Below, piece after piece: positions 1 to 64,000 of a stretch of 64,000 bases of DNA. A program made the position numbers and the translations under genes. Numbering within the stretch: the stretch's first letter is position 1; each line of letters starts with the position of its first letter. The stretch covers positions 186,001 through 250,000 of the forward strand of contig NC_019974.1 of the NCBI RefSeq assembly GCF_000328685.1, in the 5' to 3' direction. The notes under the pieces were generated by a model. The model ran no database searches. It was not told the origin of the DNA and was given only the letters and a program-made list of their open reading frames with translations. The stretch is from Natronococcus occultus SP4 (GTDB lineage: Archaea > Halobacteriota > Halobacteria > Halobacteriales > Natrialbaceae).

Positions 1-597
1 GACCTCATCCCCGTCATCGAGAGCGTCGACGGCGTCGATCAGTTCTGTCTGGGCGGGATCGTCGGCGAACTCTTCCTGCGGGCGGCGGGCCACGACGTCG
101 GCTACGACGTCGAGGGAACCGACTTCTTCGACGACCAGTGGGACGACCAGCGCGAGACGATCGAGCGCATCCTCGAGGAGTACGAAGACTCCCTGTACCT
201 CGCGACGGACCTCGCCTACGAGGGAGCGGACGACGAGCGCGCCGAGGTCGACGTCGAGGGACTCGAGAAGGAAACGTCCTACCTCGACGTCGGCTCTGAC
301 ACCGCCGAGACGTACGCCGACCTCGTCCGCGAGTCCGAAGCCGTCTTCGTGAAGGGCGCGCTGGGGGTCTTCGAGGACGAGCGCTTCGCCGACGGCACCG
401 TGACGGTGCTCGAGGCGATCGCCGAAACCGACTGCTTCTCGGTCGTCGGCGGCGGCGACACCTCCCGGGCGATCGGGATGTACGGTCTCGACGAGGACGA
501 CTTCGGTCACGTCTCGATCGCCGGCGGCGCCTACGTCCGCGCGCTCACCGGCGAGCCGCTGGTCGCGGTCGAAGCGCTGGAAGCGGCCGCCGAGTAG
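1..597 (+). CDS. pgk: Phosphoglycerate kinase, C-terminal part (cut by window start)
   Basis: An open frame enters at base 1 and runs 198 residues to TAG at 595-597. Phosphoglycerate kinase transfers the phosphate of 1,3-bisphosphoglycerate to ADP in cytoplasmic glycolysis and runs in reverse in gluconeogenesis. What remains is the C-terminal nucleotide-binding lobe. The stretch FVKGALGVFED corresponds to the family's NGPMGVFE motif, and VVGGGDTSRAI is the glycine-rich ADP-binding loop. It is followed by the usual H-(V/I)-S-x-A/G-GGA tail near the end. The N-terminal substrate lobe lies outside the window, so start and promoter cannot be described. Confidence 0.95.
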   Translation, partial: DLIPVIESVDGVDQFCLGGIVGELFLRAAGHDVGYDVEGTDFFDDQWDDQRETIERILEEYEDSLYLATDLAYEGADDERAEVDVEGLEKETSYLDVGSDTAETYADLVRESEAVFVKGALGVFEDERFADGTVTVLEAIAETDCFSVVGGGDTSRAIGMYGLDEDDFGHVSIAGGAYVRALTGEPLVAVEALEAAAE

Positions 598-645
598 GGG
601 CCGCTGATAGCAAGACCTTTCGGCTCGCTACCTCCATTATCGAGT

Positions 646-1593
646 ATGTCTGACCTCAGTGCGGCCGCAGAGACGGCCGTCCGGCAGTGTCTCGCACTCG
701 AGTCCTCTGAGCGCTGCGCCGTCGTCACCGACGACGAGCGCGAACCGATCGGCGAGGCGATCTACGAGGTCGCGAGCGCGGTTACCGACGACGCCGTCAT
801 CGTCCGGTACCCGCCCGGCGAGACCCACGGCGCCGAACCCCCATCCCCGGTCGCGGCCGCGATGGCCGGCGCCGACGTCGTCCTCGCGCCGACGACCAAG
901 AGCCTGAGCCACACTCGCGCCCGCGGCGAGGCCAACGAGGCCGGCGCTCGCGTCGCGACGCTGCCCGGGATCACCGAGGAAGTGTTTACGACGGGACTGG
1001 ACGCCGACTACGAGGCGATCGCCGACCACTCCGCCGACGTCCTCGAGCAGGTCGCCGACGCCGAGGAGATCCGGGTCACCGCACCCGCGGGGACCGACAT
1101 CACGTTCGGGATCGGGGATCGGGAGTTCCTCTCGGACACCGGGATCGTCCACGAGCCCGGCGAGATGTCGAACCTCCCAGCGGGCGAGGTGTTCGTCAGC
1201 CCCGAGACGGCGGAGGGCACGTTCGTCGTCGACGGGACGATGCGTCCTCACGGGCTGCTTGAGGACGGCCAGGAGCTTCGCTTCGAGGTCGAGGACGGCC
1301 TCGTCACCGACATCTCGGACGACGAAATTCGAGAAACGGTCGAAACCGCAGCCGAGGAGGTCGGCGACGCCGCGTACAACCTCGCGGAGCTGGGGATCGG
1401 CACGAACGTCGCGGTCACCGACCTCGTCGGCTCGGTCCTGCTCGACGAGAAAGCCGGCGGCACGGTCCACATCGCGATCGGCGACGACGCGGGGATCGGC
1501 GGCGACGTCGAGGCACCGATCCACCTCGACGGAATCGTCCGGGAGCCGACAGTGTGGGCGGATGACGAGGAAGTGGAACTTCCTCGAGCGTAG
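646..1593 (+). CDS. Aminopeptidase of the M29-like (leucyl aminopeptidase / AmpS) type
   Basis: 315 residues from ATG 646, 48 bases after pgk and on the same strand. The family removes N-terminal residues from peptides using a divalent metal centre. The C-terminal half carries the recognisable stretch PGEMSNLPAGEVFVSPE, matching the E-x-x-N-x-P-x-G-E(V/I) motif of this group, then a glycine-rich segment (AGGTVHIAIGDDAGIGG) and a late HLDGIV containing the H-x-D pair expected near the metal site. The N-terminal half is the alpha/beta domain typical of the haloarchaeal members. The substrate range cannot be read from sequence. A short TATA-like ctccattatc sits about 20 bases before the ATG. Confidence 0.75.
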   Translation: MSDLSAAAETAVRQCLALESSERCAVVTDDEREPIGEAIYEVASAVTDDAVIVRYPPGETHGAEPPSPVAAAMAGADVVLAPTTKSLSHTRARGEANEAGARVATLPGITEEVFTTGLDADYEAIADHSADVLEQVADAEEIRVTAPAGTDITFGIGDREFLSDTGIVHEPGEMSNLPAGEVFVSPETAEGTFVVDGTMRPHGLLEDGQELRFEVEDGLVTDISDDEIRETVETAAEEVGDAAYNLAELGIGTNVAVTDLVGSVLLDEKAGGTVHIAIGDDAGIGGDVEAPIHLDGIVREPTVWADDEEVELPRA

Positions 1594-1781
1594 CCAGCGA
1601 GGGAACCGCGAGGCGGGGAAGCCGTGCGGTTTCCAGTGGCGAACGGCGACGAGCCGTGAGCGACCGGAAGTGGAGTGTTCGCGAGGCGAGTGAGGGTCGA
1701 CGCGATGGTGCCGATGCGAGCGAATATCGGGCTCGCGCGCGGTCCAATCGCCTTTTAGGTGCGTGGCGTCTACGGCGTGTT

Positions 1782-2435
1782 ATGAACGACGTTCCAGACC
1801 GGATCCCGACGCCCTGTCCGTCGTGCTCGCCGGACCTCGAGACGGTCCACGAGGTACTAACGGAAGGCGGCGGAGCGCTGACGGTTCGTTGTAGCGAGTG
1901 CAGTCACGTCCACAAGGTACAGCCCGATCCCGACCGCGAGATCACCCTCGACGTCGTCGTCTCCCAGGAGGGCGAGTCGTTCACCGCGAACGTCACCGCG
2001 CCCGAGGACGAGACCATCGAGGTCGGCGACGAGTTCATCCTCGAGACCGACGAGGTGCTCTCGACGGTCCGGGTCACGAGCGTCGAGCTCGACGGCCACC
2101 GCCGCGTCGAGGAGGCCGACGCCGACGAGATCGAGACCGTCTGGACCCGCGAGGTCGACAACGTCGCGGTCAACGTCACGGTCCACCCCCAGGACGGCTC
2201 CCGGGACGACAGCCGGAGTATCACGGTCTATGTCCCCGGCGACTACGAGTTCGAGGTCGGTGCGATCGAGGAGTTCGGCGACGACGAGTTCGAGATCGAC
2301 GCCTTCGTCGTCCGGCAGGACGCCCCGGAATACGATCGAGACCGTTACGATATGGAGGGTGACACGGGCGTCGCGAAGGATCTGAAGCGGGTCTACGCCT
2401 ACGACGAACAGACCAGCGCCTGGTCGGCCTGGTAA
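1782..2435 (+). CDS. HVO_0476-type zinc-finger protein
   Basis: 217 residues from ATG 1782. That start is preferred over in-frame upstream starts because it directly precedes the conserved N-terminus and follows an AT-rich ccttttaggt element at about 1751-1760. Four cysteines (C12, C15, C37, C40) form two CxxC knuckles and so probably a zinc ribbon. The remainder is acidic and beta-rich, with a long run of Asp/Glu. Such proteins are widespread and conserved in haloarchaea but have no assigned role; the family name is from memory. The ribbon would fit nucleic-acid or protein binding, which is inference only. Confidence 0.75.
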   Translation: MNDVPDRIPTPCPSCSPDLETVHEVLTEGGGALTVRCSECSHVHKVQPDPDREITLDVVVSQEGESFTANVTAPEDETIEVGDEFILETDEVLSTVRVTSVELDGHRRVEEADADEIETVWTREVDNVAVNVTVHPQDGSRDDSRSITVYVPGDYEFEVGAIEEFGDDEFEIDAFVVRQDAPEYDRDRYDMEGDTGVAKDLKRVYAYDEQTSAWSAW

Positions 2436-2541
2436 CCAATCTCCCGGCCGATGGTCGCTTGACCGATCGATCGTCCGAACGGACGCGGCGGCACGCAGTT
2501 GCGTCCCACAGGCTATTGCTCGCGAGCCCGTAGGTCCATTC

Positions 2542-3204
2542 ATGTTCGATCGGTTCAGCTCCGACGACGGAGACGGCCGGACGGACGGCTACGAAACCGC
2601 CCGTGAGCGGATGGTCCGAACCGTCGCCGACCGCGTCGCCGACGATCGCGTCCTCGAGGCTCTCCGTGCCGTTCCGCGCCACGCGTTCGTCCCGCCCGAC
2701 CGACGCGGCGACGCCTACCAGGACCGGCCGCTGCCGATCGGCGACGGCCAGACGATCAGCGCGCCCCACATGGTCGCGATCATGGCCGACACACTCGCCC
2801 TCGATCCCGGCGCGGACGTCCTCGAGATCGGCACCGGCTGCGGGTACCACGCGGCGGTGACCGCCGAGATCGTCGGCGCCGACCACGTCTACAGCGTCGA
2901 GTACGGCACGGAGCTCGCCGAGGACGCGCGGGAGCGACTCGCCGAGACGGGGTACGGCGACGTCTCGGTCCGCGTCGGTGACGGCCGCGAGGGGTGGGCC
3001 GAGCACGCGCCGTACGACGCCGCGTACTTCACCTGCGCGACGCCGGAGCTGCCCGATCCCGTCGTCGAGCAGGTCCGTCCCGACGGCCGGCTGCTCGCCC
3101 CGATCGGAACGGGGTTCCAGACGCTCGTCCTGGCCGAGAAACGCGCGGACGGAAGTCTCGAGCGAACGGAACACGGCGGCGTTCGGTTCGTTCGAATGCG
3201 GTAA
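2542..3204 (+). CDS. pcm: Protein-L-isoaspartate O-methyltransferase
   Basis: 220 residues from ATG 2542. The enzyme uses S-adenosylmethionine to methylate abnormal isoaspartyl residues, starting repair of deamidated proteins in the cytoplasm. The family hallmarks are present: PRHAFVPP near residue 45, then DGQTISAPHMVA at 68-79, which holds the conserved substrate-side Thr/Ser, and the methyltransferase motif I VLEIGTGCGYH at 93-103. Length fits the family. The next gene, 60 bases downstream on the same strand, is a diverged relative, so this is the canonical copy of a tandem pair. Confidence 0.93.
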   Translation: MFDRFSSDDGDGRTDGYETARERMVRTVADRVADDRVLEALRAVPRHAFVPPDRRGDAYQDRPLPIGDGQTISAPHMVAIMADTLALDPGADVLEIGTGCGYHAAVTAEIVGADHVYSVEYGTELAEDARERLAETGYGDVSVRVGDGREGWAEHAPYDAAYFTCATPELPDPVVEQVRPDGRLLAPIGTGFQTLVLAEKRADGSLERTEHGGVRFVRMR

Positions 3205-3264
3205 CCGCTCACGGGTTGCGCGGGCGGGCGCGCAGTTGATAACGCCTCGTCCGTTAGCCCGGGT

Positions 3265-4008
3265 ATGGACCCTGCGGTACTGCGGGAAGATATGGTCGAC
3301 GGCCTCGAGTCGCCGACCAAGGTGGCCCTCGACGACGAGGCCGTCGCCATCGCCATGCGTGACGTCCCCCGTCACGAGTTCCTCGAGGACGACCACGCTG
3401 CCTACGCCGATCGAGCACACGAGGTCCTCGAGACCCGCGTCCTCGCACCGAGTACGGTCGCCCAGCTGTTCGAAGCGCTCGCGATCGAGAACGGCGACGA
3501 CGTGTTGATCGTCGGCGCCGGGATCGGCTACACGGCAGCGGTAGCAGCCGAGATCGTCGGCGAGCACCGCGTTCACGCCGTCGATATCTCGCGGCCGCTG
3601 GTCTACGCGGCCCGGACCAACCTCGAGCGAGCGGGGTACCAGGGCGTCCTCGTCGATCGTCGCGACGGCGCCGGCGGACTTCCCGAGTACGCCCCCTTCG
3701 ATCGGATCCTCCTCGAGGCAGCCGCGGTCGATCCGCCCCGCGCGCTGCTGGCCCAGCTCGCGGACGGCGGCCGTCTCGTTCTCCCTCGCGGGACCCAGCC
3801 ACAGCGGATCACGGCCGTCGATCCCGACGGCTCGAGCGACGAGTTCGGCGTCGTCTCGTTCGATCCGCTCCTGCTGGAGGGCGAGCAGTCCGGCGCCGTC
3901 GAGCGCAACCGAACCGATCGCGAGGACGTCGAGTACGCCCGCCGCCGGGCGGACTCGCGAACGGGCTGGGAACAGGAGTGGATCGAGTGGGACGATCGGC
4001 TCCGCTGA
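3265..4008 (+). CDS. Protein-L-isoaspartate methyltransferase-like protein, diverged paralogue
   Basis: 247 residues from ATG 3265. It aligns with the preceding pcm gene across the N-terminal RDVPRHEFL stretch (32-40) and the SAM-binding motif VLIVGAGIGYT (80-90). It lacks the family's QTIS-x-P segment: the matching place reads VLETRVLAPSTVAQ (55-67). The basic C-terminal tail beyond about residue 215 is an extension. SAM binding is well supported, whereas repair of isoaspartate is doubtful because a key substrate-side motif has changed. It may methylate another target or act together with the first copy. Confidence 0.82.
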   Translation: MDPAVLREDMVDGLESPTKVALDDEAVAIAMRDVPRHEFLEDDHAAYADRAHEVLETRVLAPSTVAQLFEALAIENGDDVLIVGAGIGYTAAVAAEIVGEHRVHAVDISRPLVYAARTNLERAGYQGVLVDRRDGAGGLPEYAPFDRILLEAAAVDPPRALLAQLADGGRLVLPRGTQPQRITAVDPDGSSDEFGVVSFDPLLLEGEQSGAVERNRTDREDVEYARRRADSRTGWEQEWIEWDDRLR

Positions 4009-4030
4009 TCGACTATCGATTCGATACCCG

Positions 4031-4480
4031 CTACCGGTCAGCTAGTTCTGGCAGCCGTTCCTTGAGGCGGTACTCCTCTGCACGGTTGACGCTCGGATGG
4101 GAGATTTCCGGTTCCGCTATCCGAAGATACGTACTCTTCGCACCGGCGTCCTCGGATGGAACCCAGTACAGTTGCTCAGTCTCACGACACCTGACGGCGA
4201 ACGCGTCGATCTCGTCTCCGTAATCGGCTCGAACGACGTCCCCGTCTGACGTTGTCTTGCTCGCCGTTTTGAATCGGACGACATCGTCCTCGATCCACCC
4301 GGTTTTGCACTGTACTCGCTCCAGGGTCGTTCCCGTGTCCAAAACGAGGTCGTAGCTCTCGTTGTCCCCGAATGGAATCGAAACGGTATAGCCCTCGGCG
4401 ATCAGTGCGGCCATGATCTTGGCCTCGGTTTCGTCCCCGATCTGTTTCGTATTCACTGGTAATTGTTGGCTCGCCTTCAC
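4031..4480 (-). CDS. PD-(D/E)xK endonuclease-like protein (group I intron-associated type)
   Basis: 149 residues, read leftward from ATG at 4480. The order TKQIGDETEAKIMAALIAEG, then IPFGDNESYDLVLD, then ERVQCKTG is the signature of the small PD-(D/E)xK family first linked with group I intron homing enzymes. E19, D44 and the Q57-x-K59 pair are the likely catalytic residues. The second half (DEIDAFAVRCRETEQLYWVP) matches the usual beta-strand end of that fold. The gene converges on the pcm-like gene, sits just outside two tRNA-Asp genes, and is less GC-rich than its neighbours, which suggests transfer. No intron or recombinase is visible, so it stands alone. DNA cleavage is inferred from the motif. 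Confidence 0.8.
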   Translation of the reverse strand: MKASQQLPVNTKQIGDETEAKIMAALIAEGYTVSIPFGDNESYDLVLDTGTTLERVQCKTGWIEDDVVRFKTASKTTSDGDVVRADYGDEIDAFAVRCRETEQLYWVPSEDAGAKSTYLRIAEPEISHPSVNRAEEYRLKERLPELADR

Positions 4481-4587
4481 CGAAAAATTGAGAGAACCTG
4501 ATCTAGTCGCCTGTACCGGTACCCGAGGGTAGGGACCTGTTATTATGTTTCCGACACCGCGAGCCGCTGCTTACGATACTGAGAAAG

Positions 4588-4660
4588 CGCCCGAGGCGGG
4601 ATTTGAACCCGCGTCACGACCGTGACAGGGTCGTATGATGGGCCACTACACCACCCGGGC
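4588..4660 (-). tRNA. tRNA-Asp (GTC), copy 2
   Basis: A 73-nt cloverleaf on the minus strand. The acceptor GCCCGGG pairs with CTCGGGC, the discriminator is G73, the anticodon loop CTGTCAC gives GTC, and the T-loop is GTTCAAATC. CCA is not encoded. Only 18 bases separate it from the other copy, so both are probably cut from one transcript starting near 4775. Apart from one acceptor-stem position on the 5' side and two on the 3' side, the two copies are identical. Confidence 0.97.
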
Positions 4661-4678
4661 AGACAAGTCGCAAGAAAG

Positions 4679-4751
4679 CGCCCGGAGCGGGATTTGAACC
4701 CGCGTCACGACCGTGACAGGGTCGTATGATGGGCCACTACACCATCCGGGC
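4679..4751 (-). tRNA. tRNA-Asp (GTC), copy 1
   Basis: A 73-nt cloverleaf on the minus strand. The acceptor GCCCGGA pairs with TCCGGGC, the discriminator is G73 and the anticodon is GTC. Three base differences from the neighbouring copy all fall in the acceptor stem and preserve pairing. It is the promoter-proximal member of the pair, with a TATA-like element at 4796-4806. CCA is not encoded. Confidence 0.97.
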
Positions 4752-4795
4752 TTGCTTGCGGCGTCTTGCGACGCATTTCTTCGTTTCCCGGTGAG

Positions 4796-4806
4796 AGTAT
4801 TAAGGC
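4796..4806 (-). promoter_or_regulatory. Probable TATA box for the tRNA-Asp pair
   Basis: Read on the minus strand, this is gccttaatact, an archaeal TATA-like element about 45-50 bases before the first mature tRNA base. That leaves room for a short 5' leader removed by RNase P. The position fits but there is no experimental evidence. The rest of the gap to rpoH (4752-5052) holds a second TATA-like aatataacc at 4881-4889 and nothing else recognised. Confidence 0.5.
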
Positions 4807-4974
4807 TTTCCAATCGTGAAACGTGTGGTAGGCCGAACCGCGCCACCGATAGCTCCGTCCGTGTTGGTCTCCCCACAAGGAATATAACCGAGAACCGGCT
4901 ACGTACGAACGTGATAGCTACTCCCGGTCAAGTTCGCCAGGCCGGATAGCCGCGCTTTTGAGTCGAGTTAGTAA

Positions 4975-4985
4975 CCGTTAAATGC
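4975..4985 (+). promoter_or_regulatory. Probable TATA box for the RNA polymerase operon
   Basis: ccgttaaatgc lies about 70 bases before the rpoH ATG. This predicts a start near 5005-5010 and a 5' leader of about 45 nt, in contrast to the leaderless pattern of many other genes here. A second candidate, aatataacc, lies at 4881-4889. Confidence 0.5.
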
Positions 4986-5052
4986 GTCCCGCCGCTACGT
5001 GCCTGTAGTATCTCGTGACAGCCGCTTCTCTCCCGATAGCCCGCACCAACAC

Positions 5053-5280
5053 ATGGTAGACGTAAGCCAACACGAACTCGTCCCGGAGCACACCGTTCTC
5101 GAGGAGGACGTCCTCGAGGAGGTGCTCTCCGAGTACGACATCGACCGCACAGACCTGCCGAAAATCAAGCGCAACGACTCCGCTCTCCCGGACGAAGCGG
5201 AAGTCGGCGACGTCATCAAGATCGTTCGGAACTCACGCACAACCGACCAGGCAGTCGTATACCGACTTGTGGTAGAATAA
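5053..5280 (+). CDS. rpoH: DNA-directed RNA polymerase subunit H (Rpo5)
   Basis: 75 residues from ATG 5053. This is the archaeal counterpart of the C-terminal domain of eukaryotic Rpb5, which sits at the polymerase jaw and contacts downstream DNA. The pattern [12 protein letters not shown], then [12 protein letters not shown] and a final VVYRLVVE is diagnostic. The start is chosen because the family begins a few residues before [10 protein letters not shown]; in-frame residues upstream are not conserved. Its TAA is followed immediately by the ATG of rpoB2, so the two are translationally coupled at the head of the operon. Confidence 0.97.
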
Positions 5281-6855
5281 ATGGCAATGGAACTTGATCG
5301 ATCGAAACGACGGGACATCTCGCGCGAATACTTCTCGAAAGAACGGCTCGCAGAACACCACTACCGCTCGTTCAACGCCTTTCTCAACCGAGGCATGCAA
5401 GAGGTCGTCGACGAGAAAGAGACGATCGACACGGATATCGGCGACAAGGAAGGCGAAGAGCCGGTCCACGTCAAGCTCGGCGACGTTCGGGTGGTGACGC
5501 CCCGCGTACGGGAAGCCGACGGCTCCGAGGAGCTACTATACCCCCAGGAGGCCCGCCTCCGCAACATCACTTACTCCGCGCCCGTCTTCATGGAGATGTC
5601 GATCGTGAAGGGCGAGGAGGGCGACCAGCGAGTCGTCGACTCTACAGAGACGAAGATCGGCCGGATGCCGATCATGGTCGGCTCCGATAAGTGTAACATC
5701 GCCGGCTTCAGCGACGAAGAACTGATCGAGATCGGCGAGGACCCCGCCGATCCCGGCGGCTACTTCATCGTCAACGGCTCCGAGCGGGTGCTGATGACCA
5801 GCGAGGACCTCGCGCCGAACAAGATCCTCGCGGAGTACGACACCAAATACGGTGACGAGATCCAGGTCGCCAAGACCTTCTCGCAGCGCCGTGGCTACCG
5901 CGCGCTCGTGCTCTGTGAGCGGACCCGTAACGGCCTGCTCGAGGTCTCGTTCCCCTCGGTTTCGGGCTCGATCAACTTCGTCACGCTCGTTCGAGCACTG
6001 GGGCTCGAGAGCGACGAAGAGATCGTTCACAAGGTCTCGAACGATCCCGAGGTCGTCAAGTACATGCTGGAGAACCTGGAGGAAGCGGAAGTCCAGACCG
6101 AGGAGGAAGCCATCGAGGCGCTCGGCAAGCGCGTCGCCTCCGGTCAGGGGAAAAATTACCAGCTCAAGCGGGCCAACTACGTCATCGACCGCTATCTCCT
6201 GCCACACCTCCACGAAGAGGGCGTCGACGAGGAGGACGTCCGGATCAACAAGGCCCACTACCTCTGTCGGATGGCCGAGGCCTGCTTCGAGCTCGCCCTG
6301 GGTCGCCGCGAGGCCGACGACAAGGACCACTACGCCAACAAGCGGCTGAAGGTCTCCGGTGACCTGATGAAGGACCTGTTCCGGACCGCGCTGAACAAGC
6401 TGGCCCGGGACGTGAAGTACCAGCTCGAGCGCGCGAACATGCGCAACCGGCAGCTCTCGGTCAACACCGTCGTCCGTTCGGACGTCCTGACCGAGCGTCT
6501 CGAGCACCCGATCGCGACGGGCAACTGGGTCGGCGGCCGCTCCGGTGTGAGTCAGCTCGTCGACCGCACCGACTTCATGGGCGTCCTCTCGCACCTGCGT
6601 CGCCTGCGCAGCCCGCTCTCACGATCCCAGCCTCACTTCGAGGCGCGAGACCTGCACGCGACCCAGTGGGGTCGCATCTGTCCCTCCGAGACGCCGGAGG
6701 GTCCGAACTGTGGACTGGTGAAGAACTTCGCGCAGGCGATGGAGCTCTCCCAGAACATCGAGGACGAACAGGAACTCAAGCGCGAACTCGCCTCGATGGG
6801 CGTCGAGGGGATCCCCGGTCTCGAGGGTATCGAGCGATCGACCGCAGACGACTGA
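5281..6855 (+). CDS. rpoB2: DNA-directed RNA polymerase subunit B'' (N-terminal half of B)
   Basis: 524 residues from ATG 5281, with no spacer after rpoH. Haloarchaea carry the second largest polymerase subunit as two proteins, and this is the N-terminal half: protrusion, lobe and fork regions. Recognisable landmarks are SREYFSKERLAEHHYRS near the start, GGYFIVNGSERVL around residues 158-170, and ARDLHATQWGRICPSETPEG followed by GPNCGLVKNFA close to the C-terminus, which is the universal fork/RNA-exit segment. The split point just after this segment is usual for the group. rpoB1 follows after 6 bases. Confidence 0.97.
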   Translation: MAMELDRSKRRDISREYFSKERLAEHHYRSFNAFLNRGMQEVVDEKETIDTDIGDKEGEEPVHVKLGDVRVVTPRVREADGSEELLYPQEARLRNITYSAPVFMEMSIVKGEEGDQRVVDSTETKIGRMPIMVGSDKCNIAGFSDEELIEIGEDPADPGGYFIVNGSERVLMTSEDLAPNKILAEYDTKYGDEIQVAKTFSQRRGYRALVLCERTRNGLLEVSFPSVSGSINFVTLVRALGLESDEEIVHKVSNDPEVVKYMLENLEEAEVQTEEEAIEALGKRVASGQGKNYQLKRANYVIDRYLLPHLHEEGVDEEDVRINKAHYLCRMAEACFELALGRREADDKDHYANKRLKVSGDLMKDLFRTALNKLARDVKYQLERANMRNRQLSVNTVVRSDVLTERLEHPIATGNWVGGRSGVSQLVDRTDFMGVLSHLRRLRSPLSRSQPHFEARDLHATQWGRICPSETPEGPNCGLVKNFAQAMELSQNIEDEQELKRELASMGVEGIPGLEGIERSTADD

Positions 6856-6861
6856 TCAACT

Positions 6862-8691
6862 ATGAGCAGCCAACAACGAGAAGCGAAAGTCTACGTGAAC
6901 GGGTCGCTGGTGGGGACCCATCCCGATCCGCACGAACTGGCCGAACAGATCCGCGAAGCGCGACGCATCGGCGACGTCAGCGAGATGGTCAACGTCTCTG
7001 TGAAAGAGCGCACCCGGGAAGTGATCGTCAACGCCGACGCGGGTCGCGCACGGCGACCGCTGCTGGTCGTCGAGGACGGCGAGCCCCGCATCTCCGAGCA
7101 GGAACTCGAGGCGCTGCAGGACGGCGACCTCGAGTTCGAGGACCTCGTCGAGCACGGCTACATCGAGTTCATCGACGCCGAGGAGGAGGAGGACATCTAC
7201 GTCGCCGTCGACGAGGACGACCTCGAGGAAGAACACACACACCTCGAGATCGACCCACAGCTGATCTTCGGAATCGGTGCAGGGATGATCCCCTACCCCG
7301 AGCACAACGCCTCGCCCCGGATTACGATGGGCGCGGGGATGATCAAGCAGTCGCTGGGACTGCCCAGCGCGAACTACCGGATCCGTCCGGACACGCGCCA
7401 GCACCTGCTGCACTACCCGCAGCTCTCGATGGTCAAGACCCAGACGACCGAGCAGATCGGCTTCGACGAGCGACCCGCTGCCCAGAACTTCGTCGTCGCC
7501 GTGATGAGCTACGAGGGGTTCAACATTGAGGACGCGCTGGTGATGAACAAAGCGAGCGTCGAACGCGCGCTCGCTCGCTCGCACTTCTTCCGAACGTACG
7601 AGGGCGAGGAGCGACGGTATCCGGGCGGCCAGGAGGACCGCTTCGAGATCCCGAGCCAGGACGTCCGTGGCGCCCGCGGCGAGGAGGCCTACACCCACCT
7701 CGACGAGGACGGGCTGGTCAACCCCGAGACGAAGGTCGACGAGAACTCCGTTTTACTCGGGAAGACCTCGCCGCCGCGGTTCCTCGAGGAGCCCGACGAC
7801 ATGGGCGGGCTCTCGCCCCAGAAGCGCCGTGAGACCTCCGTGACCATGCGCTCGGGCGAGTCCGGTGTCGTCGACACCGTCACCCTGATGGAAGGCGAGG
7901 ACGGCTCGAAGCTCTCGAAGGTCTCCGTGCGCGACGAACGGATCCCCGAGCTCGGGGACAAGTTCGCCAGTCGCCACGGCCAGAAGGGGGTCGTCGGCCA
8001 CCTCGCGCCACAGGAGGACATGCCGTTCACCGAGGAGGGGGTCGTGCCGGACCTCGTCCTGAACCCGCACGCACTGCCGTCGCGGATGACCGTCGGCCAC
8101 ATCCTTGAGATGATCGGCGGCAAGCTCGGCGCGATGGAGGGCCGTCGCGTCGACGGGACCCCGTTCCTCGGCGAGGACGAATCCGAACTGCGCGAGGGAC
8201 TCGAGGAGGCTGGCTTCGACTCGGCCGGCAAGGAGACGATGTACTCCGGGATCACTGGCGAGAAGATCGAGGCCGAGATCTTCGTCGGGATCATCTTCTA
8301 CCAGAAGCTCTACCACATGGTCTCGAACAAGCTCCACGCCCGCTCGCGTGGTCCCGTGCAGGTGTTGACCCGCCAGCCCACCGAGGGTCGCGCCCGCGAG
8401 GGTGGCCTCCGTATCGGGGAGATGGAACGGGACGTCTTCATCGGTCACGGCGCCGCGATGACCCTGAAGGAGCGACTGCTCGACGAATCCGACCGCGAGT
8501 TCATCCACGTCTGTGGTCAGTGTGGAATGAGTGCGGTCGAGAACGTCGAACAGCGCCGCGTCTACTGTCCGAACTGCGACGAGGAGACGGACATCCACGA
8601 GATCGAGATGAGCTACGCGTTCAAACTCCTCTTGGACGAGATGAAGGCTCTGGGTATCGCACCGCGACTGGAACTGGAAGACGCCGTCTAA
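6862..8691 (+). CDS. rpoB1: DNA-directed RNA polymerase subunit B' (C-terminal half of B)
   Basis: 609 residues from ATG 6862. It continues the B subunit. [17 protein letters not shown] and [23 protein letters not shown] belong to the hybrid-binding region, and [17 protein letters not shown] carries catalytic-centre Lys/Arg residues. The late [18 protein letters not shown] precedes a zinc ribbon with C551, C554, C569 and C572. All expected B' elements are intact. rpoA1 begins 7 bases after the stop. Confidence 0.97.
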
Positions 8692-8697
8692 CCCACC

Positions 8698-11625
8698 ATG
8701 CAAAACAGCACACCAAAGGACATCGGATCGATCAACTTCGGGCTCATGGAGCCCGAGGAGTACCGGGAGATGAGCGCGACGAAGATCATCACGGCCGACA
8801 CCTACGACGACGACGGCTTCCCCATCGACATGGGGCTGATGGACCCCCGGCTGGGCGTTATCGACCCCGGGCTCGAGTGCAAGACCTGCGGCAAACACTC
8901 GGGGTCGTGTAACGGTCACTTCGGACACATCGAGCTGGCCGCGCCGGTCATTCACGTCGGCTTCACGAAGCTCATTCGACGGCTCCTGCGAGGGACCTGT
9001 CGGGAGTGTTCGCGGCTCCTGTTGACCGAGGATGAACGCGAGGAGTTCTACGACAAGATCGACGAGTCCCGGAAGCTCGGTCGCGACTTAAACGACGTCA
9101 CGAAGGCCGCGATCCGCCAGGCCCGCAAGAAGGACCGCTGTCCGTTCTGCAGCGAGGTCCAGTACGACATCGACCACGAGAAGCCCACGACCTACTACGA
9201 GGTTCAGCAGGTGCTGGCAAGCGAGTACTCCCAGCGTATCGCCGGTGCGATGCAGGGCGACGAGGAGGCCGGCGTCGAGCGGACGACACCCGACGAGCTC
9301 GCCGAGAAGACCGAGATCGACATCGGGCGGATCAACGAGATCCTCTCGGGCTCGTTCCGTCCGCGCGAGAGCCAGCGCAAGGCGATCGAGAAAGCGCTCG
9401 ACATCGACCTCACGGAGGAGGACACGAACAAGCTGATGCCAAGCGACATCCGGGACTGGTTCGAGGCCATCCCGGACGAGGATATGGAGGTTCTGGGAAT
9501 CAACCCCGAGCGATCGCGTCCCGAGTGGATGATCCTCACCGTCCTTCCCGTCCCGCCGGTGACCGCTCGGCCCTCGATCACCCTGGACAACGGCCAGCGC
9601 AGCGAGGACGACCTCACCCACAAGCTGGTCGACATCATCCGGATCAACCAGCGGTTCATGGAGAACCGCGAGGCCGGTGCACCCCAGCTGATCATCGAGG
9701 ACCTCTGGGAGCTGCTCCAGTACCACGTCACCACCTTCATGGACAACGAGATCTCGGGGACGCCCCCGGCTCGCCACCGCTCCGGCCGTCCGCTCAAGAC
9801 CCTCTCTCAGCGGCTGAAGGGCAAGGAGGGTCGGTTCCGTGGTTCCCTGTCCGGGAAGCGGGTTAACTTCTCCGCCCGAACCGTCATCTCGCCGGACCCG
9901 ACGCTTTCCCTGAACGAGGTCGGCGTCCCCGACCGCGTCGCCAGCGAGATGACCCAGACGATGAACGTCACCGAGCGCAACGTCGACGAAGCGCGGCGCT
10001 ACGTCTCGAACGGGCCCGAGGCCCACCCCGGTGCGAACTACGTGCGTCGTCCCGACGGGCGTCGCCTGAAAGTGACCGAGAAGAACTGCGAACAGCTCGC
10101 CGAGAAGGTCGACGCCGGCTGGGAAGTAAACCGCCACCTCGTCGACGGCGACATCGTCATCTTCAACCGGCAGCCGTCGCTGCACCGGATGTCGATCATG
10201 GCCCACGAGGTCGTGGTCATGCCGTACAAGACGTTCCGTCTGAACACCGTCGTCTGTCCGCCGTACAACGCTGACTTCGACGGCGACGAAATGAACATGC
10301 ACGCGCTGCAAAACGAGGAAGCGCGGGCGGAGGCCCGCGTCCTCATGCGTGTTCAGGAGCAGATCCTGAGCCCGCGATTCGGCGAGAACATCATCGGGGC
10401 AATCCAGGACCACATCAGCGGGATGTATCTCCTGACCCACGACAACCCCCGATTCAACGAGACCCAGGCGCTCGACCTGCTGCGCGCGACCCGGATCGAC
10501 GAGCTGCCCGAACCCAGCGGCATCGACGACGAGGGCGAGCCGTTCTGGACCGGCTACGACGTCTTCTCGGAGCTGTTGCCCGACGACCTGAATCTCGAGT
10601 TTACCGGCACCGTCGGCGACGACGTCGTCATCGAGGACGGCCAGCTGCTCGAGGGAACCATCGCCGAGGACGAGGTCGGCGAGTTCGGCGGCGAGATCGT
10701 CGACACGATCACGAAGGTTTACGGCAACACCCGCGCCCGGATCTTCGTCAACGAGGTCTCGACGCTCGCGATGCGGGCGATCATGCACTTCGGGTTCTCG
10801 ATCGGGATCGACGACGAGACGATTCCGGAGGAAGCCCAGGCTCGGATCGACGAGACCATCGAGGACGCCAACGACCGCGTCGAAGAGCTGATCGAGGCCT
10901 ACGAACGGGGCGAACTCGAGAGTCTGCCCGGTCGAACGATCGACGAGACCCTCGAGATGAAGATCATGCAGACGCTCTCGCGTGCGCGTGACAACGCCGG
11001 GAACATCGCCGACGAACACTTCGACAACGACAACCCGGCGGTCGTCATGGCCGAATCCGGCGCTCGTGGTTCGATGCTCAACCTGACCCAGATGGCCGGC
11101 GCGGTCGGCCAGCAGGCAGTCCGTGGCGAACGTATCAACCGTGGTTACGAGGACCGCACCCTCAGCCACTACAAGCCGAACGATCTCTCGGCCGAGGCAC
11201 ACGGCTTCGTCGAGAACTCCTACACCAGCGGCCTGACTCCGCGGGAGTTCTTCTTCCACGCGATGGGCGGTCGCGAGGGGCTAGTCGACACGGCGGTTCG
11301 AACCTCGAAGTCGGGGTACCTCCAGCGACGCCTGATCAACGCTCTTTCCGAACTCGAGGCACAGTACGACGGAACCGTCCGAGACACCTCGGACACGATC
11401 GTCCAGTTCGAGTTCGGCGAGGACGGGACCTCCCCGGTCAAGGTCTCCTCGGGCGACGAGAACGACATCGACGTCGAGCAGATCGCCGATCGGGTACTGG
11501 ACTCCGAGTTCGAGTCCGAGGCCGAGCGACAGGAGTTCCTCGGTATCAAGGCCGAGCCGACGAACCTCTCGGAGTACGCCGACGATCGACTCGCCGAGGG
11601 AACGGAGGTGACCTCCGATGACTGA
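8698..11625 (+). CDS. rpoA1: DNA-directed RNA polymerase subunit A' (largest subunit, N-terminal part)
   Basis: 975 residues from ATG 8698. It contains the zinc site [17 protein letters not shown] (C61, C64, C71, H74), a second CxxC near residues 103-106 and 143-146, the rudder/lid region, and the absolutely conserved [12 protein letters not shown], in which D526, D528 and D530 hold the catalytic magnesium. The end overlaps rpoA2 by 8 bases, indicating coupled translation of the two halves of the largest subunit. No intein is present. Confidence 0.98.
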
Positions 11626-12814
11626 GATCGACTACAACGTCGATGACGATATGATCGCCGTCGTCGAAGACGCCGACCTCCCCCGACGACTCAAGGACGA
11701 GGTCTACGCGACCCTCGAGGACCGTGGCGACGCGACCGTCGAGGACGCCGACGAGCTCGCGAAGGCAGTCGAAGCCCGGTATACGGATACGCGGGTCGAT
11801 CCGCTCGACCCCGTCGGCACCGTCTCGGCACAGTCGATCGGCGAACCCGGAACGCAGCTGACGATGAACACGCTCCACTACGCGGGGGTCGCGGAGATCG
11901 ACGTGACCCAGGGGCTGCCACGGCTGATCGAGCTGGTCGACGCACGGAAGACCCCGGACACGCCGATGATGACGATCTACCTCGAGGACGAGTACGCCAC
12001 CGAGCGCGAGAAGGCCCACGAGGTCGTCTGGAAGATCGAGGCGACGAAGATCCTCGCGCTGGGCGACGTCTCGACGAACGTCGCAGACATGCGAGTCCAG
12101 ATTTCGCTCAACGAGGACACCCTCAAGGAGCGGATGATCACGCCCGAGGAAGTCGCCGAGATCATCCAGGACAACCTCGGCGTCAAGGCGGTCCAGCAGG
12201 GTACCCAGATCGAGTTCGGTCCCGAGGAGCCATCCTACCGCGATCTGCTCCAGCTGGTCGAGGAGCTGCGTGAGATCACGTTCAAGGGAATCGAGGACAT
12301 CTCCCGGGTCGTCATCCGACGGGAGGAGCTCGACGACGGCAGCGAGGAGTTCGTTCTCTATACCGAGGGGTCGGCGTTCGGCGACGCTCTCGAGATCGAG
12401 GGCGTCGACGCCTCCCGGTCGACGTGTAACAATATCCACGAGATCCACCGCAATCTCGGTATCGAGGCCGCCCGTGAGGCGATTATCGAGGAAACGAACA
12501 ACACGCTGGCCGAGCAGGGGCTCGACGACGTCAACGTCCGTCACCTGATGCTCGTCGCGGACATGATGACCAACCGCGGCGAGATCGAATCGATCGGCCG
12601 TCACGGCATCTCGGGCTCGAAGGACTCGGTGCTTGCCCGTGCGGCGTTCGAGGTGACGGTCAACCACCTGCTCAACGCTGCCATCCACGGCGAGGTCGAC
12701 GAACTCGACGGCGTTACCGAAAACGTTATCGTCGGGAAACCGATCAAGCTCGGCACCGGCGACGTCGATCTCCGAATGGGCTCGACGAGTCCCGGCAGCG
12801 GTCAGGCGGACTGA
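11618..12814 (+). CDS. rpoA2: DNA-directed RNA polymerase subunit A'' (largest subunit, C-terminal part)
   Basis: 398 residues from the ATG that overlaps the rpoA1 stop. It carries the bridge-distal and cleft region: [25 protein letters not shown] (trigger-loop neighbourhood) followed by [16 protein letters not shown]. The C-terminal [19 protein letters not shown] is also conserved. Length fits haloarchaeal A''. The nusA ATG lies 3 bases beyond the stop. Confidence 0.97.
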
Positions 12815-12817
12815 TCG

Positions 12818-13249
12818 ATGGCGGTAACCCTCGACGACGACGCGCGCCAGTACCTCGCGCTGTTCGAGGAAGTCACCGACGTCGCCGGCCAGGACTGTCT
12901 CGTCGACGAGCGCGACGGAGACGAGCGGCTCGTCCTCGTCGTTGTCAGCGATCGGATGGGTGATGCGATCGGTCCCGGCGGTCGGACAGTCAAACGATTC
13001 GAGGACCGGGCTGGGGCCTCGGTCCGTCTCGTCGAGGACGCCGACGATCCCGAGACGTTCGTGGCGAACGCCCTCGCTCCGGCGGCGGTCTACAACGTCA
13101 CGATCAGCGAGAACGACGACACCGTCGCCTACGTGGAAGTCGCCGACGAGGACCGAGGCGTCGCGATCGGTACCGACGGCCAGACGATCGATACTGCCAG
13201 GCGGCTCGCCGCCAGACACTTCGATATCGACGACGTCCAACTGCTCTGA
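12818..13249 (+). CDS. nusA: NusA-like transcription elongation factor (KH domains)
   Basis: 143 residues from ATG 12818. Archaeal NusA is much shorter than the bacterial form and consists essentially of two KH RNA-binding domains. Here the repeats centre on SDRMGDAIGPGGRTVKRFED and DEDRGVAIGTDGQTIDTARR, each with the GxxG-type loop. It lies at the end of the polymerase gene run, its usual archaeal location. The spacing of 3 bases from rpoA2 implies co-transcription; the ribosomal genes that follow have their own TATA element. Confidence 0.93.
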   Translation: MAVTLDDDARQYLALFEEVTDVAGQDCLVDERDGDERLVLVVVSDRMGDAIGPGGRTVKRFEDRAGASVRLVEDADDPETFVANALAPAAVYNVTISENDDTVAYVEVADEDRGVAIGTDGQTIDTARRLAARHFDIDDVQLL

Positions 13250-13354
13250 CTCCCACCTTGCGAGAAGTTCTTTCGAGCGCCGAAACGCCCTGAGATTCCT
13301 TCGTTACCCCCCATAGAGCGTTCTCGTGGCGTAATCGCGCCTCCAAACAGGGAC

Positions 13355-13363
13355 GCTTAAGTG
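13355..13363 (+). promoter_or_regulatory. Probable TATA box for rpsL-rpsG
   Basis: gcttaagtg lies about 27 bases before the rpsL ATG at 13386, the spacing expected for a leaderless or very short leader transcript. It lies in the 136-base gap after nusA, which suggests that the ribosomal protein pair can be transcribed independently of the polymerase genes. Confidence 0.6.
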
Positions 13364-13385
13364 TCTTCGACCGATAGCGACGAGC

Positions 13386-13814
13386 ATGGCAAACGGCAAG
13401 TACGCCGCGCGCAAGCTCAAGAAGGACCGCCAGAATCAGCGGTGGTCCGACTCGGACTACGCGCGCCGCGCCCGTGGACTTCGCGAGAAGTCCGACCCCC
13501 TCGAGGGGGCCCCACAGGCACGAGGTATCGTACTCGAAAAGGTCGGCATCGAAGCGAAACAGCCCAACTCGGCGATCCGAAAATGCGTCCGGGTCCAGCT
13601 GATCAAAAACGGCAAACAGGTCACCGCTTTCTGTCCCGGTGACGGTGCGATCAGCTTCATCGACGAACACGACGAAGTCACCATCGCCGGTATCGGCGGG
13701 GCGAAGGGTCGTGCGATGGGTGACCTCTCGGGTGTCAACTACAAGGTCGAGAAGGTCAACGGCGTCTCGCTGATCGAACTGGTTCGCGGTAACGCAGAGA
13801 AACCGGTGCGATAA
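13386..13814 (+). CDS. rpsL: 30S ribosomal protein uS12
   Basis: 142 residues from ATG 13386, start supported by the TATA element 27 bases upstream. uS12 lies at the decoding centre of the small subunit. The conserved loop [14 protein letters not shown] and the segment [15 protein letters not shown] are intact, as is the basic N-terminal extension typical of archaeal and eukaryotic S12. It is followed 3 bases later by rpsG, the normal first two genes of the str operon. The third member, fusA, is not adjacent here but lies 6.4 kb downstream. Confidence 0.98.
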
Positions 13815-13816
13815 CG

Positions 13817-14425
13817 ATGGCTGCAGAAGATCAACCCGATCCCGACGCACCCGCTGGTGACGCTGACGTCTCCGCGAAGCTGTTCGGAACGTGGGAGACC
13901 GACGAGATCGAGTACGGCGACCCCTCGACCGAGCGCTATATCACGGTCACGCCGGTCGCACACACCGCAGGCCGACACGCGAGCAAGCAGTTCAAGAAAT
14001 CCCAGATCTCGATCGTCGAGCGGTTCATCAACCGCCTGATGCAGACCGAGGAGAACACGGGGAAGAAACAGAAGACGCTCAATCACGTCCGTGAGGCCTT
14101 CGAACTCATCCACGAGCGCACCGAGGAGAACCCGGTGCAAGTCCTCGTCACGGCCGTCGAGAACTCCGCACCGCGCGAGGAGACGGTCCGACTGAAATAC
14201 GGAGGGATCTCGGTTCCGAAGGCGGTCGACGTTGCACCGCAGCGCCGTGTCGACCAGGCACTGCTGGTCCTCGCCGATGGTGTACAAAACGCCTCGTTCA
14301 AGACCTCGACACCGGTTGCGGAGGCCATCGCGAACCAGCTTATTGGGGCGGCCAACTACGACGTCCAGACATACGCGATCAGCCAAAAAGAGGAGAAGGA
14401 ACGCGTCGCGGCTGCAGCACGCTAG
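13817..14425 (+). CDS. rpsG: 30S ribosomal protein uS7
   Basis: 202 residues from ATG 13817. It nucleates assembly of the small-subunit head and contacts the exit-site tRNA. Conserved blocks include QISIVERFINRLM, ENPVQVLVTAVENSAPREE and the basic ISVPKAVDVAPQRRVDQAL. Its C-terminus ends in a charged helix followed by Ala/Arg. An acidic N-terminal tail of about 25 residues is a haloarchaeal feature. After its stop the composition changes abruptly from GC-rich to AT-rich DNA, where the CHAT segment begins. Confidence 0.98.
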   Translation: MAAEDQPDPDAPAGDADVSAKLFGTWETDEIEYGDPSTERYITVTPVAHTAGRHASKQFKKSQISIVERFINRLMQTEENTGKKQKTLNHVREAFELIHERTEENPVQVLVTAVENSAPREETVRLKYGGISVPKAVDVAPQRRVDQALLVLADGVQNASFKTSTPVAEAIANQLIGAANYDVQTYAISQKEEKERVAAAAR

Positions 14426-14470
14426 AACGCTTCATCTTCTTTCCTAGAAATCCCAGATCTATGTGGCTGG

Positions 14471-16468
14471 TTATTCAAGATCACTGAGAGTGATATCATC
14501 ACTCCAATACATTTCTCCATCTATCAAAACTGGTATCGGTCCTCGATCAAGATATTCTAATAGTTCCGTCTTTTTAATCGAGATTGGCCCGATATTGTTG
14601 GATAGGTGATGGATATTGTTTGAATTGAAATTAGGTGATCTAATACTGCCTTTTTGCCTGGTAGGATTGTAGGTATATATATTTACGCGGATATTCTCGC
14701 CGCTTGTATCCAAAACAGAGCAAACAGACGGGACCCCTGTTGTTGATTGTGCGATTGATGTCGTACCATCACCGACGATACGGTATCGATTTCCAGCGGA
14801 AGCAGTTGTTTGTAGAACATCAAGAGTTGCCGAGAATGAATAGCCGAAGTTTAACAGCCGGGCAATTATGCTTCCTGTCGTCACTGCATTATCATTCTGA
14901 ACATCGTCAAGTGTTACAATCCCTCCTAAACTCCCGGCTTCAACAAGTGTTCTCCCCTGTTCATATGACTGGCATGCATTGAGCAAAAACGATTTTGCCT
15001 TTACGTTATTAATAGATGATGGGTCTAATTTCCCATCTGAACAGCGAAAGCCATCTCTATCTATATGTCCGATATAGTGTACAAAGTCATTCTGAGAGGT
15101 GAAGATGCTCTTGAGTTCGGTAGTCGTCAAATCATGGTGGATCGTTACAGAAAACGGGAGCTCTTCACGGTTTCCGTATGTTCCATAGACCTCTATAAGT
15201 TCATCATCCATATCTAACTCATTACAGACAATCTCTATTTCGAGATCCCCTTCTTTCGGTGAACGACAGATCTTATTATGAAATGCTGATAACGGAACTG
15301 CGCTTGTATTCTCCGAGCCAGTACTATAATTCCAAGTTTGTTTAACTGATAAGATATTTGATAACGCCTCTACAGCTTCATCCTCGAAATCTGGATCTGG
15401 CTGAGGTTGGTCGATACGGCCGGTAGTGATAGATGACAATTGATTGGCAAGAAACGGTAGAAATTGCAGGTGGTCACTACTTGGCTGAACTTTCGTTTTA
15501 GGGTACCACTCGGGATAGTGCGATTCCAGCATAGAGAAAGGAATTTCAAGATATGTTTCTAGTTGCTTAGAAAGAGATTGCTCGTATACAGTTGGGATAT
15601 CGAACTCAAGCAGCGGTTCGATTACTTGCCGCTCATGTACTGGTCCCGGTGAGGAATCTTCAGTTCTGATTATACAATCCAAATAAAAAATATGCTTTAG
15701 GAGCCGGCTGACTGTCGATTCGAAGTCGTTTTCATTTTCCAGTCGGAAGGAAAACCCGTTTTTGGTACTGAGACGTGGCTCTGAACTGGGAACTACCTCT
15801 GCACCCAGATAATATGCAAGCGGTGTGACGGTGAATATATAATCGAACGTGGGTGGGACTTCTATCTGAACACCGGTTTTCGGACGTTTGAGATCATCTG
15901 GGATATCTAGCTTGTTACCAATCTGAAGAAGTGGTGGATGCTGGCGAAGGGTAGGGTAAGAACGTTGTGGCCCCGTTTCTTTGAGCGCTGAACCAAACAT
16001 GGAGACAGCTTCCATCACGTCGGTCGGGTTTGGCGGCGTCTTGATCCGATCAATTGGAGCGCTCTGAGCAGAACGAGCCCCAATCACTATTGGTGTTGGT
16101 TTAGAAACGTCAATACGTGTCTGGCCGTTCTCAACGTGTATCCCTAACTCTCCCTCAATCTGAATGAGAATTTTCAACGGAGTCGATATATCGAACGTAT
16201 AGCTTTTGTCTGGAAGAGAAAAGCTTTCGTGCGCCGCTACATTAGATAGAATTGAACCATTTTGATCGAGTATATAAGTACTTTCCTTTTGGGGAAGTAC
16301 AACGGTACTCGTGGTGGTCCTTACGGCTGTATCAACGTCATGTTGGATGGTAGATTGACATATTCTTTCGATTTCACAGCCACCTGGTATCCTAACCTGG
16401 TATCTATGGCGTGTGATTGGATCAATTATTTCCAGTCCGCTTTCGGTTGATCGGAATTTCGGATCCAT
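14471..16468 (-). CDS. CHAT-domain (caspase-like) protein, copy 1
   Basis: 665 residues from ATG 16468. This start, rather than the ATG at 16495, lines up with the first residue of the paralogue at 16931-18991. The N-terminal third looks beta-rich, a middle part from about 150 to 350 is strongly shared with the paralogue (SYPTLRxHPP, FTVxPLAYYLGA, QTYLEIPF-like), and the C-terminal part is the CHAT-type peptidase. DFVHYIGHID supplies the likely catalytic His (H468, with H464 nearby) and LLNACQS the likely Cys (C499); AGSLGGIVTLDDV follows as in CHAT proteins. No signal peptide is seen, so it is probably cytoplasmic. Codon use is AT-rich and unlike the flanking genes, pointing to acquisition. 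The substrate is unknown; the small peptide gene at 16804 is a candidate partner. Confidence 0.78.
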   Translation of the reverse strand: MDPKFRSTESGLEIIDPITRHRYQVRIPGGCEIERICQSTIQHDVDTAVRTTTSTVVLPQKESTYILDQNGSILSNVAAHESFSLPDKSYTFDISTPLKILIQIEGELGIHVENGQTRIDVSKPTPIVIGARSAQSAPIDRIKTPPNPTDVMEAVSMFGSALKETGPQRSYPTLRQHPPLLQIGNKLDIPDDLKRPKTGVQIEVPPTFDYIFTVTPLAYYLGAEVVPSSEPRLSTKNGFSFRLENENDFESTVSRLLKHIFYLDCIIRTEDSSPGPVHERQVIEPLLEFDIPTVYEQSLSKQLETYLEIPFSMLESHYPEWYPKTKVQPSSDHLQFLPFLANQLSSITTGRIDQPQPDPDFEDEAVEALSNILSVKQTWNYSTGSENTSAVPLSAFHNKICRSPKEGDLEIEIVCNELDMDDELIEVYGTYGNREELPFSVTIHHDLTTTELKSIFTSQNDFVHYIGHIDRDGFRCSDGKLDPSSINNVKAKSFLLNACQSYEQGRTLVEAGSLGGIVTLDDVQNDNAVTTGSIIARLLNFGYSFSATLDVLQTTASAGNRYRIVGDGTTSIAQSTTGVPSVCSVLDTSGENIRVNIYTYNPTRQKGSIRSPNFNSNNIHHLSNNIGPISIKKTELLEYLDRGPIPVLIDGEMYWSDDITLSDLE

Positions 16469-16803
16469 TGGAGGGCCAGATAGACTAATTGACACACCTT
16501 ATCTATATATGACGTGAAATTGATCGATCCACTATTCTATACTTTAGGCCATATTATCGGTGCTCTGTTATAATGTTTTCAGTTTTCCATGCATTGCCAG
16601 CCTGTGGATCTACCACTCACATATCCATAACCGATAAAAACACTGCGTCTTGGTCTGGTTGATGAAAGTTCTGTGTTCGCTCGTAGTGAACCATACCTCA
16701 ACCATAAATTATTTTATTGACTCTACATGATATACCTATGGTTCCTAGGTAGAATATATTAAAATAAATTTATTATCTGTTGCAACAATAGTTCGAATGC
16801 ACC
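16469..16803. other. AT-rich intergenic region between CHAT copy 1 and the peptide gene
   Basis: About 335 bases with an AT content far above the chromosome's norm. It must hold the divergent promoters of the leftward CHAT gene (a TATA-like element around 16528-16540 on the minus strand) and of the rightward peptide gene (16753-16777). I see no convincing extra gene, no long inverted repeat and no recognisable transposon end in it. Confidence 0.6.
16753..16777 (+). promoter_or_regulatory. Strong TATA element before the small-peptide gene
   Basis: The stretch is almost pure A/T (aatatattaaaataaattta). Its centre lies about 35-45 bases before the ATG at 16804, so initiation around 16790 with a leader of roughly 10-15 nt is expected. 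A TATA element this strong suggests the peptide could be made at high level, or that it is normally held off by a regulator. Confidence 0.55.
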
Positions 16804-16929
16804 ATGATGGACTTAAGCAAGTACCTCAAGAACCACCCGCGAATGATTGGCGTTCTGTTCACCATTCTCCTGGCCATTTCACAGGCAGGAATGGTGGCAG
16901 CAAACGGTAGTGCACACGCAGGCCCCTAA
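16804..16929 (+). CDS. 41-residue hydrophobic peptide between the CHAT genes
   Basis: A 41-residue frame, ATG 16804 (or the next codon, ATG 16807) to TAA 16929, on the strand opposite to both CHAT genes. It ends 1 base before the stop codon of copy 2. The N-terminal MMDLSKYLKNHPR is basic and amphipathic. Residues 14-30 (MIGVLFTILLAISQAGM) form one hydrophobic helix, and the tail VAANGSAHAGP is small and polar. It resembles a class of about 40-residue haloarchaeal peptides with the same NPRM-IGVLFT core and AGP ending; I recall these as a named unknown family (DUF7503) but could not check this. Membrane insertion or export is likely. A role as partner or substrate of the neighbouring proteases is inference from position. 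Confidence 0.72.
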   Translation: MMDLSKYLKNHPRMIGVLFTILLAISQAGMVAANGSAHAGP

Positions 16930-16930
16930 G

Positions 16931-18991
16931 TTACTGAAAATCGAACTCATCGCTCCAGTAGATCGTTCCATTACTTACGACTGGAAACCGTCCTTCGTTC
17001 AAGAATTCCCGTAAATTTTCCTCACTCACCGGTATATATTCCGTACTCCCAGGAACAATATAATAAGAACTGACAGACCCTAGATGAGGAGTAAAAACAG
17101 CACCCTTCTCTGCTCGAACTGAACCATACATTTTAATTTTAACAGTAATATCGCTATTTTCTTTGTTTACTAAGCAAACATTAGGAACAACGGTTTCCGC
17201 TTGAGCGATGGTCGTTTGACCGTCACCAACCATTTGATACTGTTGGCTAATTATACTTTCTTCTTTAGCAACGTCCAATGCTCCATAGAGCGGAAATCCT
17301 TGATTCAACAATTGTGCAATAACACTCCCTATCCTGACTGCTCCACTGTTCGCAACATCACCGAATGTAACTATCCCACCTAAGCTACCAGCGTTAATTA
17401 AATATAGTCCCTGTTCGTGAGACTGACATGCGTTCAACAAGAAAGCTTTCACATTTGAATTTTTAACTGTTGCTCCGTCTAACTTCCCATTCGAACATTC
17501 AAAACCATTCACATCTATATGTCCAATATAATGTAGAAAGTCACTGTTAGTAGCTAATATTTTTCTCAGTTCTTGCGTAGATGTGTTATAGTGTAGCCTA
17601 ACATTAACCGGTAGCTCTTCTCTATCACCATATGTGCTATCTACAGATTTGACTTCTTCTCTCATATCTGAATCATTACATACCACATCGACTTCGATCG
17701 GTTCGTCTCGAGGACTTCGATCAATACTGTTTTTGAAGGCGGAAAGTGGTGCCGTGCTTATGAGCTCTGGTCCGTTCTTTCCGCTCCAGCGCTGCTGGAC
17801 TGATGCGGGTGGATCTCGTGGTTCCGGTGTTGGTGCGTTACTTCTAGTTACTTCCATATCTCGAGTAAAGGGGCTTCGTGTAAAGTCAGAGATGGCATCT
17901 ATCTCGTCTTTGAGGTCTGAGAGGTCCTGTCGATCCCCGTCTTGGGTATATATTGGCGCAAGACAATTAGTCACGAACGGTAAAAATTCAATAAACCTTG
18001 AGGAGGGTGTAAGTCGTATTTCGAATTTCCAGTCCGGAATATAGGGACGGATTTTGGAAAACGGAATTTCGAGGTACGTTTGAACTTGCTTCTCAATTGG
18101 CTGATCATACACTGATTGCATATCGTCGTCAAAAATTGATTCGATCGAATGCCGATTATGGAGGGGTAATGGTGAGATGCCCTCTGTTCTAGATATGCAG
18201 TCAAGGAAAAAAATGTGCTGTAGGACACGCTTGACCGTTGATTCAAACCCTTTCTGGCGATCGAGAGAATATGAATAACCAGTATCGGTGGTAAGTCGTG
18301 GTTGTGTCCCAGGAACGACCTTTGCTCCAAGATAATAAGCGAGCGGTCCAACGGTGAAGATATGACGGTATGTAGGAGGGGTTTGGATCTTGATACCGGT
18401 TTTCGACTGTTCCACTCCGTCCGGTATGACAAGTTTGTCCCCTCTCTCAATAGCAGGTGGATGTCCACGTAACGTCGGATACGACCGATCAGGCGTTGTT
18501 GTTTTCAGTGCAGACCCAAAGGTAGAGACCGCTTGCATAAGATCGGTTGGTTTCGTTGTCGTGGTGATTGTTCTTGCAGGACGGGTATGGTACGAACGGG
18601 CACCAAGAACTACTGCCGTTCGGCCATCCAACCCGATATGCGTTCGCTCTGGATCGGAATACACCTGGATAGAGCTATTGACCTGAGCATAGACCTTTAA
18701 CGGTCCCGACAAATCAAGCGTATACTCTCCTTTCGGTAAGGAGGCCTGCTCGTCAGGTTTCACTTCGGCGACCATCGATCCCGTCTGGTCACGAACGTAC
18801 ACGTAGTGTGTCGTCGGTAGCGTGATCGTATCGGTCGTAATCCGAACCGCTGAGTCGACGGGATACTGAATCCTGTCGCAGTCGACGGACTCAATCGAAA
18901 CCGGACTGTGTGTCGTTAACTGATATCGGTGGCGTTCGATCCGATCGATGATCTCAACCCCGTCGTCGGTCGGCTCGAACGTTGGTTTCAT
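16931..18991 (-). CDS. CHAT-domain (caspase-like) protein, copy 2
   Basis: 686 residues from ATG 18991, a clear paralogue of the gene at 14471-16468 along its whole length. Shared blocks include the N-terminal GVEIIDRIERHRYQL, the middle RSYPTLRGHPP and PLAYYLGAKVVPG, and the C-terminal peptidase. In the latter, DFLHYIGHID gives H487/H491 and LLNACQS gives C522, followed by NAGSLGGIVTFGD. A Pro/Thr-rich linker at about 375-410 has no equivalent in copy 1. No signal peptide or membrane segment is seen. Composition is AT-rich through most of the gene but rises towards its 5' end. The frame upstream at 19076-19777 is on the same strand with an 84-base gap and is probably co-transcribed. Confidence 0.78.
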   Translation of the reverse strand: MKPTFEPTDDGVEIIDRIERHRYQLTTHSPVSIESVDCDRIQYPVDSAVRITTDTITLPTTHYVYVRDQTGSMVAEVKPDEQASLPKGEYTLDLSGPLKVYAQVNSSIQVYSDPERTHIGLDGRTAVVLGARSYHTRPARTITTTTKPTDLMQAVSTFGSALKTTTPDRSYPTLRGHPPAIERGDKLVIPDGVEQSKTGIKIQTPPTYRHIFTVGPLAYYLGAKVVPGTQPRLTTDTGYSYSLDRQKGFESTVKRVLQHIFFLDCISRTEGISPLPLHNRHSIESIFDDDMQSVYDQPIEKQVQTYLEIPFSKIRPYIPDWKFEIRLTPSSRFIEFLPFVTNCLAPIYTQDGDRQDLSDLKDEIDAISDFTRSPFTRDMEVTRSNAPTPEPRDPPASVQQRWSGKNGPELISTAPLSAFKNSIDRSPRDEPIEVDVVCNDSDMREEVKSVDSTYGDREELPVNVRLHYNTSTQELRKILATNSDFLHYIGHIDVNGFECSNGKLDGATVKNSNVKAFLLNACQSHEQGLYLINAGSLGGIVTFGDVANSGAVRIGSVIAQLLNQGFPLYGALDVAKEESIISQQYQMVGDGQTTIAQAETVVPNVCLVNKENSDITVKIKMYGSVRAEKGAVFTPHLGSVSSYYIVPGSTEYIPVSEENLREFLNEGRFPVVSNGTIYWSDEFDFQ

Positions 18992-19075
18992 TTGGGAATA
19001 GCAGCCGTCGTCTCGTCTCGAGGACGCACCGTCGAACCGGTAATCTCCTCAGTCGGCATCTCGGAACACCCCTGC

Positions 19076-19777
19076 TCAGAGCTGCGTCGTCGAAATCCAG
19101 CCGGAACACAGCGATTCGTCCTTGAGCGACCAGCGTTCCTGACGGGTGCCGTTGTGTGTCCGTAACTCGACGACAACGTCGAAAAGCGGCGTGAGAACAC
19201 TGACGACGTCGCTTTCTCGATCGACTGGGAGTCGATAGTGGATCATTCCGTTGGTCGTTCGGACCCGCCCGTTCGTGAGATGAATGAACCGGAATACTCG
19301 CTCATCGCCGTAGTTCTCGAGCAAGGGTAGCAGCGAGTCGACGCCGATTCGGAGCTCCGAGGGGGCGAGTCCGTCGGCGTCGCTCTCGAAGGATTCGATC
19401 GCGTTCGAGATTTCGATCCCCAGATCGGCGAGCGTGTCGGTCATCGTCACAGGCCCGTCGGTAGACGGTATCGGTTCGTGACTGCCAGTCGCCACACTGG
19501 CGCTTCGAACGTCGATATCGTGACGGATGAGCCGGTAGCTATCCGTGGGGTAGTCGCTGACGATCGATTCGATGGATGCTCTTCCAGCGGTCGTCGAAAC
19601 CAGAATCCGTCGCCGCGAACGGTCCGTCGCGTGACCAAGGAGGCGGCGACAGGTTTCGGCCTGTTGGCTTGCCCGGGCCGACCCGACGACGAGGACGCTC
19701 GCGCCGCGTTGCTTGAGCCGAGATAGTTCCTCGATAAACGCATCATCGGGCCCGCGAGCCGGTGTCTCGGAGAGCAT
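19076..19777 (-). CDS. Haloarchaeal HTR-like / RecA-fold signalling-type protein without an intact P-loop
   Basis: 233 residues from ATG 19777. A start further upstream is possible, but this one sits about 38 bases behind a TATA-like element and begins just before the conserved segment. The stretch ELSRLKQRGASVLVVGSARA looks like the first strand of a RecA/KaiC-like fold, yet the following loop lacks the GKT/S needed to bind nucleotide. The middle (ADLGIEISNAIESF, then ELRIGVDSLLPLLENYGDERVFRFIHL) and the end (VRTTNGMIHYRLPVDRES, VVELRTHNGTRQERW) match what I recall of the haloarchaeal HTR-like DUF7504 family; unverified. It is placed to be the first gene of a transcript with CHAT copy 2. Confidence 0.6.
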   Translation of the reverse strand: MLSETPARGPDDAFIEELSRLKQRGASVLVVGSARASQQAETCRRLLGHATDRSRRRILVSTTAGRASIESIVSDYPTDSYRLIRHDIDVRSASVATGSHEPIPSTDGPVTMTDTLADLGIEISNAIESFESDADGLAPSELRIGVDSLLPLLENYGDERVFRFIHLTNGRVRTTNGMIHYRLPVDRESDVVSVLTPLFDVVVELRTHNGTRQERWSLKDESLCSGWISTTQL

Positions 19778-19810
19778 CGCCAGTATGTTCCGTACTGATG
19801 AGGTGTAAAA

Positions 19811-19820
19811 CATTAAACGT
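19811..19820 (-). promoter_or_regulatory. Probable TATA box upstream of the HTR-like gene
   Basis: acgtttaatg on the minus strand lies about 35-44 bases before ATG 19777. It decides between the alternative starts of that gene: the in-frame ATG inside this element (about 19813) would lie upstream of the expected transcription start. Confidence 0.45.
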
Positions 19821-19889
19821 TCGGGTAGCCGAGACGGACCGGGTTGCACAGATTCGAGGAGAAACCCACGGCTTCAGTCGCAGGGATCG

Positions 19890-20648
19890 TCACGCTTCGG
19901 TCGAGGAGGCGTCCTCGCCGACGTAGGTGCGGGTCGCGTCGACCAGCACCTGTCGGTAGCTGCTCGAGTCGGGGTCGCTGGCGAGTTCTCTGAATCGTCG
20001 TTTGAAGGTTTCGAAGGGAACGTTCGGCGCGTCGACCGTGGCGACGTGGGCGAGATCATACAGACGATGGTCGGCGTCGACGAGGTCGTGTCGTTCGGCG
20101 AGTGCCAGGGCGAACGCCGCGTTGACGGCCGTGATCTCGGGATCGGCGTTCGCCGAGAGCCGCGTTCGATCGGCTCGCGGCGCGCTCTCGGGTCGGTCGG
20201 CGACGGCCGCGGCGAGACTCGATTCGAGGAAGGCAAGCAGCTTCTCGCCGGGGCCGACCGAGAGCGTGATGTCGTCGGCGTAGATGTCTTTCATGTGGTT
20301 CGCGATCTGATAGCAGTGCGACAGCTTGCGCCGTTCGACGCTTTTGCCGGCAAGCGCGAGGAACAGAGCCTCTTCGGTCGACTGCGTATGAGAGGGGTGT
20401 TCCTGCTCGTATCTCGCCATGTGTGCGAACTCGTGGAGGGCGAGTTCTCGAGCCATCGCGCTCGAGGCGGCCTGTCGGGGGATGTTCAGGACGTGACGGT
20501 CGTCGTAGTGGCCGGCCCAGGTGCGGACGTCGGGATCGTCGCGGATCTCGACATCGACGGGAAGTGAGAGATCGTACTCGGTTTCGAACAGGTCTCGTGC
20601 GCTCAGAAAGGGTGCCGTCGGGCCCGAACCGTTTACTCGAATATCCAT
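19890..20648 (-). CDS. DUF5781-type protein with a zinc-metalloprotease HEFAH motif
   Basis: 252 residues from ATG 20648; this start is preferred over one five codons upstream because MDIRVNG begins the conserved region. The segment [20 protein letters not shown] contains H72-E73-x-x-H76, the zinc-binding core of gluzincin-like peptidases. A further acidic residue downstream ([12 protein letters not shown]) could be the third ligand. Haloarchaeal genomes carry this family widely, without tested function. It is transcribed away from fusA, sharing the 200-base region 20649-20850 with it. Composition is back to normal high GC, so the foreign-looking segment ends before this gene. Confidence 0.72.
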
Positions 20649-20813
20649 GCGTGTCAGTATCATGGCCCGTGACTGTATGGCTCTTACGCCCGGTTGCGCA
20701 GGCCGCCGACACCCCGACGCCGTCGGGAGATTACTGTGTGCTATTCACTCACGCAAATTAGTTTTTCATCGTCCCAGACCGCGATACGCGTCGGATTCCC
20801 CGACGACGAAACA

Positions 20814-20823
20814 CTACCCTTTT
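20814..20823 (+). promoter_or_regulatory. Probable TATA box for fusA
   Basis: ctaccctttt lies about 32 bases before ATG 20851, consistent with a nearly leaderless transcript. The divergent DUF5781-type gene must be served by the left part of the same gap. Confidence 0.5.
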
Positions 20824-20850
20824 GACCCCGCTACCGGTATTGGGGGGTAT

Positions 20851-23037
20851 ATGGGCCGACGCAAGAAGATCGTCCAAGAGTGTGAACGGCTGATGGACGA
20901 ACCGGAGCATATCCGGAACATCGCCATCGCCGCACACGTCGACCACGGAAAAACGACCCTTTCGGACAACCTCCTCGCGGGAGCCGGCATGATCTCCGAC
21001 GAGACCGCCGGCGAGCAGCTCGCAATGGACACGGAGGAAGACGAGCAGGAACGTGGGATCACCATCGACGCGGCGAACGTCTCGATGACCCACGAGTACG
21101 AGGGAACCAACCACCTCATCAACCTCATCGACACGCCGGGCCACGTCGACTTCGGTGGCGACGTCACCCGCGCGATGCGGGCCGTCGACGGTGCGCTGGT
21201 CGTCGTCGACGCCGTCGAGGGTGCGATGCCTCAGACCGAAACCGTCCTGCGCCAGGCGCTCCGTGAGGGCGTCAAGCCGACGCTGTTCATCAACAAGGTC
21301 GACCGCCTCATCTCCGAGCTCCAAGAGGGGCCGGAAGAGATGCAGCGTCGACTCGTCTCGGTCATCAACGACGTCAACGAGCTGATCCGCGGAATGACCG
21401 AGGACATGGACGACATCGACGACTGGACGGTCTCCGTCGAGGACGGCACCGTCGGTTTCGGCTCCGCACTGTACAAGTGGGGCGTCTCGATGCCGTCGAT
21501 GCAACGCACCGGGATGGACTTCGGCGACATCATGGAGCTTGAGCGCAACGACAAGCGCCAGGAGCTCCACGAGCGCACGCCGCTGTCGGACGTCGTGCTC
21601 GACATGGTCTGTGAGCACTTCCCGAACCCCGTCGACGCACAGCCCCGTCGTATTCCGCGCATCTGGCGTGGCGACGACGAAACCGATCTCGCCGAGGGGA
21701 TGCGACTGGTCAACGAGGACGGCGAGGTCGTCTTCATGGTCACCGACATCGGGATGGACCCCCACGCCGGTGAGATCGCGTCCGGACGGGTCTTCTCGGG
21801 CTCCCTCGAGAAGGGCCAGGAGCTGTACGTCTCCGGGACTGCTGGCAAGAACCGCATCCAGTCGGTCGGGATCTACATGGGCGGCGAGCGCGAGGAAGTC
21901 GAGCGCGTCCCCGCCGGGAACATCGCGGCCGTCACCGGCCTCAAGGACGCCATCGCCGGCTCGACCGTCTCGAGCGTCGAGATGACGCCGTTCGAGTCGA
22001 TCGAGCACATCTCCGAGCCGGTCATCACGAAGGCTGTCGAGGCCCAGAACATGGACGACCTGCCGAAGCTCATCGAGACGCTGCGACAGGTCTCCAAGGA
22101 GGACCCGACGATCCAGATCGAGATCAACGAGGACACCGGCGAACACCTGATCTCGGGACAGGGTGAGCTTCACCTCGAGGTCATCACCCAGCGTATCGAG
22201 AAGAACCAGGGTATTCCGGTCCACACCGGCGAACCGATCGTCGTCTACCGCGAACAGCCCCAGGAGCCAAGCGACGAGGTCGAGGGGATCTCGCCGAACC
22301 GTCACAACCGCTTCTACATCTCCATCGAGCCGATGTCGAACGATCTCGTCGAGACCATCCAGCTCGGCGAGGCGTCGATGGACATGCCCGAGCAGGAGCG
22401 CCGCGAGGCCCTGCAGGAGGCCGGCATGGACAAGGACACGTCCCAGAACGTCGAGCACATCCACGGGACGAACATCCTCATCGACGACACGAAGGGGATC
22501 CAGCACCTCAACGAGACGATGGAACTGGTCATCGAGGGGCTCGAGGAGGCTCTCGACAACGGGCCGCTCGCAAACGAGCCGGTACAGGGGACGCTCATGC
22601 GGCTGCACGACGCCCGGCTCCACGAGGACACCATCCACCGCGGTCCGGCCCAGGTCATCCCTGCGGTCCGTGAGGCGGTTCACAACGCCCTGATCGACGG
22701 CCGTATCAAGATGCTCGAGCCGATGCAGGACGTCCGTATCGACGTCCCCAACGACCACATGGGCGCCGCCTCCGGCGAGATCCAGGGTCGTCGTGGCCGC
22801 GTCGACGACATGTACCAGGAAGGCGATCTGATGGTCGTCGAGGGGATCGCCCCCGTCGGCGAGATGATCGGCTTCGCGAGCGACATTCGCTCCGCGACCG
22901 AGGGTCGTGCCTCCTGGAACACCGAGAACGCCGGCTTCGAGGTCATGTCCGACTCGCTCCAGCGCGAGAAGATCATGGAGATCCGCGAGCGCAAGGGCAT
23001 GAAGCTCGAGCTGCCCGAGATCATCCAGTACATCTAA
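20851..23037 (+). CDS. fusA: Translation elongation factor EF-2
   Basis: 728 residues from ATG 20851. It is the GTPase that drives translocation on the ribosome. The G1 motif [10 protein letters not shown] lies at 27-36, DTPGHVDF is the G3 motif, and INKVDRL the G4 motif. The C-terminal [12 protein letters not shown] contains H596, the residue converted to diphthamide in archaeal and eukaryotic EF-2. Extra in-frame codons upstream are not part of the gene: the TATA element lies among them and the family begins at [10 protein letters not shown]. In most genomes it directly follows rpsG, but here the two are 6.4 kb apart. The gap to serS (23038-23316) holds a pyrimidine-rich run near 23060 that may terminate transcription. 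Confidence 0.98.
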
Positions 23038-23316
23038 ATCGCAATCTGCGTCCCGTCGATTCGCTTTCTTTCTTCGTGTCCGCTTTCGTAGCGGCGCCAA
23101 CGTCCGATCGTGTTCTGCTGGAGCCCTCGGGAACGATTCGGGCCCTTCCACCGCTTCGCTCGCGGGGGGTCGCCGAGCCGATGGTGACTGTACCGACGGC
23201 TCGGAAACTCGAGTGTGAACCAGCGGTTAGAGCCCCGACCCGGAAAACGAGAGGGGAGCGTCGAACCCGTCCGATGCGGTACCGGGTCTCTGACGACGAC
23301 TACTGCTCGCCGCGAC

Positions 23317-24696
23317 TCACTCCCGTTCGCCCGCGCCGAGCGCGCTCTCGCCGACCTTCTCGTGGCCCTCGATGACCTCCTGGCCGTCCATGTACGGCTG
23401 CAGCGCCTCGGGGATCGTCACGGTGCCGTCCTCGTTCTGGTGGTACTCGAGGATCGCCACCATCACACGCGGCAGCGCGAGCCCCGAGGCGTTCAGCGTG
23501 TGGAGGTACTCGGCCGACTCGTGGCGCTCGGGGCGGTACCGCAGGCCGGCCCGACGGGCCTGGAAGTCCTCGAAGTTCGACGCCGACGAGACCTCGAGCC
23601 AGCGACCGCCCTCCTCGGGGCCGTCCTCCATATCGTCGCCGGGGGCCCAGACCTCGATGTCGTAGGTCTTCGCCGAAGCGAAGGTCAGGTCGCCGGTACA
23701 GAGCTCGAGGATCCGGTAGGGGAGATCGAGCCGCCGCAGAACCTCCTCGGCCTCGTCGAGCAGTTCCTCGAGACGGTCGTAGCTGTCCTCGGGCTCGACG
23801 AAGTTGACGAGTTCGACCTTGTTGAACTGGTGGACCCGAACGATACCCCGCGTTTCGGTGCCGTGTTCGCCGGCCTCACGTCGGAAGTTGGGGGTGTAGG
23901 CCTGGTGTTTGAGCGGCAGGTCGTCCTTGAGCAGGATCTCGTCGGCGTACATGTTCGTGACCGGGACTTCGGCGGTCGGACACAGCCAGAGATCGTCGTC
24001 CTCGTAAGCCTCTTCGTTGCTCCCGCCCAGCCGGTAGGCGTCGTCGGCGAACTTCGGCAGCTGGCCGGTGCCCCGCATCGACTCGCTTTTGACGGGTACC
24101 GGCGGAAAGAGATCGACGTACCCCTGTTCGCGGTGGACGTCCATCATGAACTGGATCAGCGCGTGCTCGAGGCGGGCGCCGTCGCCTTTGAGGAAGTAAA
24201 ATCCCGACCCGGTAGTCTTGGCGGCACGCTGTTCGTCGATGATATCCAGTTCCTCGCCAAGCTCGTAGTGGGGGGTGATCTCGTCGGCGTCAACGCGCAG
24301 GTCGTCGAACCCCCATCGGCGATCCTCGACGTTGTGTCGCTCGTCGAGCCCCAGCGGCACGCTCTCGTCGGGGATCTGGGGGATCTCGAGCATCCGTTCA
24401 CGGAGCTCGTTGCCGAGCTCGTTCGCTTCTTCCTCGACGTCCTCGATCTCGGCTTTGAGCTCCTTTGACTCCTCGATGGCCTCGTCCTTTTCGTCCTGTT
24501 TGCCCTTCGCGACCAGCGAGCCGATCCGTTCGGTCACCTGATTGCGCTCGTGGCGTAGCTCGTCGCCGCGGGCCTTCAGTTCGCGCCAACGCTCGTCGAT
24601 CTCGATCAGCTCGTCGAGGTCGACGTCGGCACCGCGGTTCTCGAGCGCGTCGCGGACGGCCTCGGGGTCCTCGCGCAGGAGGCTCCGGTCGATCAT
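23317..24696 (-). CDS. serS: Seryl-tRNA synthetase
   Basis: 459 residues from ATG 24696 (MIDRSLLREDPEAVR, the family's standard beginning; upstream in-frame codons are not conserved). It attaches serine to tRNA-Ser and tRNA-Sec. Residues 1-110 form the long antiparallel coiled coil that grips the tRNA variable arm, rich in Glu/Lys/Arg. The class II catalytic core follows: motif 2 PNFRREAGEHGTETRGIVRVHQFNKVE and motif 3 GLALPRVMVAILE. It is the common bacterial-type enzyme rather than the rare methanogen form. It converges with fusA and diverges from the PhoU/TrkA gene. Confidence 0.97.
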   Translation of the reverse strand: MIDRSLLREDPEAVRDALENRGADVDLDELIEIDERWRELKARGDELRHERNQVTERIGSLVAKGKQDEKDEAIEESKELKAEIEDVEEEANELGNELRERMLEIPQIPDESVPLGLDERHNVEDRRWGFDDLRVDADEITPHYELGEELDIIDEQRAAKTTGSGFYFLKGDGARLEHALIQFMMDVHREQGYVDLFPPVPVKSESMRGTGQLPKFADDAYRLGGSNEEAYEDDDLWLCPTAEVPVTNMYADEILLKDDLPLKHQAYTPNFRREAGEHGTETRGIVRVHQFNKVELVNFVEPEDSYDRLEELLDEAEEVLRRLDLPYRILELCTGDLTFASAKTYDIEVWAPGDDMEDGPEEGGRWLEVSSASNFEDFQARRAGLRYRPERHESAEYLHTLNASGLALPRVMVAILEYHQNEDGTVTIPEALQPYMDGQEVIEGHEKVGESALGAGERE

Positions 24697-24806
24697 TGCT
24701 CGTGGATTCTCCGTGCCGGTCCAAAACCGTGTCGGAAGGCGCCGTTTCACGAACCACAGCTCCAGGGCGGGAAACGTTTTTTTGACCCGGGTCGGTGGGT
24801 TAGGAC

Positions 24807-26039
24807 ATGGACCCGTTCGAGGACGAGCCGTCGCCGGTGTCGATCGAGTACGAGCCCGTCAGCGTCAAAGACGTGCTCGTCGAGATGAAAGATACCGCGG
24901 AACTGCTGATCGACCTCTCCTACTCCGCTGTCCTCCACCGCAACGAGGACCTCGCCCGGGAGGTGCTCCGGCTCGAGCGTCAGATGGACGTCCTCGAGAT
25001 GCGCGCCCGGATGGGACTGTTGATGGCCTCACGAAACCCCTCCGACGCCGAACAGCTCGCGCCGGTGCTGGGAATCGTTGCCGCGACGGGGACGATCAGC
25101 GACGCGGCTGGCGACATCGCGAAGATCGTCCTCGAGGAGATGGGACTGCCCGAGGCGATGCGTGCAGCACTGCCCGAGGCGGCCGGCGTGTTGGTCCGGG
25201 GCGTCGTCGACGTCGACTCCCCGTACGCCGACCGCACGCTCGAGGACGTTGACCTCGAGTCCGAGACGGGCGTGCGCGTGATCGCGCTCCGGCGCGGTGG
25301 GCGTCAGACGACTGACGAGGACTGGCTGCTCAACCCCGGACCGACGACCGCGATCGCGGCCGGCGACGTCGCCTTCCTGCGCGGACCCGATACGGCAATC
25401 GAAGAGGTGTACGAGACGCTGACGGGCGAAGTCTACGAGATCCCCGAGATCGAAACGCCGGATATCGACGATCTCGAGCGAGCGGTGGACACGATCATCC
25501 ACATGAAGAACCTCTCGGAGCTGGCGATCGACCTGGCCTACAGCAGCGTCCTCTTCGACAGCGAGGCCCTCGCCGAGGAGGTTCGGAATCTCGAGGTCGA
25601 GGTCGACGCGATGCAGTCCCGGTTCGAGGCCTGGACGCTCCGGGCGGCCGGCGACGCCCCCGACCCGGTCGCGTTGCGGGGACTGATCCGGCTCGGAACG
25701 AGTACGGAGGTCATCAGCGACGCGGCGATCGATCTCAGCGAGGGGGTGTTCCGGGATATCGAGGTCCACCCCGTCGTCGGCATGGCCGTCGAGGAGAGCG
25801 ACGAGATCATTACCCGGATCGAGGTCGAGTCGGGGAGCGATCTCGACGGAACGGCGATCACGGCGGGCGTTCCCGAGACGGAGCCGACGATGTCGGTGAT
25901 CGCTATCCGTCGACCCGACGAGGGGTGGCTGCTCGTCGGTGACGCCGACGCGGAGATCCACGGCGGGGACGTTCTCATCGCGAAGGGGACCCGGACGGCC
26001 GCCGGAGCGTTCGAGGAGCTTTCCGAAACCGAGGCGTGA
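24807..26039 (+). CDS. PhoU / TrkA-C domain regulatory protein (internal duplication)
   Basis: 410 residues from ATG 24807, about 25 bases behind an acgtttttttg TATA-like element. The protein is an internal repeat. A PhoU-like helical bundle (about 22-110) is followed by a TrkA-C domain (about 115-205), then the pair recurs (about 220-320 and 325-405). The helical parts share the pattern ELLIDLSYSAVL / ELAIDLAYSSVL and the TrkA-C parts share (S)xVIAIRR with GDVLIAKG/GDVAFLRG. No membrane segment is visible. Proteins of this design usually regulate potassium channels or other ion carriers by binding nucleotides or ions at TrkA-C. The transporter it controls is not obvious, although Mg2+ and F- carriers follow. 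Confidence 0.85.
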   Translation: MDPFEDEPSPVSIEYEPVSVKDVLVEMKDTAELLIDLSYSAVLHRNEDLAREVLRLERQMDVLEMRARMGLLMASRNPSDAEQLAPVLGIVAATGTISDAAGDIAKIVLEEMGLPEAMRAALPEAAGVLVRGVVDVDSPYADRTLEDVDLESETGVRVIALRRGGRQTTDEDWLLNPGPTTAIAAGDVAFLRGPDTAIEEVYETLTGEVYEIPEIETPDIDDLERAVDTIIHMKNLSELAIDLAYSSVLFDSEALAEEVRNLEVEVDAMQSRFEAWTLRAAGDAPDPVALRGLIRLGTSTEVISDAAIDLSEGVFRDIEVHPVVGMAVEESDEIITRIEVESGSDLDGTAITAGVPETEPTMSVIAIRRPDEGWLLVGDADAEIHGGDVLIAKGTRTAAGAFEELSETEA

Positions 26040-26056
26040 CAGCGGATCCGAGCCGG

Positions 26057-26197
26057 TTAGCCGGTGTACGCGAGCAGCGTCGCGACGAGTTCGAGATAGA
26101 GTACCGCGGCAAGCGCAACGACGACGACCGCGAGGACGAACGGGACGGTCCGCCGTCGTCGCTCCCGATTCAGAAATGGACGGACGAGCCAGCTCAT
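26057..26197 (-). CDS. Small single-helix membrane protein (46 residues)
   Basis: 46 residues from ATG 26197, convergent with the PhoU/TrkA gene. A basic N-terminal part (RERRRR) is followed by one hydrophobic helix (VPFVLAVVVVALAAVLYLELVATLLAY), giving a predicted N-in topology. The start is chosen because the in-frame sequence upstream is Ser/Arg-rich and looks non-coding. I do not recognise a family. The gap 26198-26402 to the MgtE genes holds nothing else I can name. Confidence 0.5.
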   Translation of the reverse strand: MSWLVRPFLNRERRRRTVPFVLAVVVVALAAVLYLELVATLLAYTG

Positions 26198-26402
26198 CGC
26201 GTTGCTAGCCCCGTTTTTGCCGTGTTTCGAGGGGACGACTGTCCGGGCCGTTCGTTGCGAGTCGAACTGAATCTCATGTGGAAGAGTCCCACACACTGTC
26301 ACTTGAAGTTCAGTCAGACATCCGGCGGACGGACGGCACATGCCGAGCGGGATCGCGGCGCGATTCGATCGATCGGAGCGTGGTGCGACGCGATCGAGCG
26401 CT

Positions 26403-26981
26403 TCAGAATCCGAGGACGAGCGCGGAGACGCCGATGAAGATGACCATCCCGAAGACGTCGACAACGTTCGTGACGATCGGGATCGTCGTGTCGTCGGGAT
26501 CGACGCCCAGGCGGTAGGAGGCGTACGTCGTCGCGAAGCTGAACAGGACCGCGATGACGGCGACGGACATGCCGCTGACCAGCGAGATCAAAAGCAGCGT
26601 CGACAGCGGGAGCGTCGAGCCGATGAGTCCGCCGAGCAGGTAGGCGCCGAACGCGAGTGCGGTAAAGATCGTCGCCGCGAGCGCCAGCACTGCGCCGACG
26701 TTCGCCCACAGCTCTCGGTCCCGCGGATCGAACTCGGTCGTCCCGAGGTGGAGCCGCGTCGAGAGCCGCGAGCTCAGGATCGCGCCGAGGTTCCCGCCCA
26801 TGTCGACCATCGTCGGCACCATGATCGCAAGGATGCCGTACTGCTCGAGCATCTCCTCGGCCTCCTCGAGGGTGATCCCCGCCCAGAGGACGATCACACA
26901 GAGGACGATCAACAGCGGGAACATGTTGCCGACGATACTGCGGACCTCCCAGCTCCCGAGCGAGCCCTGGGGAACGACCAT
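26403..26981 (-). CDS. Half-size MgtE-type divalent cation transporter subunit
   Basis: 192 residues. This is a membrane protein of about five helices corresponding to the MgtE transmembrane domain only, with no N-terminal or CBS regulatory domain. MVPTMVDMGGNLGAILSSRLSTRLHLG matches the ion-pore helix signature of the family. Its ATG overlaps the stop of the upstream partner by one base, so the two are made together and probably form a heterodimer with a pore equivalent to an MgtE dimer. Magnesium is the likeliest ion by family. Confidence 0.85.
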   Translation of the reverse strand: MVVPQGSLGSWEVRSIVGNMFPLLIVLCVIVLWAGITLEEAEEMLEQYGILAIMVPTMVDMGGNLGAILSSRLSTRLHLGTTEFDPRDRELWANVGAVLALAATIFTALAFGAYLLGGLIGSTLPLSTLLLISLVSGMSVAVIAVLFSFATTYASYRLGVDPDDTTIPIVTNVVDVFGMVIFIGVSALVLGF

Positions 26982-27550
26982 CAGATCAGCACCTCCACGA
27001 TGCCGATCGCGAACAGCATAAAGAGCATCCCGAAGATGTCACCAAGCGTCGTCACGATGGGGCCGACGAGGTTGTCGGGATCGTAGCCGTACTTGAAGCC
27101 GGCGAAGATCAGCGCCAGTAGGCCGAAGATGAGCACGACCGACGTCAACACGCCGGCGATCAGCATGATCCCGACGAGCTCGTACAGCGCGGCGACCTCC
27201 CAGCCCAGTATCAGTAGCGCGAGCCAGGTGATCACGCCGATCACGATCGAGATCCCGATCCCGTTGATAAAGGAGGCGGTGACCGCGTTGACGAGTCGCT
27301 GGTCGCGTTCGAACTTCGGCTCGATCAGTCCCTGGTGGAGCCCGCTCGAGATCCGCCCCCCGAGCGCGCCGTAGACGTTACCCCGCGTGGCGAGGAAGAC
27401 GGGTATCATCACCAGCAGTCCGGGGAACCGTTCGACGCTTTCGACCATTCCCTCGAGCACCAGGCCGGCGAACAGGCCACCGCCGAGGGCGATCAGCAGG
27501 ATGGGTAGCGCCTCGCGGTAGATCGACCAGAACTCCTCCCGTACGCTCAT
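26981..27550 (-). CDS. Half-size MgtE-type divalent cation transporter subunit (partner)
   Basis: 189 residues from ATG 27550. It is a second transmembrane-only MgtE unit, with MIPVFLATRGNVYGALGGRISSGLHQG as the pore-helix signature and a conserved GYDPDNLVGPIVTTLGDIFG loop close to the end. It is the first gene of the two-gene operon. The divergent neighbour across 204 bases is a CBS-containing MgtE, so three MgtE-related genes share this locus. Lack of the cytoplasmic gate suggests these two are either unregulated or gated by another protein. Confidence 0.85.
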   Translation of the reverse strand: MSVREEFWSIYREALPILLIALGGGLFAGLVLEGMVESVERFPGLLVMIPVFLATRGNVYGALGGRISSGLHQGLIEPKFERDQRLVNAVTASFINGIGISIVIGVITWLALLILGWEVAALYELVGIMLIAGVLTSVVLIFGLLALIFAGFKYGYDPDNLVGPIVTTLGDIFGMLFMLFAIGIVEVLI

Positions 27551-27720
27551 AGCAGTATCTTTCGTAGTCGACTGTTAAACGTATCGGGAAGGAATAGCAA
27601 GCCGTCGGCCGTTCGACGACGGCCCGCTGTCCGGACCGACTGGTGCGAGAGCTGCCGTATAGGTCCGATGTGTGTGCCGATATCGTGGGAATATATTTCA
27701 AACTTAGCCCTAGACCGAAA

Positions 27721-27731
27721 CCACTTTTAGG
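27721..27731 (+). promoter_or_regulatory. Probable TATA box for the small frame and CBS-MgtE
   Basis: ccacttttagg sits 25-34 bases before the ATG at 27755, the distance expected for a leaderless transcript beginning at that ATG. Another TATA-like run, gaatatatttc, lies about 35 bases further upstream. Confidence 0.5.
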
Positions 27732-27754
27732 CATGTCTAACGAACGAACAGCGT

Positions 27755-27922
27755 ATGCTGAACACCAACCACAGCAATCCGTTCGGCGCCGAGACGACGA
27801 TCAACGACACCGTCCGCGAGCGTGGTCGGACGCTCGAGGAGCTGGTGGGCGACCTGCTCGAGGGCGAGTTCGCCGGAGTACTTCGGTTCCACATTCGGGG
27901 TGAAGTGTATGGGGGCTGCTGA
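27755..27922 (+). CDS. Small acidic protein overlapping the CBS-MgtE start
   Basis: 55 residues, ATG 27755 to TGA 27922. The last 14 bases overlap the MgtE start at 27909 in a different frame. The sequence (ETTINDTVRERGRTLEELVGDLLEGEFAGVL) has haloarchaeal-type acidic composition and a predicted amphipathic helix. Its ATG lies exactly where a leaderless transcript from the upstream TATA box would begin, which favours a real gene translationally coupled to mgtE. I recognise no family. It could instead be an upstream regulatory frame, or the original N-terminus of MgtE separated by a frameshift. Confidence 0.45.
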   Translation: MLNTNHSNPFGAETTINDTVRERGRTLEELVGDLLEGEFAGVLRFHIRGEVYGGC

Positions 27923-28943
27923 CGACCTCGAGTTCCACGCCGACCGCGTAAGCGAGGTAACCGACGAGGAGTACGTCTCGATCACCCAGGAGACGTTCGT
28001 CGGTCCGGCGATCGACAAGTTCCGCGAGTTCGAACCGGTCTCGGACGAAACGACCGTTTACTACCTGTACGTCACCGACAACGCGGGTCGGCTCGTCGGC
28101 GTCATGTCCCTTCGGGAACTGCTCAACGCCCCCGAGGACGACGTCGTCGAGGACCACATGGTGACCGACCTCGTGACGATCGACGCCGACGCAGATCCGG
28201 AGTTCGCCGCCGACGAGATCGCCGAACGGGACTTTCCCGCCTTGCCCGTTATCGACGACGACGGCCTCCTCGTCGGCGTCCTCCGTACCGAGGACATGAT
28301 CGAGGTCGTTGAGGAGGAAGCCACCGAGGACATCCTCAAGAGCGCGGGCTTTTCGTTCGCCGACGTCGAGAGCTCCCGGAGTTCGGCGATCCTCGAGTCG
28401 TCGATTCCGAAGATCCTTCGGCTGCGACTCCCGTGGCTGATCGTCGCACTCGCCGGCGGACTGATGGCTGGTGGTGTCATCGAACAGTTCGAGGACACCC
28501 TCGAGGCCGTCGTCGCGCTCGCCTTCTTCGTTCCTGTCATCATGGACATGGGCGGCAACGTCGGTACGCAGGCGTCGACGATCTTCGTTCGCGGGCTCGC
28601 GTTGGGCCATATCGACGACCGCAACGCGATGCGACACTTCGCTCGCGAGGGGCTGATCGGACTACTGATCGGGGTTATCATCGGCGCTATCGGCGCCGGT
28701 GCGGCCTACGTCTGGCAGATCAACGAGCCGTACGCCCTCGAGCTGGCGACGGTCGTCTTCGTCGGGCTCGTCTCGGTCTGTGTCGTGGCGTCGGTCGTCG
28801 GCTACGTGATCCCCTGGATCATGAACAAGCTCGGGTTCGACCCCGCGGCCGCCTCGGACCCGCTGATCACGACGGTCAAGGACATCACCGCGCTCCTGAT
28901 CTACTTCGGGCTCGCGGCCGTCCTGCTGGCCGAACTGCTCTGA
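27909..28943 (+). CDS. mgtE: Magnesium transporter MgtE with CBS gate
   Basis: 344 residues from ATG 27909. A CBS domain pair (about residues 20-140; VYYLYVTDNAGRLVGVMSLRELL and ALPVIDDDGLLVGVLRTEDM) is the cytoplasmic Mg2+ sensor. A five-helix pore domain follows, with PVIMDMGGNVGTQASTIFVRGLALG as its signature. The N-terminal superhelical domain of bacterial MgtE is short or missing. It is divergently placed from two half-size MgtE genes. The start is chosen because the sequence before it in frame looks non-coding and another small frame occupies that DNA. Confidence 0.9.
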   Translation: MGAADDLEFHADRVSEVTDEEYVSITQETFVGPAIDKFREFEPVSDETTVYYLYVTDNAGRLVGVMSLRELLNAPEDDVVEDHMVTDLVTIDADADPEFAADEIAERDFPALPVIDDDGLLVGVLRTEDMIEVVEEEATEDILKSAGFSFADVESSRSSAILESSIPKILRLRLPWLIVALAGGLMAGGVIEQFEDTLEAVVALAFFVPVIMDMGGNVGTQASTIFVRGLALGHIDDRNAMRHFAREGLIGLLIGVIIGAIGAGAAYVWQINEPYALELATVVFVGLVSVCVVASVVGYVIPWIMNKLGFDPAAASDPLITTVKDITALLIYFGLAAVLLAELL

Positions 28944-29003
28944 ACGCGGTCCGCCCGCGTGTCGTCGGTTCCATTTTTGTAGTCCGAACCGAATAGTCGT
29001 CAT

Positions 29004-29441
29004 ATGAGCCAGCAGGTTCTCGTTCCGGTCGACGGCTCCCGTCCGTCCCGGGCCGCCCTCGAGTACGCCCGCGAGCAGTTCCCCGACGCCGAGCTAACCC
29101 TGCTGTACGTCGCCGACCCGATGACCGATTACAGCCGCCAGCGCGCCTACCCGGGCTACACGGCCGAGGACGAGTACAAATCCGAACGCGAGAAGGGCGA
29201 GGCCGTCCTCGAGTCGTTCGAGGAGACGCTGCCGGACGCCCTCACGGTCGAGACGACCGTCGAAGCGGGCGATCCGGCTCGAACCATCGTTCAGTACGCC
29301 GACGACCACGGCGTCGACGGGATCGTCCTCGGCAGCCACGGACGCGAGGGCGTCGCGAGGTACCTGCTGGGAAGCGTGGCCGAAACAGTCGTTCGGCGGG
29401 CGGCCGTCCCAGTGACGGTTATCAACGACCACGAAGCCTAA
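29004..29441 (+). CDS. Universal stress protein (UspA family)
   Basis: 145 residues from ATG 29004. It is a single-domain Usp. The N-terminal LVPVDGSRPSRAALEYA and the ATP-binding signature GSHGREGVARYLLGSVAETVVRRAAVPVTVI (G-2x-G-9x-G-S) are intact, so it should be of the nucleotide-binding subclass. The role is generally protective, with no specific partner evident. Its stop overlaps by 4 bases the stop of the convergent crcB gene. Confidence 0.93.
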   Translation: MSQQVLVPVDGSRPSRAALEYAREQFPDAELTLLYVADPMTDYSRQRAYPGYTAEDEYKSEREKGEAVLESFEETLPDALTVETTVEAGDPARTIVQYADDHGVDGIVLGSHGREGVARYLLGSVAETVVRRAAVPVTVINDHEA

Positions 29442-29869
29442 AGCGCGGCCACGAGGACCCAGGCGAGCCCGATCGCCGCGAGCGAGAGCGCGAGGTTCCC
29501 CGCCGCGTTCGCGACCGCGAGCTTTCGATCCCCGCGCTCGTAGAGCTGGACCGTCTGGACCGAGAACGACGAGAACGTGGTAAACGCCCCGCAGATACCG
29601 ATCCCGATCAGCTGGATCGCCGACTCACCCACCCCTGCGAACGTGGCCGCTCCGAAGACGAAGCTCCCGACGACGTTGACGACCAGCGTCGGCCACGGAT
29701 ACTGCTCGTCGGAGAGCTGCTCGTAGACGGCGTAGCGCAACAGGGCACCGATCGCACCGCCGATACCGACGAGGTGAGCGGCCTCGAACTCGAGGGCGCC
29801 GTCCTCGATGACGGGCTCGAGAACGAGGACGACGGCGAGGGCCGACGCCGGCGACTCGAGCGCGGTCAC
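29438..29869 (-). CDS. crcB: Fluoride channel subunit CrcB (Fluc), first of a pair
   Basis: 143 residues, four predicted helices. The conserved GIGGAIGALLRYAVY near residue 36, TLVVNVVGSFVFGA and GICGAFTTFSSFSVQTVQL are the family's pore and central Na+-site motifs. An acidic N-terminal stretch of about 30 residues precedes the first motif and may include a non-native start. Its ATG overlaps the stop of the upstream gene by 4 bases. Two unlike Fluc proteins from one operon usually form an antiparallel heterodimer that lets F- leave the cell. Confidence 0.9.
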   Translation of the reverse strand: MTALESPASALAVVLVLEPVIEDGALEFEAAHLVGIGGAIGALLRYAVYEQLSDEQYPWPTLVVNVVGSFVFGAATFAGVGESAIQLIGIGICGAFTTFSSFSVQTVQLYERGDRKLAVANAAGNLALSLAAIGLAWVLVAAL

Positions 29870-30276
29870 GCCGTCTCACCGCCGGCTGTCGCCGGCCGCC
29901 AGTCGCGGATCTTGCGGGCGAGCTCCCGTCCCACGAGCACCCCGGTGAAGCCGAGACCGTAGTTGGCGACGACGATGCCGACGAGCAGCCACGGCTCGGC
30001 GGCGATGGCGGTCTGGACCGCGAACGTGCTGTAGGTCGTCAGCGAGGAGAGAAAGCCGGTTGTAAACACCAGCCTGGCCTTCCGGTCGACGACGCCGGTG
30101 TACTGGGCCTCATAGACCACGAAGCCGAGCAAGAAGCTTCCGACGACGTTGACGACGAGTACGGCGAGGACGTCGGAAAGGAGTCCGAGGGTGAAAAACC
30201 GGAGGTTCGAACCGGCGAAGCCGCCGATCGCGATCAGTGCGAGCGTCTCGAGTCGGACGAGCGGGTGGTCGGTCAT
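29866..30276 (-). CDS. crcB: Fluoride channel subunit CrcB (Fluc), second of a pair
   Basis: 136 residues from ATG 30276. The motifs are GGFAGSNLRFFTLGLL, VLVVNVVGSFLLGFV and GFLSSLTTYSTFAVQT, and the four-helix pattern is complete. It is the promoter-proximal member of the operon. The two proteins are clearly different, consistent with an obligate heterodimer. I looked for a fluoride riboswitch in 30277-30517 and saw none; that gap holds nothing else recognised. Confidence 0.9.
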   Translation of the reverse strand: MTDHPLVRLETLALIAIGGFAGSNLRFFTLGLLSDVLAVLVVNVVGSFLLGFVVYEAQYTGVVDRKARLVFTTGFLSSLTTYSTFAVQTAIAAEPWLLVGIVVANYGLGFTGVLVGRELARKIRDWRPATAGGETA

Positions 30277-30517
30277 GGCTGACAGGTTCGGCAGGGACCG
30301 TCAGCCGGTCGTTCGACCGCTCGGCTGGAACCGAGCGGAGCCGTGTGGCCAGCCCGCGGCTGCCAGCGGGGTTGAACGAGTCACCGGCGGTTGTGACAGG
30401 CGGGCCCCATCGCCTGGACAGCGACTCGTTCTCACACCACCCCGATGAGGATTTCGGAAGCCGGATCCGATCGGCGAGAAGGAAAAGACCCAAGTTTAGA
30501 CTGGATCTAAACGACGT

Positions 30518-31417
30518 ATGGTCGACGAGGCGGGACGCGACGGGTTCACGCGAGCGTCGTGGGCGAACGTCCTCGGCAACGCCGTCAAGATCGTCGTCGA
30601 GGGCGCCGTCGGACTCGCTTTCGGCAGCGTCGCGCTCGTGGCCGACGCGGCTCACTCGATCGCCGACCTCGTCGCGAGCCTCGTCGTCCTCGTCTGGGGC
30701 CGAAGCTCCTTCGAGGAGCCCGACGACACCCACCCCCACGGCCACGAGCGAATCGAACCGCTGACGGCGCTATTTGTCGGTGCGGTCATCGCCTTGCTCG
30801 GTCTCAACCTGCTGTACGAGTCCGCACAGGGGGTCGTTCACGGCGTCGACGTCGTTTTCCATCCGCTGTTGCTCGGTGCCCTCGCGTTCGCGATCGTCGA
30901 TATGTATCTCGTCTACCGCTACACCGAGTACATCAACGAGACGCTCGGGTCGACCGCGCTCGAGGCGCTGGCGACGGACTGTCTGAACGATATCTACACC
31001 TCTTTCGCCGCGGTTGTCGGCGTCGTTGGCGTCCTGCTGGGCCACCCGTTGCTCGATCCGATCGCCGGCGGGCTCGTCAGCCTGCTGGTCATCTACCAGG
31101 GCGTCGAGATCGGCCGCGAGAACGTCGGCTACCTCGTCGGCGCCTCGCCGGAGCCGACGAAGCGAGCGGAGGTAACCGAGATCCTCCGGGACCACCCCGC
31201 CGTCGAGGGGGTCCACGACCTCACCGTCTTCTACGACGGGCCCGTCCTCGAGGTCGAGGTCCACGTCGAAGTCGACGGCGACATGCCGTTCCGACGGGCC
31301 CACGACGTCGAGTCGGAGCTGGTCGCCAGCCTCCGCGGGATCGAGGACGTCGGCGACGCACACGTTCATCTCGATCCCTCGGGGATCGGCGAGTGGAAGG
31401 ATCGGGCCGACCGGTAG
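30518..31417 (+). CDS. Cation diffusion facilitator (CDF) transporter
   Basis: 299 residues from ATG 30518. A membrane antiporter that exports divalent metals such as Zn2+, Fe2+, Mn2+ or Co2+. LVADAAHSIADLVAS carries the first half of the transport metal site (D-x-x-H-S-x-x-D) in helix 2, and ATDCLNDIYTSFAA carries the second in helix 5. The C-terminal 85 residues form the cytoplasmic dimerisation domain with a His-containing DVGDAHVHLDP. A stretch HPHGHERIEPL in the loop after helix 2 may bind metal. The specific ion cannot be assigned from this. Confidence 0.92.
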   Translation: MVDEAGRDGFTRASWANVLGNAVKIVVEGAVGLAFGSVALVADAAHSIADLVASLVVLVWGRSSFEEPDDTHPHGHERIEPLTALFVGAVIALLGLNLLYESAQGVVHGVDVVFHPLLLGALAFAIVDMYLVYRYTEYINETLGSTALEALATDCLNDIYTSFAAVVGVVGVLLGHPLLDPIAGGLVSLLVIYQGVEIGRENVGYLVGASPEPTKRAEVTEILRDHPAVEGVHDLTVFYDGPVLEVEVHVEVDGDMPFRRAHDVESELVASLRGIEDVGDAHVHLDPSGIGEWKDRADR

Positions 31418-31465
31418 GCTGGCCGGGACGCCAGCTTTTATTTCGTCTGCCGACGGGCTACCGGT

Positions 31466-32386
31466 ATGGAAATCGGTGACGTCCGAGAGGTCACGACGGG
31501 CGACTGTTCGGACCTTTACTATGTCGATACCGGGATGTACGAGACGGGCGGGTACGGGTCCGTATACATCGTCGACGACGAGCGACCCGCGATCGTCGAC
31601 ACCGGGATCGGGACGAACTACGAACGGATCCTCGAGGCCCTCGAGGAGGTCGGTATCGCTTCCGAGGACCTCGAGGTCATCGCGGTAACACACATTCACC
31701 TCGATCACGCCGGCGGAGCGGGCTTTCTCGCCGAGGCGTGTCCGAACGCCGACGTCTACGTCCACCCGATCGGCACCGACCATCTCGCGGATCCCTCGCG
31801 GCTGGTCGCGGGCACGAAGGCCGCGGTCGGCGACCAGTGGCAGTACTACGTCGAGCCAAAACCCGTCCCCGAAGAGCGTCTCGTCGAGATCGAGGACGGC
31901 GACGCCATCGACCTCGGCGACCACGAGCTGCGGGTTCACGAGACTCCCGGCCACGCCCCCCACCAGGTCATCTTCGAGGATCCCGCAAACGACGCGGTGT
32001 TTACGGCCGACGCCGCAGGGATCTGGGTACCCGAACGCGAGGAGATCAGGGAGACCTCGCCCCCCTCGAACTTCCACCTCGAACGCTGTCTCGAGGACGT
32101 CGAGACCCTCAAAGCGATCGACCCCGACGTGCTCTGTTACGCTCACTTCGGCCCGCGCTACGTCGGCGACGACGCCGAGTCGGCCCTCGAGGCGTACGCG
32201 ACCGTCCTCGATGAGTGGGTCGGCGACGTCGAGACGAAACGCGAGGAGCTCGAGAACGACGACGCCGTCGTCGACCACTTTGCCTCCAGATCGGATCTGG
32301 GCGACGCCTGGGGCGAGCACAAGGCCGGTGCCGAGGCCGCCATGAACGTCCGTGGCGTGCTTGGCTATCTGGACCACCGCGACTGA
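31466..32386 (+). CDS. Metallo-beta-lactamase-fold hydrolase
   Basis: 306 residues from ATG 31466. THIHLDHAGG is the H-x-H-x-D-H metal signature, with further ligands likely in ETPGHAPHQVIF and the late YAHFGPRY. A two-metal active site with hydrolase or thioesterase chemistry is expected, but the substrate is not known. The last 70 residues are helical and acidic. It lies between a metal exporter and an acyl-CoA synthetase on the same strand, but the gaps (48 and 113 bases) do not prove an operon. Confidence 0.88.
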   Translation: MEIGDVREVTTGDCSDLYYVDTGMYETGGYGSVYIVDDERPAIVDTGIGTNYERILEALEEVGIASEDLEVIAVTHIHLDHAGGAGFLAEACPNADVYVHPIGTDHLADPSRLVAGTKAAVGDQWQYYVEPKPVPEERLVEIEDGDAIDLGDHELRVHETPGHAPHQVIFEDPANDAVFTADAAGIWVPEREEIRETSPPSNFHLERCLEDVETLKAIDPDVLCYAHFGPRYVGDDAESALEAYATVLDEWVGDVETKREELENDDAVVDHFASRSDLGDAWGEHKAGAEAAMNVRGVLGYLDHRD

Positions 32387-32499
32387 CCGACGATTCCCGC
32401 GTTTTCGGCCAGTCGACCGATACCGCACCGAATAAACAGGATGATAGATGAAATACGTTTCAGCACGTTTTATCGCTCGGGAGGTACTGCCACACTGGT

Positions 32500-34482
32500 A
32501 TGCACTGGCGGGACGCCGAACGAGAGTACGAGGACGCGGTCATCGGTGAAACGACGCTCGGGCGGCTGTTCGACGACGCCGTCGAGCGCTACCCCAACCG
32601 GCCGGCACAGCGGTACAAAGGCGGGATCTACGACCGCTCGCTGACCGACGCCGTCCTCGAACCCGCCGACCCCGGCTCGTTCCGGGCGATTTCCTACACC
32701 GAGATGCGAACGATCGTCCGCAACCTCGCAGCGGGCTTTCGCGAACTCGGTATCGAGTCGGGCGACCGCGTCGGCATCTTCGCGGATACGCGCATGGAGT
32801 GGGCTCAGACCGACTTCGCCGCGCTCTCGGCGGGCGCGGTCGTCACGACGGTCTACACCAGCTCCTCGCCCGACCAGGTCCGGTACCTGCTCGACGACCC
32901 CGACGCCGACGCAGTTGTCGTCGAGAACGAGGCGTTGCTCGAGCGCGTCCTCGAGGTCGAGGACGATCTCGATCTCGAGGCGATCGTCTCGATGGATGCC
33001 CTCGAGGGGTACGACGATCGCGACGACATCTTGACGCTCGCGGACGTCTACGCCCACGGCGAGGACGCCTTCGAGCTCGAGGCCTACGAGGAGTGGCTCG
33101 ACGAGCCCGAGCTGGACGATCTCGCGAGCCTCATCTACACGAGCGGAACGACGGGCCAGCCGAAAGGCGTCGAGCTCACCCACCGCAATTTCCGGTCGAA
33201 CGTCAACCAGGTCCGCAGGCGGTACGGCCCCCGTCCCGACAAGGGCGACGAGGTCCCGGTGATCGACGAGACGAAACAGGCAGTCTCGTACCTGCCGCTG
33301 GCACACGTCTTCGAGCGCACCGCCGGTCACTTCCTGATGTTCGCGAGCGGCGCCTGCGTCGCCTACGCGGAGAGCACCGACACGCTCAAGGAGGACTTCG
33401 GGACGGTCCAGCCGGACACGGCGACCAGCGTTCCCCGGGTCTACGAGAAGATCTACGACACGATCCGCGAGCAGGCCAGCGAGTCGGGCGCAAAAAAGCG
33501 GATCTTCGAGTGGGCGACCGACGTCGGCGTCCAGTACCAGGAGGCCGACGATCCCGGCCCCGTCCTCGGCGCGAAGCAGGCGCTGGCCGACAAGCTGGTG
33601 TTTTCGAACGTCCGCGAGGCGCTTGGCGGTGAGATCGAACTGCTGATCAGCGGCGGCGGGAGCCTCTCGAAGGAGCTGTGTACGCTCTATCACGCGATGG
33701 GGCTGCCGATCTACGAGGGGTACGGACTCACCGAGACGGCACCCGTCGTCTCAGTCAACCCGCCAGAGGAGCCACGGATCGGGACGATCGGTCCGGCGTT
33801 GCCCGGCGTCGACGTCCGGGTCGACGGGTCGGTAACCGGCGAGGAGACGTTCGACGACCCCGGCGAGATCGGCGAACTCCTGGTCAGCGGCCCGAACGTC
33901 GCCGAAGGGTACTGGAACAAACCCGGTGCGACGACCGAATCGTTCTTCGAGGAGGACGGCAGTCGCTGGTTCCGCACGGGCGACATCGTCCACCTCCGCC
34001 CCGACGACTACATCGAGTTCCGGGATCGGGTCAAGCAGATCCTCGTCCTCTCAACGGGGAAAAACGTCGCTCCGGGACCGATCGAGGACGCGTTCGCCGC
34101 CAGCGAGGTCGTCGAGCAGTGTATGGTCGTCGGCGACGGCGAGAAGTTCGTCGGTGCGTTGATCGTGCCGAACACGGATCACATCCGCGAGTGGGCCGAC
34201 GAGCAGGGGATCGACCTTCCGGACGATCCACAGGCGATGTGCGACGACGAGCGAGTTCAGGAGTACGTCGGCGAGACGGTCACCGAGGTCAACGAGAACT
34301 TCGAGAAACACGAGACGATCAAGCGGTTCGAACTCGTTCCGCGGGAGTTCACCGAAGAGAACGACATGCTGACGCCGACGATGAAAAAGAAGCGTCGGGT
34401 CATCCTCGACCGGTTCGACGATCGAATCGATCGTATCTACGCCGACGACCGCGAGGAGCAACCCGGACCGGTCTCTCACTGA
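32500..34482 (+). CDS. Long-chain acyl-CoA synthetase / AMP-dependent ligase
   Basis: 660 residues from ATG 32500. It activates a carboxylic acid with ATP to an acyl-adenylate, then to the CoA thioester. The P-loop-like LIYTSGTTGQPKGVELTH, the A5 motif YEGYGLTETAPVVSVN, the A7 RTGDIVHLRPDDYIEFRDR and the A10 lysine region LSTGKNVAPGPIE are all present. It belongs to the larger FadD/ACSL-like group by length and the FERTAGHFLM segment. The chain length of its substrate cannot be read from sequence. It may feed beta-oxidation together with the thiolase at 44098, which is inference. Confidence 0.92.
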   Translation: MHWRDAEREYEDAVIGETTLGRLFDDAVERYPNRPAQRYKGGIYDRSLTDAVLEPADPGSFRAISYTEMRTIVRNLAAGFRELGIESGDRVGIFADTRMEWAQTDFAALSAGAVVTTVYTSSSPDQVRYLLDDPDADAVVVENEALLERVLEVEDDLDLEAIVSMDALEGYDDRDDILTLADVYAHGEDAFELEAYEEWLDEPELDDLASLIYTSGTTGQPKGVELTHRNFRSNVNQVRRRYGPRPDKGDEVPVIDETKQAVSYLPLAHVFERTAGHFLMFASGACVAYAESTDTLKEDFGTVQPDTATSVPRVYEKIYDTIREQASESGAKKRIFEWATDVGVQYQEADDPGPVLGAKQALADKLVFSNVREALGGEIELLISGGGSLSKELCTLYHAMGLPIYEGYGLTETAPVVSVNPPEEPRIGTIGPALPGVDVRVDGSVTGEETFDDPGEIGELLVSGPNVAEGYWNKPGATTESFFEEDGSRWFRTGDIVHLRPDDYIEFRDRVKQILVLSTGKNVAPGPIEDAFAASEVVEQCMVVGDGEKFVGALIVPNTDHIREWADEQGIDLPDDPQAMCDDERVQEYVGETVTEVNENFEKHETIKRFELVPREFTEENDMLTPTMKKKRRVILDRFDDRIDRIYADDREEQPGPVSH

Positions 34483-34640
34483 CGGTTGACACTGCCTGCG
34501 AAAGGAATATCCATCTGTGATGGTATCGGTACGGTGAACGCTTCTGGGGTGATCCGACGAGCTGAACACGGGGTGGTCCGAAGTCGGACCCAGAGACGAG
34601 GTATTGGCGGGCAACCAGCGGGCGACCACAAGTGAGTGAC

Positions 34641-36443
34641 ATGGATCTAAACCGGCGCGAGTTCAGTACGGCTGCGGGGGTATCACTTTCGGCAATCCTG
34701 GCGGGCTGTAGTGCGATCGAGGACGACGAGGACGAAGCCGACAACGAGTCGGCGCGAGACGAGGATGGGCCGGACGAATGGGACGACGAGGGGGATGACG
34801 ACACCGACGGCGATGATGAACAGGAGCAACACGAGGATCAGTCCATCCCGGGGGAGGTGCTCATCTCCGACGCCGCAAGCGAGTACCTCGAGCCGATTCG
34901 TCACACCTACACCTGGGCCGACGAGCCACCGGCGGACGGCTGTTATGTCCACGTCGAACTCGAGAACGTCGGCGACGAGGAGATCGTCGTGGACATGGTG
35001 GCACGCATCTTCGACGAGAACGACGACGAGCTCGCGAGCGCACAGTATCCGGACGAAGCGAGCCCCGAGCCGGGCGAGACCGCCGTCTACTCGTTCCCGC
35101 TGAACAACTGCGAGGAGACGGCCGCCTACGAGATCGTGATCGACGGCTTCGAGGACGAGGAGTACGAGCCGGAGGACGAGCCAGCTGACGACGACGATGA
35201 GCCGACTGACGACGATGATCCAGCCGACGAGGAGCCGGCCGACGACGATGACGACCCAGTCGACGACGATGACGACCCGGCTGACGACGATGACGACCCA
35301 GTCGACGACGATGACGACCCGGCTGACGACGACGACGACCCGGCTGACGACGATGACGACCCAGCTGACGACAATGACGACCCAGCTGACGACGATGACG
35401 ACCCAGCTGACGACGATGACGACCCAGCTGACGACGATGACGACCCAGTCGACGACGATGACGACCCAGTCGACGACGATGACGACCCGGCTGACGACGA
35501 TGACGACCCAGTCGACGACGATGACGACCCGGCTGACGACGATGACGACCCAGCTGACGACGATGACGACCCAGCTGACGACGATGACGACCCAGCTGAC
35601 GACGATGACGATCCCGCCAACGACGATGGGGAAGGTGGTTCGGGAAATGACGACGACGCGGCCGACGATGAGCCGGCCGATGACGATCCTGACGACGATG
35701 GGGCGGATGGTTCGGGAAATGACGACGACACGGCCGACGATGAGCCGGCTGACGACGATGGGGAGGATGGTTCGGGAAATGACAACGACGCGGCTGACGA
35801 TGAGGGAGGCGGTTCGGGAAATGACGACGGCGGTACGGATGCCGATGAAGAGGATGAGGAACCAGACGATGGCGATGAGGACGAAGAGGATGAGGCAGAA
35901 CTAGACGACGAGGACGACGATGACGATCCCGACGACGATGGGGAGGGCGGTTCGGGAAATGACGACGACGCGGACGGCGATGCTGCAGAAAACGGAGACG
36001 ACGCGGATGACGGGGACGACGACGCGGATGACGGGGACGACGACGCGGATGACGGGGACGACGACGCGGATGACGGGGACGACGAGCTTGATGAGGATGA
36101 CGACGAGCTTGATGAGGATGACAAGGAGGACGGTTCGGGAAATGATGACGGCGCGGACGGCGATGCTGCAGAAAACGGAGACGATGAGGCGGAGGACGGT
36201 TCGGGAACCGCTGAGGACGCGGACGATGATAGGGACGACATAGACGAGGACAATTCGTCGACGTCGAACGAGTCGACCGACCTCGACAACGAAACCGGAA
36301 CGACCGACCCCGACGAACCGAACGCGACCGTCGACGAGGCGGAATCGAACGCGTCCGACGACGCCGACAACGAAAGTAGTCCGAACGCCTCCGACGACGC
36401 GAACAACTCGAGCAGTGGGCTCGGGATCGACCTATTCGACTGA
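34641..36443 (+). CDS. Asp-rich Tat lipoprotein with heptad repeats
   Basis: 600 residues from ATG 34641 (a GTG three codons earlier is an alternative). LNRREFSTAAGVSLSAILAGC is a twin-arginine signal followed by a lipobox with the acceptor Cys, so the protein is exported folded and anchored by lipid on the outer face of the membrane. Residues about 70-170 form a small beta domain (TYTWADEPPADGCYVHVELENVGDEEIVVDMVARIFDEN). Beyond that the protein is almost wholly Asp with Pro, Ala, Val, Gly and Glu, including 18 copies of a seven-residue (A/V)DDDDDP unit and four of DADDGDD. The tail turns to Ser/Asn/Thr/Asp. It could serve as an extended, cation-binding surface brush; function unknown. Confidence 0.82.
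   Translation: MDLNRREFSTAAGVSLSAILAGCSAIEDDEDEADNESARDEDGPDEWDDEGDDDTDGDDEQEQHEDQSIPGEVLISDAASEYLEPIRHTYTWADEPPADGCYVHVELENVGDEEIVVDMVARIFDENDDELASAQYPDEASPEPGETAVYSFPLNNCEETAAYEIVIDGFEDEEYEPEDEPADDDDEPTDDDDPADEEPADDDDDPVDDDDDPADDDDDPVDDDDDPADDDDDPADDDDDPADDNDDPADDDDDPADDDDDPADDDDDPVDDDDDPVDDDDDPADDDDDPVDDDDDPADDDDDPADDDDDPADDDDDPADDDDDPANDDGEGGSGNDDDAADDEPADDDPDDDGADGSGNDDDTADDEPADDDGEDGSGNDNDAADDEGGGSGNDDGGTDADEEDEEPDDGDEDEEDEAELDDEDDDDDPDDDGEGGSGNDDDADGDAAENGDDADDGDDDADDGDDDADDGDDDADDGDDELDEDDDELDEDDKEDGSGNDDGADGDAAENGDDEAEDGSGTAEDADDDRDDIDEDNSSTSNESTDLDNETGTTDPDEPNATVDEAESNASDDADNESSPNASDDANNSSSGLGIDLFD
35238..35615 (+). repeat. 18 tandem 21-base units encoding (A/V)DDDDDP
   Basis: A 378-base array of 21-base units of the type gctgacgacgatgacgaccca. 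Variation is mostly GCT/GTC at the first codon and cca/ccg at the last, with one D-to-N change. It lies inside and in frame with the Asp-rich lipoprotein. There is no spacer diversity, so it is not a CRISPR array. Confidence 0.93.
36000..36083 (+). repeat. Four exact 21-base units encoding DADDGDD
   Basis: gacgcggatgacggggacga plus c, repeated four times without change. It is followed by two units coding ELDEDD(D/K). It is the second in-frame repeat block of the Asp-rich lipoprotein and shares the seven-residue period with the first, despite different codons. Confidence 0.9.
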
Positions 36444-36609
36444 AACCGTATCGGTCCGGAAAACTGTAGCCAGCCTATCTGTGTCTATCGAAAGCCCGAA
36501 AGTGCGACGCCACTGGGAGCGAAACACAGCTGCTCGATACAGCTCCGGGACAGGATATAATTACAGGGATATACACAAGAATTATATCGGTCGTCGATAT
36601 GGTGTCGGT

Positions 36610-36867
36610 ATGGTCCCACACAGACAATCGCTCACCCTCTCCGCCGAGACCCTCCACCGCGGAACGACGATCCGGTACCACTACCGGACCGGTAGCGCGC
36701 TCGCGACCGTCGTCGAACGGACGCCCGAACGGGTGACGTTCGTCGGCGAGGACTGCGACGGCACCTTCACCGACGACCAGATCGACCGCCTGTTCGCGAC
36801 GGATCGCCTGCAGGTCGTCCTCGACGACGAGCTCCATCTCCCCGCCGACGCCACGTTTGAGGAGTAG
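36610..36867 (+). CDS. Small hypothetical protein (85 residues)
   Basis: 85 residues from ATG 36610. A TATA-like gaattatatcgg about 20-30 bases before this ATG supports it over longer in-frame versions. The first part is basic (MVPHRQSLTLSAETLHRGTTIRYHYRTG) and the second acidic and probably beta-rich (ATVVERTPERVTFVGEDCDG, then a short helix). No family recognised. It sits between the Asp-rich lipoprotein and the aldehyde oxidoreductase with no clear operon link. Confidence 0.55.
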   Translation: MVPHRQSLTLSAETLHRGTTIRYHYRTGSALATVVERTPERVTFVGEDCDGTFTDDQIDRLFATDRLQVVLDDELHLPADATFEE

Positions 36868-36938
36868 TCGTCGCTCGAACGCCGCGTGCGCGGACGAAGA
36901 ACAACTGTTTTGTGGTGATCAATGATACCGTACACAGT

Positions 36939-38660
36939 ATGAAACACGTTCACGGACCATTGTGCTCGATCGATCTCGACGACCGCTCCTCGTCGACCGA
37001 GGACGTCGACGACGTCCTCGAGTCGTTCATCGGCGGGCGCGCGGTCGGGACGAAGCTGGCCCACGACCGCATCCCGTTTGACGCGGATCCGCTCGGGGCC
37101 GACAACCGGCTCTACCTCGCGACGGGACCGCTCCAGCACTCGACGATGAGCTTCACCGGGCGGATGTCCGCGACCGCGGTCTCGCCGCTGACCGGTGGCC
37201 TGCTGTCCTCGAACGCCGGCGGCTTCCTCTCGCGGAACTTCACCGCGACGGGGTACAGCGCCCTCGAGGTTACCGGCGCCAGCGACGAGCTCGTGATCGT
37301 CCACGTCACCGACGGGGTCGATGAGTCACACTCGTCGGGCAGCGAGACTTCGTCTCGCCCGCGCGTCGAGTTCGAGAAAGTACCGGAGCTCGAGGAAGCG
37401 ACGGTCTCCGAGACCTGCGAGTACATCGAGGACGAACACGGCCTCGAGTCCGAACACACCGTCGTCGTCGGCCCCGCCGGCGAGAATGAGGTTCGGTTCG
37501 CCTCGATCATGACCTCGAAGGAGCGGGCGTTCGGCCGTGGCGGACTGGGTGCCGTTCTGGGTTCGAAGAACGTCAAGGCGATCACCTTCGACGGCGACTC
37601 GACCCGAGAAGTCGAGATCCCGCCACTGCAGATGGAGGTCCACGGCGAGGCCGCCCAGTCGGATCACATCATGAAACGACAGGGGACGTCCTCGATGACC
37701 GAGTTCGCGAACACCGTCGAGGCGCTGCCGACGCGGTACTTCTCCGAGCGCTCCTTCGAGGGCGCGGAGGGCGTCAGCGGCGACCGCGTCGAGGAGAAGA
37801 AGTACAAGAAAGGGACCTGCTCGGCCTGTGCGTTCGCCTGCAAGCTTCCCACCCGGGACGAGGAGTCGGGCCTCGAGACCGAGGGGCCCGAGTACGAGAC
37901 CGTGATGGCGTTCGGGCCGAACTCGGGGGTCGACGACATCGTCGACGTCATGCAGTCGAACAAGCTCTGTGACGAGCTCGGACTGGACACGATCTCCTGT
38001 GGCGACACGATCGCTGCGTACCTCGCGAGCGAGGACGAGTTCGGCAACGCCGACCTGATCCACGAGCTCGTCGAGAAGATCGCCTACCGCGAGGACGTCG
38101 GCGACGACTTGGCGGAGGGGATCGACCGTGTCCACGACGAGCTGGGGGTCGACAACTGGACCGTCAAGGGCCTCGAGTTCCCCGCCCACGACGGGCGGAC
38201 GCTGAACGGGCAGGGGCTTGCCTTCGCCACCTCCAACCGCGGCGCCGATCACATGTACGCCGAGTTCTACCCCTACGAGTACCCGCTGGTCGACTCCGAG
38301 AAGGCCTTCGAAAAGGAGGGGCTCGACGACAAGCCGCCGAAGGTGATCGAGCTCGAGAACGTCAACGCGATCAAGGACAGCGCCGTCCTCTGTAAGTTCT
38401 CGCGGGACTTCGTCGACGAGGACCGACTCGCGACCCTGCTCGACGCCGACTACGAGGACTTACTGGCGGTCGGCGGGCAGGTCGTCGCGCTCGAGCGCCA
38501 CTTCAACAACCAGCGCGGCTTCGACCGAGAGGACGACGCCTTGCCCTACGAGCTGCCCGACTTCGAGGACGCACTCTCGGAGTACTACGCACAGCGGGGC
38601 TGGAACGACGACGGAACGGTTGCGGACGACCAGCTGAGCGCCGCGCCCGCCGACGACTGA
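36939..38660 (+). CDS. aor: Aldehyde:ferredoxin oxidoreductase family (tungsten enzyme)
   Basis: 573 residues from the ATG that opens KHVHGPLCSIDL (exact base uncertain by one). Enzymes of this family oxidise aldehydes to acids with a tungsten-bispterin centre and pass electrons to ferredoxin through one [4Fe-4S] cluster. C294, C297 and C301 (CSACAFACK) and C485 (AVLCKF) are the cluster ligands. FGRGGLGAVLGSKNVKAI matches the pterin-binding segment, and GPLQHSTMSFTGRMSA replaces the usual N-terminal GPLTGT region. Haloarchaea contain several such paralogues, and which aldehyde this one handles is not clear. Confidence 0.9.
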   Translation: MKHVHGPLCSIDLDDRSSSTEDVDDVLESFIGGRAVGTKLAHDRIPFDADPLGADNRLYLATGPLQHSTMSFTGRMSATAVSPLTGGLLSSNAGGFLSRNFTATGYSALEVTGASDELVIVHVTDGVDESHSSGSETSSRPRVEFEKVPELEEATVSETCEYIEDEHGLESEHTVVVGPAGENEVRFASIMTSKERAFGRGGLGAVLGSKNVKAITFDGDSTREVEIPPLQMEVHGEAAQSDHIMKRQGTSSMTEFANTVEALPTRYFSERSFEGAEGVSGDRVEEKKYKKGTCSACAFACKLPTRDEESGLETEGPEYETVMAFGPNSGVDDIVDVMQSNKLCDELGLDTISCGDTIAAYLASEDEFGNADLIHELVEKIAYREDVGDDLAEGIDRVHDELGVDNWTVKGLEFPAHDGRTLNGQGLAFATSNRGADHMYAEFYPYEYPLVDSEKAFEKEGLDDKPPKVIELENVNAIKDSAVLCKFSRDFVDEDRLATLLDADYEDLLAVGGQVVALERHFNNQRGFDREDDALPYELPDFEDALSEYYAQRGWNDDGTVADDQLSAAPADD

Positions 38661-38679
38661 GCTGTCCGTTTTCCAACTG

Positions 38680-39852
38680 TCAGGTGGCGGCGTCGACGGT
38701 CGGCGCCTCCGGCGTTCCCGTCCAGAGCCACGTCGCCGCGATCGTCGACGAGAGCAACACTGCGAACCCGATCACGAGCCAGATCGCCCGGTTCAGGCCG
38801 TAGACCTCCGCTAGGATGCCGACGACGGCCGGCGAGACTGCGATCCCGACGTAGGTCGCTCCGGTCGTAAGGGCGTTGATCGGACCGCTGTACTCGGGGG
38901 CCGCTTCGACCGCGTAAGCCGACAGCGCGGGGAAACAGCTCGAGAGCCCGGCGCCCGCGACGAAGACGGCCGCGAAGAGGACGGGGCCGGTGATCCCGGA
39001 GAACGCGACCGCGAAGGCCGGGATCGCCGGGACGGTCGCGACCAGCATCAACAGGAGGTAGGGGACACGATCCACGAGCAGCGTGTACCCCGTTCGAGCG
39101 GGGATGTACGCGAGCAGGTACGTCGACAGCAGCAAGCTTGCCATGCCCGTCCCGTAGAACCCCTCGGCGTAGTAGACGAGCCAGGTGAAGACGATCCCCT
39201 CGACGGCGCCGGTAAACAGGATTCCGACGGTAGCGCCGACGACGGCGGGGCGACCGAGCAGCGCGCGGAGCGCGTCGACCGAGATCGATCGCTCGGCCCC
39301 CATCGAGGGGAGTTCGGTCCGGGCGGCGACGACCGCGACCGGAACGAAGAGCCCGGCGAGAACGAGGAAGACGGCCCGCCAGTCCGCGACCGCGAGGACG
39401 ACGGTGACCAGCTGCGGCCCGAGCACGGCGCCGACGGCCCAGGCAAGCGCGTAGGCGATGTAGACTCGCCCGCGGTTAGCCGAGTGGATGTGGCTCAGGG
39501 CCGCCCGATCGACGCCGCGAAAGACGCCCGCGGCGCCGCCCTGGGCCAGCAACGCGAGCAGGAAGACGGCGTAGACGGGCGCGGCCGCCATCGCGACCAG
39601 CGCACAGATCACGCCCGCGACGCCCGCGAACAGCGCCCACCGCATCCGGAGCCGTCCCGCGAGCAACCCCGTCGCGACGGCGGCGACGGCAAAGCCCGCG
39701 GTGCCGGCCGGCGCTACCAGTCCGAGCGCGGCCTCCGAGACCCCGAACGTCGCCTCCAGGCTCGAGAGGATCGGTCCCCGCGCCTGCATCGCCATCGCGT
39801 CCCCGAGGACGAACAGGAAGATCGCGACCGTCCAGACCGTCGCTCGCTTCAT
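38680..39852 (-). CDS. Major facilitator superfamily transporter
   Basis: 390 residues from ATG 39852, chosen because it begins just before the first membrane helix (WTVAIFLFVLGDAMAMQARG); codons upstream are not hydrophobic and look non-coding. Twelve helices can be traced, with the loop 2-3 stretch GRLRMRW and an Arg/Asp-containing RGVDRAALSHIHSANRGRVY. The substrate is unknown. It diverges from eutB over a 139-base gap, so an ethanolamine-related uptake role is possible but only positional. Confidence 0.82.
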   Translation of the reverse strand: MKRATVWTVAIFLFVLGDAMAMQARGPILSSLEATFGVSEAALGLVAPAGTAGFAVAAVATGLLAGRLRMRWALFAGVAGVICALVAMAAAPVYAVFLLALLAQGGAAGVFRGVDRAALSHIHSANRGRVYIAYALAWAVGAVLGPQLVTVVLAVADWRAVFLVLAGLFVPVAVVAARTELPSMGAERSISVDALRALLGRPAVVGATVGILFTGAVEGIVFTWLVYYAEGFYGTGMASLLLSTYLLAYIPARTGYTLLVDRVPYLLLMLVATVPAIPAFAVAFSGITGPVLFAAVFVAGAGLSSCFPALSAYAVEAAPEYSGPINALTTGATYVGIAVSPAVVGILAEVYGLNRAIWLVIGFAVLLSSTIAATWLWTGTPEAPTVDAAT

Positions 39853-39991
39853 ACCGGTGGTGTCGGTTCGTCGAAGAAAACCGTGGCTATCGTCGGGCGT
39901 CGAACGCGCCGTCGCTTTCATTACAGCAAGCGTAGTTTGGTAACGTTTGACGAACGGTGAAGGTCTTCCCCGCCCTATCGTCCGATAACAG

Positions 39992-41353
39992 ATGGCAGTC
40001 AAAACCACGACGCCCGACACGGGGGATCGCTTCGACTCCGTCGTCGAGGTACTGGCCAAGGCGAACGAACCCAAGACCGGCGACGAGCTGGCCGGAGTCG
40101 CGGCCGACTCGGACGCCGAGCGGGTCGCCGCCAAGCGAGCCCTCGCCGGAATGCGACTCAAGACGCTGCGGGAGAATCCCGCCGTCCCCGCCGACGAGGA
40201 CGAGGTGACCCGGGTCATCCAGGAGTCGGTCCGGGAACCGGTCTACGACGAGATCCGCGAGTGGACCGTCGCCGACCTGCGGGAGTACCTTGTCGCCACC
40301 GACACGGGCGAGCGGGAGATCGCCGCGATCCGACCCGGGCTCACAAGCGAGATGATCGCCGCGGTGACGAAGCTCATGTCGAACCTCGACCTGGCGCTTG
40401 TCACCTCCCGGATGGAGGTACCTGCGCGCTGTAACACGACGGTCGGCGAGCGGGGCACCCTCTCCTTTCGACTGCAGCCCAACGACCCCGCCGACGACGT
40501 CGCGAACATCATCGACGCGACCCGGGAGGGACTGTCCTACGGCGTCGGCGACGCCGTGATCGGCGTCAACCCGGTTCAGGACGGCGTCGAGACGACGACG
40601 CGGATCTTGGAGGCGACCCACGAGTTCATCGAGGAGTGGGCGGTTCCGACCCAGAACTGCTGTCTCTCCCACGTCACCACCCAGATGGACGCCATCCGCG
40701 AGGGCGCCCCCGCGGACCTCGTCTTTCAGAGCCTCGCGGGTACCGAGGCCGGCAACGACGAGTTCGGCGTCGACGTCGACCTGCTCGACGAGGCCCACGA
40801 GCTCGCACAACGTCGGTGTACGTCCTCGGGCCCGAACGTGCTGTACTTCGAGACCGGACAGGGCGCCGAACTGTCGGGCGACGCCCACGAAGGGGTCGAC
40901 CAGCTCACCCTCGAGGCGCGCTGTTACGGCCTCGCGAAGCGGTACGACCCCTTTCTCGTCAACACCGTCGTTGGCTTCATCGGCCCGGAGTACCTCTACG
41001 ACGGCCGCCAGGTGACCCGCGCCGGCCTCGAGGACGTGTTCATGGGCCAGCTCCACGGGATCCCGATGGGGATCGACGCCTGCTACACGAACCACATGCA
41101 GGCTGACCAGAACGACATCGAGAACCTCGCCGTGGTGCTCGCGGCGGCGGGGGCGAACTACTTCATCACGGTCCCGATGGGCGACGACGTCATGCTGAAC
41201 TACCAGTCCAACAGCTACCACGACGCCCCCGCCCTCCGGGAGCTGTTCGACCGCGACCCGGCGCCCGCCTTCCGCGAGTGGCTCGAGGAGATGGGAATCC
41301 GGCGGGACGGCCGGCTCACCGACCGTGCGGGCGATCCAACGATCTTCACGTAA
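39992..41353 (+). CDS. eutB: Ethanolamine ammonia-lyase large subunit
   Basis: 453 residues from ATG 39992. With EutC it splits ethanolamine into acetaldehyde and ammonia using adenosylcobalamin. The TIM-barrel signatures are clear: EIAAIRPGLTSEMIAAVTKLMSN, ARCNTTVGERGTLSFRLQPN, GVGDAVIGVNPVQDGVETT, VPTQNCCLSHVTTQ, VLYFETGQGAELSG and GIPMGIDACYTNHMQADQND. Length matches bacterial EutB. It is the first gene of a tight eutB-eutC-eutA run. No shell-protein gene occurs in the window, and I saw no cobalamin riboswitch in 39853-39991. Confidence 0.96.
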   Translation: MAVKTTTPDTGDRFDSVVEVLAKANEPKTGDELAGVAADSDAERVAAKRALAGMRLKTLRENPAVPADEDEVTRVIQESVREPVYDEIREWTVADLREYLVATDTGEREIAAIRPGLTSEMIAAVTKLMSNLDLALVTSRMEVPARCNTTVGERGTLSFRLQPNDPADDVANIIDATREGLSYGVGDAVIGVNPVQDGVETTTRILEATHEFIEEWAVPTQNCCLSHVTTQMDAIREGAPADLVFQSLAGTEAGNDEFGVDVDLLDEAHELAQRRCTSSGPNVLYFETGQGAELSGDAHEGVDQLTLEARCYGLAKRYDPFLVNTVVGFIGPEYLYDGRQVTRAGLEDVFMGQLHGIPMGIDACYTNHMQADQNDIENLAVVLAAAGANYFITVPMGDDVMLNYQSNSYHDAPALRELFDRDPAPAFREWLEEMGIRRDGRLTDRAGDPTIFT

Positions 41354-41355
41354 CC

Positions 41356-42183
41356 ATGGCATCCGACGCGAACTCCGACGCCGACGGACCCGAACCGACC
41401 GCAGACCGCGACGCCGAGATCGAGACCGAGGTTGGCGATGACGACGACCAGGACGGTCCGGACGAAGACGCGCTCCGGCGAATCGCCGACCGTACGCCGA
41501 CCCGTCTCGGCGTCGGTCGCTCCGGTCCGCGGCCGACGACCGAATCGCTGCTGGCGTTCCGAGCCGACCACGCGGTCGCCCGCGACGCGGTCCACTCCCG
41601 GGTGGACGACGAGCTGCTCGCGGAGCTCGAACTCGTCGAACTCCGGACGCGGGTCGAGGACGCCGACCAGTACCTCGCCCGCCCCGACCTCGGCCGGGAG
41701 CTCGACGCGGAGAGCCGTGAGCGACTCCGAGAAGAGTGCGAGCCCGAACCCGAGGTCCAGCTGATCGTCAGCGACGGGCTCTCCTCGACGGCCGTCGAGG
41801 CGAACGTCCCCGAGCTACTGCCGATCCTCCGGGACGGGCTCGCGGACCGCGGGATCTCGGTTGGCTCCCCGGTGTTCGTCGAATTCGGCCGCGTCGACGT
41901 GATGGACGCGATCGGCGAGGAGCTCGGCGCCGACTGCTGTGTGATCCTCATCGGCGAGCGACCCGGGCTCGGCAGCGCCGAGAGCCTGAGCGCGTACCTC
42001 GTCTACGGCCCCGAGCGCGGAACGGCGACCTCGAAGAAATCGGTCGTCTCGAACGTCCACGACGGCGGGCTGCCGCCGGTCGAGGCCGGCGCCGAACTCG
42101 TCGAGCTGATCGAGGACACCCTCGCGGCCGAGGCCAGCGGGATCGACCTCCGCGAGGACGATCGCGAGTTCCGGGAGTCCTGA
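41356..42183 (+). CDS. eutC: Ethanolamine ammonia-lyase small subunit
   Basis: 275 residues from ATG 41356, 2 bases after the eutB stop. The conserved RLGVGRSGPRPTTESLLAFRADHAVARDAV, then VQLIVSDGLSSTAVEAN and VILIGERPGLGSAESLSAYLVYGP are the cobalamin-binding and interface segments. An acidic N-terminal tail of about 45 residues (many Asp) is in addition to the usual length and fits halophilic adaptation. It pairs with EutB in the holoenzyme. Confidence 0.95.
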   Translation: MASDANSDADGPEPTADRDAEIETEVGDDDDQDGPDEDALRRIADRTPTRLGVGRSGPRPTTESLLAFRADHAVARDAVHSRVDDELLAELELVELRTRVEDADQYLARPDLGRELDAESRERLREECEPEPEVQLIVSDGLSSTAVEANVPELLPILRDGLADRGISVGSPVFVEFGRVDVMDAIGEELGADCCVILIGERPGLGSAESLSAYLVYGPERGTATSKKSVVSNVHDGGLPPVEAGAELVELIEDTLAAEASGIDLREDDREFRES

Positions 42184-42189
42184 CCGCCC

Positions 42190-43641
42190 GTGACCAACCG
42201 CTCGGAACGGCTCACCAGCGTCGGGATCGACGTCGGGACGACGACGACGCATACGGTCGTCAGCCGCTTACTCGTCGAGACACCTCCAGGGGGTGCCGCG
42301 AGCCCCGAGATCGCCGACCGCGAGATCGTCTACCGCGGTGCGGTCCGCGAGACGCCGCTGGTCGATCCCGAGACGATCGATATCGAGGCGGTCGCCACAC
42401 ACGTCGCGGCCGACCTCGAGGCGGCGAGTGTCGACCCCGACACCATCGACACCGGCGCGGTGATCGTCACCGGCGAGACCGCCCGCCGGGAGAACGCCGA
42501 GCCGCTCGTCCACCGGATCGCCACCGACGCGGGACGGTTCGTCGCGGCGACGGCCGGCGCAGAGCTCGAGGCCGTCCTCGCAGGTCGGGGCTCCGGCGCG
42601 GCGGCTCGCGCCGCAGCGACGGGCGAGACCGTCGCTAACGTCGACGTCGGCGGGGGGACGACCAACGTCGCGATCTTCGAGGGGCGATCGACCGATGGAC
42701 GCGAGCGGGACGGTGCTCGGGTCCGGGAGACGCGCTGTCTCGACGTCGGCGGGCGACTCGTCCGGTTCGACGAGGACGGACGCCTCAGTTCGATCTCGCC
42801 ACCAGTACGGCTGCTCGCGGACGCGCTCGAGCTGCCGCTTTCGGTCGGCGACCGACCCGACGGAGAGACGCTCTCTGCGCTCGCGGCGGCGATGGCCGAC
42901 CGTATCGTCGACCTGCTGGAGGGACCGCCGTTCGATCCCCTCACGTGCGAGCTGGCGGTCGGCGATCTGCCGTCGGACCCCGTGTCTCTCGGCGGGGTCG
43001 TCTTCAGCGGTGGCGTTGGCCGTCTCGTCGGTTCGCCGCCGTCCGAGCCGTTCGCCTACGGCGACCTCGGCGGCCCGCTCGCGGCTGCGCTTCGTGACCA
43101 CGAGCGGGTCCGATCCTGGCCCATCCGCGAGCCCGCAGAGGACTTGCGGGCGACCGTCGTCGGCGCCGGCACCGAGTCGACGACGCTCAGCGGGCGCACG
43201 ATCTCGCTCGAGGACGCCCTGCTCCCGCTCAGAAACGTTCCGGTCGCCGACGCCGGCGACCTCTCGGAACTCGACGGGGACGCCCTCCGTGAGCCCCTCG
43301 AGGACGCGGTCGCGCGGCTCCGGGAGCTCCACGACCTCGCCGATCTCGACGGCGTCGCCCTCTCGATCCCGGCCGTCGGCCCGCTCGAGTACGAACGCCT
43401 CGGAGTGGTCGCGGACGTCCTCGCGACGGCCGTCGACTCGCTTCCGCCGTCGCTTCCGGTCCTCGTCGTGACGCGACAGAACTGCGCGAAGGCGCTCGGC
43501 CAGCTCCTCCGTCGGCGAACCGATCGGCCCCTGGTCGTGCTCGACGAGCTCCGTCCTCGGGGCGGCGACTACCTCGACGTCGGGACGCCGATCGCGGGCC
43601 ACCGGAGCGTTCCCGTCGTCGTCAAGGCGCTGGCGTTCTGA
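42190..43641 (+). CDS. eutA: Ethanolamine ammonia-lyase reactivating factor EutA
   Basis: 483 residues from GTG 42190, 6 bases after eutC. SVGIDVGTTTTHTVVSRL is the phosphate-1 loop of the actin/Hsp70 ATPase fold, and ANVDVGGGTTNVAIFE is the phosphate-2 loop. EutA exchanges damaged cobalamin in the lyase for fresh cofactor at the expense of ATP. Its presence directly after eutBC makes a functional three-gene unit. The C-terminal GDYLDVGTPIAGHRSVPVVVKALAF is the typical end. Confidence 0.92.
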   Translation: MTNRSERLTSVGIDVGTTTTHTVVSRLLVETPPGGAASPEIADREIVYRGAVRETPLVDPETIDIEAVATHVAADLEAASVDPDTIDTGAVIVTGETARRENAEPLVHRIATDAGRFVAATAGAELEAVLAGRGSGAAARAAATGETVANVDVGGGTTNVAIFEGRSTDGRERDGARVRETRCLDVGGRLVRFDEDGRLSSISPPVRLLADALELPLSVGDRPDGETLSALAAAMADRIVDLLEGPPFDPLTCELAVGDLPSDPVSLGGVVFSGGVGRLVGSPPSEPFAYGDLGGPLAAALRDHERVRSWPIREPAEDLRATVVGAGTESTTLSGRTISLEDALLPLRNVPVADAGDLSELDGDALREPLEDAVARLRELHDLADLDGVALSIPAVGPLEYERLGVVADVLATAVDSLPPSLPVLVVTRQNCAKALGQLLRRRTDRPLVVLDELRPRGGDYLDVGTPIAGHRSVPVVVKALAF

Positions 43642-43646
43642 CGGCG

Positions 43647-43985
43647 CTACCGTTCGTCCTCGGCGCCCGACCCATTTGGTTCCTGGAGCTCCTCCGACTC
43701 CTCCCGGTCGTCGCCCCGCGAGGAAACGGGCGCGTCGTCCGCCCGAGAGGGGTGGATGTTGTAGTTTTGCCCCCTGTAGGGGTCGCTCTCGGGATCGTAG
43801 TCGAGCTCGCTGCGCTCGAACAGGTAGATAAAGAAGCCGAAGATCGGGATCGCGAAGGTGATCGCGACCCACTTTCGCGTCGGCTCGAGCCCGACGCGGC
43901 CGGAGTCGTAGTAGACGAACGCGGTGAGCCCGAGGTGCCAGGCGAGGGGGATGCCGACGATCGCCACCAGCAGGATGGTGCTCAT
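43647..43985 (-). CDS. Small conserved membrane protein (two helices)
   Basis: 112 residues from ATG 43985. Two hydrophobic helices (about 3-24 and 38-57) are joined by a short loop YYDSGRVGLEPTRKW and followed by a charged cytoplasmic tail of about 50 residues rich in Asp/Glu/Ser. The YDPESDPYRGQNYNIHPS stretch after helix 2 is typical of haloarchaeal proteins of unknown role. It converges with eutA, ending 6 bases from it. No function suggested. Confidence 0.72.
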   Translation of the reverse strand: MSTILLVAIVGIPLAWHLGLTAFVYYDSGRVGLEPTRKWVAITFAIPIFGFFIYLFERSELDYDPESDPYRGQNYNIHPSRADDAPVSSRGDDREESEELQEPNGSGAEDER

Positions 43986-44097
43986 TGGTCCCGATAGGCA
44001 CTCGAGCGTTGTAAATCGCCTGCTGGTAGACTCCTGATGGCTCAGAAATCGCCTGAACTATCGCTCCTCGGGGGCCGAAAGACGCGACGCGTTCGTC

Positions 44098-45234
44098 TCA
44101 GTTGACCTCGAACTCGATCGCCGCGCCCTGTCCGAAGCCGACACACAGCGTCGCGAGGCCGCGTCCGCCGCCGCGCTTTTTGAGTTCGTGGATCAGCGTA
44201 ACGGGCAGGCGCGCGCCGGAGGCACCGAGCGGGTGGCCGATCGCGATCGCCCCGCCGTTGACGTTGAACTTCTCGGGGTCGATTCCGAGCTGCTCGCGGG
44301 AGTAGATCGACTGGCTGGCAAAGGCCTCGTTGAGCTCGACCAGGTCGTAGTCCTCGATCTCGCGGCCGTTGCGCTCGAGCAGCCCCTCGGTCGCCGGCAC
44401 CGGGCCGATCCCCATCACCGTGGGATCGACGCCCGCGACGTTGTTCGTGCCGACCTCGGCGAGAATCTCGAGGTCGTGTTCCTCGGCGAAGGCCTCGCTG
44501 GTGACCAGCACGGCCGAGGCGCCGTCGGAGATCTGGGAGGCGTTGCCCGGCGTGACGGTGCCGTCGGACTTGAAGACGGTCGGTAGCTCGGCGAGCTTCT
44601 CCGCCGTCGTCCCCGGCCGAATGCCCTCGTCTTCGTCGACTGTGCCGTCGTCGGTCTCGATGGGGACGATCTCGTCGTCGAAACGACCCTCTTCGGTCGC
44701 CTCGGCCGCGCGTTGCTGGCTCCGGGCGGCGTACTCGTCCTGCCGTTCGCGGCTGACGTCGTACTCCTCGGCGACCTTCTCGGCGGTCATCCCCATCTGG
44801 AGCTCGCCGATGTTGTACAGCTCGGCCATCCGCGGGTGGACGTTGTGAGTGTTCTCGCCCATCGCCACGCGGGACATGTTCTCGACCCCGCCGGCGATGA
44901 TCGCGTCGCGGTTGCCCGCGGCGATGGCGTCCGACGCCGAGATTACCGCCTGCATCGAGGACGCACACCAGCGGTTGATCGTCGTCGCGGGGACGTCCTC
45001 GCCCAGCTCGGACAGCAGCGCGATCACGCGGGCCAGGTTGTTGCCCTGCTCGCCGCGCTGCTGGGCACACCCCCACATCAGATCGTCGATCTCATCGCCG
45101 GAGAGGCCGGTCTCCGTGAGGATCTCGTCGATCAGCGGGACCGAGAGGTCCTCGCTGCGCACGTCCGCGAAGGCGCCGTCCTCTTTCCCCTGGGGGGTTC
45201 GTACCGCCTTGGCGACGACCGGTGTCTGTGACAT
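44098..45234 (-). CDS. Acetyl-CoA C-acyltransferase (thiolase)
   Basis: 378 residues from ATG 45234 ([17 protein letters not shown], the usual start; upstream codons are not conserved). [12 protein letters not shown] contains the acyl-accepting C90, [17 protein letters not shown] the catalytic His, and [10 protein letters not shown] the second Cys. A complete thiolase-fold length. It can either cleave 3-ketoacyl-CoA in beta-oxidation or condense two acetyl-CoA; sequence alone does not settle which. The MSDL-type spacing and the TATA-like atttaag just upstream support the start. Confidence 0.94.
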
Positions 45235-45350
45235 ACCGTATCGAACATTCCTCACGAACTTAAATACGATAGAACTCCCGAGGATGCAAGCGGAGTTTAC
45301 GCTGCTGCTGGAGAACAATGCTTATCCCGGGTAGCTGGCAATACGCGGCC

Positions 45351-46031
45351 ATGAACGACGACGGTGCGGACGCCGGACTCGAGGCCGAGGACGCTCGGAC
45401 CGACGGATCCGACAGCGATGAGCGCGATCCGGCCAACGCCGGAGACGCGGCCGATACCGGCGATTCCGGTGGCGGCGATCCGATGCCGAACGTCCCGGAC
45501 CCCAAACCGGAGGAGAGCGACGTCCCCGAGGACGTCCGGAAGTACGCCCGGTTCAAGAAGATGGACGGCGCCCAGTACGAGCGGGTCAACGAGTTCCTGC
45601 GGGACCGAACGTACATCACGGCCCGCGAGTGGGCGATCGCCCGGCTCTGTTCGGACTTCCGGACCGAGACCGGCGTCGAGATGACCAAGATCGGCGAGAA
45701 CCTGCCCGAGCTGGTTCCGTTTATGACCGACACCTACACGCCCCAGGCGGTCAATCAGGCTCGCGCGTCCTTCGAAGAAAAGGTCCGTATGGCGGGAGCG
45801 ACCTTCCTCTACGGCGCGATGTGTGACTTCTTCACCGCCGAGGAGCTTGACGACGTGATGTACGAGTCGACGGAGGTCGCGAAGTTCCTGCTGGAAGTCG
45901 AGGGGGTCGACCTCTCGGTCGAGGAGGAACTCGAGGCCGAGGAGCGGATCTCGACGGTGATGCGGGAGGTACGGGAGGCCAGCGAGGAACTGCGCGAACA
46001 GGAGATCGACTCCGACTCGGACGCCGAGTGA
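45351..46031 (+). CDS. DUF5806-type conserved haloarchaeal protein
   Basis: 226 residues from ATG 45351. The first 60 residues are disordered and very acidic (Asp/Glu/Gly/Ser). The rest is helical and conserved: EDVRKYARFKKMDGAQYERVNEFLRDRTYITAREWAIARLCSDFRTETG, then MTKIGENLPELVPFMTDTY. There is no membrane segment or catalytic motif. The family is common to haloarchaea and lacks an experimentally known role. Its last base abuts the stop of the convergent gene at 46032. Confidence 0.75.
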   Translation: MNDDGADAGLEAEDARTDGSDSDERDPANAGDAADTGDSGGGDPMPNVPDPKPEESDVPEDVRKYARFKKMDGAQYERVNEFLRDRTYITAREWAIARLCSDFRTETGVEMTKIGENLPELVPFMTDTYTPQAVNQARASFEEKVRMAGATFLYGAMCDFFTAEELDDVMYESTEVAKFLLEVEGVDLSVEEELEAEERISTVMREVREASEELREQEIDSDSDAE

Positions 46032-46532
46032 TCAGCCGTCGCTCCAGGCCCGAACGTCGCGCTCCTCGAGGAACAGCGACGGCTCCTCGTGGGAGAAGAC
46101 GATCCACTCGTCGGCAGCCTCCGGCCGGACGTGGACCCGGAGATCGGATTCACGAAGCGCGTGCTCGAAGACCGCCCGAGCAGCGGGAAACACGTACGTG
46201 ACGGGGACGAGGACGGCCGTCTCGCTGCACTCATCGCGCTCGACGATCAGCGCGAACCGCCGATCGCCGCCCTCCGAGGGGCGGTAGTACACCTCCGCGT
46301 CCCCGACCGTCACCGCCTCGTCGCCGACGACGTCCTCGAGCCGGTCGTACGCCGATTCGGCGATCGTGACGTCGAGCCCGGATCGGTCCCCGCGCTCGAC
46401 TGGGGTCACGTCGATGGGCTCGAGGACGAGGACGTCCCACCCCTGCTCGCGGTACCCCGCGGCGATCCCGTCGGCGTCGGCGAGCAACTCCTCCCACTCG
46501 GGGGTCGTCGTCGGGTTCGGCTCGTCGCTCAT
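46032..46532 (-). CDS. Conserved haloarchaeal hypothetical protein (166 residues)
   Basis: 166 residues from ATG 46532. The N-terminal helix (WEELLADADGIAAGYREQGWDVLVLEP) precedes a mixed alpha/beta part with VYYRPSEGGDRRFALIVERDE, VLVPVTYVFPAARAVFEHAL and a C-terminal WIVFSHEEPSLFLEERDVRAW. No catalytic motif stands out. I recall similar proteins only as an unnamed haloarchaeal family. It converges tail to tail with the DUF5806-type gene, suggesting separate transcription. Confidence 0.68.
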   Translation of the reverse strand: MSDEPNPTTTPEWEELLADADGIAAGYREQGWDVLVLEPIDVTPVERGDRSGLDVTIAESAYDRLEDVVGDEAVTVGDAEVYYRPSEGGDRRFALIVERDECSETAVLVPVTYVFPAARAVFEHALRESDLRVHVRPEAADEWIVFSHEEPSLFLEERDVRAWSDG

Positions 46533-46859
46533 CGCGATCCCTCCGCGAGTCGTGTCATACTCGAGTTCCCCACCGCCCGTCGGAAAAGCGTTGCTGGCGC
46601 CGCGTCACAGCCGATCGATCCCTCCCGGACTGTTTCGACGTGAGAACTGTCCGCGTCCTCGGGTAGCGAGTGCTTTTGATTCGTGTAAAGTCGCGAAAAC
46701 TACGACCAGGCACCGTACCGGACGAAGCTGTCTGAGGCGGTCGTTTCGCCAGATACCTGTTCAGGACCCTACCGCTCGTTTCGGAGACGATACGTCGCGT
46801 CAGACGGGCCGTAACGGCTCGCGTCGACTGGTAGCCGGTTCGATACTTTGACGGGTGAT
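46533..46859. other. Intergenic stretch without a recognised gene
   Basis: About 327 bases between the 166-residue gene and the lyase-like gene. I find no RNA gene, repeat or convincing coding frame. A TATA-like gatactttga near 46841-46851 may serve the gene that follows. Confidence 0.6.
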
Positions 46860-47858
46860 ATGTCAGTCGTAGCTGGAATGACGACGAACCGTTCGAATAT
46901 CGACGACGCAGCGAGCGAACGACGCGACGAACACGACCCCTCCCGCGGGGCGAGCGGTCCCCGGATCTCCCGCCGCCGGACGCTTCGTGCGGGCGGGGTT
47001 CTCGGCGCCGGCGGACTGCTCGGCCTCGCGGGGCTCGGCGTCGATCGGGCCGCGGCGGCCTGTAGCGACCCCGAGGAGATCCTGCACCTCGACTACGACG
47101 CGGTCGCCGACTGGACCGATCTCTACCGGGTCTCGAACGGCGACGCCGGAAACCTCACCCTCGTCTCCAGCCCGACCGCCTCCGGCGATCGGGCCCTACA
47201 GCTGCGGATCGTGGAGGGCGACAACTGGGGCGTGAGCACCCACTACGACTTCGAGGACGGACTGTTCGAACTCAACGGCCGCGTCAACTTCGCCCTCGAC
47301 ACCGGATGGTCGATGGCGGGGCGGCAGTTGGCCAACTGCCGGCTCTGGAACTGTGCCATCGCGCGCGGACCCGGGAGCGCGGGCGGCGGCACGCCCGACG
47401 GCACCAACGGCTGGAGCAACCGAATGTACGTCACCACGCGGGACACCGACCCCGAGGGTCCCTACCACCTCCTCTCGAACACGTATCATCTGGGCGAGGG
47501 ACAGGGCGCGTACGGCGAACAGGACTACATCGTCGACGGCGAGCAGTACGCGCTCGCACAGCCCGAAATCGTCCCCGGTCGGTGGTACGAGTTCGAGTAC
47601 TACGTCCGCGTGAACACGGTCAGCGGCGGCTCGCCCAACGCCGACGGCGTCGTTCGCTACTGGCTCGACGGTGCCCTGATCTACGAGCGCGAGAACTTCC
47701 AGTTCACGACCGACCGGGAGAACAACGTCATCGACACGACGGGTCCCGTCGGCCACTACGGCGGCGGCTACACGGCCCCGAAGAACCTCTACGCCTACTA
47801 CGACGACCACTCGATGGCGATCGAGGGGGCGTTCGACCCCGCGGCCTGTGACCCCTAA
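46860..47858 (+). CDS. Tat-exported polysaccharide-lyase-like protein (PL14-like fold)
   Basis: 332 residues from ATG 46860; ATG 46878 is an equally possible start. RISRRRTLRAGGVLGAGGLLGLAGLGV is a twin-arginine signal ending near an Ala-x-Ala site, so the protein is secreted. The mature part looks like a beta jelly-roll lyase: DNWGVSTHYDFEDGLFEL, WSMAGRQLANCRLW, GWSNRMYVTTRD, GRWYEFEYYVRVNT, GVVRYWLDGALIYERENFQF and a late HYGGGYTAPKNLYAYYDDHS. These strands recall the family 14 polysaccharide lyases that depolymerise alginate-like or other acidic sugars. The substrate is uncertain. Confidence 0.7.
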   Translation: MSVVAGMTTNRSNIDDAASERRDEHDPSRGASGPRISRRRTLRAGGVLGAGGLLGLAGLGVDRAAAACSDPEEILHLDYDAVADWTDLYRVSNGDAGNLTLVSSPTASGDRALQLRIVEGDNWGVSTHYDFEDGLFELNGRVNFALDTGWSMAGRQLANCRLWNCAIARGPGSAGGGTPDGTNGWSNRMYVTTRDTDPEGPYHLLSNTYHLGEGQGAYGEQDYIVDGEQYALAQPEIVPGRWYEFEYYVRVNTVSGGSPNADGVVRYWLDGALIYERENFQFTTDRENNVIDTTGPVGHYGGGYTAPKNLYAYYDDHSMAIEGAFDPAACDP

Positions 47859-47898
47859 CGAGGCGGGGCGGAGCGCGAACCGGCAGTCGTCGTCGCGA

Positions 47899-48591
47899 TC
47901 ATGCCACCTCGACGATCTCCGGGTTTCGATCGCCGACCAGTCCGTCCTCGATCACTCGCGCGATCGTGGTCGGATCGTCCTCGCCGGACACGCGGGCGAC
48001 GCTGCCGACGGCGTCGGGGTCGAACGCCACCCCGAGCGCGCCGTAGACCGCCTCGAGGACGTCCGCAAGCTCCGCGCGGTTGTCGACCACGAGGATCCCC
48101 GAGACCAGCGCCGCGTCCTGGCGGACCCGCTGGGCGATCCCGGCGACCTTCCGGAGCCCCCCACGGTCCGACGTCGACAGCGAGTGGGCGCCCGGACAGA
48201 ACGACGCGTCGGGCTCGCCGCGCTCGAGGACGACCCCTAGCTCCGCCAGCGTGCGGGCCACGTCCGTGGTCAGGCGCTCGTAGCGCTCGTCGGTGCCGCG
48301 TCGAAAGTCCTCGATCGGCTCGGCGCGGGCGAAGGCCAGCGTCGTCTCGCCGTCGTAGGCGACGGCCCGCCCGCCCACGCTGCGCTCGATTGGCGGAAAC
48401 CCGCGTTCGCGGGCGGCCTCGCGGGCCCGCTCGTACCCGTCGAGTCGGCTATCCCGGCGCCCGAAAGCGACCTGCCGGTGGGGGGTCCAGACCCGGACTG
48501 CGGGCTCGCCGTCGGCGGCGTCCTCGAGCAGGCGCTCGCTCACCTCGCGGTCGGCGTCGATCGTCCCCGCTCGGCCCCGGAACACGCGCAT
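47899..48591 (-). CDS. Lipoate-protein ligase A-like (biotin/lipoate ligase fold)
   Basis: 230 residues from ATG 48591. VRVWTPHRQVAFGRRDSRLDGYERA and ERSVGGRAVAYDGETTLAFAR follow the LplA pattern, and the second holds the RR/S-GGG(A/R)-type lipoyl-binding loop. DRGGLRKVAGIAQR contains the conserved lysine. It lacks the C-terminal accessory domain of bacterial LplA, as many archaeal forms do, where a second protein may be needed. It could act on 2-oxoacid dehydrogenase or glycine-cleavage proteins encoded elsewhere. Confidence 0.85.
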   Translation of the reverse strand: MRVFRGRAGTIDADREVSERLLEDAADGEPAVRVWTPHRQVAFGRRDSRLDGYERAREAARERGFPPIERSVGGRAVAYDGETTLAFARAEPIEDFRRGTDERYERLTTDVARTLAELGVVLERGEPDASFCPGAHSLSTSDRGGLRKVAGIAQRVRQDAALVSGILVVDNRAELADVLEAVYGALGVAFDPDAVGSVARVSGEDDPTTIARVIEDGLVGDRNPEIVEVA

Positions 48592-48649
48592 GGCCCGACG
48601 TTCGGGTCGATGGGTCTAAACGCTCCCGCTCCCGACTCGCAGGCGAGAG

Positions 48650-49564
48650 ATGGCCGTCACCCTCCCCGACGCGCTGCTCGCTCGCTACCGGCGGTTCTCG
48701 CTGTACAACTCCCCGTACCGCGCCCACGACGGGGGCTGTGCGGTCGATCTGTACCCAGGCACCCTGCGGGACGGTCGGACGACCGCTGCGCCCAGCCCCG
48801 TCTCCGGCGTCGTCCGCGAGACCCGCACCGTCCGCGCGCCGCCGAAGCCGTACGCCCCCGAGCACGACCACCTGATCGTGATCGACTGCGACGGCCCCGG
48901 TGAACTCGCGGAACTGACCGCCCGCATCCTCCACGTCGAGCCGACCGTCTCGGCCGGGGATCGGGTCTCAGCGGGCGACTCGCTGGGACGGCTCGTCCGC
49001 GCGGGGTTTTTCGCACCCTGGGTCGACAACCACCTCCACGTCGGCTTCCGCGACGCCGACCAGAACCCCTATCGCGCGTCGGGTTCGCTCCCGCTCGAGC
49101 CCGGCGTCGAGATCGAACCGCTCGCCTGGGACGGCACCGGCGAGGTCGTCGCGACGGGCGAGACCTACGCCGTGCTGGACGCGCCAGCCCACCCCGATCC
49201 GGGGTCGCGGTTCGTCGGCATCGGCGCCGACCGGAGCGAACCGAGCGGCGAACGGGCAGCCCCGTCCGCGCGACGCGTCGGCGGCGTCCTCGACGGCGGC
49301 CTCCCCCACTACGACGGCGGTGGGCTGCTCGGCTCCGCGAGGACGTCGTTGGGACCAGTCTCCCTGAACGGGGATCGGCTCGGCGTCCTCGACGGGCGGA
49401 CGATCGCCTGGGACGACGTGGTTGTCACCGCGAACGGCAAGCCGATCACCGGCCTCTCGCTGTTCTGTGCCCGCGACGAGGAGTTCGGCGCGAAGCTGAT
49501 CTGTCCGGACCGGGAGTTCGTGGTCGGCCAGCGGGTCGGCGTGAGAATCGAACACGACGGGTGA
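48650..49564 (+). CDS. Conserved protein with a LytM/M23-like beta fold
   Basis: 304 residues from ATG 48650, divergent from the lipoate ligase-like gene. The first 150 residues resemble peptidase M23/biotinyl-lipoyl hybrid folds: APSPVSGVVRETRTVRAP, DHLIVIDCDG, SAGDRVSAGDSLGRLVRAGFFAPWVDNHLHVGFRD, with an HxH (HLHVGF) like that in lysostaphin peptidases. The expected second motif H-x3-D at the front is not evident, so activity is doubtful. The C-terminal half (about 190-304) is haloarchaeal-specific. No export signal is present, so a cell-wall role is unlikely. Function unknown. Confidence 0.6.
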   Translation: MAVTLPDALLARYRRFSLYNSPYRAHDGGCAVDLYPGTLRDGRTTAAPSPVSGVVRETRTVRAPPKPYAPEHDHLIVIDCDGPGELAELTARILHVEPTVSAGDRVSAGDSLGRLVRAGFFAPWVDNHLHVGFRDADQNPYRASGSLPLEPGVEIEPLAWDGTGEVVATGETYAVLDAPAHPDPGSRFVGIGADRSEPSGERAAPSARRVGGVLDGGLPHYDGGGLLGSARTSLGPVSLNGDRLGVLDGRTIAWDDVVVTANGKPITGLSLFCARDEEFGAKLICPDREFVVGQRVGVRIEHDG

Positions 49565-49586
49565 GACGTCCGTTCTGTCCCGAGAA

Positions 49587-50039
49587 CTACTCCCGGTGGC
49601 GTTCCTTCGCCTCCCGGTAGGTCTCGTCCTCGCGAACCCGCTCCCAGTAGGACTCGAAGACCAGCGCGGCCCGGCGTTTCTCCTCGTCGGCCCACTGTTC
49701 GGGTTCGCGTTCCGTCCCGTCGTCGTCGTACTTCGTCCCACCGGGGTACTTCGCGTAGCGCATCGCCCGCGTGTACCCCATCTGGAGGTACTTCCGGGCC
49801 ATATCCATCCCCGGAAAGTCGTCGTCCTCGCGGTACTCCTCGTAGCGCTCGTAGATCGCCTCGGCGGCGTCCTCGGCGCTCTCCTCGTCGGCGTACGACC
49901 ACAGCGGGAGTAGTTCGCTCTTGTAGGGTTCGACCTTGAAGACGCCCTCCTCGCCGCGACCGATCTCGTAGGCGTCGGGGTGGTCGCGGAAGTCGACGTC
50001 GTACTCGGGGCCGTCGTCGCCAGGGTCGTCGGTCATCAC
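49587..50039 (-). CDS. DUF4385-type protein
   Basis: 150 residues from ATG 50039 (the next codon is also ATG). YDVDFRDHPDAYEIGRGEEGVFKVEPYKSELLPLWSYADEES and MDMARKYLQMGYTRAMRYAKYPGGTKYDDDGTE are the conserved blocks of this short family, which occurs in bacteria, eukaryotes and haloarchaea. It is helical and charged, with no known catalytic residues. Function unknown. It ends close to the stop of the gene at 49564. Confidence 0.88.
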   Translation of the reverse strand: MMTDDPGDDGPEYDVDFRDHPDAYEIGRGEEGVFKVEPYKSELLPLWSYADEESAEDAAEAIYERYEEYREDDDFPGMDMARKYLQMGYTRAMRYAKYPGGTKYDDDGTEREPEQWADEEKRRAALVFESYWERVREDETYREAKERHRE

Positions 50040-50182
50040 TGCTCCCCTCCATCCGCGGACGTCCTGCCGCTCGATGGATCACTCACACCGGTGGGACGGC
50101 CCCGGAACGGATGAACGCCCGCCCTGTGCTCGACAGCCGTGAAAGCGTAGCCGTAAAGAGCGTCGCACGTGCACGGAGTGAC

Positions 50183-50668
50183 ATGACCGACGAGTCGCCG
50201 CGTTCGGCCGAGGATATCGACGACCTCGCCCGGTACCTCCAGCACTACATCGACGAGAACCACGAGTTCCTCTCCTGGATCGGCACCAGCGTCGAGGACG
50301 TCGACAACGGGACGATGACGCTGTCGATCCCCTACGACGAGAAGCTGACGAACACCCGGCCGACCGCGGGGCCCGACCAACGTCCGGACATCCACGGCGG
50401 CATCGCCGCGACGCTGATCGACACCGTCGGCGGCTTCGCGATCCAGACCCAGCTCGAGGACCCGCTCTCGACGGGCGTCGCGACGATCAACCTGAACGTC
50501 AACTACCTCCGGCCCGCCACGGGCGACCTCGAGGCGACCGCGGAGGTCGTCCGCGCGGGCTCGACGGTCGGAGTCAGCGAGGTCACCGTCGAGAGCACGA
50601 CGCCGGACGGCGAGACGAAGGCCGTCGCGACGGGGCAGGGCTCGTTCCGGATCTTCCGGGACGACTAG
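50183..50668 (+). CDS. PaaI-type thioesterase (hotdog fold)
   Basis: 161 residues from ATG 50183, preferred because the conserved part begins with MTDESPRSAEDIDDLARYLQHY. RPDIHGGIAATLIDTVGGFAI carries the HGG and the acidic residue used by hotdog thioesterases of this type. TINLNVNYLRPATGDLEATAEVVRAGSTVGVSEVTV is the long hotdog helix/strand region. It hydrolyses an acyl- or aryl-CoA, physiological substrate unknown. Its TAG stop shares bases with the stop of the convergent small membrane gene. Confidence 0.9.
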   Translation: MTDESPRSAEDIDDLARYLQHYIDENHEFLSWIGTSVEDVDNGTMTLSIPYDEKLTNTRPTAGPDQRPDIHGGIAATLIDTVGGFAIQTQLEDPLSTGVATINLNVNYLRPATGDLEATAEVVRAGSTVGVSEVTVESTTPDGETKAVATGQGSFRIFRDD

Positions 50669-50829
50669 GGCGACGAGCCGTCGGGCCGCTCGGCGTCGCG
50701 CGCGGGCTCGTCGTCTCGCGTCCGTCGTGCGCTGGCCTGGATCCGGAGATGGAGGTAGCAGCCGACCGCCGCGACCAGCAGAAAGTAGCCGTAGATCGCG
50801 GTCTCGAGGTGAGTGGGCAGCGGTTCCAT
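50665..50829 (-). CDS. Small membrane protein (54 residues)
   Basis: 54 residues from ATG 50829, stop at 50665-50667. One hydrophobic helix (AIYGYFLLVAAVGCYLHL) is followed by a basic then acidic tail (RRTRDDEPARDAERPDGSSP), the usual layout of a single-pass protein with a cytoplasmic tail. Its TAG overlaps the TAG of the convergent thioesterase in the sequence ctag. The gene falls below common length cut-offs and has no known family. Confidence 0.5.
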   Translation of the reverse strand: MEPLPTHLETAIYGYFLLVAAVGCYLHLRIQASARRTRDDEPARDAERPDGSSP

Positions 50830-50882
50830 ACGTCCTCGTCGTCGCTCGAGCGGGTACGAGTACGGCTGTACGGATTGTCGCT

Positions 50883-51047
50883 TTATCGGTCGCTGGAGAC
50901 CATCCAGTACCGGACGCTGAGGTAGACGATCACGAGCCCGAACGTCGCGGCGTACAGTGTCGACCCGGTCGTGGCTGCGGCGATGAGTGCGACGGCGTTG
51001 AGGGCGATCCCGCCGGCGTACAGCAACTGGAGGTTACGGCGCTTCAT
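50883..51047 (-). CDS. Small membrane protein with two helices (54 residues)
   Basis: 54 residues from ATG 51047. MKRRNLQ is a basic start, followed by two hydrophobic helices (LLYAGGIALNAVALIAAATT and LYAATFGLVIVYLSVRYWMV). Longer versions that start upstream are Arg/Ser-rich and not plausible. It is followed by another small membrane gene at 50665 on the same strand with a 53-base gap, and the two may be co-transcribed. No family recognised. Confidence 0.55.
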   Translation of the reverse strand: MKRRNLQLLYAGGIALNAVALIAAATTGSTLYAATFGLVIVYLSVRYWMVSSDR

Positions 51048-51225
51048 CCTCGACTCTCCCCGCAGGTTGGTCCCACGGTCGGTGTCGCCGATCCGAGTCG
51101 GTCGATCGCTCGCGTCCTGACGCGTCGCCGGAAAACGCTCATACTGGAGCGTTCGAAGGAGACACCAAAAGCGCTCTCCTCGAGGTGCCGTCCAGCAACG
51201 GCTCGCGATTCGGGACGGGAGCTGC

Positions 51226-51804
51226 CTACCCGTCGTCGAACGCGACGTCGTCGCTCTCGACGACCTCGCCGAACAGCCACTCGGCGTGCTCCAGGGCGTA
51301 CTCGCGGTGGTCGGGCTCGACGTGGCCGATACAGTCCTCGACCATGATCGGCCGGAAGTCCCGCAGCCCGGCGCTGCCGCCAGTATGGAGCACGCAGACG
51401 TTCGCGAGGGTACCACAGATAACCAGATCGCGGAACCCCCGAGCCGAGAGCCACCCCTCGAGTTCCGTCTGGTAGAACGCGTCGTAGGTGTGTTTCTCGA
51501 CGACGTGGTCCTCCTCGCGAACCGCGAGCTCCGCGACCAGTTCGGCGTCCCAGGAGCCCTCGAGGACGTGCTCGCCCCACTGGTCGAACTCGTCGTAGTA
51601 GTAGCTCTCCTCGAACTGCTCGGGCGGGTGGACGTCCCGCGTGTAGATCACCTGCGCGTCGGCCTCGCGTGCACGACCGATGAGGCCGACGATCGGTTCG
51701 ATCGCGTCCTCGCTGCCCGGCGCGTACAGCGATCCCTCGGGGTGACAGAACGCGTTTTGCATGTCGACCGCCACGACGGCGGTGGTCGCTGGATCGAGGC
51801 GCAT
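51226..51804 (-). CDS. Cysteine hydrolase of the isochorismatase / nicotinamidase superfamily
   Basis: 192 residues from ATG 51804 (MRLDPATTAVVAVDMQNAF). The catalytic triad can be placed: D14 in VVAVDMQN, the Lys in HVVEKHTYDAFYQTEL, and the Cys in CGTLANVCVLHTG. A full-length single domain. Members cleave amides such as nicotinamide or convert isochorismate, and here the substrate is not determined. A nicotinate phosphoribosyltransferase is encoded at 55083, so participation in NAD salvage as a nicotinamidase is plausible but only by proximity. Confidence 0.88.
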   Translation of the reverse strand: MRLDPATTAVVAVDMQNAFCHPEGSLYAPGSEDAIEPIVGLIGRAREADAQVIYTRDVHPPEQFEESYYYDEFDQWGEHVLEGSWDAELVAELAVREEDHVVEKHTYDAFYQTELEGWLSARGFRDLVICGTLANVCVLHTGGSAGLRDFRPIMVEDCIGHVEPDHREYALEHAEWLFGEVVESDDVAFDDG

Positions 51805-51890
51805 ACGCGAGTGTAGGGAGCCGACCCACAAAACGTTCGCCCGACCGTCGGTCTTTTGATCCGTCCTCGCTTACGGGTCGGTATCCCGGA

Positions 51891-53540
51891 ATGAACTCGA
51901 GGCGAACGCGGACGATCGTCGCCCTCCTCGCGGTGGCGTCGGTACTGCTCGTCGCCGCGGCCGGCGTCGCGGTCCCGGGGGTGCTCTCGGCGGGACCGCT
52001 GGGCGACACCGCTGCGACCGACCGCCCTGGCGAGCCGACGACCGAAGACACCGCCGGCTACGTCGAGGGGTACTGGTACGACGACGAGCTCGCCGTCGAC
52101 GACCGCGAGGACGCCGTCGTCGAGGACGACGAGCTCGATTCGGTCGTCTACCGATCGATGGCCCGCGTTGAGGAACTGCGCGGGCTGACCTTCGACGAGG
52201 AGGTTGCCGTCGAGGTGATCAGCCGCGAGGAGTTCGAGGACGAGAACGACGAGCTGTTCGCGAACGCGACGGGCGACGAGCGGATCCAGTTGAACGTCAA
52301 CGCGGAGGCGCTGTTCGCGGTCGATCGCGGGACCGACGCGACCGAGGAGCGAGAAGCCCTCTACGGCGGGACCGTGGGCGGCTACTACGAGCCCAGCACC
52401 GACCGGGTCGTCCTCGTCTCGGACAACGCCGAGATGCCCGAGGTGAACGAGGCGATCCTCGGTCACGAGCTGTTACACGCCCTGCAGGACCAGCAGTTCG
52501 ATCTGACGAGCTACGAGCGGGAGACGGTCGACCAGGACAACGCCAAGAACGGCCTCATCGAGGGCGACGCGGTCTGGATCGAGTCCGAGTACGAGGACCG
52601 TTGTGAGACTGAGTGGGAGTGTCTGGAGCCCGGCGAGGCTGCGAGCGACTCGCCCGACGTGAACTGGGTGCTGTACGCGACGATCTTCCAGCCATATAGC
52701 GACGGCCCCGGCTACGTCGAACACCGCCTGGATGCGGACGGCTGGGACGCCGTCGACGCGGCCTACGACGAGCCTCCGGTGAGCAGCTCCGAAGTGATCC
52801 GTCCCGGGGAGGAGCGCGAGCCCGCCGAGATCGAGGTTGCCGACCGTTCGAACGAGAGCTGGAGCCAGCTCGAGATCGACGGCGAGCCCGCCACCGAGAC
52901 CTACGGCGAGGCGGGGCTGGTCGCGATGTTCGCCGGCGACGCTCACGACCCCGACGAGCCGTCGGTGATCGGCCCCGAGGCGTTCTTCGAGTCCGATCTG
53001 GGCGGGTACGACTACGACCAGCCCTACACCGACGGCTGGGCCGGCGACGAGCTCGTCACCTACGTCGCCGTCGACGCCGAGACCGACGATCCCGCCGCGG
53101 CCGCCGATCGGGCCGGCTACGTCTGGGAGACCGAGTGGACCTCGAGCGAGGACGCCGAACAGTTCCTCGCGGGCTACCGGGAGCTGCTCGAGCTCCACGA
53201 CGCCGACCCCGTCGAGGATCGTCGGGACACCTACGCGATCGACGAGGAGTTCGCCGGGGCGTACTACCTTGAGCACGACGGGGAGACGGTACGGATCGTC
53301 AACGCACCCACCGTCGAGGAGCTCGCCGCGGTCGACGAGGGGGCCGCACCCGACGGCGAGGACGCGATCGAGACCGACGACGTCGATCCCGACGCCGAAG
53401 CGAACGACGAGCCGTCCGCGGCCGACGACGGCGTGGACGACGAGTCGACTCCCGGGTTCGCCGCCCCCACCGCGGTCGTCGCAGTGGCGGTCGCGACTGC
53501 CGTCGCCGTCGCGAGCCGACTCGGCCGATCGAACCGATAA
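51891..53540 (+). CDS. Hvo_1808-type surface protein with HELLH motif and C-terminal membrane anchor
   Basis: 549 residues from ATG 51891. A signal-anchor helix near the N-terminus (IVALLAVASVLLVAAAGVAV) and a C-terminal TPGFAAPTAVVAVAVATAVAVASRLGRSNR, which has the PGF-CTERM layout (P-G-F, hydrophobic stretch, basic end), show a surface protein processed by an archaeosortase. ILGHELLHALQDQQFDL holds H192-E193-x-x-H196, and NGLIEGDAVWIESEYE could supply a third ligand, hinting at a zinc peptidase. A tandem repeat of the same family follows. The family name is from memory. Confidence 0.85.
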   Translation: MNSRRTRTIVALLAVASVLLVAAAGVAVPGVLSAGPLGDTAATDRPGEPTTEDTAGYVEGYWYDDELAVDDREDAVVEDDELDSVVYRSMARVEELRGLTFDEEVAVEVISREEFEDENDELFANATGDERIQLNVNAEALFAVDRGTDATEEREALYGGTVGGYYEPSTDRVVLVSDNAEMPEVNEAILGHELLHALQDQQFDLTSYERETVDQDNAKNGLIEGDAVWIESEYEDRCETEWECLEPGEAASDSPDVNWVLYATIFQPYSDGPGYVEHRLDADGWDAVDAAYDEPPVSSSEVIRPGEEREPAEIEVADRSNESWSQLEIDGEPATETYGEAGLVAMFAGDAHDPDEPSVIGPEAFFESDLGGYDYDQPYTDGWAGDELVTYVAVDAETDDPAAAADRAGYVWETEWTSSEDAEQFLAGYRELLELHDADPVEDRRDTYAIDEEFAGAYYLEHDGETVRIVNAPTVEELAAVDEGAAPDGEDAIETDDVDPDAEANDEPSAADDGVDDESTPGFAAPTAVVAVAVATAVAVASRLGRSNR

Positions 53541-53588
53541 CCGCCGGCGAGCGACGCACCTTTGGTCCCGCCGGCGAATGCACCACCG

Positions 53589-55052
53589 ATGCGACGCGGG
53601 ACGCTGCTCGCGGTCGTCGTCCTCGTCGTTCTCTCGGGGTGTACGCTGCCGTACGCGCCCGATCAGTTCGACGAGGACCGCGAGCTCGGTCAGATCGGCG
53701 ACTACTCCCATGACGACAGCTTCGCGTTCGACGGCGAGGCTCGGCTCACGGAGTCCGAGCTCGAGGCCGCGAGCTACCGCTCGATGGCTCGGATCGAGCT
53801 CCTCCGGGGGCTGCCCTTCGAGCACGACGTCTCGATCGACGTGATCACCCGCGAGGAGTACCGCGAGCAACGGGCCGAGCCCGCGAACGCCTCGGCGTTC
53901 CGGAACGAGCTCTGGCGGGGTGCGTTCGTCGTCGACGGCGAGACCGACGTCAACCGCGAGTTCGACGACCTGTACGGCGCGTCGGTCCAGGGCTACTACT
54001 CGGACGGGGAGATCGTCCTCGTCGCCAACGACGCCGACTCGATCCGGGTCGATCGCGCCACGTTAGTCCACGAACTCGTTCACGCCCTGCAGGACCAGCG
54101 GTTCGGCCTCGAGCGCCGCGGGGAGACCCTCGACGAACGCCGCGCCGAGGAGGGCGTCCTCGAGGGCGAGGCGAACTACGTTCCGTACCTGTACGACCAG
54201 CGCTGTGACGCCGACTGGGACTGTCTCGCCGAGCCGCCCGAGCTGACGACCGCGCTCGGCGAGCGGCCGTTCAACGTCGGCCTCTTCCTCTCGATCTACG
54301 TCCCCTACGCCGAGGGGCCGACGTTCGTCTCTCACCTCCACGAGACGGGCGGCTGGGACGCCGTCGACCGTGCTCACGAAGAGCGACCGAACACTACCTC
54401 GGAGCTGATCCACCCGGAGCGCTACCCCGACGAGCCCGCCGAGATCGAGCTCGAAGACCGCTCGACCGACGCGTGGGAGCTCGCGACCGACGGCGACGGT
54501 GAACCCAGAACCGAGACGGTCGGCGAAGCGACCCTGTTCGCGAGCCTCTGGGCGAACGGCGTGATCGATCGCCCGATCGACGAGGGCGGGACCGAGCCGG
54601 TGCCGTACAACTACTCCCACCCCGCGACCGACGGCTGGGCCGGCGACGCGTTCCGGGTGTACGAGGGACCCGACGACGAGACGGCTCACGTCTGGTCGCT
54701 TTCCTGGCAGAGCGAGGACGACGCCGAAGCGTTCGCCGACGCCTACCGCGAGCTGCTCGCGGCCAACGGCGCCGAACCCGTCGACGACTCGAGCGCCGAC
54801 GACGCCAACGCCTACCGTATCGACGACGAGGACGCCTTCGCCAGCGCCTACCGCGTCGTGGTCGCCGACGAGACCGTCGAGATCGTCGGCGCGCCTACAC
54901 TCGAGGACCTCGAGGACGTCCACCCGATTGGAACCGAAACCGCCGCCGTGTCACTCGAACGCGTCGTGCCGGAGGCGCCGACGCCGGCCGGACTCGCCGC
55001 GCCGACGGCGGGGCCTGGATTGCCGACCGCGAGCGCGCCGGCAGACGGGTAG
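53589..55052 (+). CDS. Hvo_1808-type lipoprotein with HELVH motif
   Basis: 487 residues from ATG 53589. VVVLVVLSGCTLP is a lipoprotein signal with the lipobox Cys, so it is anchored by lipid rather than by a C-terminal segment like its neighbour. The body aligns with that neighbour: LVHELVHALQDQRFGLE gives H161-E-x-x-H165 and EGVLEGEANYVPYLY a likely downstream ligand, and YRSMARIELLRGLPFEHDVSIDVI matches near the N-terminus. Only 48 bases separate the genes, so the pair is one transcript or a tandem duplication with different anchoring. Confidence 0.83.
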   Translation: MRRGTLLAVVVLVVLSGCTLPYAPDQFDEDRELGQIGDYSHDDSFAFDGEARLTESELEAASYRSMARIELLRGLPFEHDVSIDVITREEYREQRAEPANASAFRNELWRGAFVVDGETDVNREFDDLYGASVQGYYSDGEIVLVANDADSIRVDRATLVHELVHALQDQRFGLERRGETLDERRAEEGVLEGEANYVPYLYDQRCDADWDCLAEPPELTTALGERPFNVGLFLSIYVPYAEGPTFVSHLHETGGWDAVDRAHEERPNTTSELIHPERYPDEPAEIELEDRSTDAWELATDGDGEPRTETVGEATLFASLWANGVIDRPIDEGGTEPVPYNYSHPATDGWAGDAFRVYEGPDDETAHVWSLSWQSEDDAEAFADAYRELLAANGAEPVDDSSADDANAYRIDDEDAFASAYRVVVADETVEIVGAPTLEDLEDVHPIGTETAAVSLERVVPEAPTPAGLAAPTAGPGLPTASAPADG

Positions 55053-55082
55053 CTTATCTGATCGCCGCCTGAAACCGACGGT

Positions 55083-56240
55083 ATGACGAATCCGTTCGGA
55101 ATCGTGTCGTCCGAGGCGATCCTCGAGGGCGCCGCGACGGACGCGTACTTCGAGCGCACGCGGACCACCCTCGAGCACGCGGAGAAGAACCCCCGGGTGG
55201 TCGCCGAGGTGACCGCAGACCAGTTCCCTACCGGCTCCTTCGAGGTCTGTACCGGCGTCAAAGACGTCGCGACGCTGTTCGAGGGTCGCAACGTCGACGT
55301 CGACGCGCTTCCCGACGGCCAGCTGTTCGACGGCGGGCCCGTCCTGCGGGTCGAAGGCCCGTACCTCGAGTTCGCCGAACTGGAGACCGCCCTGCTCGGG
55401 TTTCTCTCCCAGCCAAGCGGCTTCGCCACGGCCGCCCTCGAGGCCCGCCTCGCGGCACCCGACGCGACGGTGCTTTCGTTCGGCGCGCGTCACGTCCACC
55501 CCGCGATCACGGCGACGGTCGAGCGCGCCGCCCTGCTGGCCGGGCTCGACGGGTTCTCCCACGTCGCCGCGGGCGATATTCTGGGTCGAGAGGCCGGCGG
55601 AACGATGCCCCACGCGCTCATGTTCTGTTTCGGTGAGGGGAACCAGGACGAGGCCTGGCAGACGTTCGACGAGGCCGTCCCCGCGGACGTCCCCCGGATC
55701 GCGCTCGCGGACACCTTCTGGGATGAGAAAAGCGAGAGCCTGCTGGCCGCGGAAACCCTCGGCGAGGATCTCGATGGCGTCCGGATCGACACGACGGGCT
55801 CCCGCCGGGGCAATTTCAGACACATCATCCGGGAGGTCCGCTGGGAGCTCGACGCGCGGGGCTACGAGGACGTCGACATCTTCTGTAGCGGCGGGCTCGG
55901 CCCCGAGAACATCCGCGAGCTGCGGGACGTCGCCGACGGCTTCGGCGTCGGCAGCCACATCACTGAGGCCGACTCGGTCGATTTCAGCCTCGACATCGTC
56001 GCGATCGGCGACGAGGCCGAGCCGATCTCTAAGCGCGGCAAGCTCTCGGGCGTGAAAGAGGTCTATCGGACCGACGATGGCGGCCACCACGTCGCGCTGG
56101 CCGACCGGGACGGCCCCGCCGACGCCGAGCCGTTGCTCGAGCCGCTGGTCCGTGACGGCGAGATCGTCCGAGAGTTCGACCTCGAGACCGCCAGCGAGCG
56201 CTGTCTGGCGGACGCTTCGGCGGTCGGGTTCGACAGCTGA
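55083..56240 (+). CDS. pncB: Nicotinate phosphoribosyltransferase
   Basis: 385 residues from ATG 55083, 30 bases after the lipoprotein gene. It makes nicotinate mononucleotide from nicotinate and PRPP in NAD salvage. The N-terminal DAYFERTRTTLEH, the central LSFGARHVHPAIT and RIALADTFWDEKSESLLAAETLG, and the late DIFCSGGLGPENIRELRDVADGFGVGSHI (PRPP/phosphate site) fit the short archaeal form. The nearby cysteine hydrolase at 51226 would supply nicotinate if it is a nicotinamidase. Confidence 0.9.
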   Translation: MTNPFGIVSSEAILEGAATDAYFERTRTTLEHAEKNPRVVAEVTADQFPTGSFEVCTGVKDVATLFEGRNVDVDALPDGQLFDGGPVLRVEGPYLEFAELETALLGFLSQPSGFATAALEARLAAPDATVLSFGARHVHPAITATVERAALLAGLDGFSHVAAGDILGREAGGTMPHALMFCFGEGNQDEAWQTFDEAVPADVPRIALADTFWDEKSESLLAAETLGEDLDGVRIDTTGSRRGNFRHIIREVRWELDARGYEDVDIFCSGGLGPENIRELRDVADGFGVGSHITEADSVDFSLDIVAIGDEAEPISKRGKLSGVKEVYRTDDGGHHVALADRDGPADAEPLLEPLVRDGEIVREFDLETASERCLADASAVGFDS

Positions 56241-56277
56241 TCGATCGGCGACGAAGAGAACGGCTGCTATCGGCGTC

Positions 56278-56877
56278 TCAAAGCTCCTCGACGCTGCCGT
56301 CGGCCTCCCGCTCCCGGAAGACCTGCCCCTCGAACAGCGTGACGACGACGTCGTCGTCCTCCCAGGCCCCCGGGGCGAGTTTCGCCTTCCGACAGGTACG
56401 ATCGAGGTACTCACGAGCGCTCCAGCCGTTCTCGACCGGAACCGTGGGGTAGAGCCAGCCACCCTCCCCGCCGTCGATGGCGACCCCGTGGACCCCAAGC
56501 TCGAGGTCGGCCAGCGGGTCGTCGGTGAGGACGACGCTTTTGACAGCACAGACCGAGACGGTGAGGTTCGGTAGCTCCGAGGGACTCACCTCCGAGCCAC
56601 AGGAGTCCTCGCTTGCGGCCTCGATCGCCGCGTCGACGATGACGTGGCCGAGCTGGTCGTCCGAGCGGTAGCCGCCGGCACAGCCCCGCAGACTACCCCG
56701 TCCGCGGGTCGACTCGAGCCGGACGAACGCCCCCGTTCGCTCGTAGAAGGCTTCCCGCATGCTGCCCGGTTGCTCCCGCTGTCCGTGTTGCACGTAGGAT
56801 TCGACGGCTTCGCGCGCGAGTTCGACGGCGCGTGCACCGTCCTCGTAGGAAAGGTCAACGCCCTGTCGCTGGGACAT
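56278..56877 (-). CDS. AMMECR1 / TIGR00296-family protein
   Basis: 199 residues from ATG 56877, the second of two close starts. A ctttag element around 56907-56912 places transcription start near 56883, just before this ATG but after the one at 56889. Conserved AMMECR1 features are visible: FVRLESTRGRGSLRGCAGGY (the LRGCIG-type signature), then PNLTVSVCAVKSVVLTDDPL and ENGWSAREYLDRTCRKAKLAPGAWED. The family is found in archaea and eukaryotes with an unproven role. It diverges from the RNase P RNA gene. Confidence 0.9.
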   Translation of the reverse strand: MSQRQGVDLSYEDGARAVELAREAVESYVQHGQREQPGSMREAFYERTGAFVRLESTRGRGSLRGCAGGYRSDDQLGHVIVDAAIEAASEDSCGSEVSPSELPNLTVSVCAVKSVVLTDDPLADLELGVHGVAIDGGEGGWLYPTVPVENGWSAREYLDRTCRKAKLAPGAWEDDDVVVTLFEGQVFREREADGSVEEL

Positions 56878-56950
56878 ACAACCAGACATGGTGATTGTCG
56901 TCCTAAAGCGCTTCCATTCGGTTCGAGGACACGAGGGATCCGACCGCGGG

Positions 56951-56959
56951 ACTTATTCG
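56951..56959 (+). promoter_or_regulatory. Probable TATA box for RNase P RNA
   Basis: acttattcg centres about 25-26 bases before base 56980, where the P1 helix of the RNA begins. The fit between this element and the folded 5' end supports both. Confidence 0.6.
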
Positions 56960-56979
56960 GCTCCCGACCCTACTTCTCA

Positions 56980-57590
56980 CTGGGAGAGAGAGCCCGGCTG
57001 CCGCGATGACCGTGCCGGCGACGGCGCGGTCACCATGGGACGGCGCGACTCGACGTCGCGTCGTCCCCCCACGTTGCCCGTCCCTCCGGGACGCGCAACG
57101 CTCGCGAGGAAAGTCCCCCCACCCGTTCGGGCGGGTGACCGGACGCAAGTCCGGAGCGGGAGACCGCTGGCTCTGGAACAGAAACGACACGTCTCGGCCC
57201 GACCGATGAGGCGCGCGACCCCGACCGCGAGGAAGGGAAGCTAACCCGCCGAGGGACGCGCGGTCCAACGGACCGCGAAACGTGAGACGGCGCGAGCCGT
57301 CGAGCAGGCGACTCGAGCGCCAGAGGCGCTCGAGTCGCCGACAGACGAGGCGGTGCAAACCGCCGAGTCGCGTGTGGTCGCACACACGTGGTTCGAATCC
57401 GCGGACCGCGCGATTCACGTCGACTGGCGCGGTCGACCACACACAGACGGCCGAGGATCGATGGAACGGCGAACCCTCACCGGTGCAAGTCCGTGCCGTG
57501 GTAGCCCGAACGCCCCGCGATTTCGCGGACGGCACGGACGCTCAGCCGAATGCCGGATCGAACAGAAGGGGGCTTACTCCTCTCACCCAG
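56980..57590 (+). ncRNA. rnpB: RNase P RNA
   Basis: The catalytic RNA that matures tRNA 5' ends. GAGGAAAGTCC at 57106-57116 is conserved region I, and AACAGAAGGGGGCTTACTCC (57561-57580) is conserved region V; the CCCCCC after region I pairs with GGGGG of region V as helix P4. The ends pair as P1: ctgggagagag (56980-56990) with ctctcacccag (57580-57590), ten of eleven pairs, with ccggc/gccgg next to it as P2. A T-run follows the 3' end. At about 611 bases it is longer than the haloarchaeal examples I recall (about 400-500), mainly because of long peripheral helices. Exact ends may shift by a few bases. Confidence 0.9.
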
Positions 57591-58017
57591 TTTTCGTCCT
57601 CGAGTGGCGACACGGTTCAATTGACCCGCGATCTCGAGCGAAACAGTACCATGCTACCAGAACACCCGTTCTACGGCCGGTCGTTACGTACAGCGAACTT
57701 TTTTACCGAGGGCATCGGCTGGCGTCTGCGACACCAGCCTCAACCCCCGGCAAAAAACTTCGATGAAAAAAGGCCGACGGCTCGCCCGTCGGGCTCGCCG
57801 TCGGTGAAACGCCTCGCTTCGCTCGGCGTACGCTTCTCCGACCCGCTCCGTTCCATACGCTTATCCCTCGTACCGTCTCGATGACCGTCCTCGCTCGTGT
57901 TCGGACGGTCCACAGCGCGCGCTACCGCACGTGAAGCTTTCAGTCGTCTCGAGGTCGCCGACTCTCTCGCCCGTACCGCCGATTCGAACCGATCGAGCCT
58001 CGGCTCCGATCCTGCCG
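57591..58017. other. Gap after rnpB without a supported gene
   Basis: The first bases (ttttcg) are a likely terminator for rnpB. The rest includes palindromic GC-rich runs such as gacggctcgcccgtcgggctcgccgtc (about 57772-57799 region) and A-runs (caaaaaac, atgaaaaaagg). An open frame reads across it but is Ser/Arg/Pro-rich and continues out of the RNA gene, so I do not accept it. No tRNA, repeat array or transposon end was seen. Confidence 0.55.
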
Positions 58018-58896
58018 TCACTCGAGGACGTCGGCGATCCGATCCACGCAGCCGACATCGGGTTTCGTGTAGGCGCAGTGGTCGCCGACCTCGCCCGTGA
58101 CGTCGACGTCGGTGTAGTTCGCCGGGCACGAACTCCCGCTGCGAAACCAGCCGCCGCCGCAGTCGCTGCCCGCACAGCCCAGCCCGCTCGCGAACGACTG
58201 CAGGTCGTAGCCGTAACAGACGCTGGCGTCGTCCTCGGAGTGGTAGTTGTACACCGCGTCGGCTCCGTGCTCGATCCCGCGGCCGTACGCGCCGGCCGTA
58301 CAGACCGCGTCGTCGTCGGCCGCGGTCCCGAGCAGCGAGACGGTCTCGACGCGGGTCTCGAGAACGGCGAGCGTCTCGAGACACGCCCGACCCCCAAGCG
58401 AGTGGCCGACCAGGTGGACCGTCGCGTCGGGGACGTCCTCGAGCCAGGCGGCGAGGCGCTCGCCGACGGTTTCGGTGGTGCGCTCGGCGCGCCAGTAGTT
58501 GTAGGTGTCGGCCGCCCAGGTCGCCGCGAGGACGGGACGGTCGTACCCGTTCTGATCCAGCGCCTCCCGGAGGGTAGCGGCCTGGTCCGTACTCGTCTCG
58601 CGGCCGTGCCAGCCGTGGACGAAGACGACGAACTCCTCGCCGATTTCCTCGAGGTTCGAGGCGGTCGGCTCGGCGTCAGTGAGGTCGATCTCGGGGTAGT
58701 CGGCGGGTGCCTCGAGCCAGTCGTCACAGCCGACGCGGTCGCTCGCTGCCGCCGGATCGGAGACGGCGCCCACTCCCGCAACCCCGGCGGTCGCACCCGC
58801 CGTCGCGCCGAGGAGCTGGCGCCGGCTGACAGCAGTCGAGTGCGGTTCGCACTCGTTGTCGTCCTCGGTCGCCGTGCTCGAGCGGTGCCCGTTCAT
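58018..58896 (-). CDS. Tat-exported alpha/beta hydrolase (lipase/esterase-like)
   Basis: 292 residues from ATG 58896; this start places SRRQLLGATAGATAGVAGVG as a twin-arginine signal in the normal position near residue 24. The catalytic nucleophile is in HLVGHSLGGRACLE, and EFVVFVHGWHGRETSTD is the oxyanion strand and loop. DAVYNYHSEDDAS is a likely acid/His end region. The C-terminal third is Cys-rich for a haloarchaeal protein (about eight Cys in the last 90 residues), suggesting disulfides outside the cell. The substrate is unknown. Confidence 0.85.
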   Translation of the reverse strand: MNGHRSSTATEDDNECEPHSTAVSRRQLLGATAGATAGVAGVGAVSDPAAASDRVGCDDWLEAPADYPEIDLTDAEPTASNLEEIGEEFVVFVHGWHGRETSTDQAATLREALDQNGYDRPVLAATWAADTYNYWRAERTTETVGERLAAWLEDVPDATVHLVGHSLGGRACLETLAVLETRVETVSLLGTAADDDAVCTAGAYGRGIEHGADAVYNYHSEDDASVCYGYDLQSFASGLGCAGSDCGGGWFRSGSSCPANYTDVDVTGEVGDHCAYTKPDVGCVDRIADVLE

Positions 58897-58994
58897 GGAT
58901 GGATCGTCGTCGGAGTCACGACTCGAGTCGACTCTCGTGACCGACGCGGGTACGTCCCGTGCAGGCACGTTCCGGGCGCCGAGGGCGCAGCTTC

Positions 58995-60209
58995 CTACGA
59001 AAGAACGAGTAGCTCCGTGGTTCCCTCGCCTTCCCAGCCGGCGCTGGTTCCCGCGAACAGCTTCCCGTCGGCAGCGGTGACGGCGCTGACCGCGCCCTCG
59101 CCTGCGTAGTCGAACCGGCGCTCGCCGACGCGAAGCGAACGAACCCCGTACCCGCCCTCGATATCGATCGCGCGGAGCCGATCGCCCCCGACGTAGACCG
59201 TGTCGCCGACGACGATTGGCGGACTCTCGGCGCTCCGGTCGAGGTCGACCCGCCACCGCTCGTCGCCGTCGGTCGCGTCGAGCGCGTACAGGGTCGTCCC
59301 CGAGCGAGCCAGCAGCGTCCGGTGGCCGATCGCGATCCCGTCGGCGCCGAAGCTCCCGAGTTCGGTCTCCCACTCCCGCTCCCCGCCGATGTCGAAGTAG
59401 GTGATCGTCCCGTCGCTACCGGCGACGGCGACACCGTGACCGGTCCGACGATCCTCCGACGTCAGTATCGTCGGCGCGCTCGCGATCCCCGCTTCGATCG
59501 TCCGCCGCCACTCGACGGTGCCCCACTCCGTGATGCAGTACAGCTCCCCGCCCCTCGTGGGAACGTAGAGGTAGCCCCCGTACACCGCCGGCGTGTATCG
59601 GGGCGAGCCGAGCAGCTCCTGCTCCCACAGCCGATCGCCGCTTTCGGCCTCGAGTGCGTACATGGCGTTGCCGGCGGCCGCGTAGACGCGATCCCCGTCG
59701 TCGGTCTCCGAGACGGTCAGCGAGCCGGATCCGATCGTCGAATCGAACTCGCGAGTCCAGTCGGCCTCGCCCGTCTCGAGGTCGCGGGCGGTCAGCGTGC
59801 TCACCTCCGGCAGGTACGCCCGTTCGCCGATCACCGTCGGCGCCCCGTTGTAGGTGTAGGCCTCGTTGTCGGGATCGATCGACCACCGCCGCTCGCCAGT
59901 CTCGCGGTCGACGGCGACGATGTCGACTCCCGTGGTGACCAGAACAGCGTCGTCGGTCACGATCGGCTCGGCGGTGACGAACGCCGAGCCGAGCTCGTGG
60001 CGCCACTCGAGGGTCGGGTCCTCGCGGGGGGCGACGCCGCCGGCGACGGCTCTGGAGTTGCCGAGATCGGCGCCGGGCGTCGGCCACGTGTAGCCGTCCT
60101 CGGTTCCGGGCTCGGCGTCGACCCGTCCGAGACAGCCCGCGAGCGCCGCGGTACCGACGGCCCCGGCCCCGGCCCCGACCCTCGTGAGGAGATCGCGTCT
60201 GGTTGGCAT
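58995..60209 (-). CDS. PQQ-like beta-propeller Tat lipoprotein
   Basis: 404 residues from ATG 60209. PTRRDLLTRVGAGAGAVGTAALAGC is a twin-arginine signal ending in a lipobox. The mature part contains repeated blade motifs of the type W-x-x-D-x-x-x-x-x-x-P-P-x-V-x-x-x-x-V-Y-V/Y-x-x (for example VLVTTGVDIVAVDRETGERRW, VYVGGDRLRAID, LYALDATDGDERWRVDL), about seven in all, as in PQQ-binding-like propellers such as BamB. No dehydrogenase catalytic residues are evident, so it is probably a binding or scaffold protein on the outer membrane face. Confidence 0.88.
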   Translation of the reverse strand: MPTRRDLLTRVGAGAGAVGTAALAGCLGRVDAEPGTEDGYTWPTPGADLGNSRAVAGGVAPREDPTLEWRHELGSAFVTAEPIVTDDAVLVTTGVDIVAVDRETGERRWSIDPDNEAYTYNGAPTVIGERAYLPEVSTLTARDLETGEADWTREFDSTIGSGSLTVSETDDGDRVYAAAGNAMYALEAESGDRLWEQELLGSPRYTPAVYGGYLYVPTRGGELYCITEWGTVEWRRTIEAGIASAPTILTSEDRRTGHGVAVAGSDGTITYFDIGGEREWETELGSFGADGIAIGHRTLLARSGTTLYALDATDGDERWRVDLDRSAESPPIVVGDTVYVGGDRLRAIDIEGGYGVRSLRVGERRFDYAGEGAVSAVTAADGKLFAGTSAGWEGEGTTELLVLS

Positions 60210-60385
60210 TGCCGAACGACTCGCGGACGGCTCGGAATGAGTTTTGTGTCCGACCGCCGCTCGATCGCGGAGGCCGACTCGGCGTCAGGATTCTCGAGGT
60301 ATCGACAGGATCGGTCCGCAGGGGTCTCTGCAAAGACCGCGAGCAGCGGCCGCTCACGCTGCTACGCGTCGCTCGCGGTTTGAGA

Positions 60386-60502
60386 AGCGTCCTGACGGAG
60401 TCCAACGCGAGTGAAACGAGCGTTGGGCACGTCAGGACCGAACGACGCAGCGAGTGCTGAACGAAGTGAAAGCACTCGTAAGGAGTGAGCGTCCTGACGG
60501 AG
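60386..60502 (+). repeat. Direct repeat of the tRNA-Arg 3' end
   Basis: The 15-base sequence agcgtcctgacggag occurs at 60386-60400 and again at 60488-60502, where it covers the 3' end of tRNA-Arg. The 87 bases between carry no gene. This pattern is what would remain if an element had once integrated at the tRNA, or it may be a partial copy of the tRNA end. The rest of the gap 60210-60489 shows no gene. Confidence 0.55.
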
Positions 60503-60562
60503 ATTTGAACTCCGGTCCCTGGCTCCGCAAGCCAAGAGGATAGTCCACTACCCTATCAGGAC
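60490..60562 (-). tRNA. tRNA-Arg (GCG)
   Basis: 73 bases on the minus strand. The acceptor GTCCTGA pairs with TCAGGAC, the discriminator is G, and the anticodon loop TTGCGGA gives GCG, reading CGC/CGU. The T-arm contains GTTCAAATC. CCA is not encoded. There is no intron. A TATA-like element lies at 60586-60598. Confidence 0.95.
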
Positions 60563-60585
60563 TCATCTCTACGTACTGCCGTCGA

Positions 60586-60598
60586 CATTAAAGCCCTT
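60586..60598 (-). promoter_or_regulatory. Probable TATA box for tRNA-Arg
   Basis: On the minus strand this reads aagggctttaatg. Its centre lies about 28 bases before the first tRNA base, implying almost no leader. Confidence 0.5.
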
Positions 60599-60813
60599 TC
60601 GAAAGTATCCGGTCGCTGGCCGCCGATTCCGGGTGTGAGTGTCACGCGGGCGCCGCGGGTTTATCCCGGAAGGCGCAGCCAACGATCGTATGCGCTCCGA
60701 CCGTCGACTGCCCCGAGTCGCCGCGTCCGTCCCGACCGTCGTGTGGGTCATTCGCTCTCGAGGCTGTCGAATGAGCAATTCTTATGCGCGGGCTACTCAT
60801 GAACGAACATAGA

Positions 60814-62274
60814 ATGAGCGACATCGAGGGCGTGTACGAGGACCTCGAGGCCGACGTTTCTCTCGAGGAGTTTCGCGAGGCCGTCGAGGAGAAAGTCGAG
60901 CAGATGGGCGGGCTCGCCGACGAGGAGACGGCGGCGATGCTCATCGCCCACGAGATCGGCGAGAGCGAGGTCGGCGGCGTCGCCGACGTCGAACCCGGAA
61001 TGGAGGAGGCCAAGTTCGTCGCCAAGGTGATCGACATCGGCGAGCTGCGCACCTTCGAGCGCGACGGCGAGGACGAGGACGGCCGCGTCGTCAACGTCGA
61101 GGTCGCCGACGAGACGGGGTCGATCCGGGCGGCGTTCTGGGACGACCACGCCGCGGCCGCCACCGAGGAGCTCGAGGAGGGCCAGGTGCTGCGAATCAAG
61201 GGCCGTCCGAAGGACGGGTTCTCGGGCGTCGAGGTCAGCGTCGACGAGGTCGAACCCGACCCCGACACCGAGATCGACGTGCAGATCTCCGATACCCACA
61301 CCGTCGAGGCGCTGTCGCTTGGCCTCTCGAGTGTCAATCTCGTCGGCGTCGTCCTCGACACCGACAGCGTGCGCACCTTCGACCGCGACGACGGCTCGGA
61401 GGGGAAAGTCGCGAACCTCGTCGTCGGCGACGCGACGGGCCGAATCCGGGTGACGATGTGGGACGAACGCGCCGAGCAGGTAACGGCGTTCGAGACGGGT
61501 GACACCGTCGAGGTGATCGACGGCTACGTCCGCGAGCGGGACGGCTCGCTCGAACTCCACGTCGGCAACCGCGGCGCGATCGAGGACGTCGACGCCGACG
61601 TCGAGTACGTTCCCGACAACACGCCGATCGAGGACGTCGAGATCGGCGAGACCGTCGACATCGCGGGGGTCGTTCGCTCGGCGGATCCCAAGCGGACGTT
61701 CGACCGCGACGACGGCTCGGAGGGCCAGGTCCGTAACATCCGAGTCCAGGACGCGACCGGCGACATCCGGGTCGCGCTCTGGGGCGAGAAGGCCGACGTC
61801 GACGTCGGTCCCGGCGACGAGGTCGCGCTGGCCGACGTCGAGATCCAGGACGGCTGGCAGGACGACCTCGAGGCGAGCGCGGGCTGGCAGGCGACGGTGA
61901 CCGTCCTCGATTCCGACGCCGAAGCGGGCGCTGGTGCCGGGACCGACGCCGGCGCTGCCGACGGTGGGGACGAGCACGCCGGACTGTCGTCGTTCGCCGA
62001 CGGCGCCGGTTCGGCGACGGCCGACGACGGCTCGACTACTACCGGGGGCGAGGACGACGGTGAGACCGGTGCCGACGCCGATCGGAACGATCCCGAACCC
62101 GGCGAGGAGACCGAGTTCACCGGCGTCGTCGTCCAGGCCGGCGACCCGGTTGTCCTCGACGACGGCGAGACGACGATGAGCGTCGCGACCGACGTCGATG
62201 TCGGCCTCGGCGAGGAGGTAACCGCCCGCGGGGTCGTCCGCGACGGTCGACTCGAGGCGAGCGACGTGTTCTGA
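60814..62274 (+). CDS. rpa: Replication protein A-like single-stranded DNA-binding protein
   Basis: 486 residues from ATG 60814, about 30 bases after a ttcttatgc TATA-like element. Three OB-fold domains follow a short helical part (1-60). They are marked by FVAKVIDIGELRTFERDGED (about 70), LVGVVLDTDSVRTFDRDDGSEGKVANLVVGDATGRIRVTMW (about 180) and DIAGVVRSADPKRTFDRDDGSEGQVRNIRVQDATGDIRVALW (about 285). The last 100 residues are an acidic linker and a short final beta domain. It binds single-stranded DNA in replication and repair. There is no RPA-associated gene next to it, which resembles the stand-alone type (Rpa2 of Haloferax, by memory). Confidence 0.88.
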   Translation: MSDIEGVYEDLEADVSLEEFREAVEEKVEQMGGLADEETAAMLIAHEIGESEVGGVADVEPGMEEAKFVAKVIDIGELRTFERDGEDEDGRVVNVEVADETGSIRAAFWDDHAAAATEELEEGQVLRIKGRPKDGFSGVEVSVDEVEPDPDTEIDVQISDTHTVEALSLGLSSVNLVGVVLDTDSVRTFDRDDGSEGKVANLVVGDATGRIRVTMWDERAEQVTAFETGDTVEVIDGYVRERDGSLELHVGNRGAIEDVDADVEYVPDNTPIEDVEIGETVDIAGVVRSADPKRTFDRDDGSEGQVRNIRVQDATGDIRVALWGEKADVDVGPGDEVALADVEIQDGWQDDLEASAGWQATVTVLDSDAEAGAGAGTDAGAADGGDEHAGLSSFADGAGSATADDGSTTTGGEDDGETGADADRNDPEPGEETEFTGVVVQAGDPVVLDDGETTMSVATDVDVGLGEEVTARGVVRDGRLEASDVF

Positions 62275-62305
62275 GACGTCGAAAAACGCCGAATCACGAG
62301 GAAAA

Positions 62306-62325
62306 GCGTTAAGGGAGTTAACTCC
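62306..62325 (+). promoter_or_regulatory. TATA box with adjoining 12-bp palindrome before the histone gene
   Basis: gcgttaaggg at 62306-62315 is in position for a leaderless start at ATG 62338. It runs into the perfect palindrome ggagttaactcc at 62314-62325, which would lie between the TATA box and the start, where a repressor would block polymerase. The operator role is inference. Confidence 0.5.
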
Positions 62326-62337
62326 GGCTATCATGAT

Positions 62338-62769
62338 ATGAACGTCGAACTCCCGTTCGCGCCGGTGGATACGATCATCCGGCGGAACGCGGACGAGCTT
62401 CGGGTGAGCGCCGACGCGTCCGAGGAACTCGCAAAGCGCATCCAGGACCGCGGGAGCGAACTCGCGACCGAGGCCGCCGAGCGAGCGAACGCGGACGGGC
62501 GCAAGACGCTGATGGCCCAGGACTTCGGGGTCGAGACGGTCGTCAACAAGGAGAGTCTCGAGCTCCCGGTCGCTCCGGTCGACCGCATCGCGCGTCTCGA
62601 GATCGACTCCCGGTACCGGGTCTCGATGGACGCCCGGATCGCACTGGCCGATATCCTCGAGGACTACGCCGACAACGTCGCCCGGGCCGCGGCCGTCCTC
62701 GCTCGCCACGCCGATCGGCGCACGATCACGGACGACGACATCGAGACGTACTTCTCGCTGTTCGAGTGA
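62338..62769 (+). CDS. Archaeal histone, fused double histone fold
   Basis: 143 residues from ATG 62338. It consists of two histone folds in one chain: MNVELPFAPVDTIIRRNAD through TLMAQDFGVE (about 1-65), then LELPVAPVDRIARLEIDSRYRVSMDARIALADILEDYADNVARAAAVLARHADRRTITDDDIETYF (75-143). Haloarchaea usually make such fused pseudo-dimers. Lysines are few and acidic residues many. The next gene, one base after its stop, codes for a histone deacetylase-family protein. Confidence 0.95.
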   Translation: MNVELPFAPVDTIIRRNADELRVSADASEELAKRIQDRGSELATEAAERANADGRKTLMAQDFGVETVVNKESLELPVAPVDRIARLEIDSRYRVSMDARIALADILEDYADNVARAAAVLARHADRRTITDDDIETYFSLFE

Positions 62770-62770
62770 G

Positions 62771-63790
62771 ATGCAGTTTGGTTACAGCGAGACCTGTCTC
62801 GCACACGATCCCGGCGCGCGCCACCCCGAGTCGCCGGACCGACTGCGGGCGATCCGTGAAGGACTGAAACGAAAGTACGGCGTCGACTACGTCGAGGCCG
62901 ATCCCGTCGGCATTGACGTCATGGCGGGTGTCCACGACCGCGACTACCTCGAGGACGTCAAGGAGTTCTGTGCCGATGGCGGGGGGAACTGGGACCCCGA
63001 CACCACCGCGGTCGAGGAGACCTGGGAGGCGGTCAGATACAGCGCCGGACAGGCCTGCTGGGCCGCCGAGACGGCACTCGACGGTGCTGACGGCCGGGAC
63101 ACACCGTTCTCGATCGGTCGGCCGCCGGGTCACCACGCCGTTTACGACGACGCGATGGGCTTTTGTTTCGTCAACAACGTCGCCGTCGCCGCCCAGCACG
63201 CCCTCGACAGCCGGGACGTCGACCGGGTCGCGATCGTCGACTGGGACGTCCACCACGGCAACGGCACGCAAGACATCTTCTACGACCGCGAGGACGTCTT
63301 CTTCGCGTCGATCCACGAGGAAGGGCTCTACCCCGGTACCGGGGAGGTCGAGGAAACCGGCGAGGGGGCAGGCGAGGGGACGACGATGAACCTCCCGATG
63401 CCAGCCGGAACCGACGATCGGGACTACGTCGAGGCGGTCGAAGGTCCCGTCGCGAGCGCCCTCGAGGCGTACGATCCCGACCTTCTACTGATCAGCGCCG
63501 GCTTCGACGCCCACCGTCACGATCCGATCTCGCGGATCCGGCTCTCGACGGAGGCCTACGCCCTGCTGACCGATCGCCTCCGCGGGGTCGCCGATCGGAC
63601 CGACGCGGCGCTTGGGTTCGTCCTCGAGGGAGGATACGGGCTCGATGTGCTAGCGGATAGCGTTGCGCTGGTTCACGAGACCTTCGACGGACGGGAGCCG
63701 ATCGAGCCCGACGGCGACCGCAGCCCCGACGCCGTCGAGCTGCTCGAGGACGTCGCGCGGACCCACGACATCGAGCTGGATCTGGACTGA
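62771..63790 (+). CDS. Histone deacetylase / acetoin-utilisation family protein
   Basis: 339 residues from ATG 62771, with one base between it and the histone stop, so the two are almost surely co-translated. GRPPGHHAVYDDAMGFCFVNNVAVA supplies the catalytic H121-H122, and VDWDVHHGNGTQDIFY the zinc ligands D159 and H161. SAGFDAHRHDP provides the third ligand and GGYGLDVLADSV the substrate-side tyrosine. It is therefore a class II-like zinc deacetylase. Targets in haloarchaea are uncertain and may include acetylated lysines of proteins or polyamines. Confidence 0.93.
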   Translation: MQFGYSETCLAHDPGARHPESPDRLRAIREGLKRKYGVDYVEADPVGIDVMAGVHDRDYLEDVKEFCADGGGNWDPDTTAVEETWEAVRYSAGQACWAAETALDGADGRDTPFSIGRPPGHHAVYDDAMGFCFVNNVAVAAQHALDSRDVDRVAIVDWDVHHGNGTQDIFYDREDVFFASIHEEGLYPGTGEVEETGEGAGEGTTMNLPMPAGTDDRDYVEAVEGPVASALEAYDPDLLLISAGFDAHRHDPISRIRLSTEAYALLTDRLRGVADRTDAALGFVLEGGYGLDVLADSVALVHETFDGREPIEPDGDRSPDAVELLEDVARTHDIELDLD

Positions 63791-63810
63791 GGGTTCGAGC
63801 CAAGCGAGTT

Positions 63811-64000
63811 CTAGGGCTGCGGATCGAAGTACGCGCCCAGCTGACGGTCGAACTCCGGAAGCAGCGCCGCCGTCTCCTCGCCGACGAGGACGTCGTACCC
63901 GTCTTCGAGGGCCGTCTCGACGTGGGCGCCCAGCCCGACGTCGAAGACGGCGTCGCTCTCGAGGAACGCGCGGGCGGTCGTCCACTCCCGGGCTCGCTCC
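63811..64000 (-). CDS. Hypothetical protein, C-terminal part (cut by window end)
   Basis: At least 63 codons are open on the minus strand, ending in TAG at 63811-63813. Its visible part reads RAREWTTARAFLESDAVFDVGLGAHVETALEDGYDVLVGEE and ends QLGAYFDPQP. Composition and acidity are haloarchaeal. I do not recognise a family, and the start lies outside the window. It converges on the deacetylase gene. Confidence 0.6.
   Translation of the reverse strand, partial: ERAREWTTARAFLESDAVFDVGLGAHVETALEDGYDVLVGEETAALLPEFDRQLGAYFDPQP

Follow-up and report, generated by a model that had tools for sequence, protein, structure and literature searches.

The locus studied here lies between rpsG and fusA in a window of 64,000 nucleotides of Natronococcus occultus SP4 (NC_019974.1, positions 186,001 to 250,000), and is composed of four open reading frames: the paralogous genes for the CHAT-type proteins CHAT-A and CHAT-B, a gene for a small hydrophobic peptide, and a gene directly upstream of CHAT-A (Table 1). 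All four are present where the initial annotation had placed them. The peptide and CHAT-A genes are convergent, with 1 bp separating their stop codons, while the peptide and CHAT-B genes are divergent and share the region between them. Deposited annotation mostly reads "hypothetical protein"; on two plasmids inspected the peptide is unannotated in one and "hypothetical" in the other.

Table 1. Features of the peptide-CHAT locus (window coordinates).
Feature	Position	Strand	Basis
CHAT-B, tandem paralogue of CHAT-A	14471-16495	-	ORF; keeps His/Cys; lacks its own convergent peptide
AT-rich core-promoter-like element aatatattaaaataaatttatta	16753-16775	+	Conserved in the genus
41-aa partner peptide, DUF7503 (PF24335)	16804-16929	+	Pfam match, pN/pS, recurrent pairing
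Peptide C-terminal tail NGSAHAGP	16903-16926	+	Tail comparison across partners
CHAT-A, predicted 686-aa caspase-like (CHAT) protease	16931-18991	-	ORF, AF2 model, Foldseek
CHAT-A conserved pair, Cys522 codon	17426-17428	-	Invariance in 89 relatives
CHAT-A conserved pair, His491 codon	17519-17521	-	Invariance in 89 relatives
DUF7504 (PF24336) protein	19076-19849	-	Pfam match, AF2 model; directly upstream of CHAT-A

The AT-rich character of the block, also noted in the initial annotation, is real (GC 40-46% against about 64%). An AT-rich insertion was rejected as an explanation of the system, since the low GC is restricted to the rpsG/fusA locus of Natronococcus and close relatives and CHAT genes elsewhere match the GC of their own genome.

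CHAT-A is predicted to be a protease of the caspase-hemoglobinase fold. Its AF2 model (pLDDT 88.3, pTM 0.88) matches, by Foldseek, the SAVED-CHAT structure 8tl0 (best match, E 5.6e-7), separase, gingipain and the Craspase TPR-CHAT structures 7zoq and 7y84. His487, Gly490, His491 and Cys522 are invariant in an alignment of 89 relatives, CHAT-B included. The earlier assignment of both proteins to the CHAT type from their sequence is supported, by the invariant His/Cys pair and, for CHAT-A, by the protease fold of the predicted structure. The Pfam CHAT profile recognises CHAT-A weakly (E 0.27) and does not match CHAT-B, both being below the cut-off, and detects five of 25 relatives at E<=0.1 (best 7.3e-5). 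Sequence searches returned no meaningful relative of solved structure, Pfam scans of CHAT members found no TPR family, and an export signal is not evident in CHAT-A.

For CHAT-B an in-frame ATG near 16468 is the likelier start. It belongs to a monophyletic clade of ten rows, all without peptide, and is a younger tandem duplicate restricted to the family of the host (Natrialbaceae); the earlier proposal of a pair of proteases acting on each peptide is for this reason unsupported.

The upstream protein matches DUF7504 well above the cut-off (187.9 bits, cut-off 27). The best PDB match of its AF2 model (pLDDT 85) is the KaiC CI domain (E 8e-9, TM about 0.5), indicating a KaiC/RecA-like fold, and the position of the Walker A P-loop reads VVGSARASQQAETC, without GK[ST], in agreement with its first description as a RecA-like protein lacking a P-loop. 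The gene is optional, being found upstream of 67 of 146 CHAT genes, and where present it is a candidate for a co-expressed accessory protein.

The peptide matches DUF7503 with 72 bits (cut-off 27). We found no mention of DUF7503 in the literature searched. Within the genus its pN/pS is 0.196, which denotes purifying selection, and pN is 0 for the last two codons, those of the conserved Gly-Pro end. The promoter-like element is located about 30-50 bp ahead of the peptide start at a position constant across the genus, and is enriched at about -45 upstream of peptides. A chance open reading frame was rejected on the basis of pN/pS and conservation; purifying selection, together with a convergent pairing with CHAT that recurs across families and gene contexts, shows that the peptide is not fortuitous. 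Among 162 distinct DUF7503 peptides, P[RK] precedes the hydrophobic segment in 159, a signal-peptide-like leader with an A-x-A-like c-region is present in 151, and the tail is mostly 4-9 residues long. The tails lack a conserved P1-like residue of either basic or acidic type, and a minority of partners have GNGG-type or other tail ends. Two unlinked small proteins ending in TY.GP are encoded elsewhere in the host genome.

The association of peptide and CHAT genes was followed across haloarchaea. In 41 genomes, 57 of 59 DUF7503 genes are convergent with a CHAT gene within 600 bp, often with abutting stop codons, and all 33 DUF7503-bearing genomes of this sample also have CHAT. Conversely, 80 loci chosen by CHAT alone include 72 with DUF7503 and six more with another convergent GP-ended ORF. 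A convergent partner is present at 202 of 221 distinct CHAT 3' ends, most of the 19 partnerless ones being CHAT-B copies, and the same pairing occurs at several unrelated genomic positions and across families. No such partner was seen in four distant relatives that belong to another family of the phylum. The peptide is thus dedicated to CHAT and the pairing suspected in the initial annotation is real; the outcome named there as refuting, CHAT homologues mostly lacking a nearby peptide, is not what is observed, as 78 of 80 loci have a convergent DUF7503 or other GP-ended ORF. Compact genomes often contain genes that converge and overlap, and the order seen here could in principle reflect genome compaction or antisense overlap with no functional link. 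Its recurrence at unrelated positions and in every DUF7503-bearing genome of the sample, and a tail constrained at the protein level, with a Pro codon that varies at its third position, make this explanation extremely unlikely. The variable Pro codon, which lies at the junction, was also the ground for rejecting the conserved tail as a DNA-level element.

Tail and protease vary together. Tail distance correlates with CHAT distance (Mantel 0.41, 0 of 500 permutations), a correlation partly explained by co-inheritance on one tree, and when the tail of the nearest CHAT in another genome is compared with that of a paralogue in the same genome, the former is the closer one in 32 of 38 cases.

It is the C-terminal tail (..GP), and not the hydrophobic segment, that is shared across partner types. 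A second CHAT subfamily has as partners soluble ORFs without a hydrophobic segment and ending in STY[SG]GP, in which pN/pS is 0.10 in the last 10 codons and 0.85 in the first 30. In this subfamily 19 of the 179 convergent ORFs but none of the 160 same-strand ones end in GP; elsewhere the figures are 148 of 1607 and 3 of 1303. Orthologous Haloplanus loci come in two forms, one with a single-tailed DUF7503 gene and one with a soluble ORF bearing 2-14 tails in tandem (copy series over both forms 1/2/4/5/7/10/13/14), and the array-bearing partners lack the hydrophobic segment and keep the C-terminal tail. The 13 units of the H. ruber array (pN 0, pS 0.58) differ only synonymously, a further ground for rejecting a DNA-level element. 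Among 392 genomes such arrays are confined to Haloplanus, where they sit at the CHAT locus; outside this genus there are only weak low-complexity matches. An Ala-Asp-Gly-Asn junction, present in 60 of 62 array units and corresponding to the leader end (Ala-Ala/Gly-Asn) of the single-copy form, is a plausible candidate for a caspase-type site; its Asp is confined to the Haloplanus arrays, and other tails have no common residue there. A free GP end is available only in the last copy of an array.

These partners bear directly on the membrane-active effector of the initial annotation, released by the proteases in defence. The hydrophobic segment and the P[RK] before it would suit such a product, and some defence systems do use CHAT proteases. 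However, a pore is unsupported by partners which lack the hydrophobic segment and retain the tail, and a defence role fares no better: the neighbour genes checked are housekeeping genes in syntenic contexts, the family is present in 220 of 243 Halobacteriales genomes, PADLOC gave no match to known defence families, and a pattern scan of viral contigs found no CHAT relative. We consider the effector model very unlikely, and viral origin or carriage was rejected on the same scan.

CHAT and tail gene look like a previously undescribed peptide-protease pair, in which the tail is probably the element recognised by CHAT, whether as substrate or as ligand. We infer that a short tail peptide is either processed or sensed by CHAT, and favour processing. 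The small gene would encode a precursor in two parts: an exchangeable N-terminal leader (signal-peptide-like or a membrane segment in DUF7503, soluble in other partners) and, at the C-terminus, a tail of about 7-9 residues that in most cases closes with Gly-Pro. The CHAT protein would recognise the tail and most likely cut the precursor, freeing the tail as a small peptide with a signalling or regulatory role, and the Haloplanus arrays would supply many tail copies per precursor. For CHAT-A and its peptide, this cognate pairing with release of the tail is our preferred reading, although it falls a little short of probable. A point against the pair model is that the catalytic residues persist in CHAT-B, which has no partner peptide. 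The membrane might also separate tail from protease, since CHAT-A has no evident export signal and the DUF7503 leader looks like an N-in signal peptide, a problem which would be avoided if the tail were retained or re-imported.

A real possibility, if a less probable one, is that the tail is not a product and acts as a ligand or pseudosubstrate switching CHAT on or off, in a securin-separase-like or antitoxin-like manner, with arrays raising valency. Separase ranks high among the fold matches of CHAT-A, and the constraint on the tail and its co-variation with CHAT suit binding and cleavage equally; moreover, the two proteins can meet in the cytoplasm, because partners without any export segment exist. 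On the other hand, with a free GP end in the last array copy only, the tail must either work internally or be cut out, and the tails have no conserved P1-like charge. Signalling of the RRNPP/arbitrium type, in which the DUF7503 tail would be exported, trimmed, re-imported and sensed by CHAT as receptor, accommodates the leader, its A-x-A-like c-region, the tail length, the dedicated adjoining gene and the paralogue-specific tails. It is unlikely in view of the second-subfamily partners and Haloplanus arrays, which have no export segment, and no linked importer was seen.

A 2012 study reported very high caspase-type (LEVDase) activity in Haloferax volcanii; the activity was not assigned to a gene, and its authors called for the protein to be identified (PMC3615174). 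As CHAT is near-universal in Halobacteriales and at least 12 Haloferax loci carry it, the family is a directly testable candidate for the source of this activity; Haloferax species have both CHAT and DUF7503, and H. volcanii itself is positive for DUF7503. A broader proposal, that each CHAT protease has its own short tail peptide, with several orthogonal pairs in a genome and single- or multi-copy precursors cut by CHAT, and that these proteases are the source of haloarchaeal caspase-like activity, is possible but rather doubtful. Were the tail to be excised or sensed, this would represent a peptide system encoded by genes, in a group whose cell-cell signalling has been described as largely unexplored (PMC10223598). 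The orthologous Haloplanus loci, with 1 to 14 tails, offer a natural test bed.

Several known systems resemble the locus in part. In bacterial gasdermin systems a caspase-like protease adjoins the gene for a membrane-associated product, as it does here, but the haloarchaeal partner is a 41-aa DUF7503 peptide and no gasdermin, and conservation across partners does not extend to its hydrophobic part. In RRNPP/arbitrium systems the gene of a presumed receptor is accompanied by one for a small precursor, in which a signal-like leader precedes a short peptide at the C-terminus. DUF7503 resembles this organisation, while the haloarchaeal pair differs in having a protease fold instead of a TPR receptor, a convergent order, and signal-less and tandem-array forms. 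In heterocyst-forming cyanobacteria, the putative CHAT protease HetF needs its active site for function (PMC8406250), and the active form of the small proteins PatS and PatX is, as modelled, the short peptide ERGSGR (PMC9410556). The likeness is that of a CHAT protease plus small proteins that yield, putatively so in haloarchaea, a short peptide; neither paper states that HetF cuts these peptides, which have no sequence relation to the GP tails, nor is a comparable gene pairing described there. With Csx29/Csx30 of type III-E CRISPR and with SAVED-CHAT the locus shares the CHAT fold and a dedicated gene adjoining the protease. Unlike these, no CRISPR, SAVED or TPR part was identified at the haloarchaeal locus, and it is distinguished by a 40-aa partner peptide whose defining part is the C-terminal tail, by a convergent and often zero-gap gene order, and by near-universal occurrence in one archaeal order.

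The peptide gene in the window is not a free-lying element but the convergent partner of CHAT-A, one of two paralogous caspase-like CHAT genes. All four ORFs of the initial annotation (two CHAT proteins, the peptide and the upstream protein) are present as described, and the peptide does lie between the CHAT genes, its start facing that of CHAT-B; it is, however, paired tail to tail with CHAT-A, the two stop codons being 1 bp apart. The Pfam families are DUF7503 for the peptide and DUF7504 for the upstream protein, a gene found directly upstream of 67 of 146 CHAT genes. For the latter, described as RecA-like without a P-loop, a KaiC-like fold is predicted and the P-loop is absent. The AT-rich block is real but local to this locus, as the GC of CHAT genes follows that of their surroundings in Haloferax, in Haloplanus and elsewhere in the window's own genome.

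Coordinates of the features (window, compared loci L, genomes G; G000, the window's own genome; C1, contig 1); ORF starts are inferred
Feature	Position	Strand	Remark
CHAT-A	window 16931-18991	-	
CHAT-B	window 14471-16495	-	tandem duplicate; no member of its clade (10 rows) has its own peptide
DUF7503 peptide, 41 aa	window 16804-16929	+	
DUF7504 protein	window 19076-19849	-	
DUF5781 protein	window 19890-20663	-	441 bits; between DUF7504 and fusA-like gene
tRNA-Asp tandem pair	window 4587-4751	-	identical anticodon
Same-genus CHAT-A	L041 5292-7348		split into two ORFs by internal stop codons; peptide intact
Arrangement exception	L042 4545-11261		CHAT to DUF7503 4.5 kb
Arrangement exception	L217 (G067)		DUF7503 on same strand, 1.4 kb downstream
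DUF7503 tandem pair	G056:C1:486534-486796		adjoins one CHAT gene
Second-subfamily CHAT	L092 4621-6708 (G000:C1:1492138-1494117)		own-genome member; divergent from glyA (SHMT), then TbsP-type regulator and RNase P p30; conserved context
Small ORF ending NRVSTYSGP	L179, stop at 3912	-	second such ORF; CHAT's strand, ~550 bp from CHAT end
~74-aa protein	G000:C1:1094185-1094406	+	
~74-aa protein	G000:C1:2988304-2988516	-	

The CHAT domain is recognised weakly by sequence profiles (5/25 relatives at E<=0.1, best 7.3e-5). The AF2 model of CHAT-A, built on an alignment of 89 sequences, is confident (pLDDT 88.3, pTM 0.88), and its top PDB matches are SAVED-CHAT, separase, gingipain and the CHAT protease of Craspase. 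H487, G490, H491 and C522 are invariant in 89/89 sequences, CHAT-B included. The family occurs in 220/243 Halobacteriales genomes, usually in several copies. In the phylum sample 71 Halobacteriales genomes have it, and distant members occur in four genomes from a single further family, beside whose CHATs no peptide partner of this kind was found.

The proposed association of peptide and CHAT holds. A sample of 41 genomes contains 59 DUF7503 genes, and 57 of them lie convergent to a CHAT gene no more than 600 bp away, in most cases <60 bp; one exception lies at a contig end and one has its CHAT 4.5 kb off. No DUF7503 without a CHAT in the same genome was found in this sample, and none outside Halobacteriales in the phylum sample. 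Since loci L035-L091 were chosen by peptide, pooled fractions are biased; the fair figure is 72/80 loci selected solely by CHAT similarity, a set weighted towards one subfamily. The remaining eight comprise six with a different convergent ORF ending in Gly-Pro (GP), one masked and one cut by a contig end. In 33/124 pairs the CHAT and partner stop codons abut exactly, and in 11/124 there is a 4-bp overlap. Several unrelated contexts host the unit, the neighbours checked being housekeeping genes (glyA, TbsP, RNase P p30, EF-Tu-like GTPase, Cdc6-like ATPase).

A second CHAT subfamily first appeared partnerless, an impression overturned by convergent ORFs of ~30-115 aa without DUF7503 similarity, ending STYSGP, STYGGP and alike, at 19/21 distinct loci. 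Here 19/179 convergent ORFs have a GP end against 0/160 same-strand control ORFs, and at other CHATs 148/1607 against 3/1303. In these partners pN/pS is 0.10 over the last 10 codons, which are thus constrained, and 0.85 over the first 30, which are almost unconstrained; indels account for part of the latter value. Soluble ~74-aa proteins of the genus (L261-L266, L271, L273, L274) end in SG[VI]TTYRGP or G[IV]DTYRGP, resembling the ASGVSTYSGP tail of a second-subfamily partner; they are possibly further tail carriers, or a coincidence.

GP is the ending of 125 of the 162 distinct DUF7503 peptides, and most of the others have a GNGG-type tail. Among the peptides of the window's genus the closing Gly-Pro never varies, and the tail is less constrained (pN/pS 0.39) than the core (0.15). 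Tail type clusters on the CHAT tree (20 changes vs 49 when shuffled) and tracks the CHAT paralogue, not the genome (32/38).

Twelve Haloplanus species carry orthologous CHATs, 79-91% identical to that of H. ruber. At the convergent position three have DUF7503 with a single tail (..TVAAGNSGAISGP), and the others a soluble ORF, beginning MSERDSGTV or a variant, with 2, 4, 5, 7, 10, 13 or 14 tandem units [T/N]ADGNxxGISGP[Y/F/M]; one locus is partly masked. The 13 H. ruber units share one protein sequence and all differ in DNA (pN 0, pS 0.58). The arrays probably derive from the DUF7503 form, since the outgroup carries it, and perhaps arose more than once. The comparison marks the tail as the functional unit and, at sequence level, shows the hydrophobic leader to be dispensable.

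The pairing of the genes, the fold, the catalytic residues, the constraint on the tail and the arrays are shown by the data; from them we infer that the CHAT protein recognises the tail. It would, as our tentative first choice, process a tail-bearing precursor, because short identical units in tandem are characteristic of multi-copy peptide precursors, and because 60/62 units have Ala-Asp|Gly-Asn where the single-copy leader ends Ala-Ala|Gly-Asn. That the tail is instead a ligand or inhibitor of CHAT comes close behind, as a more doubtful reading. The main difficulty is topology: the signal-like leader would put the tail outside, and CHAT-A shows no export signal.

In the open-licence literature searched no mention was found of DUF7503, nor of the CHAT domain together with haloarchaea. 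Caspase-like activity is strong in H. volcanii, and no gene has been assigned to it (PMC3615174); as control genome this species was positive for DUF7503 and DUF7504, and Haloferax loci among L138-L162 carry the CHAT-DUF7503 unit. The nearest conceptual parallel to the CHAT-peptide pair comes from heterocyst-forming cyanobacteria, with HetF, itself a putative CHAT protease, and the PatS/PatX peptides (PMC8406250, PMC9410556); cleavage of those peptides by HetF is not established in these papers.
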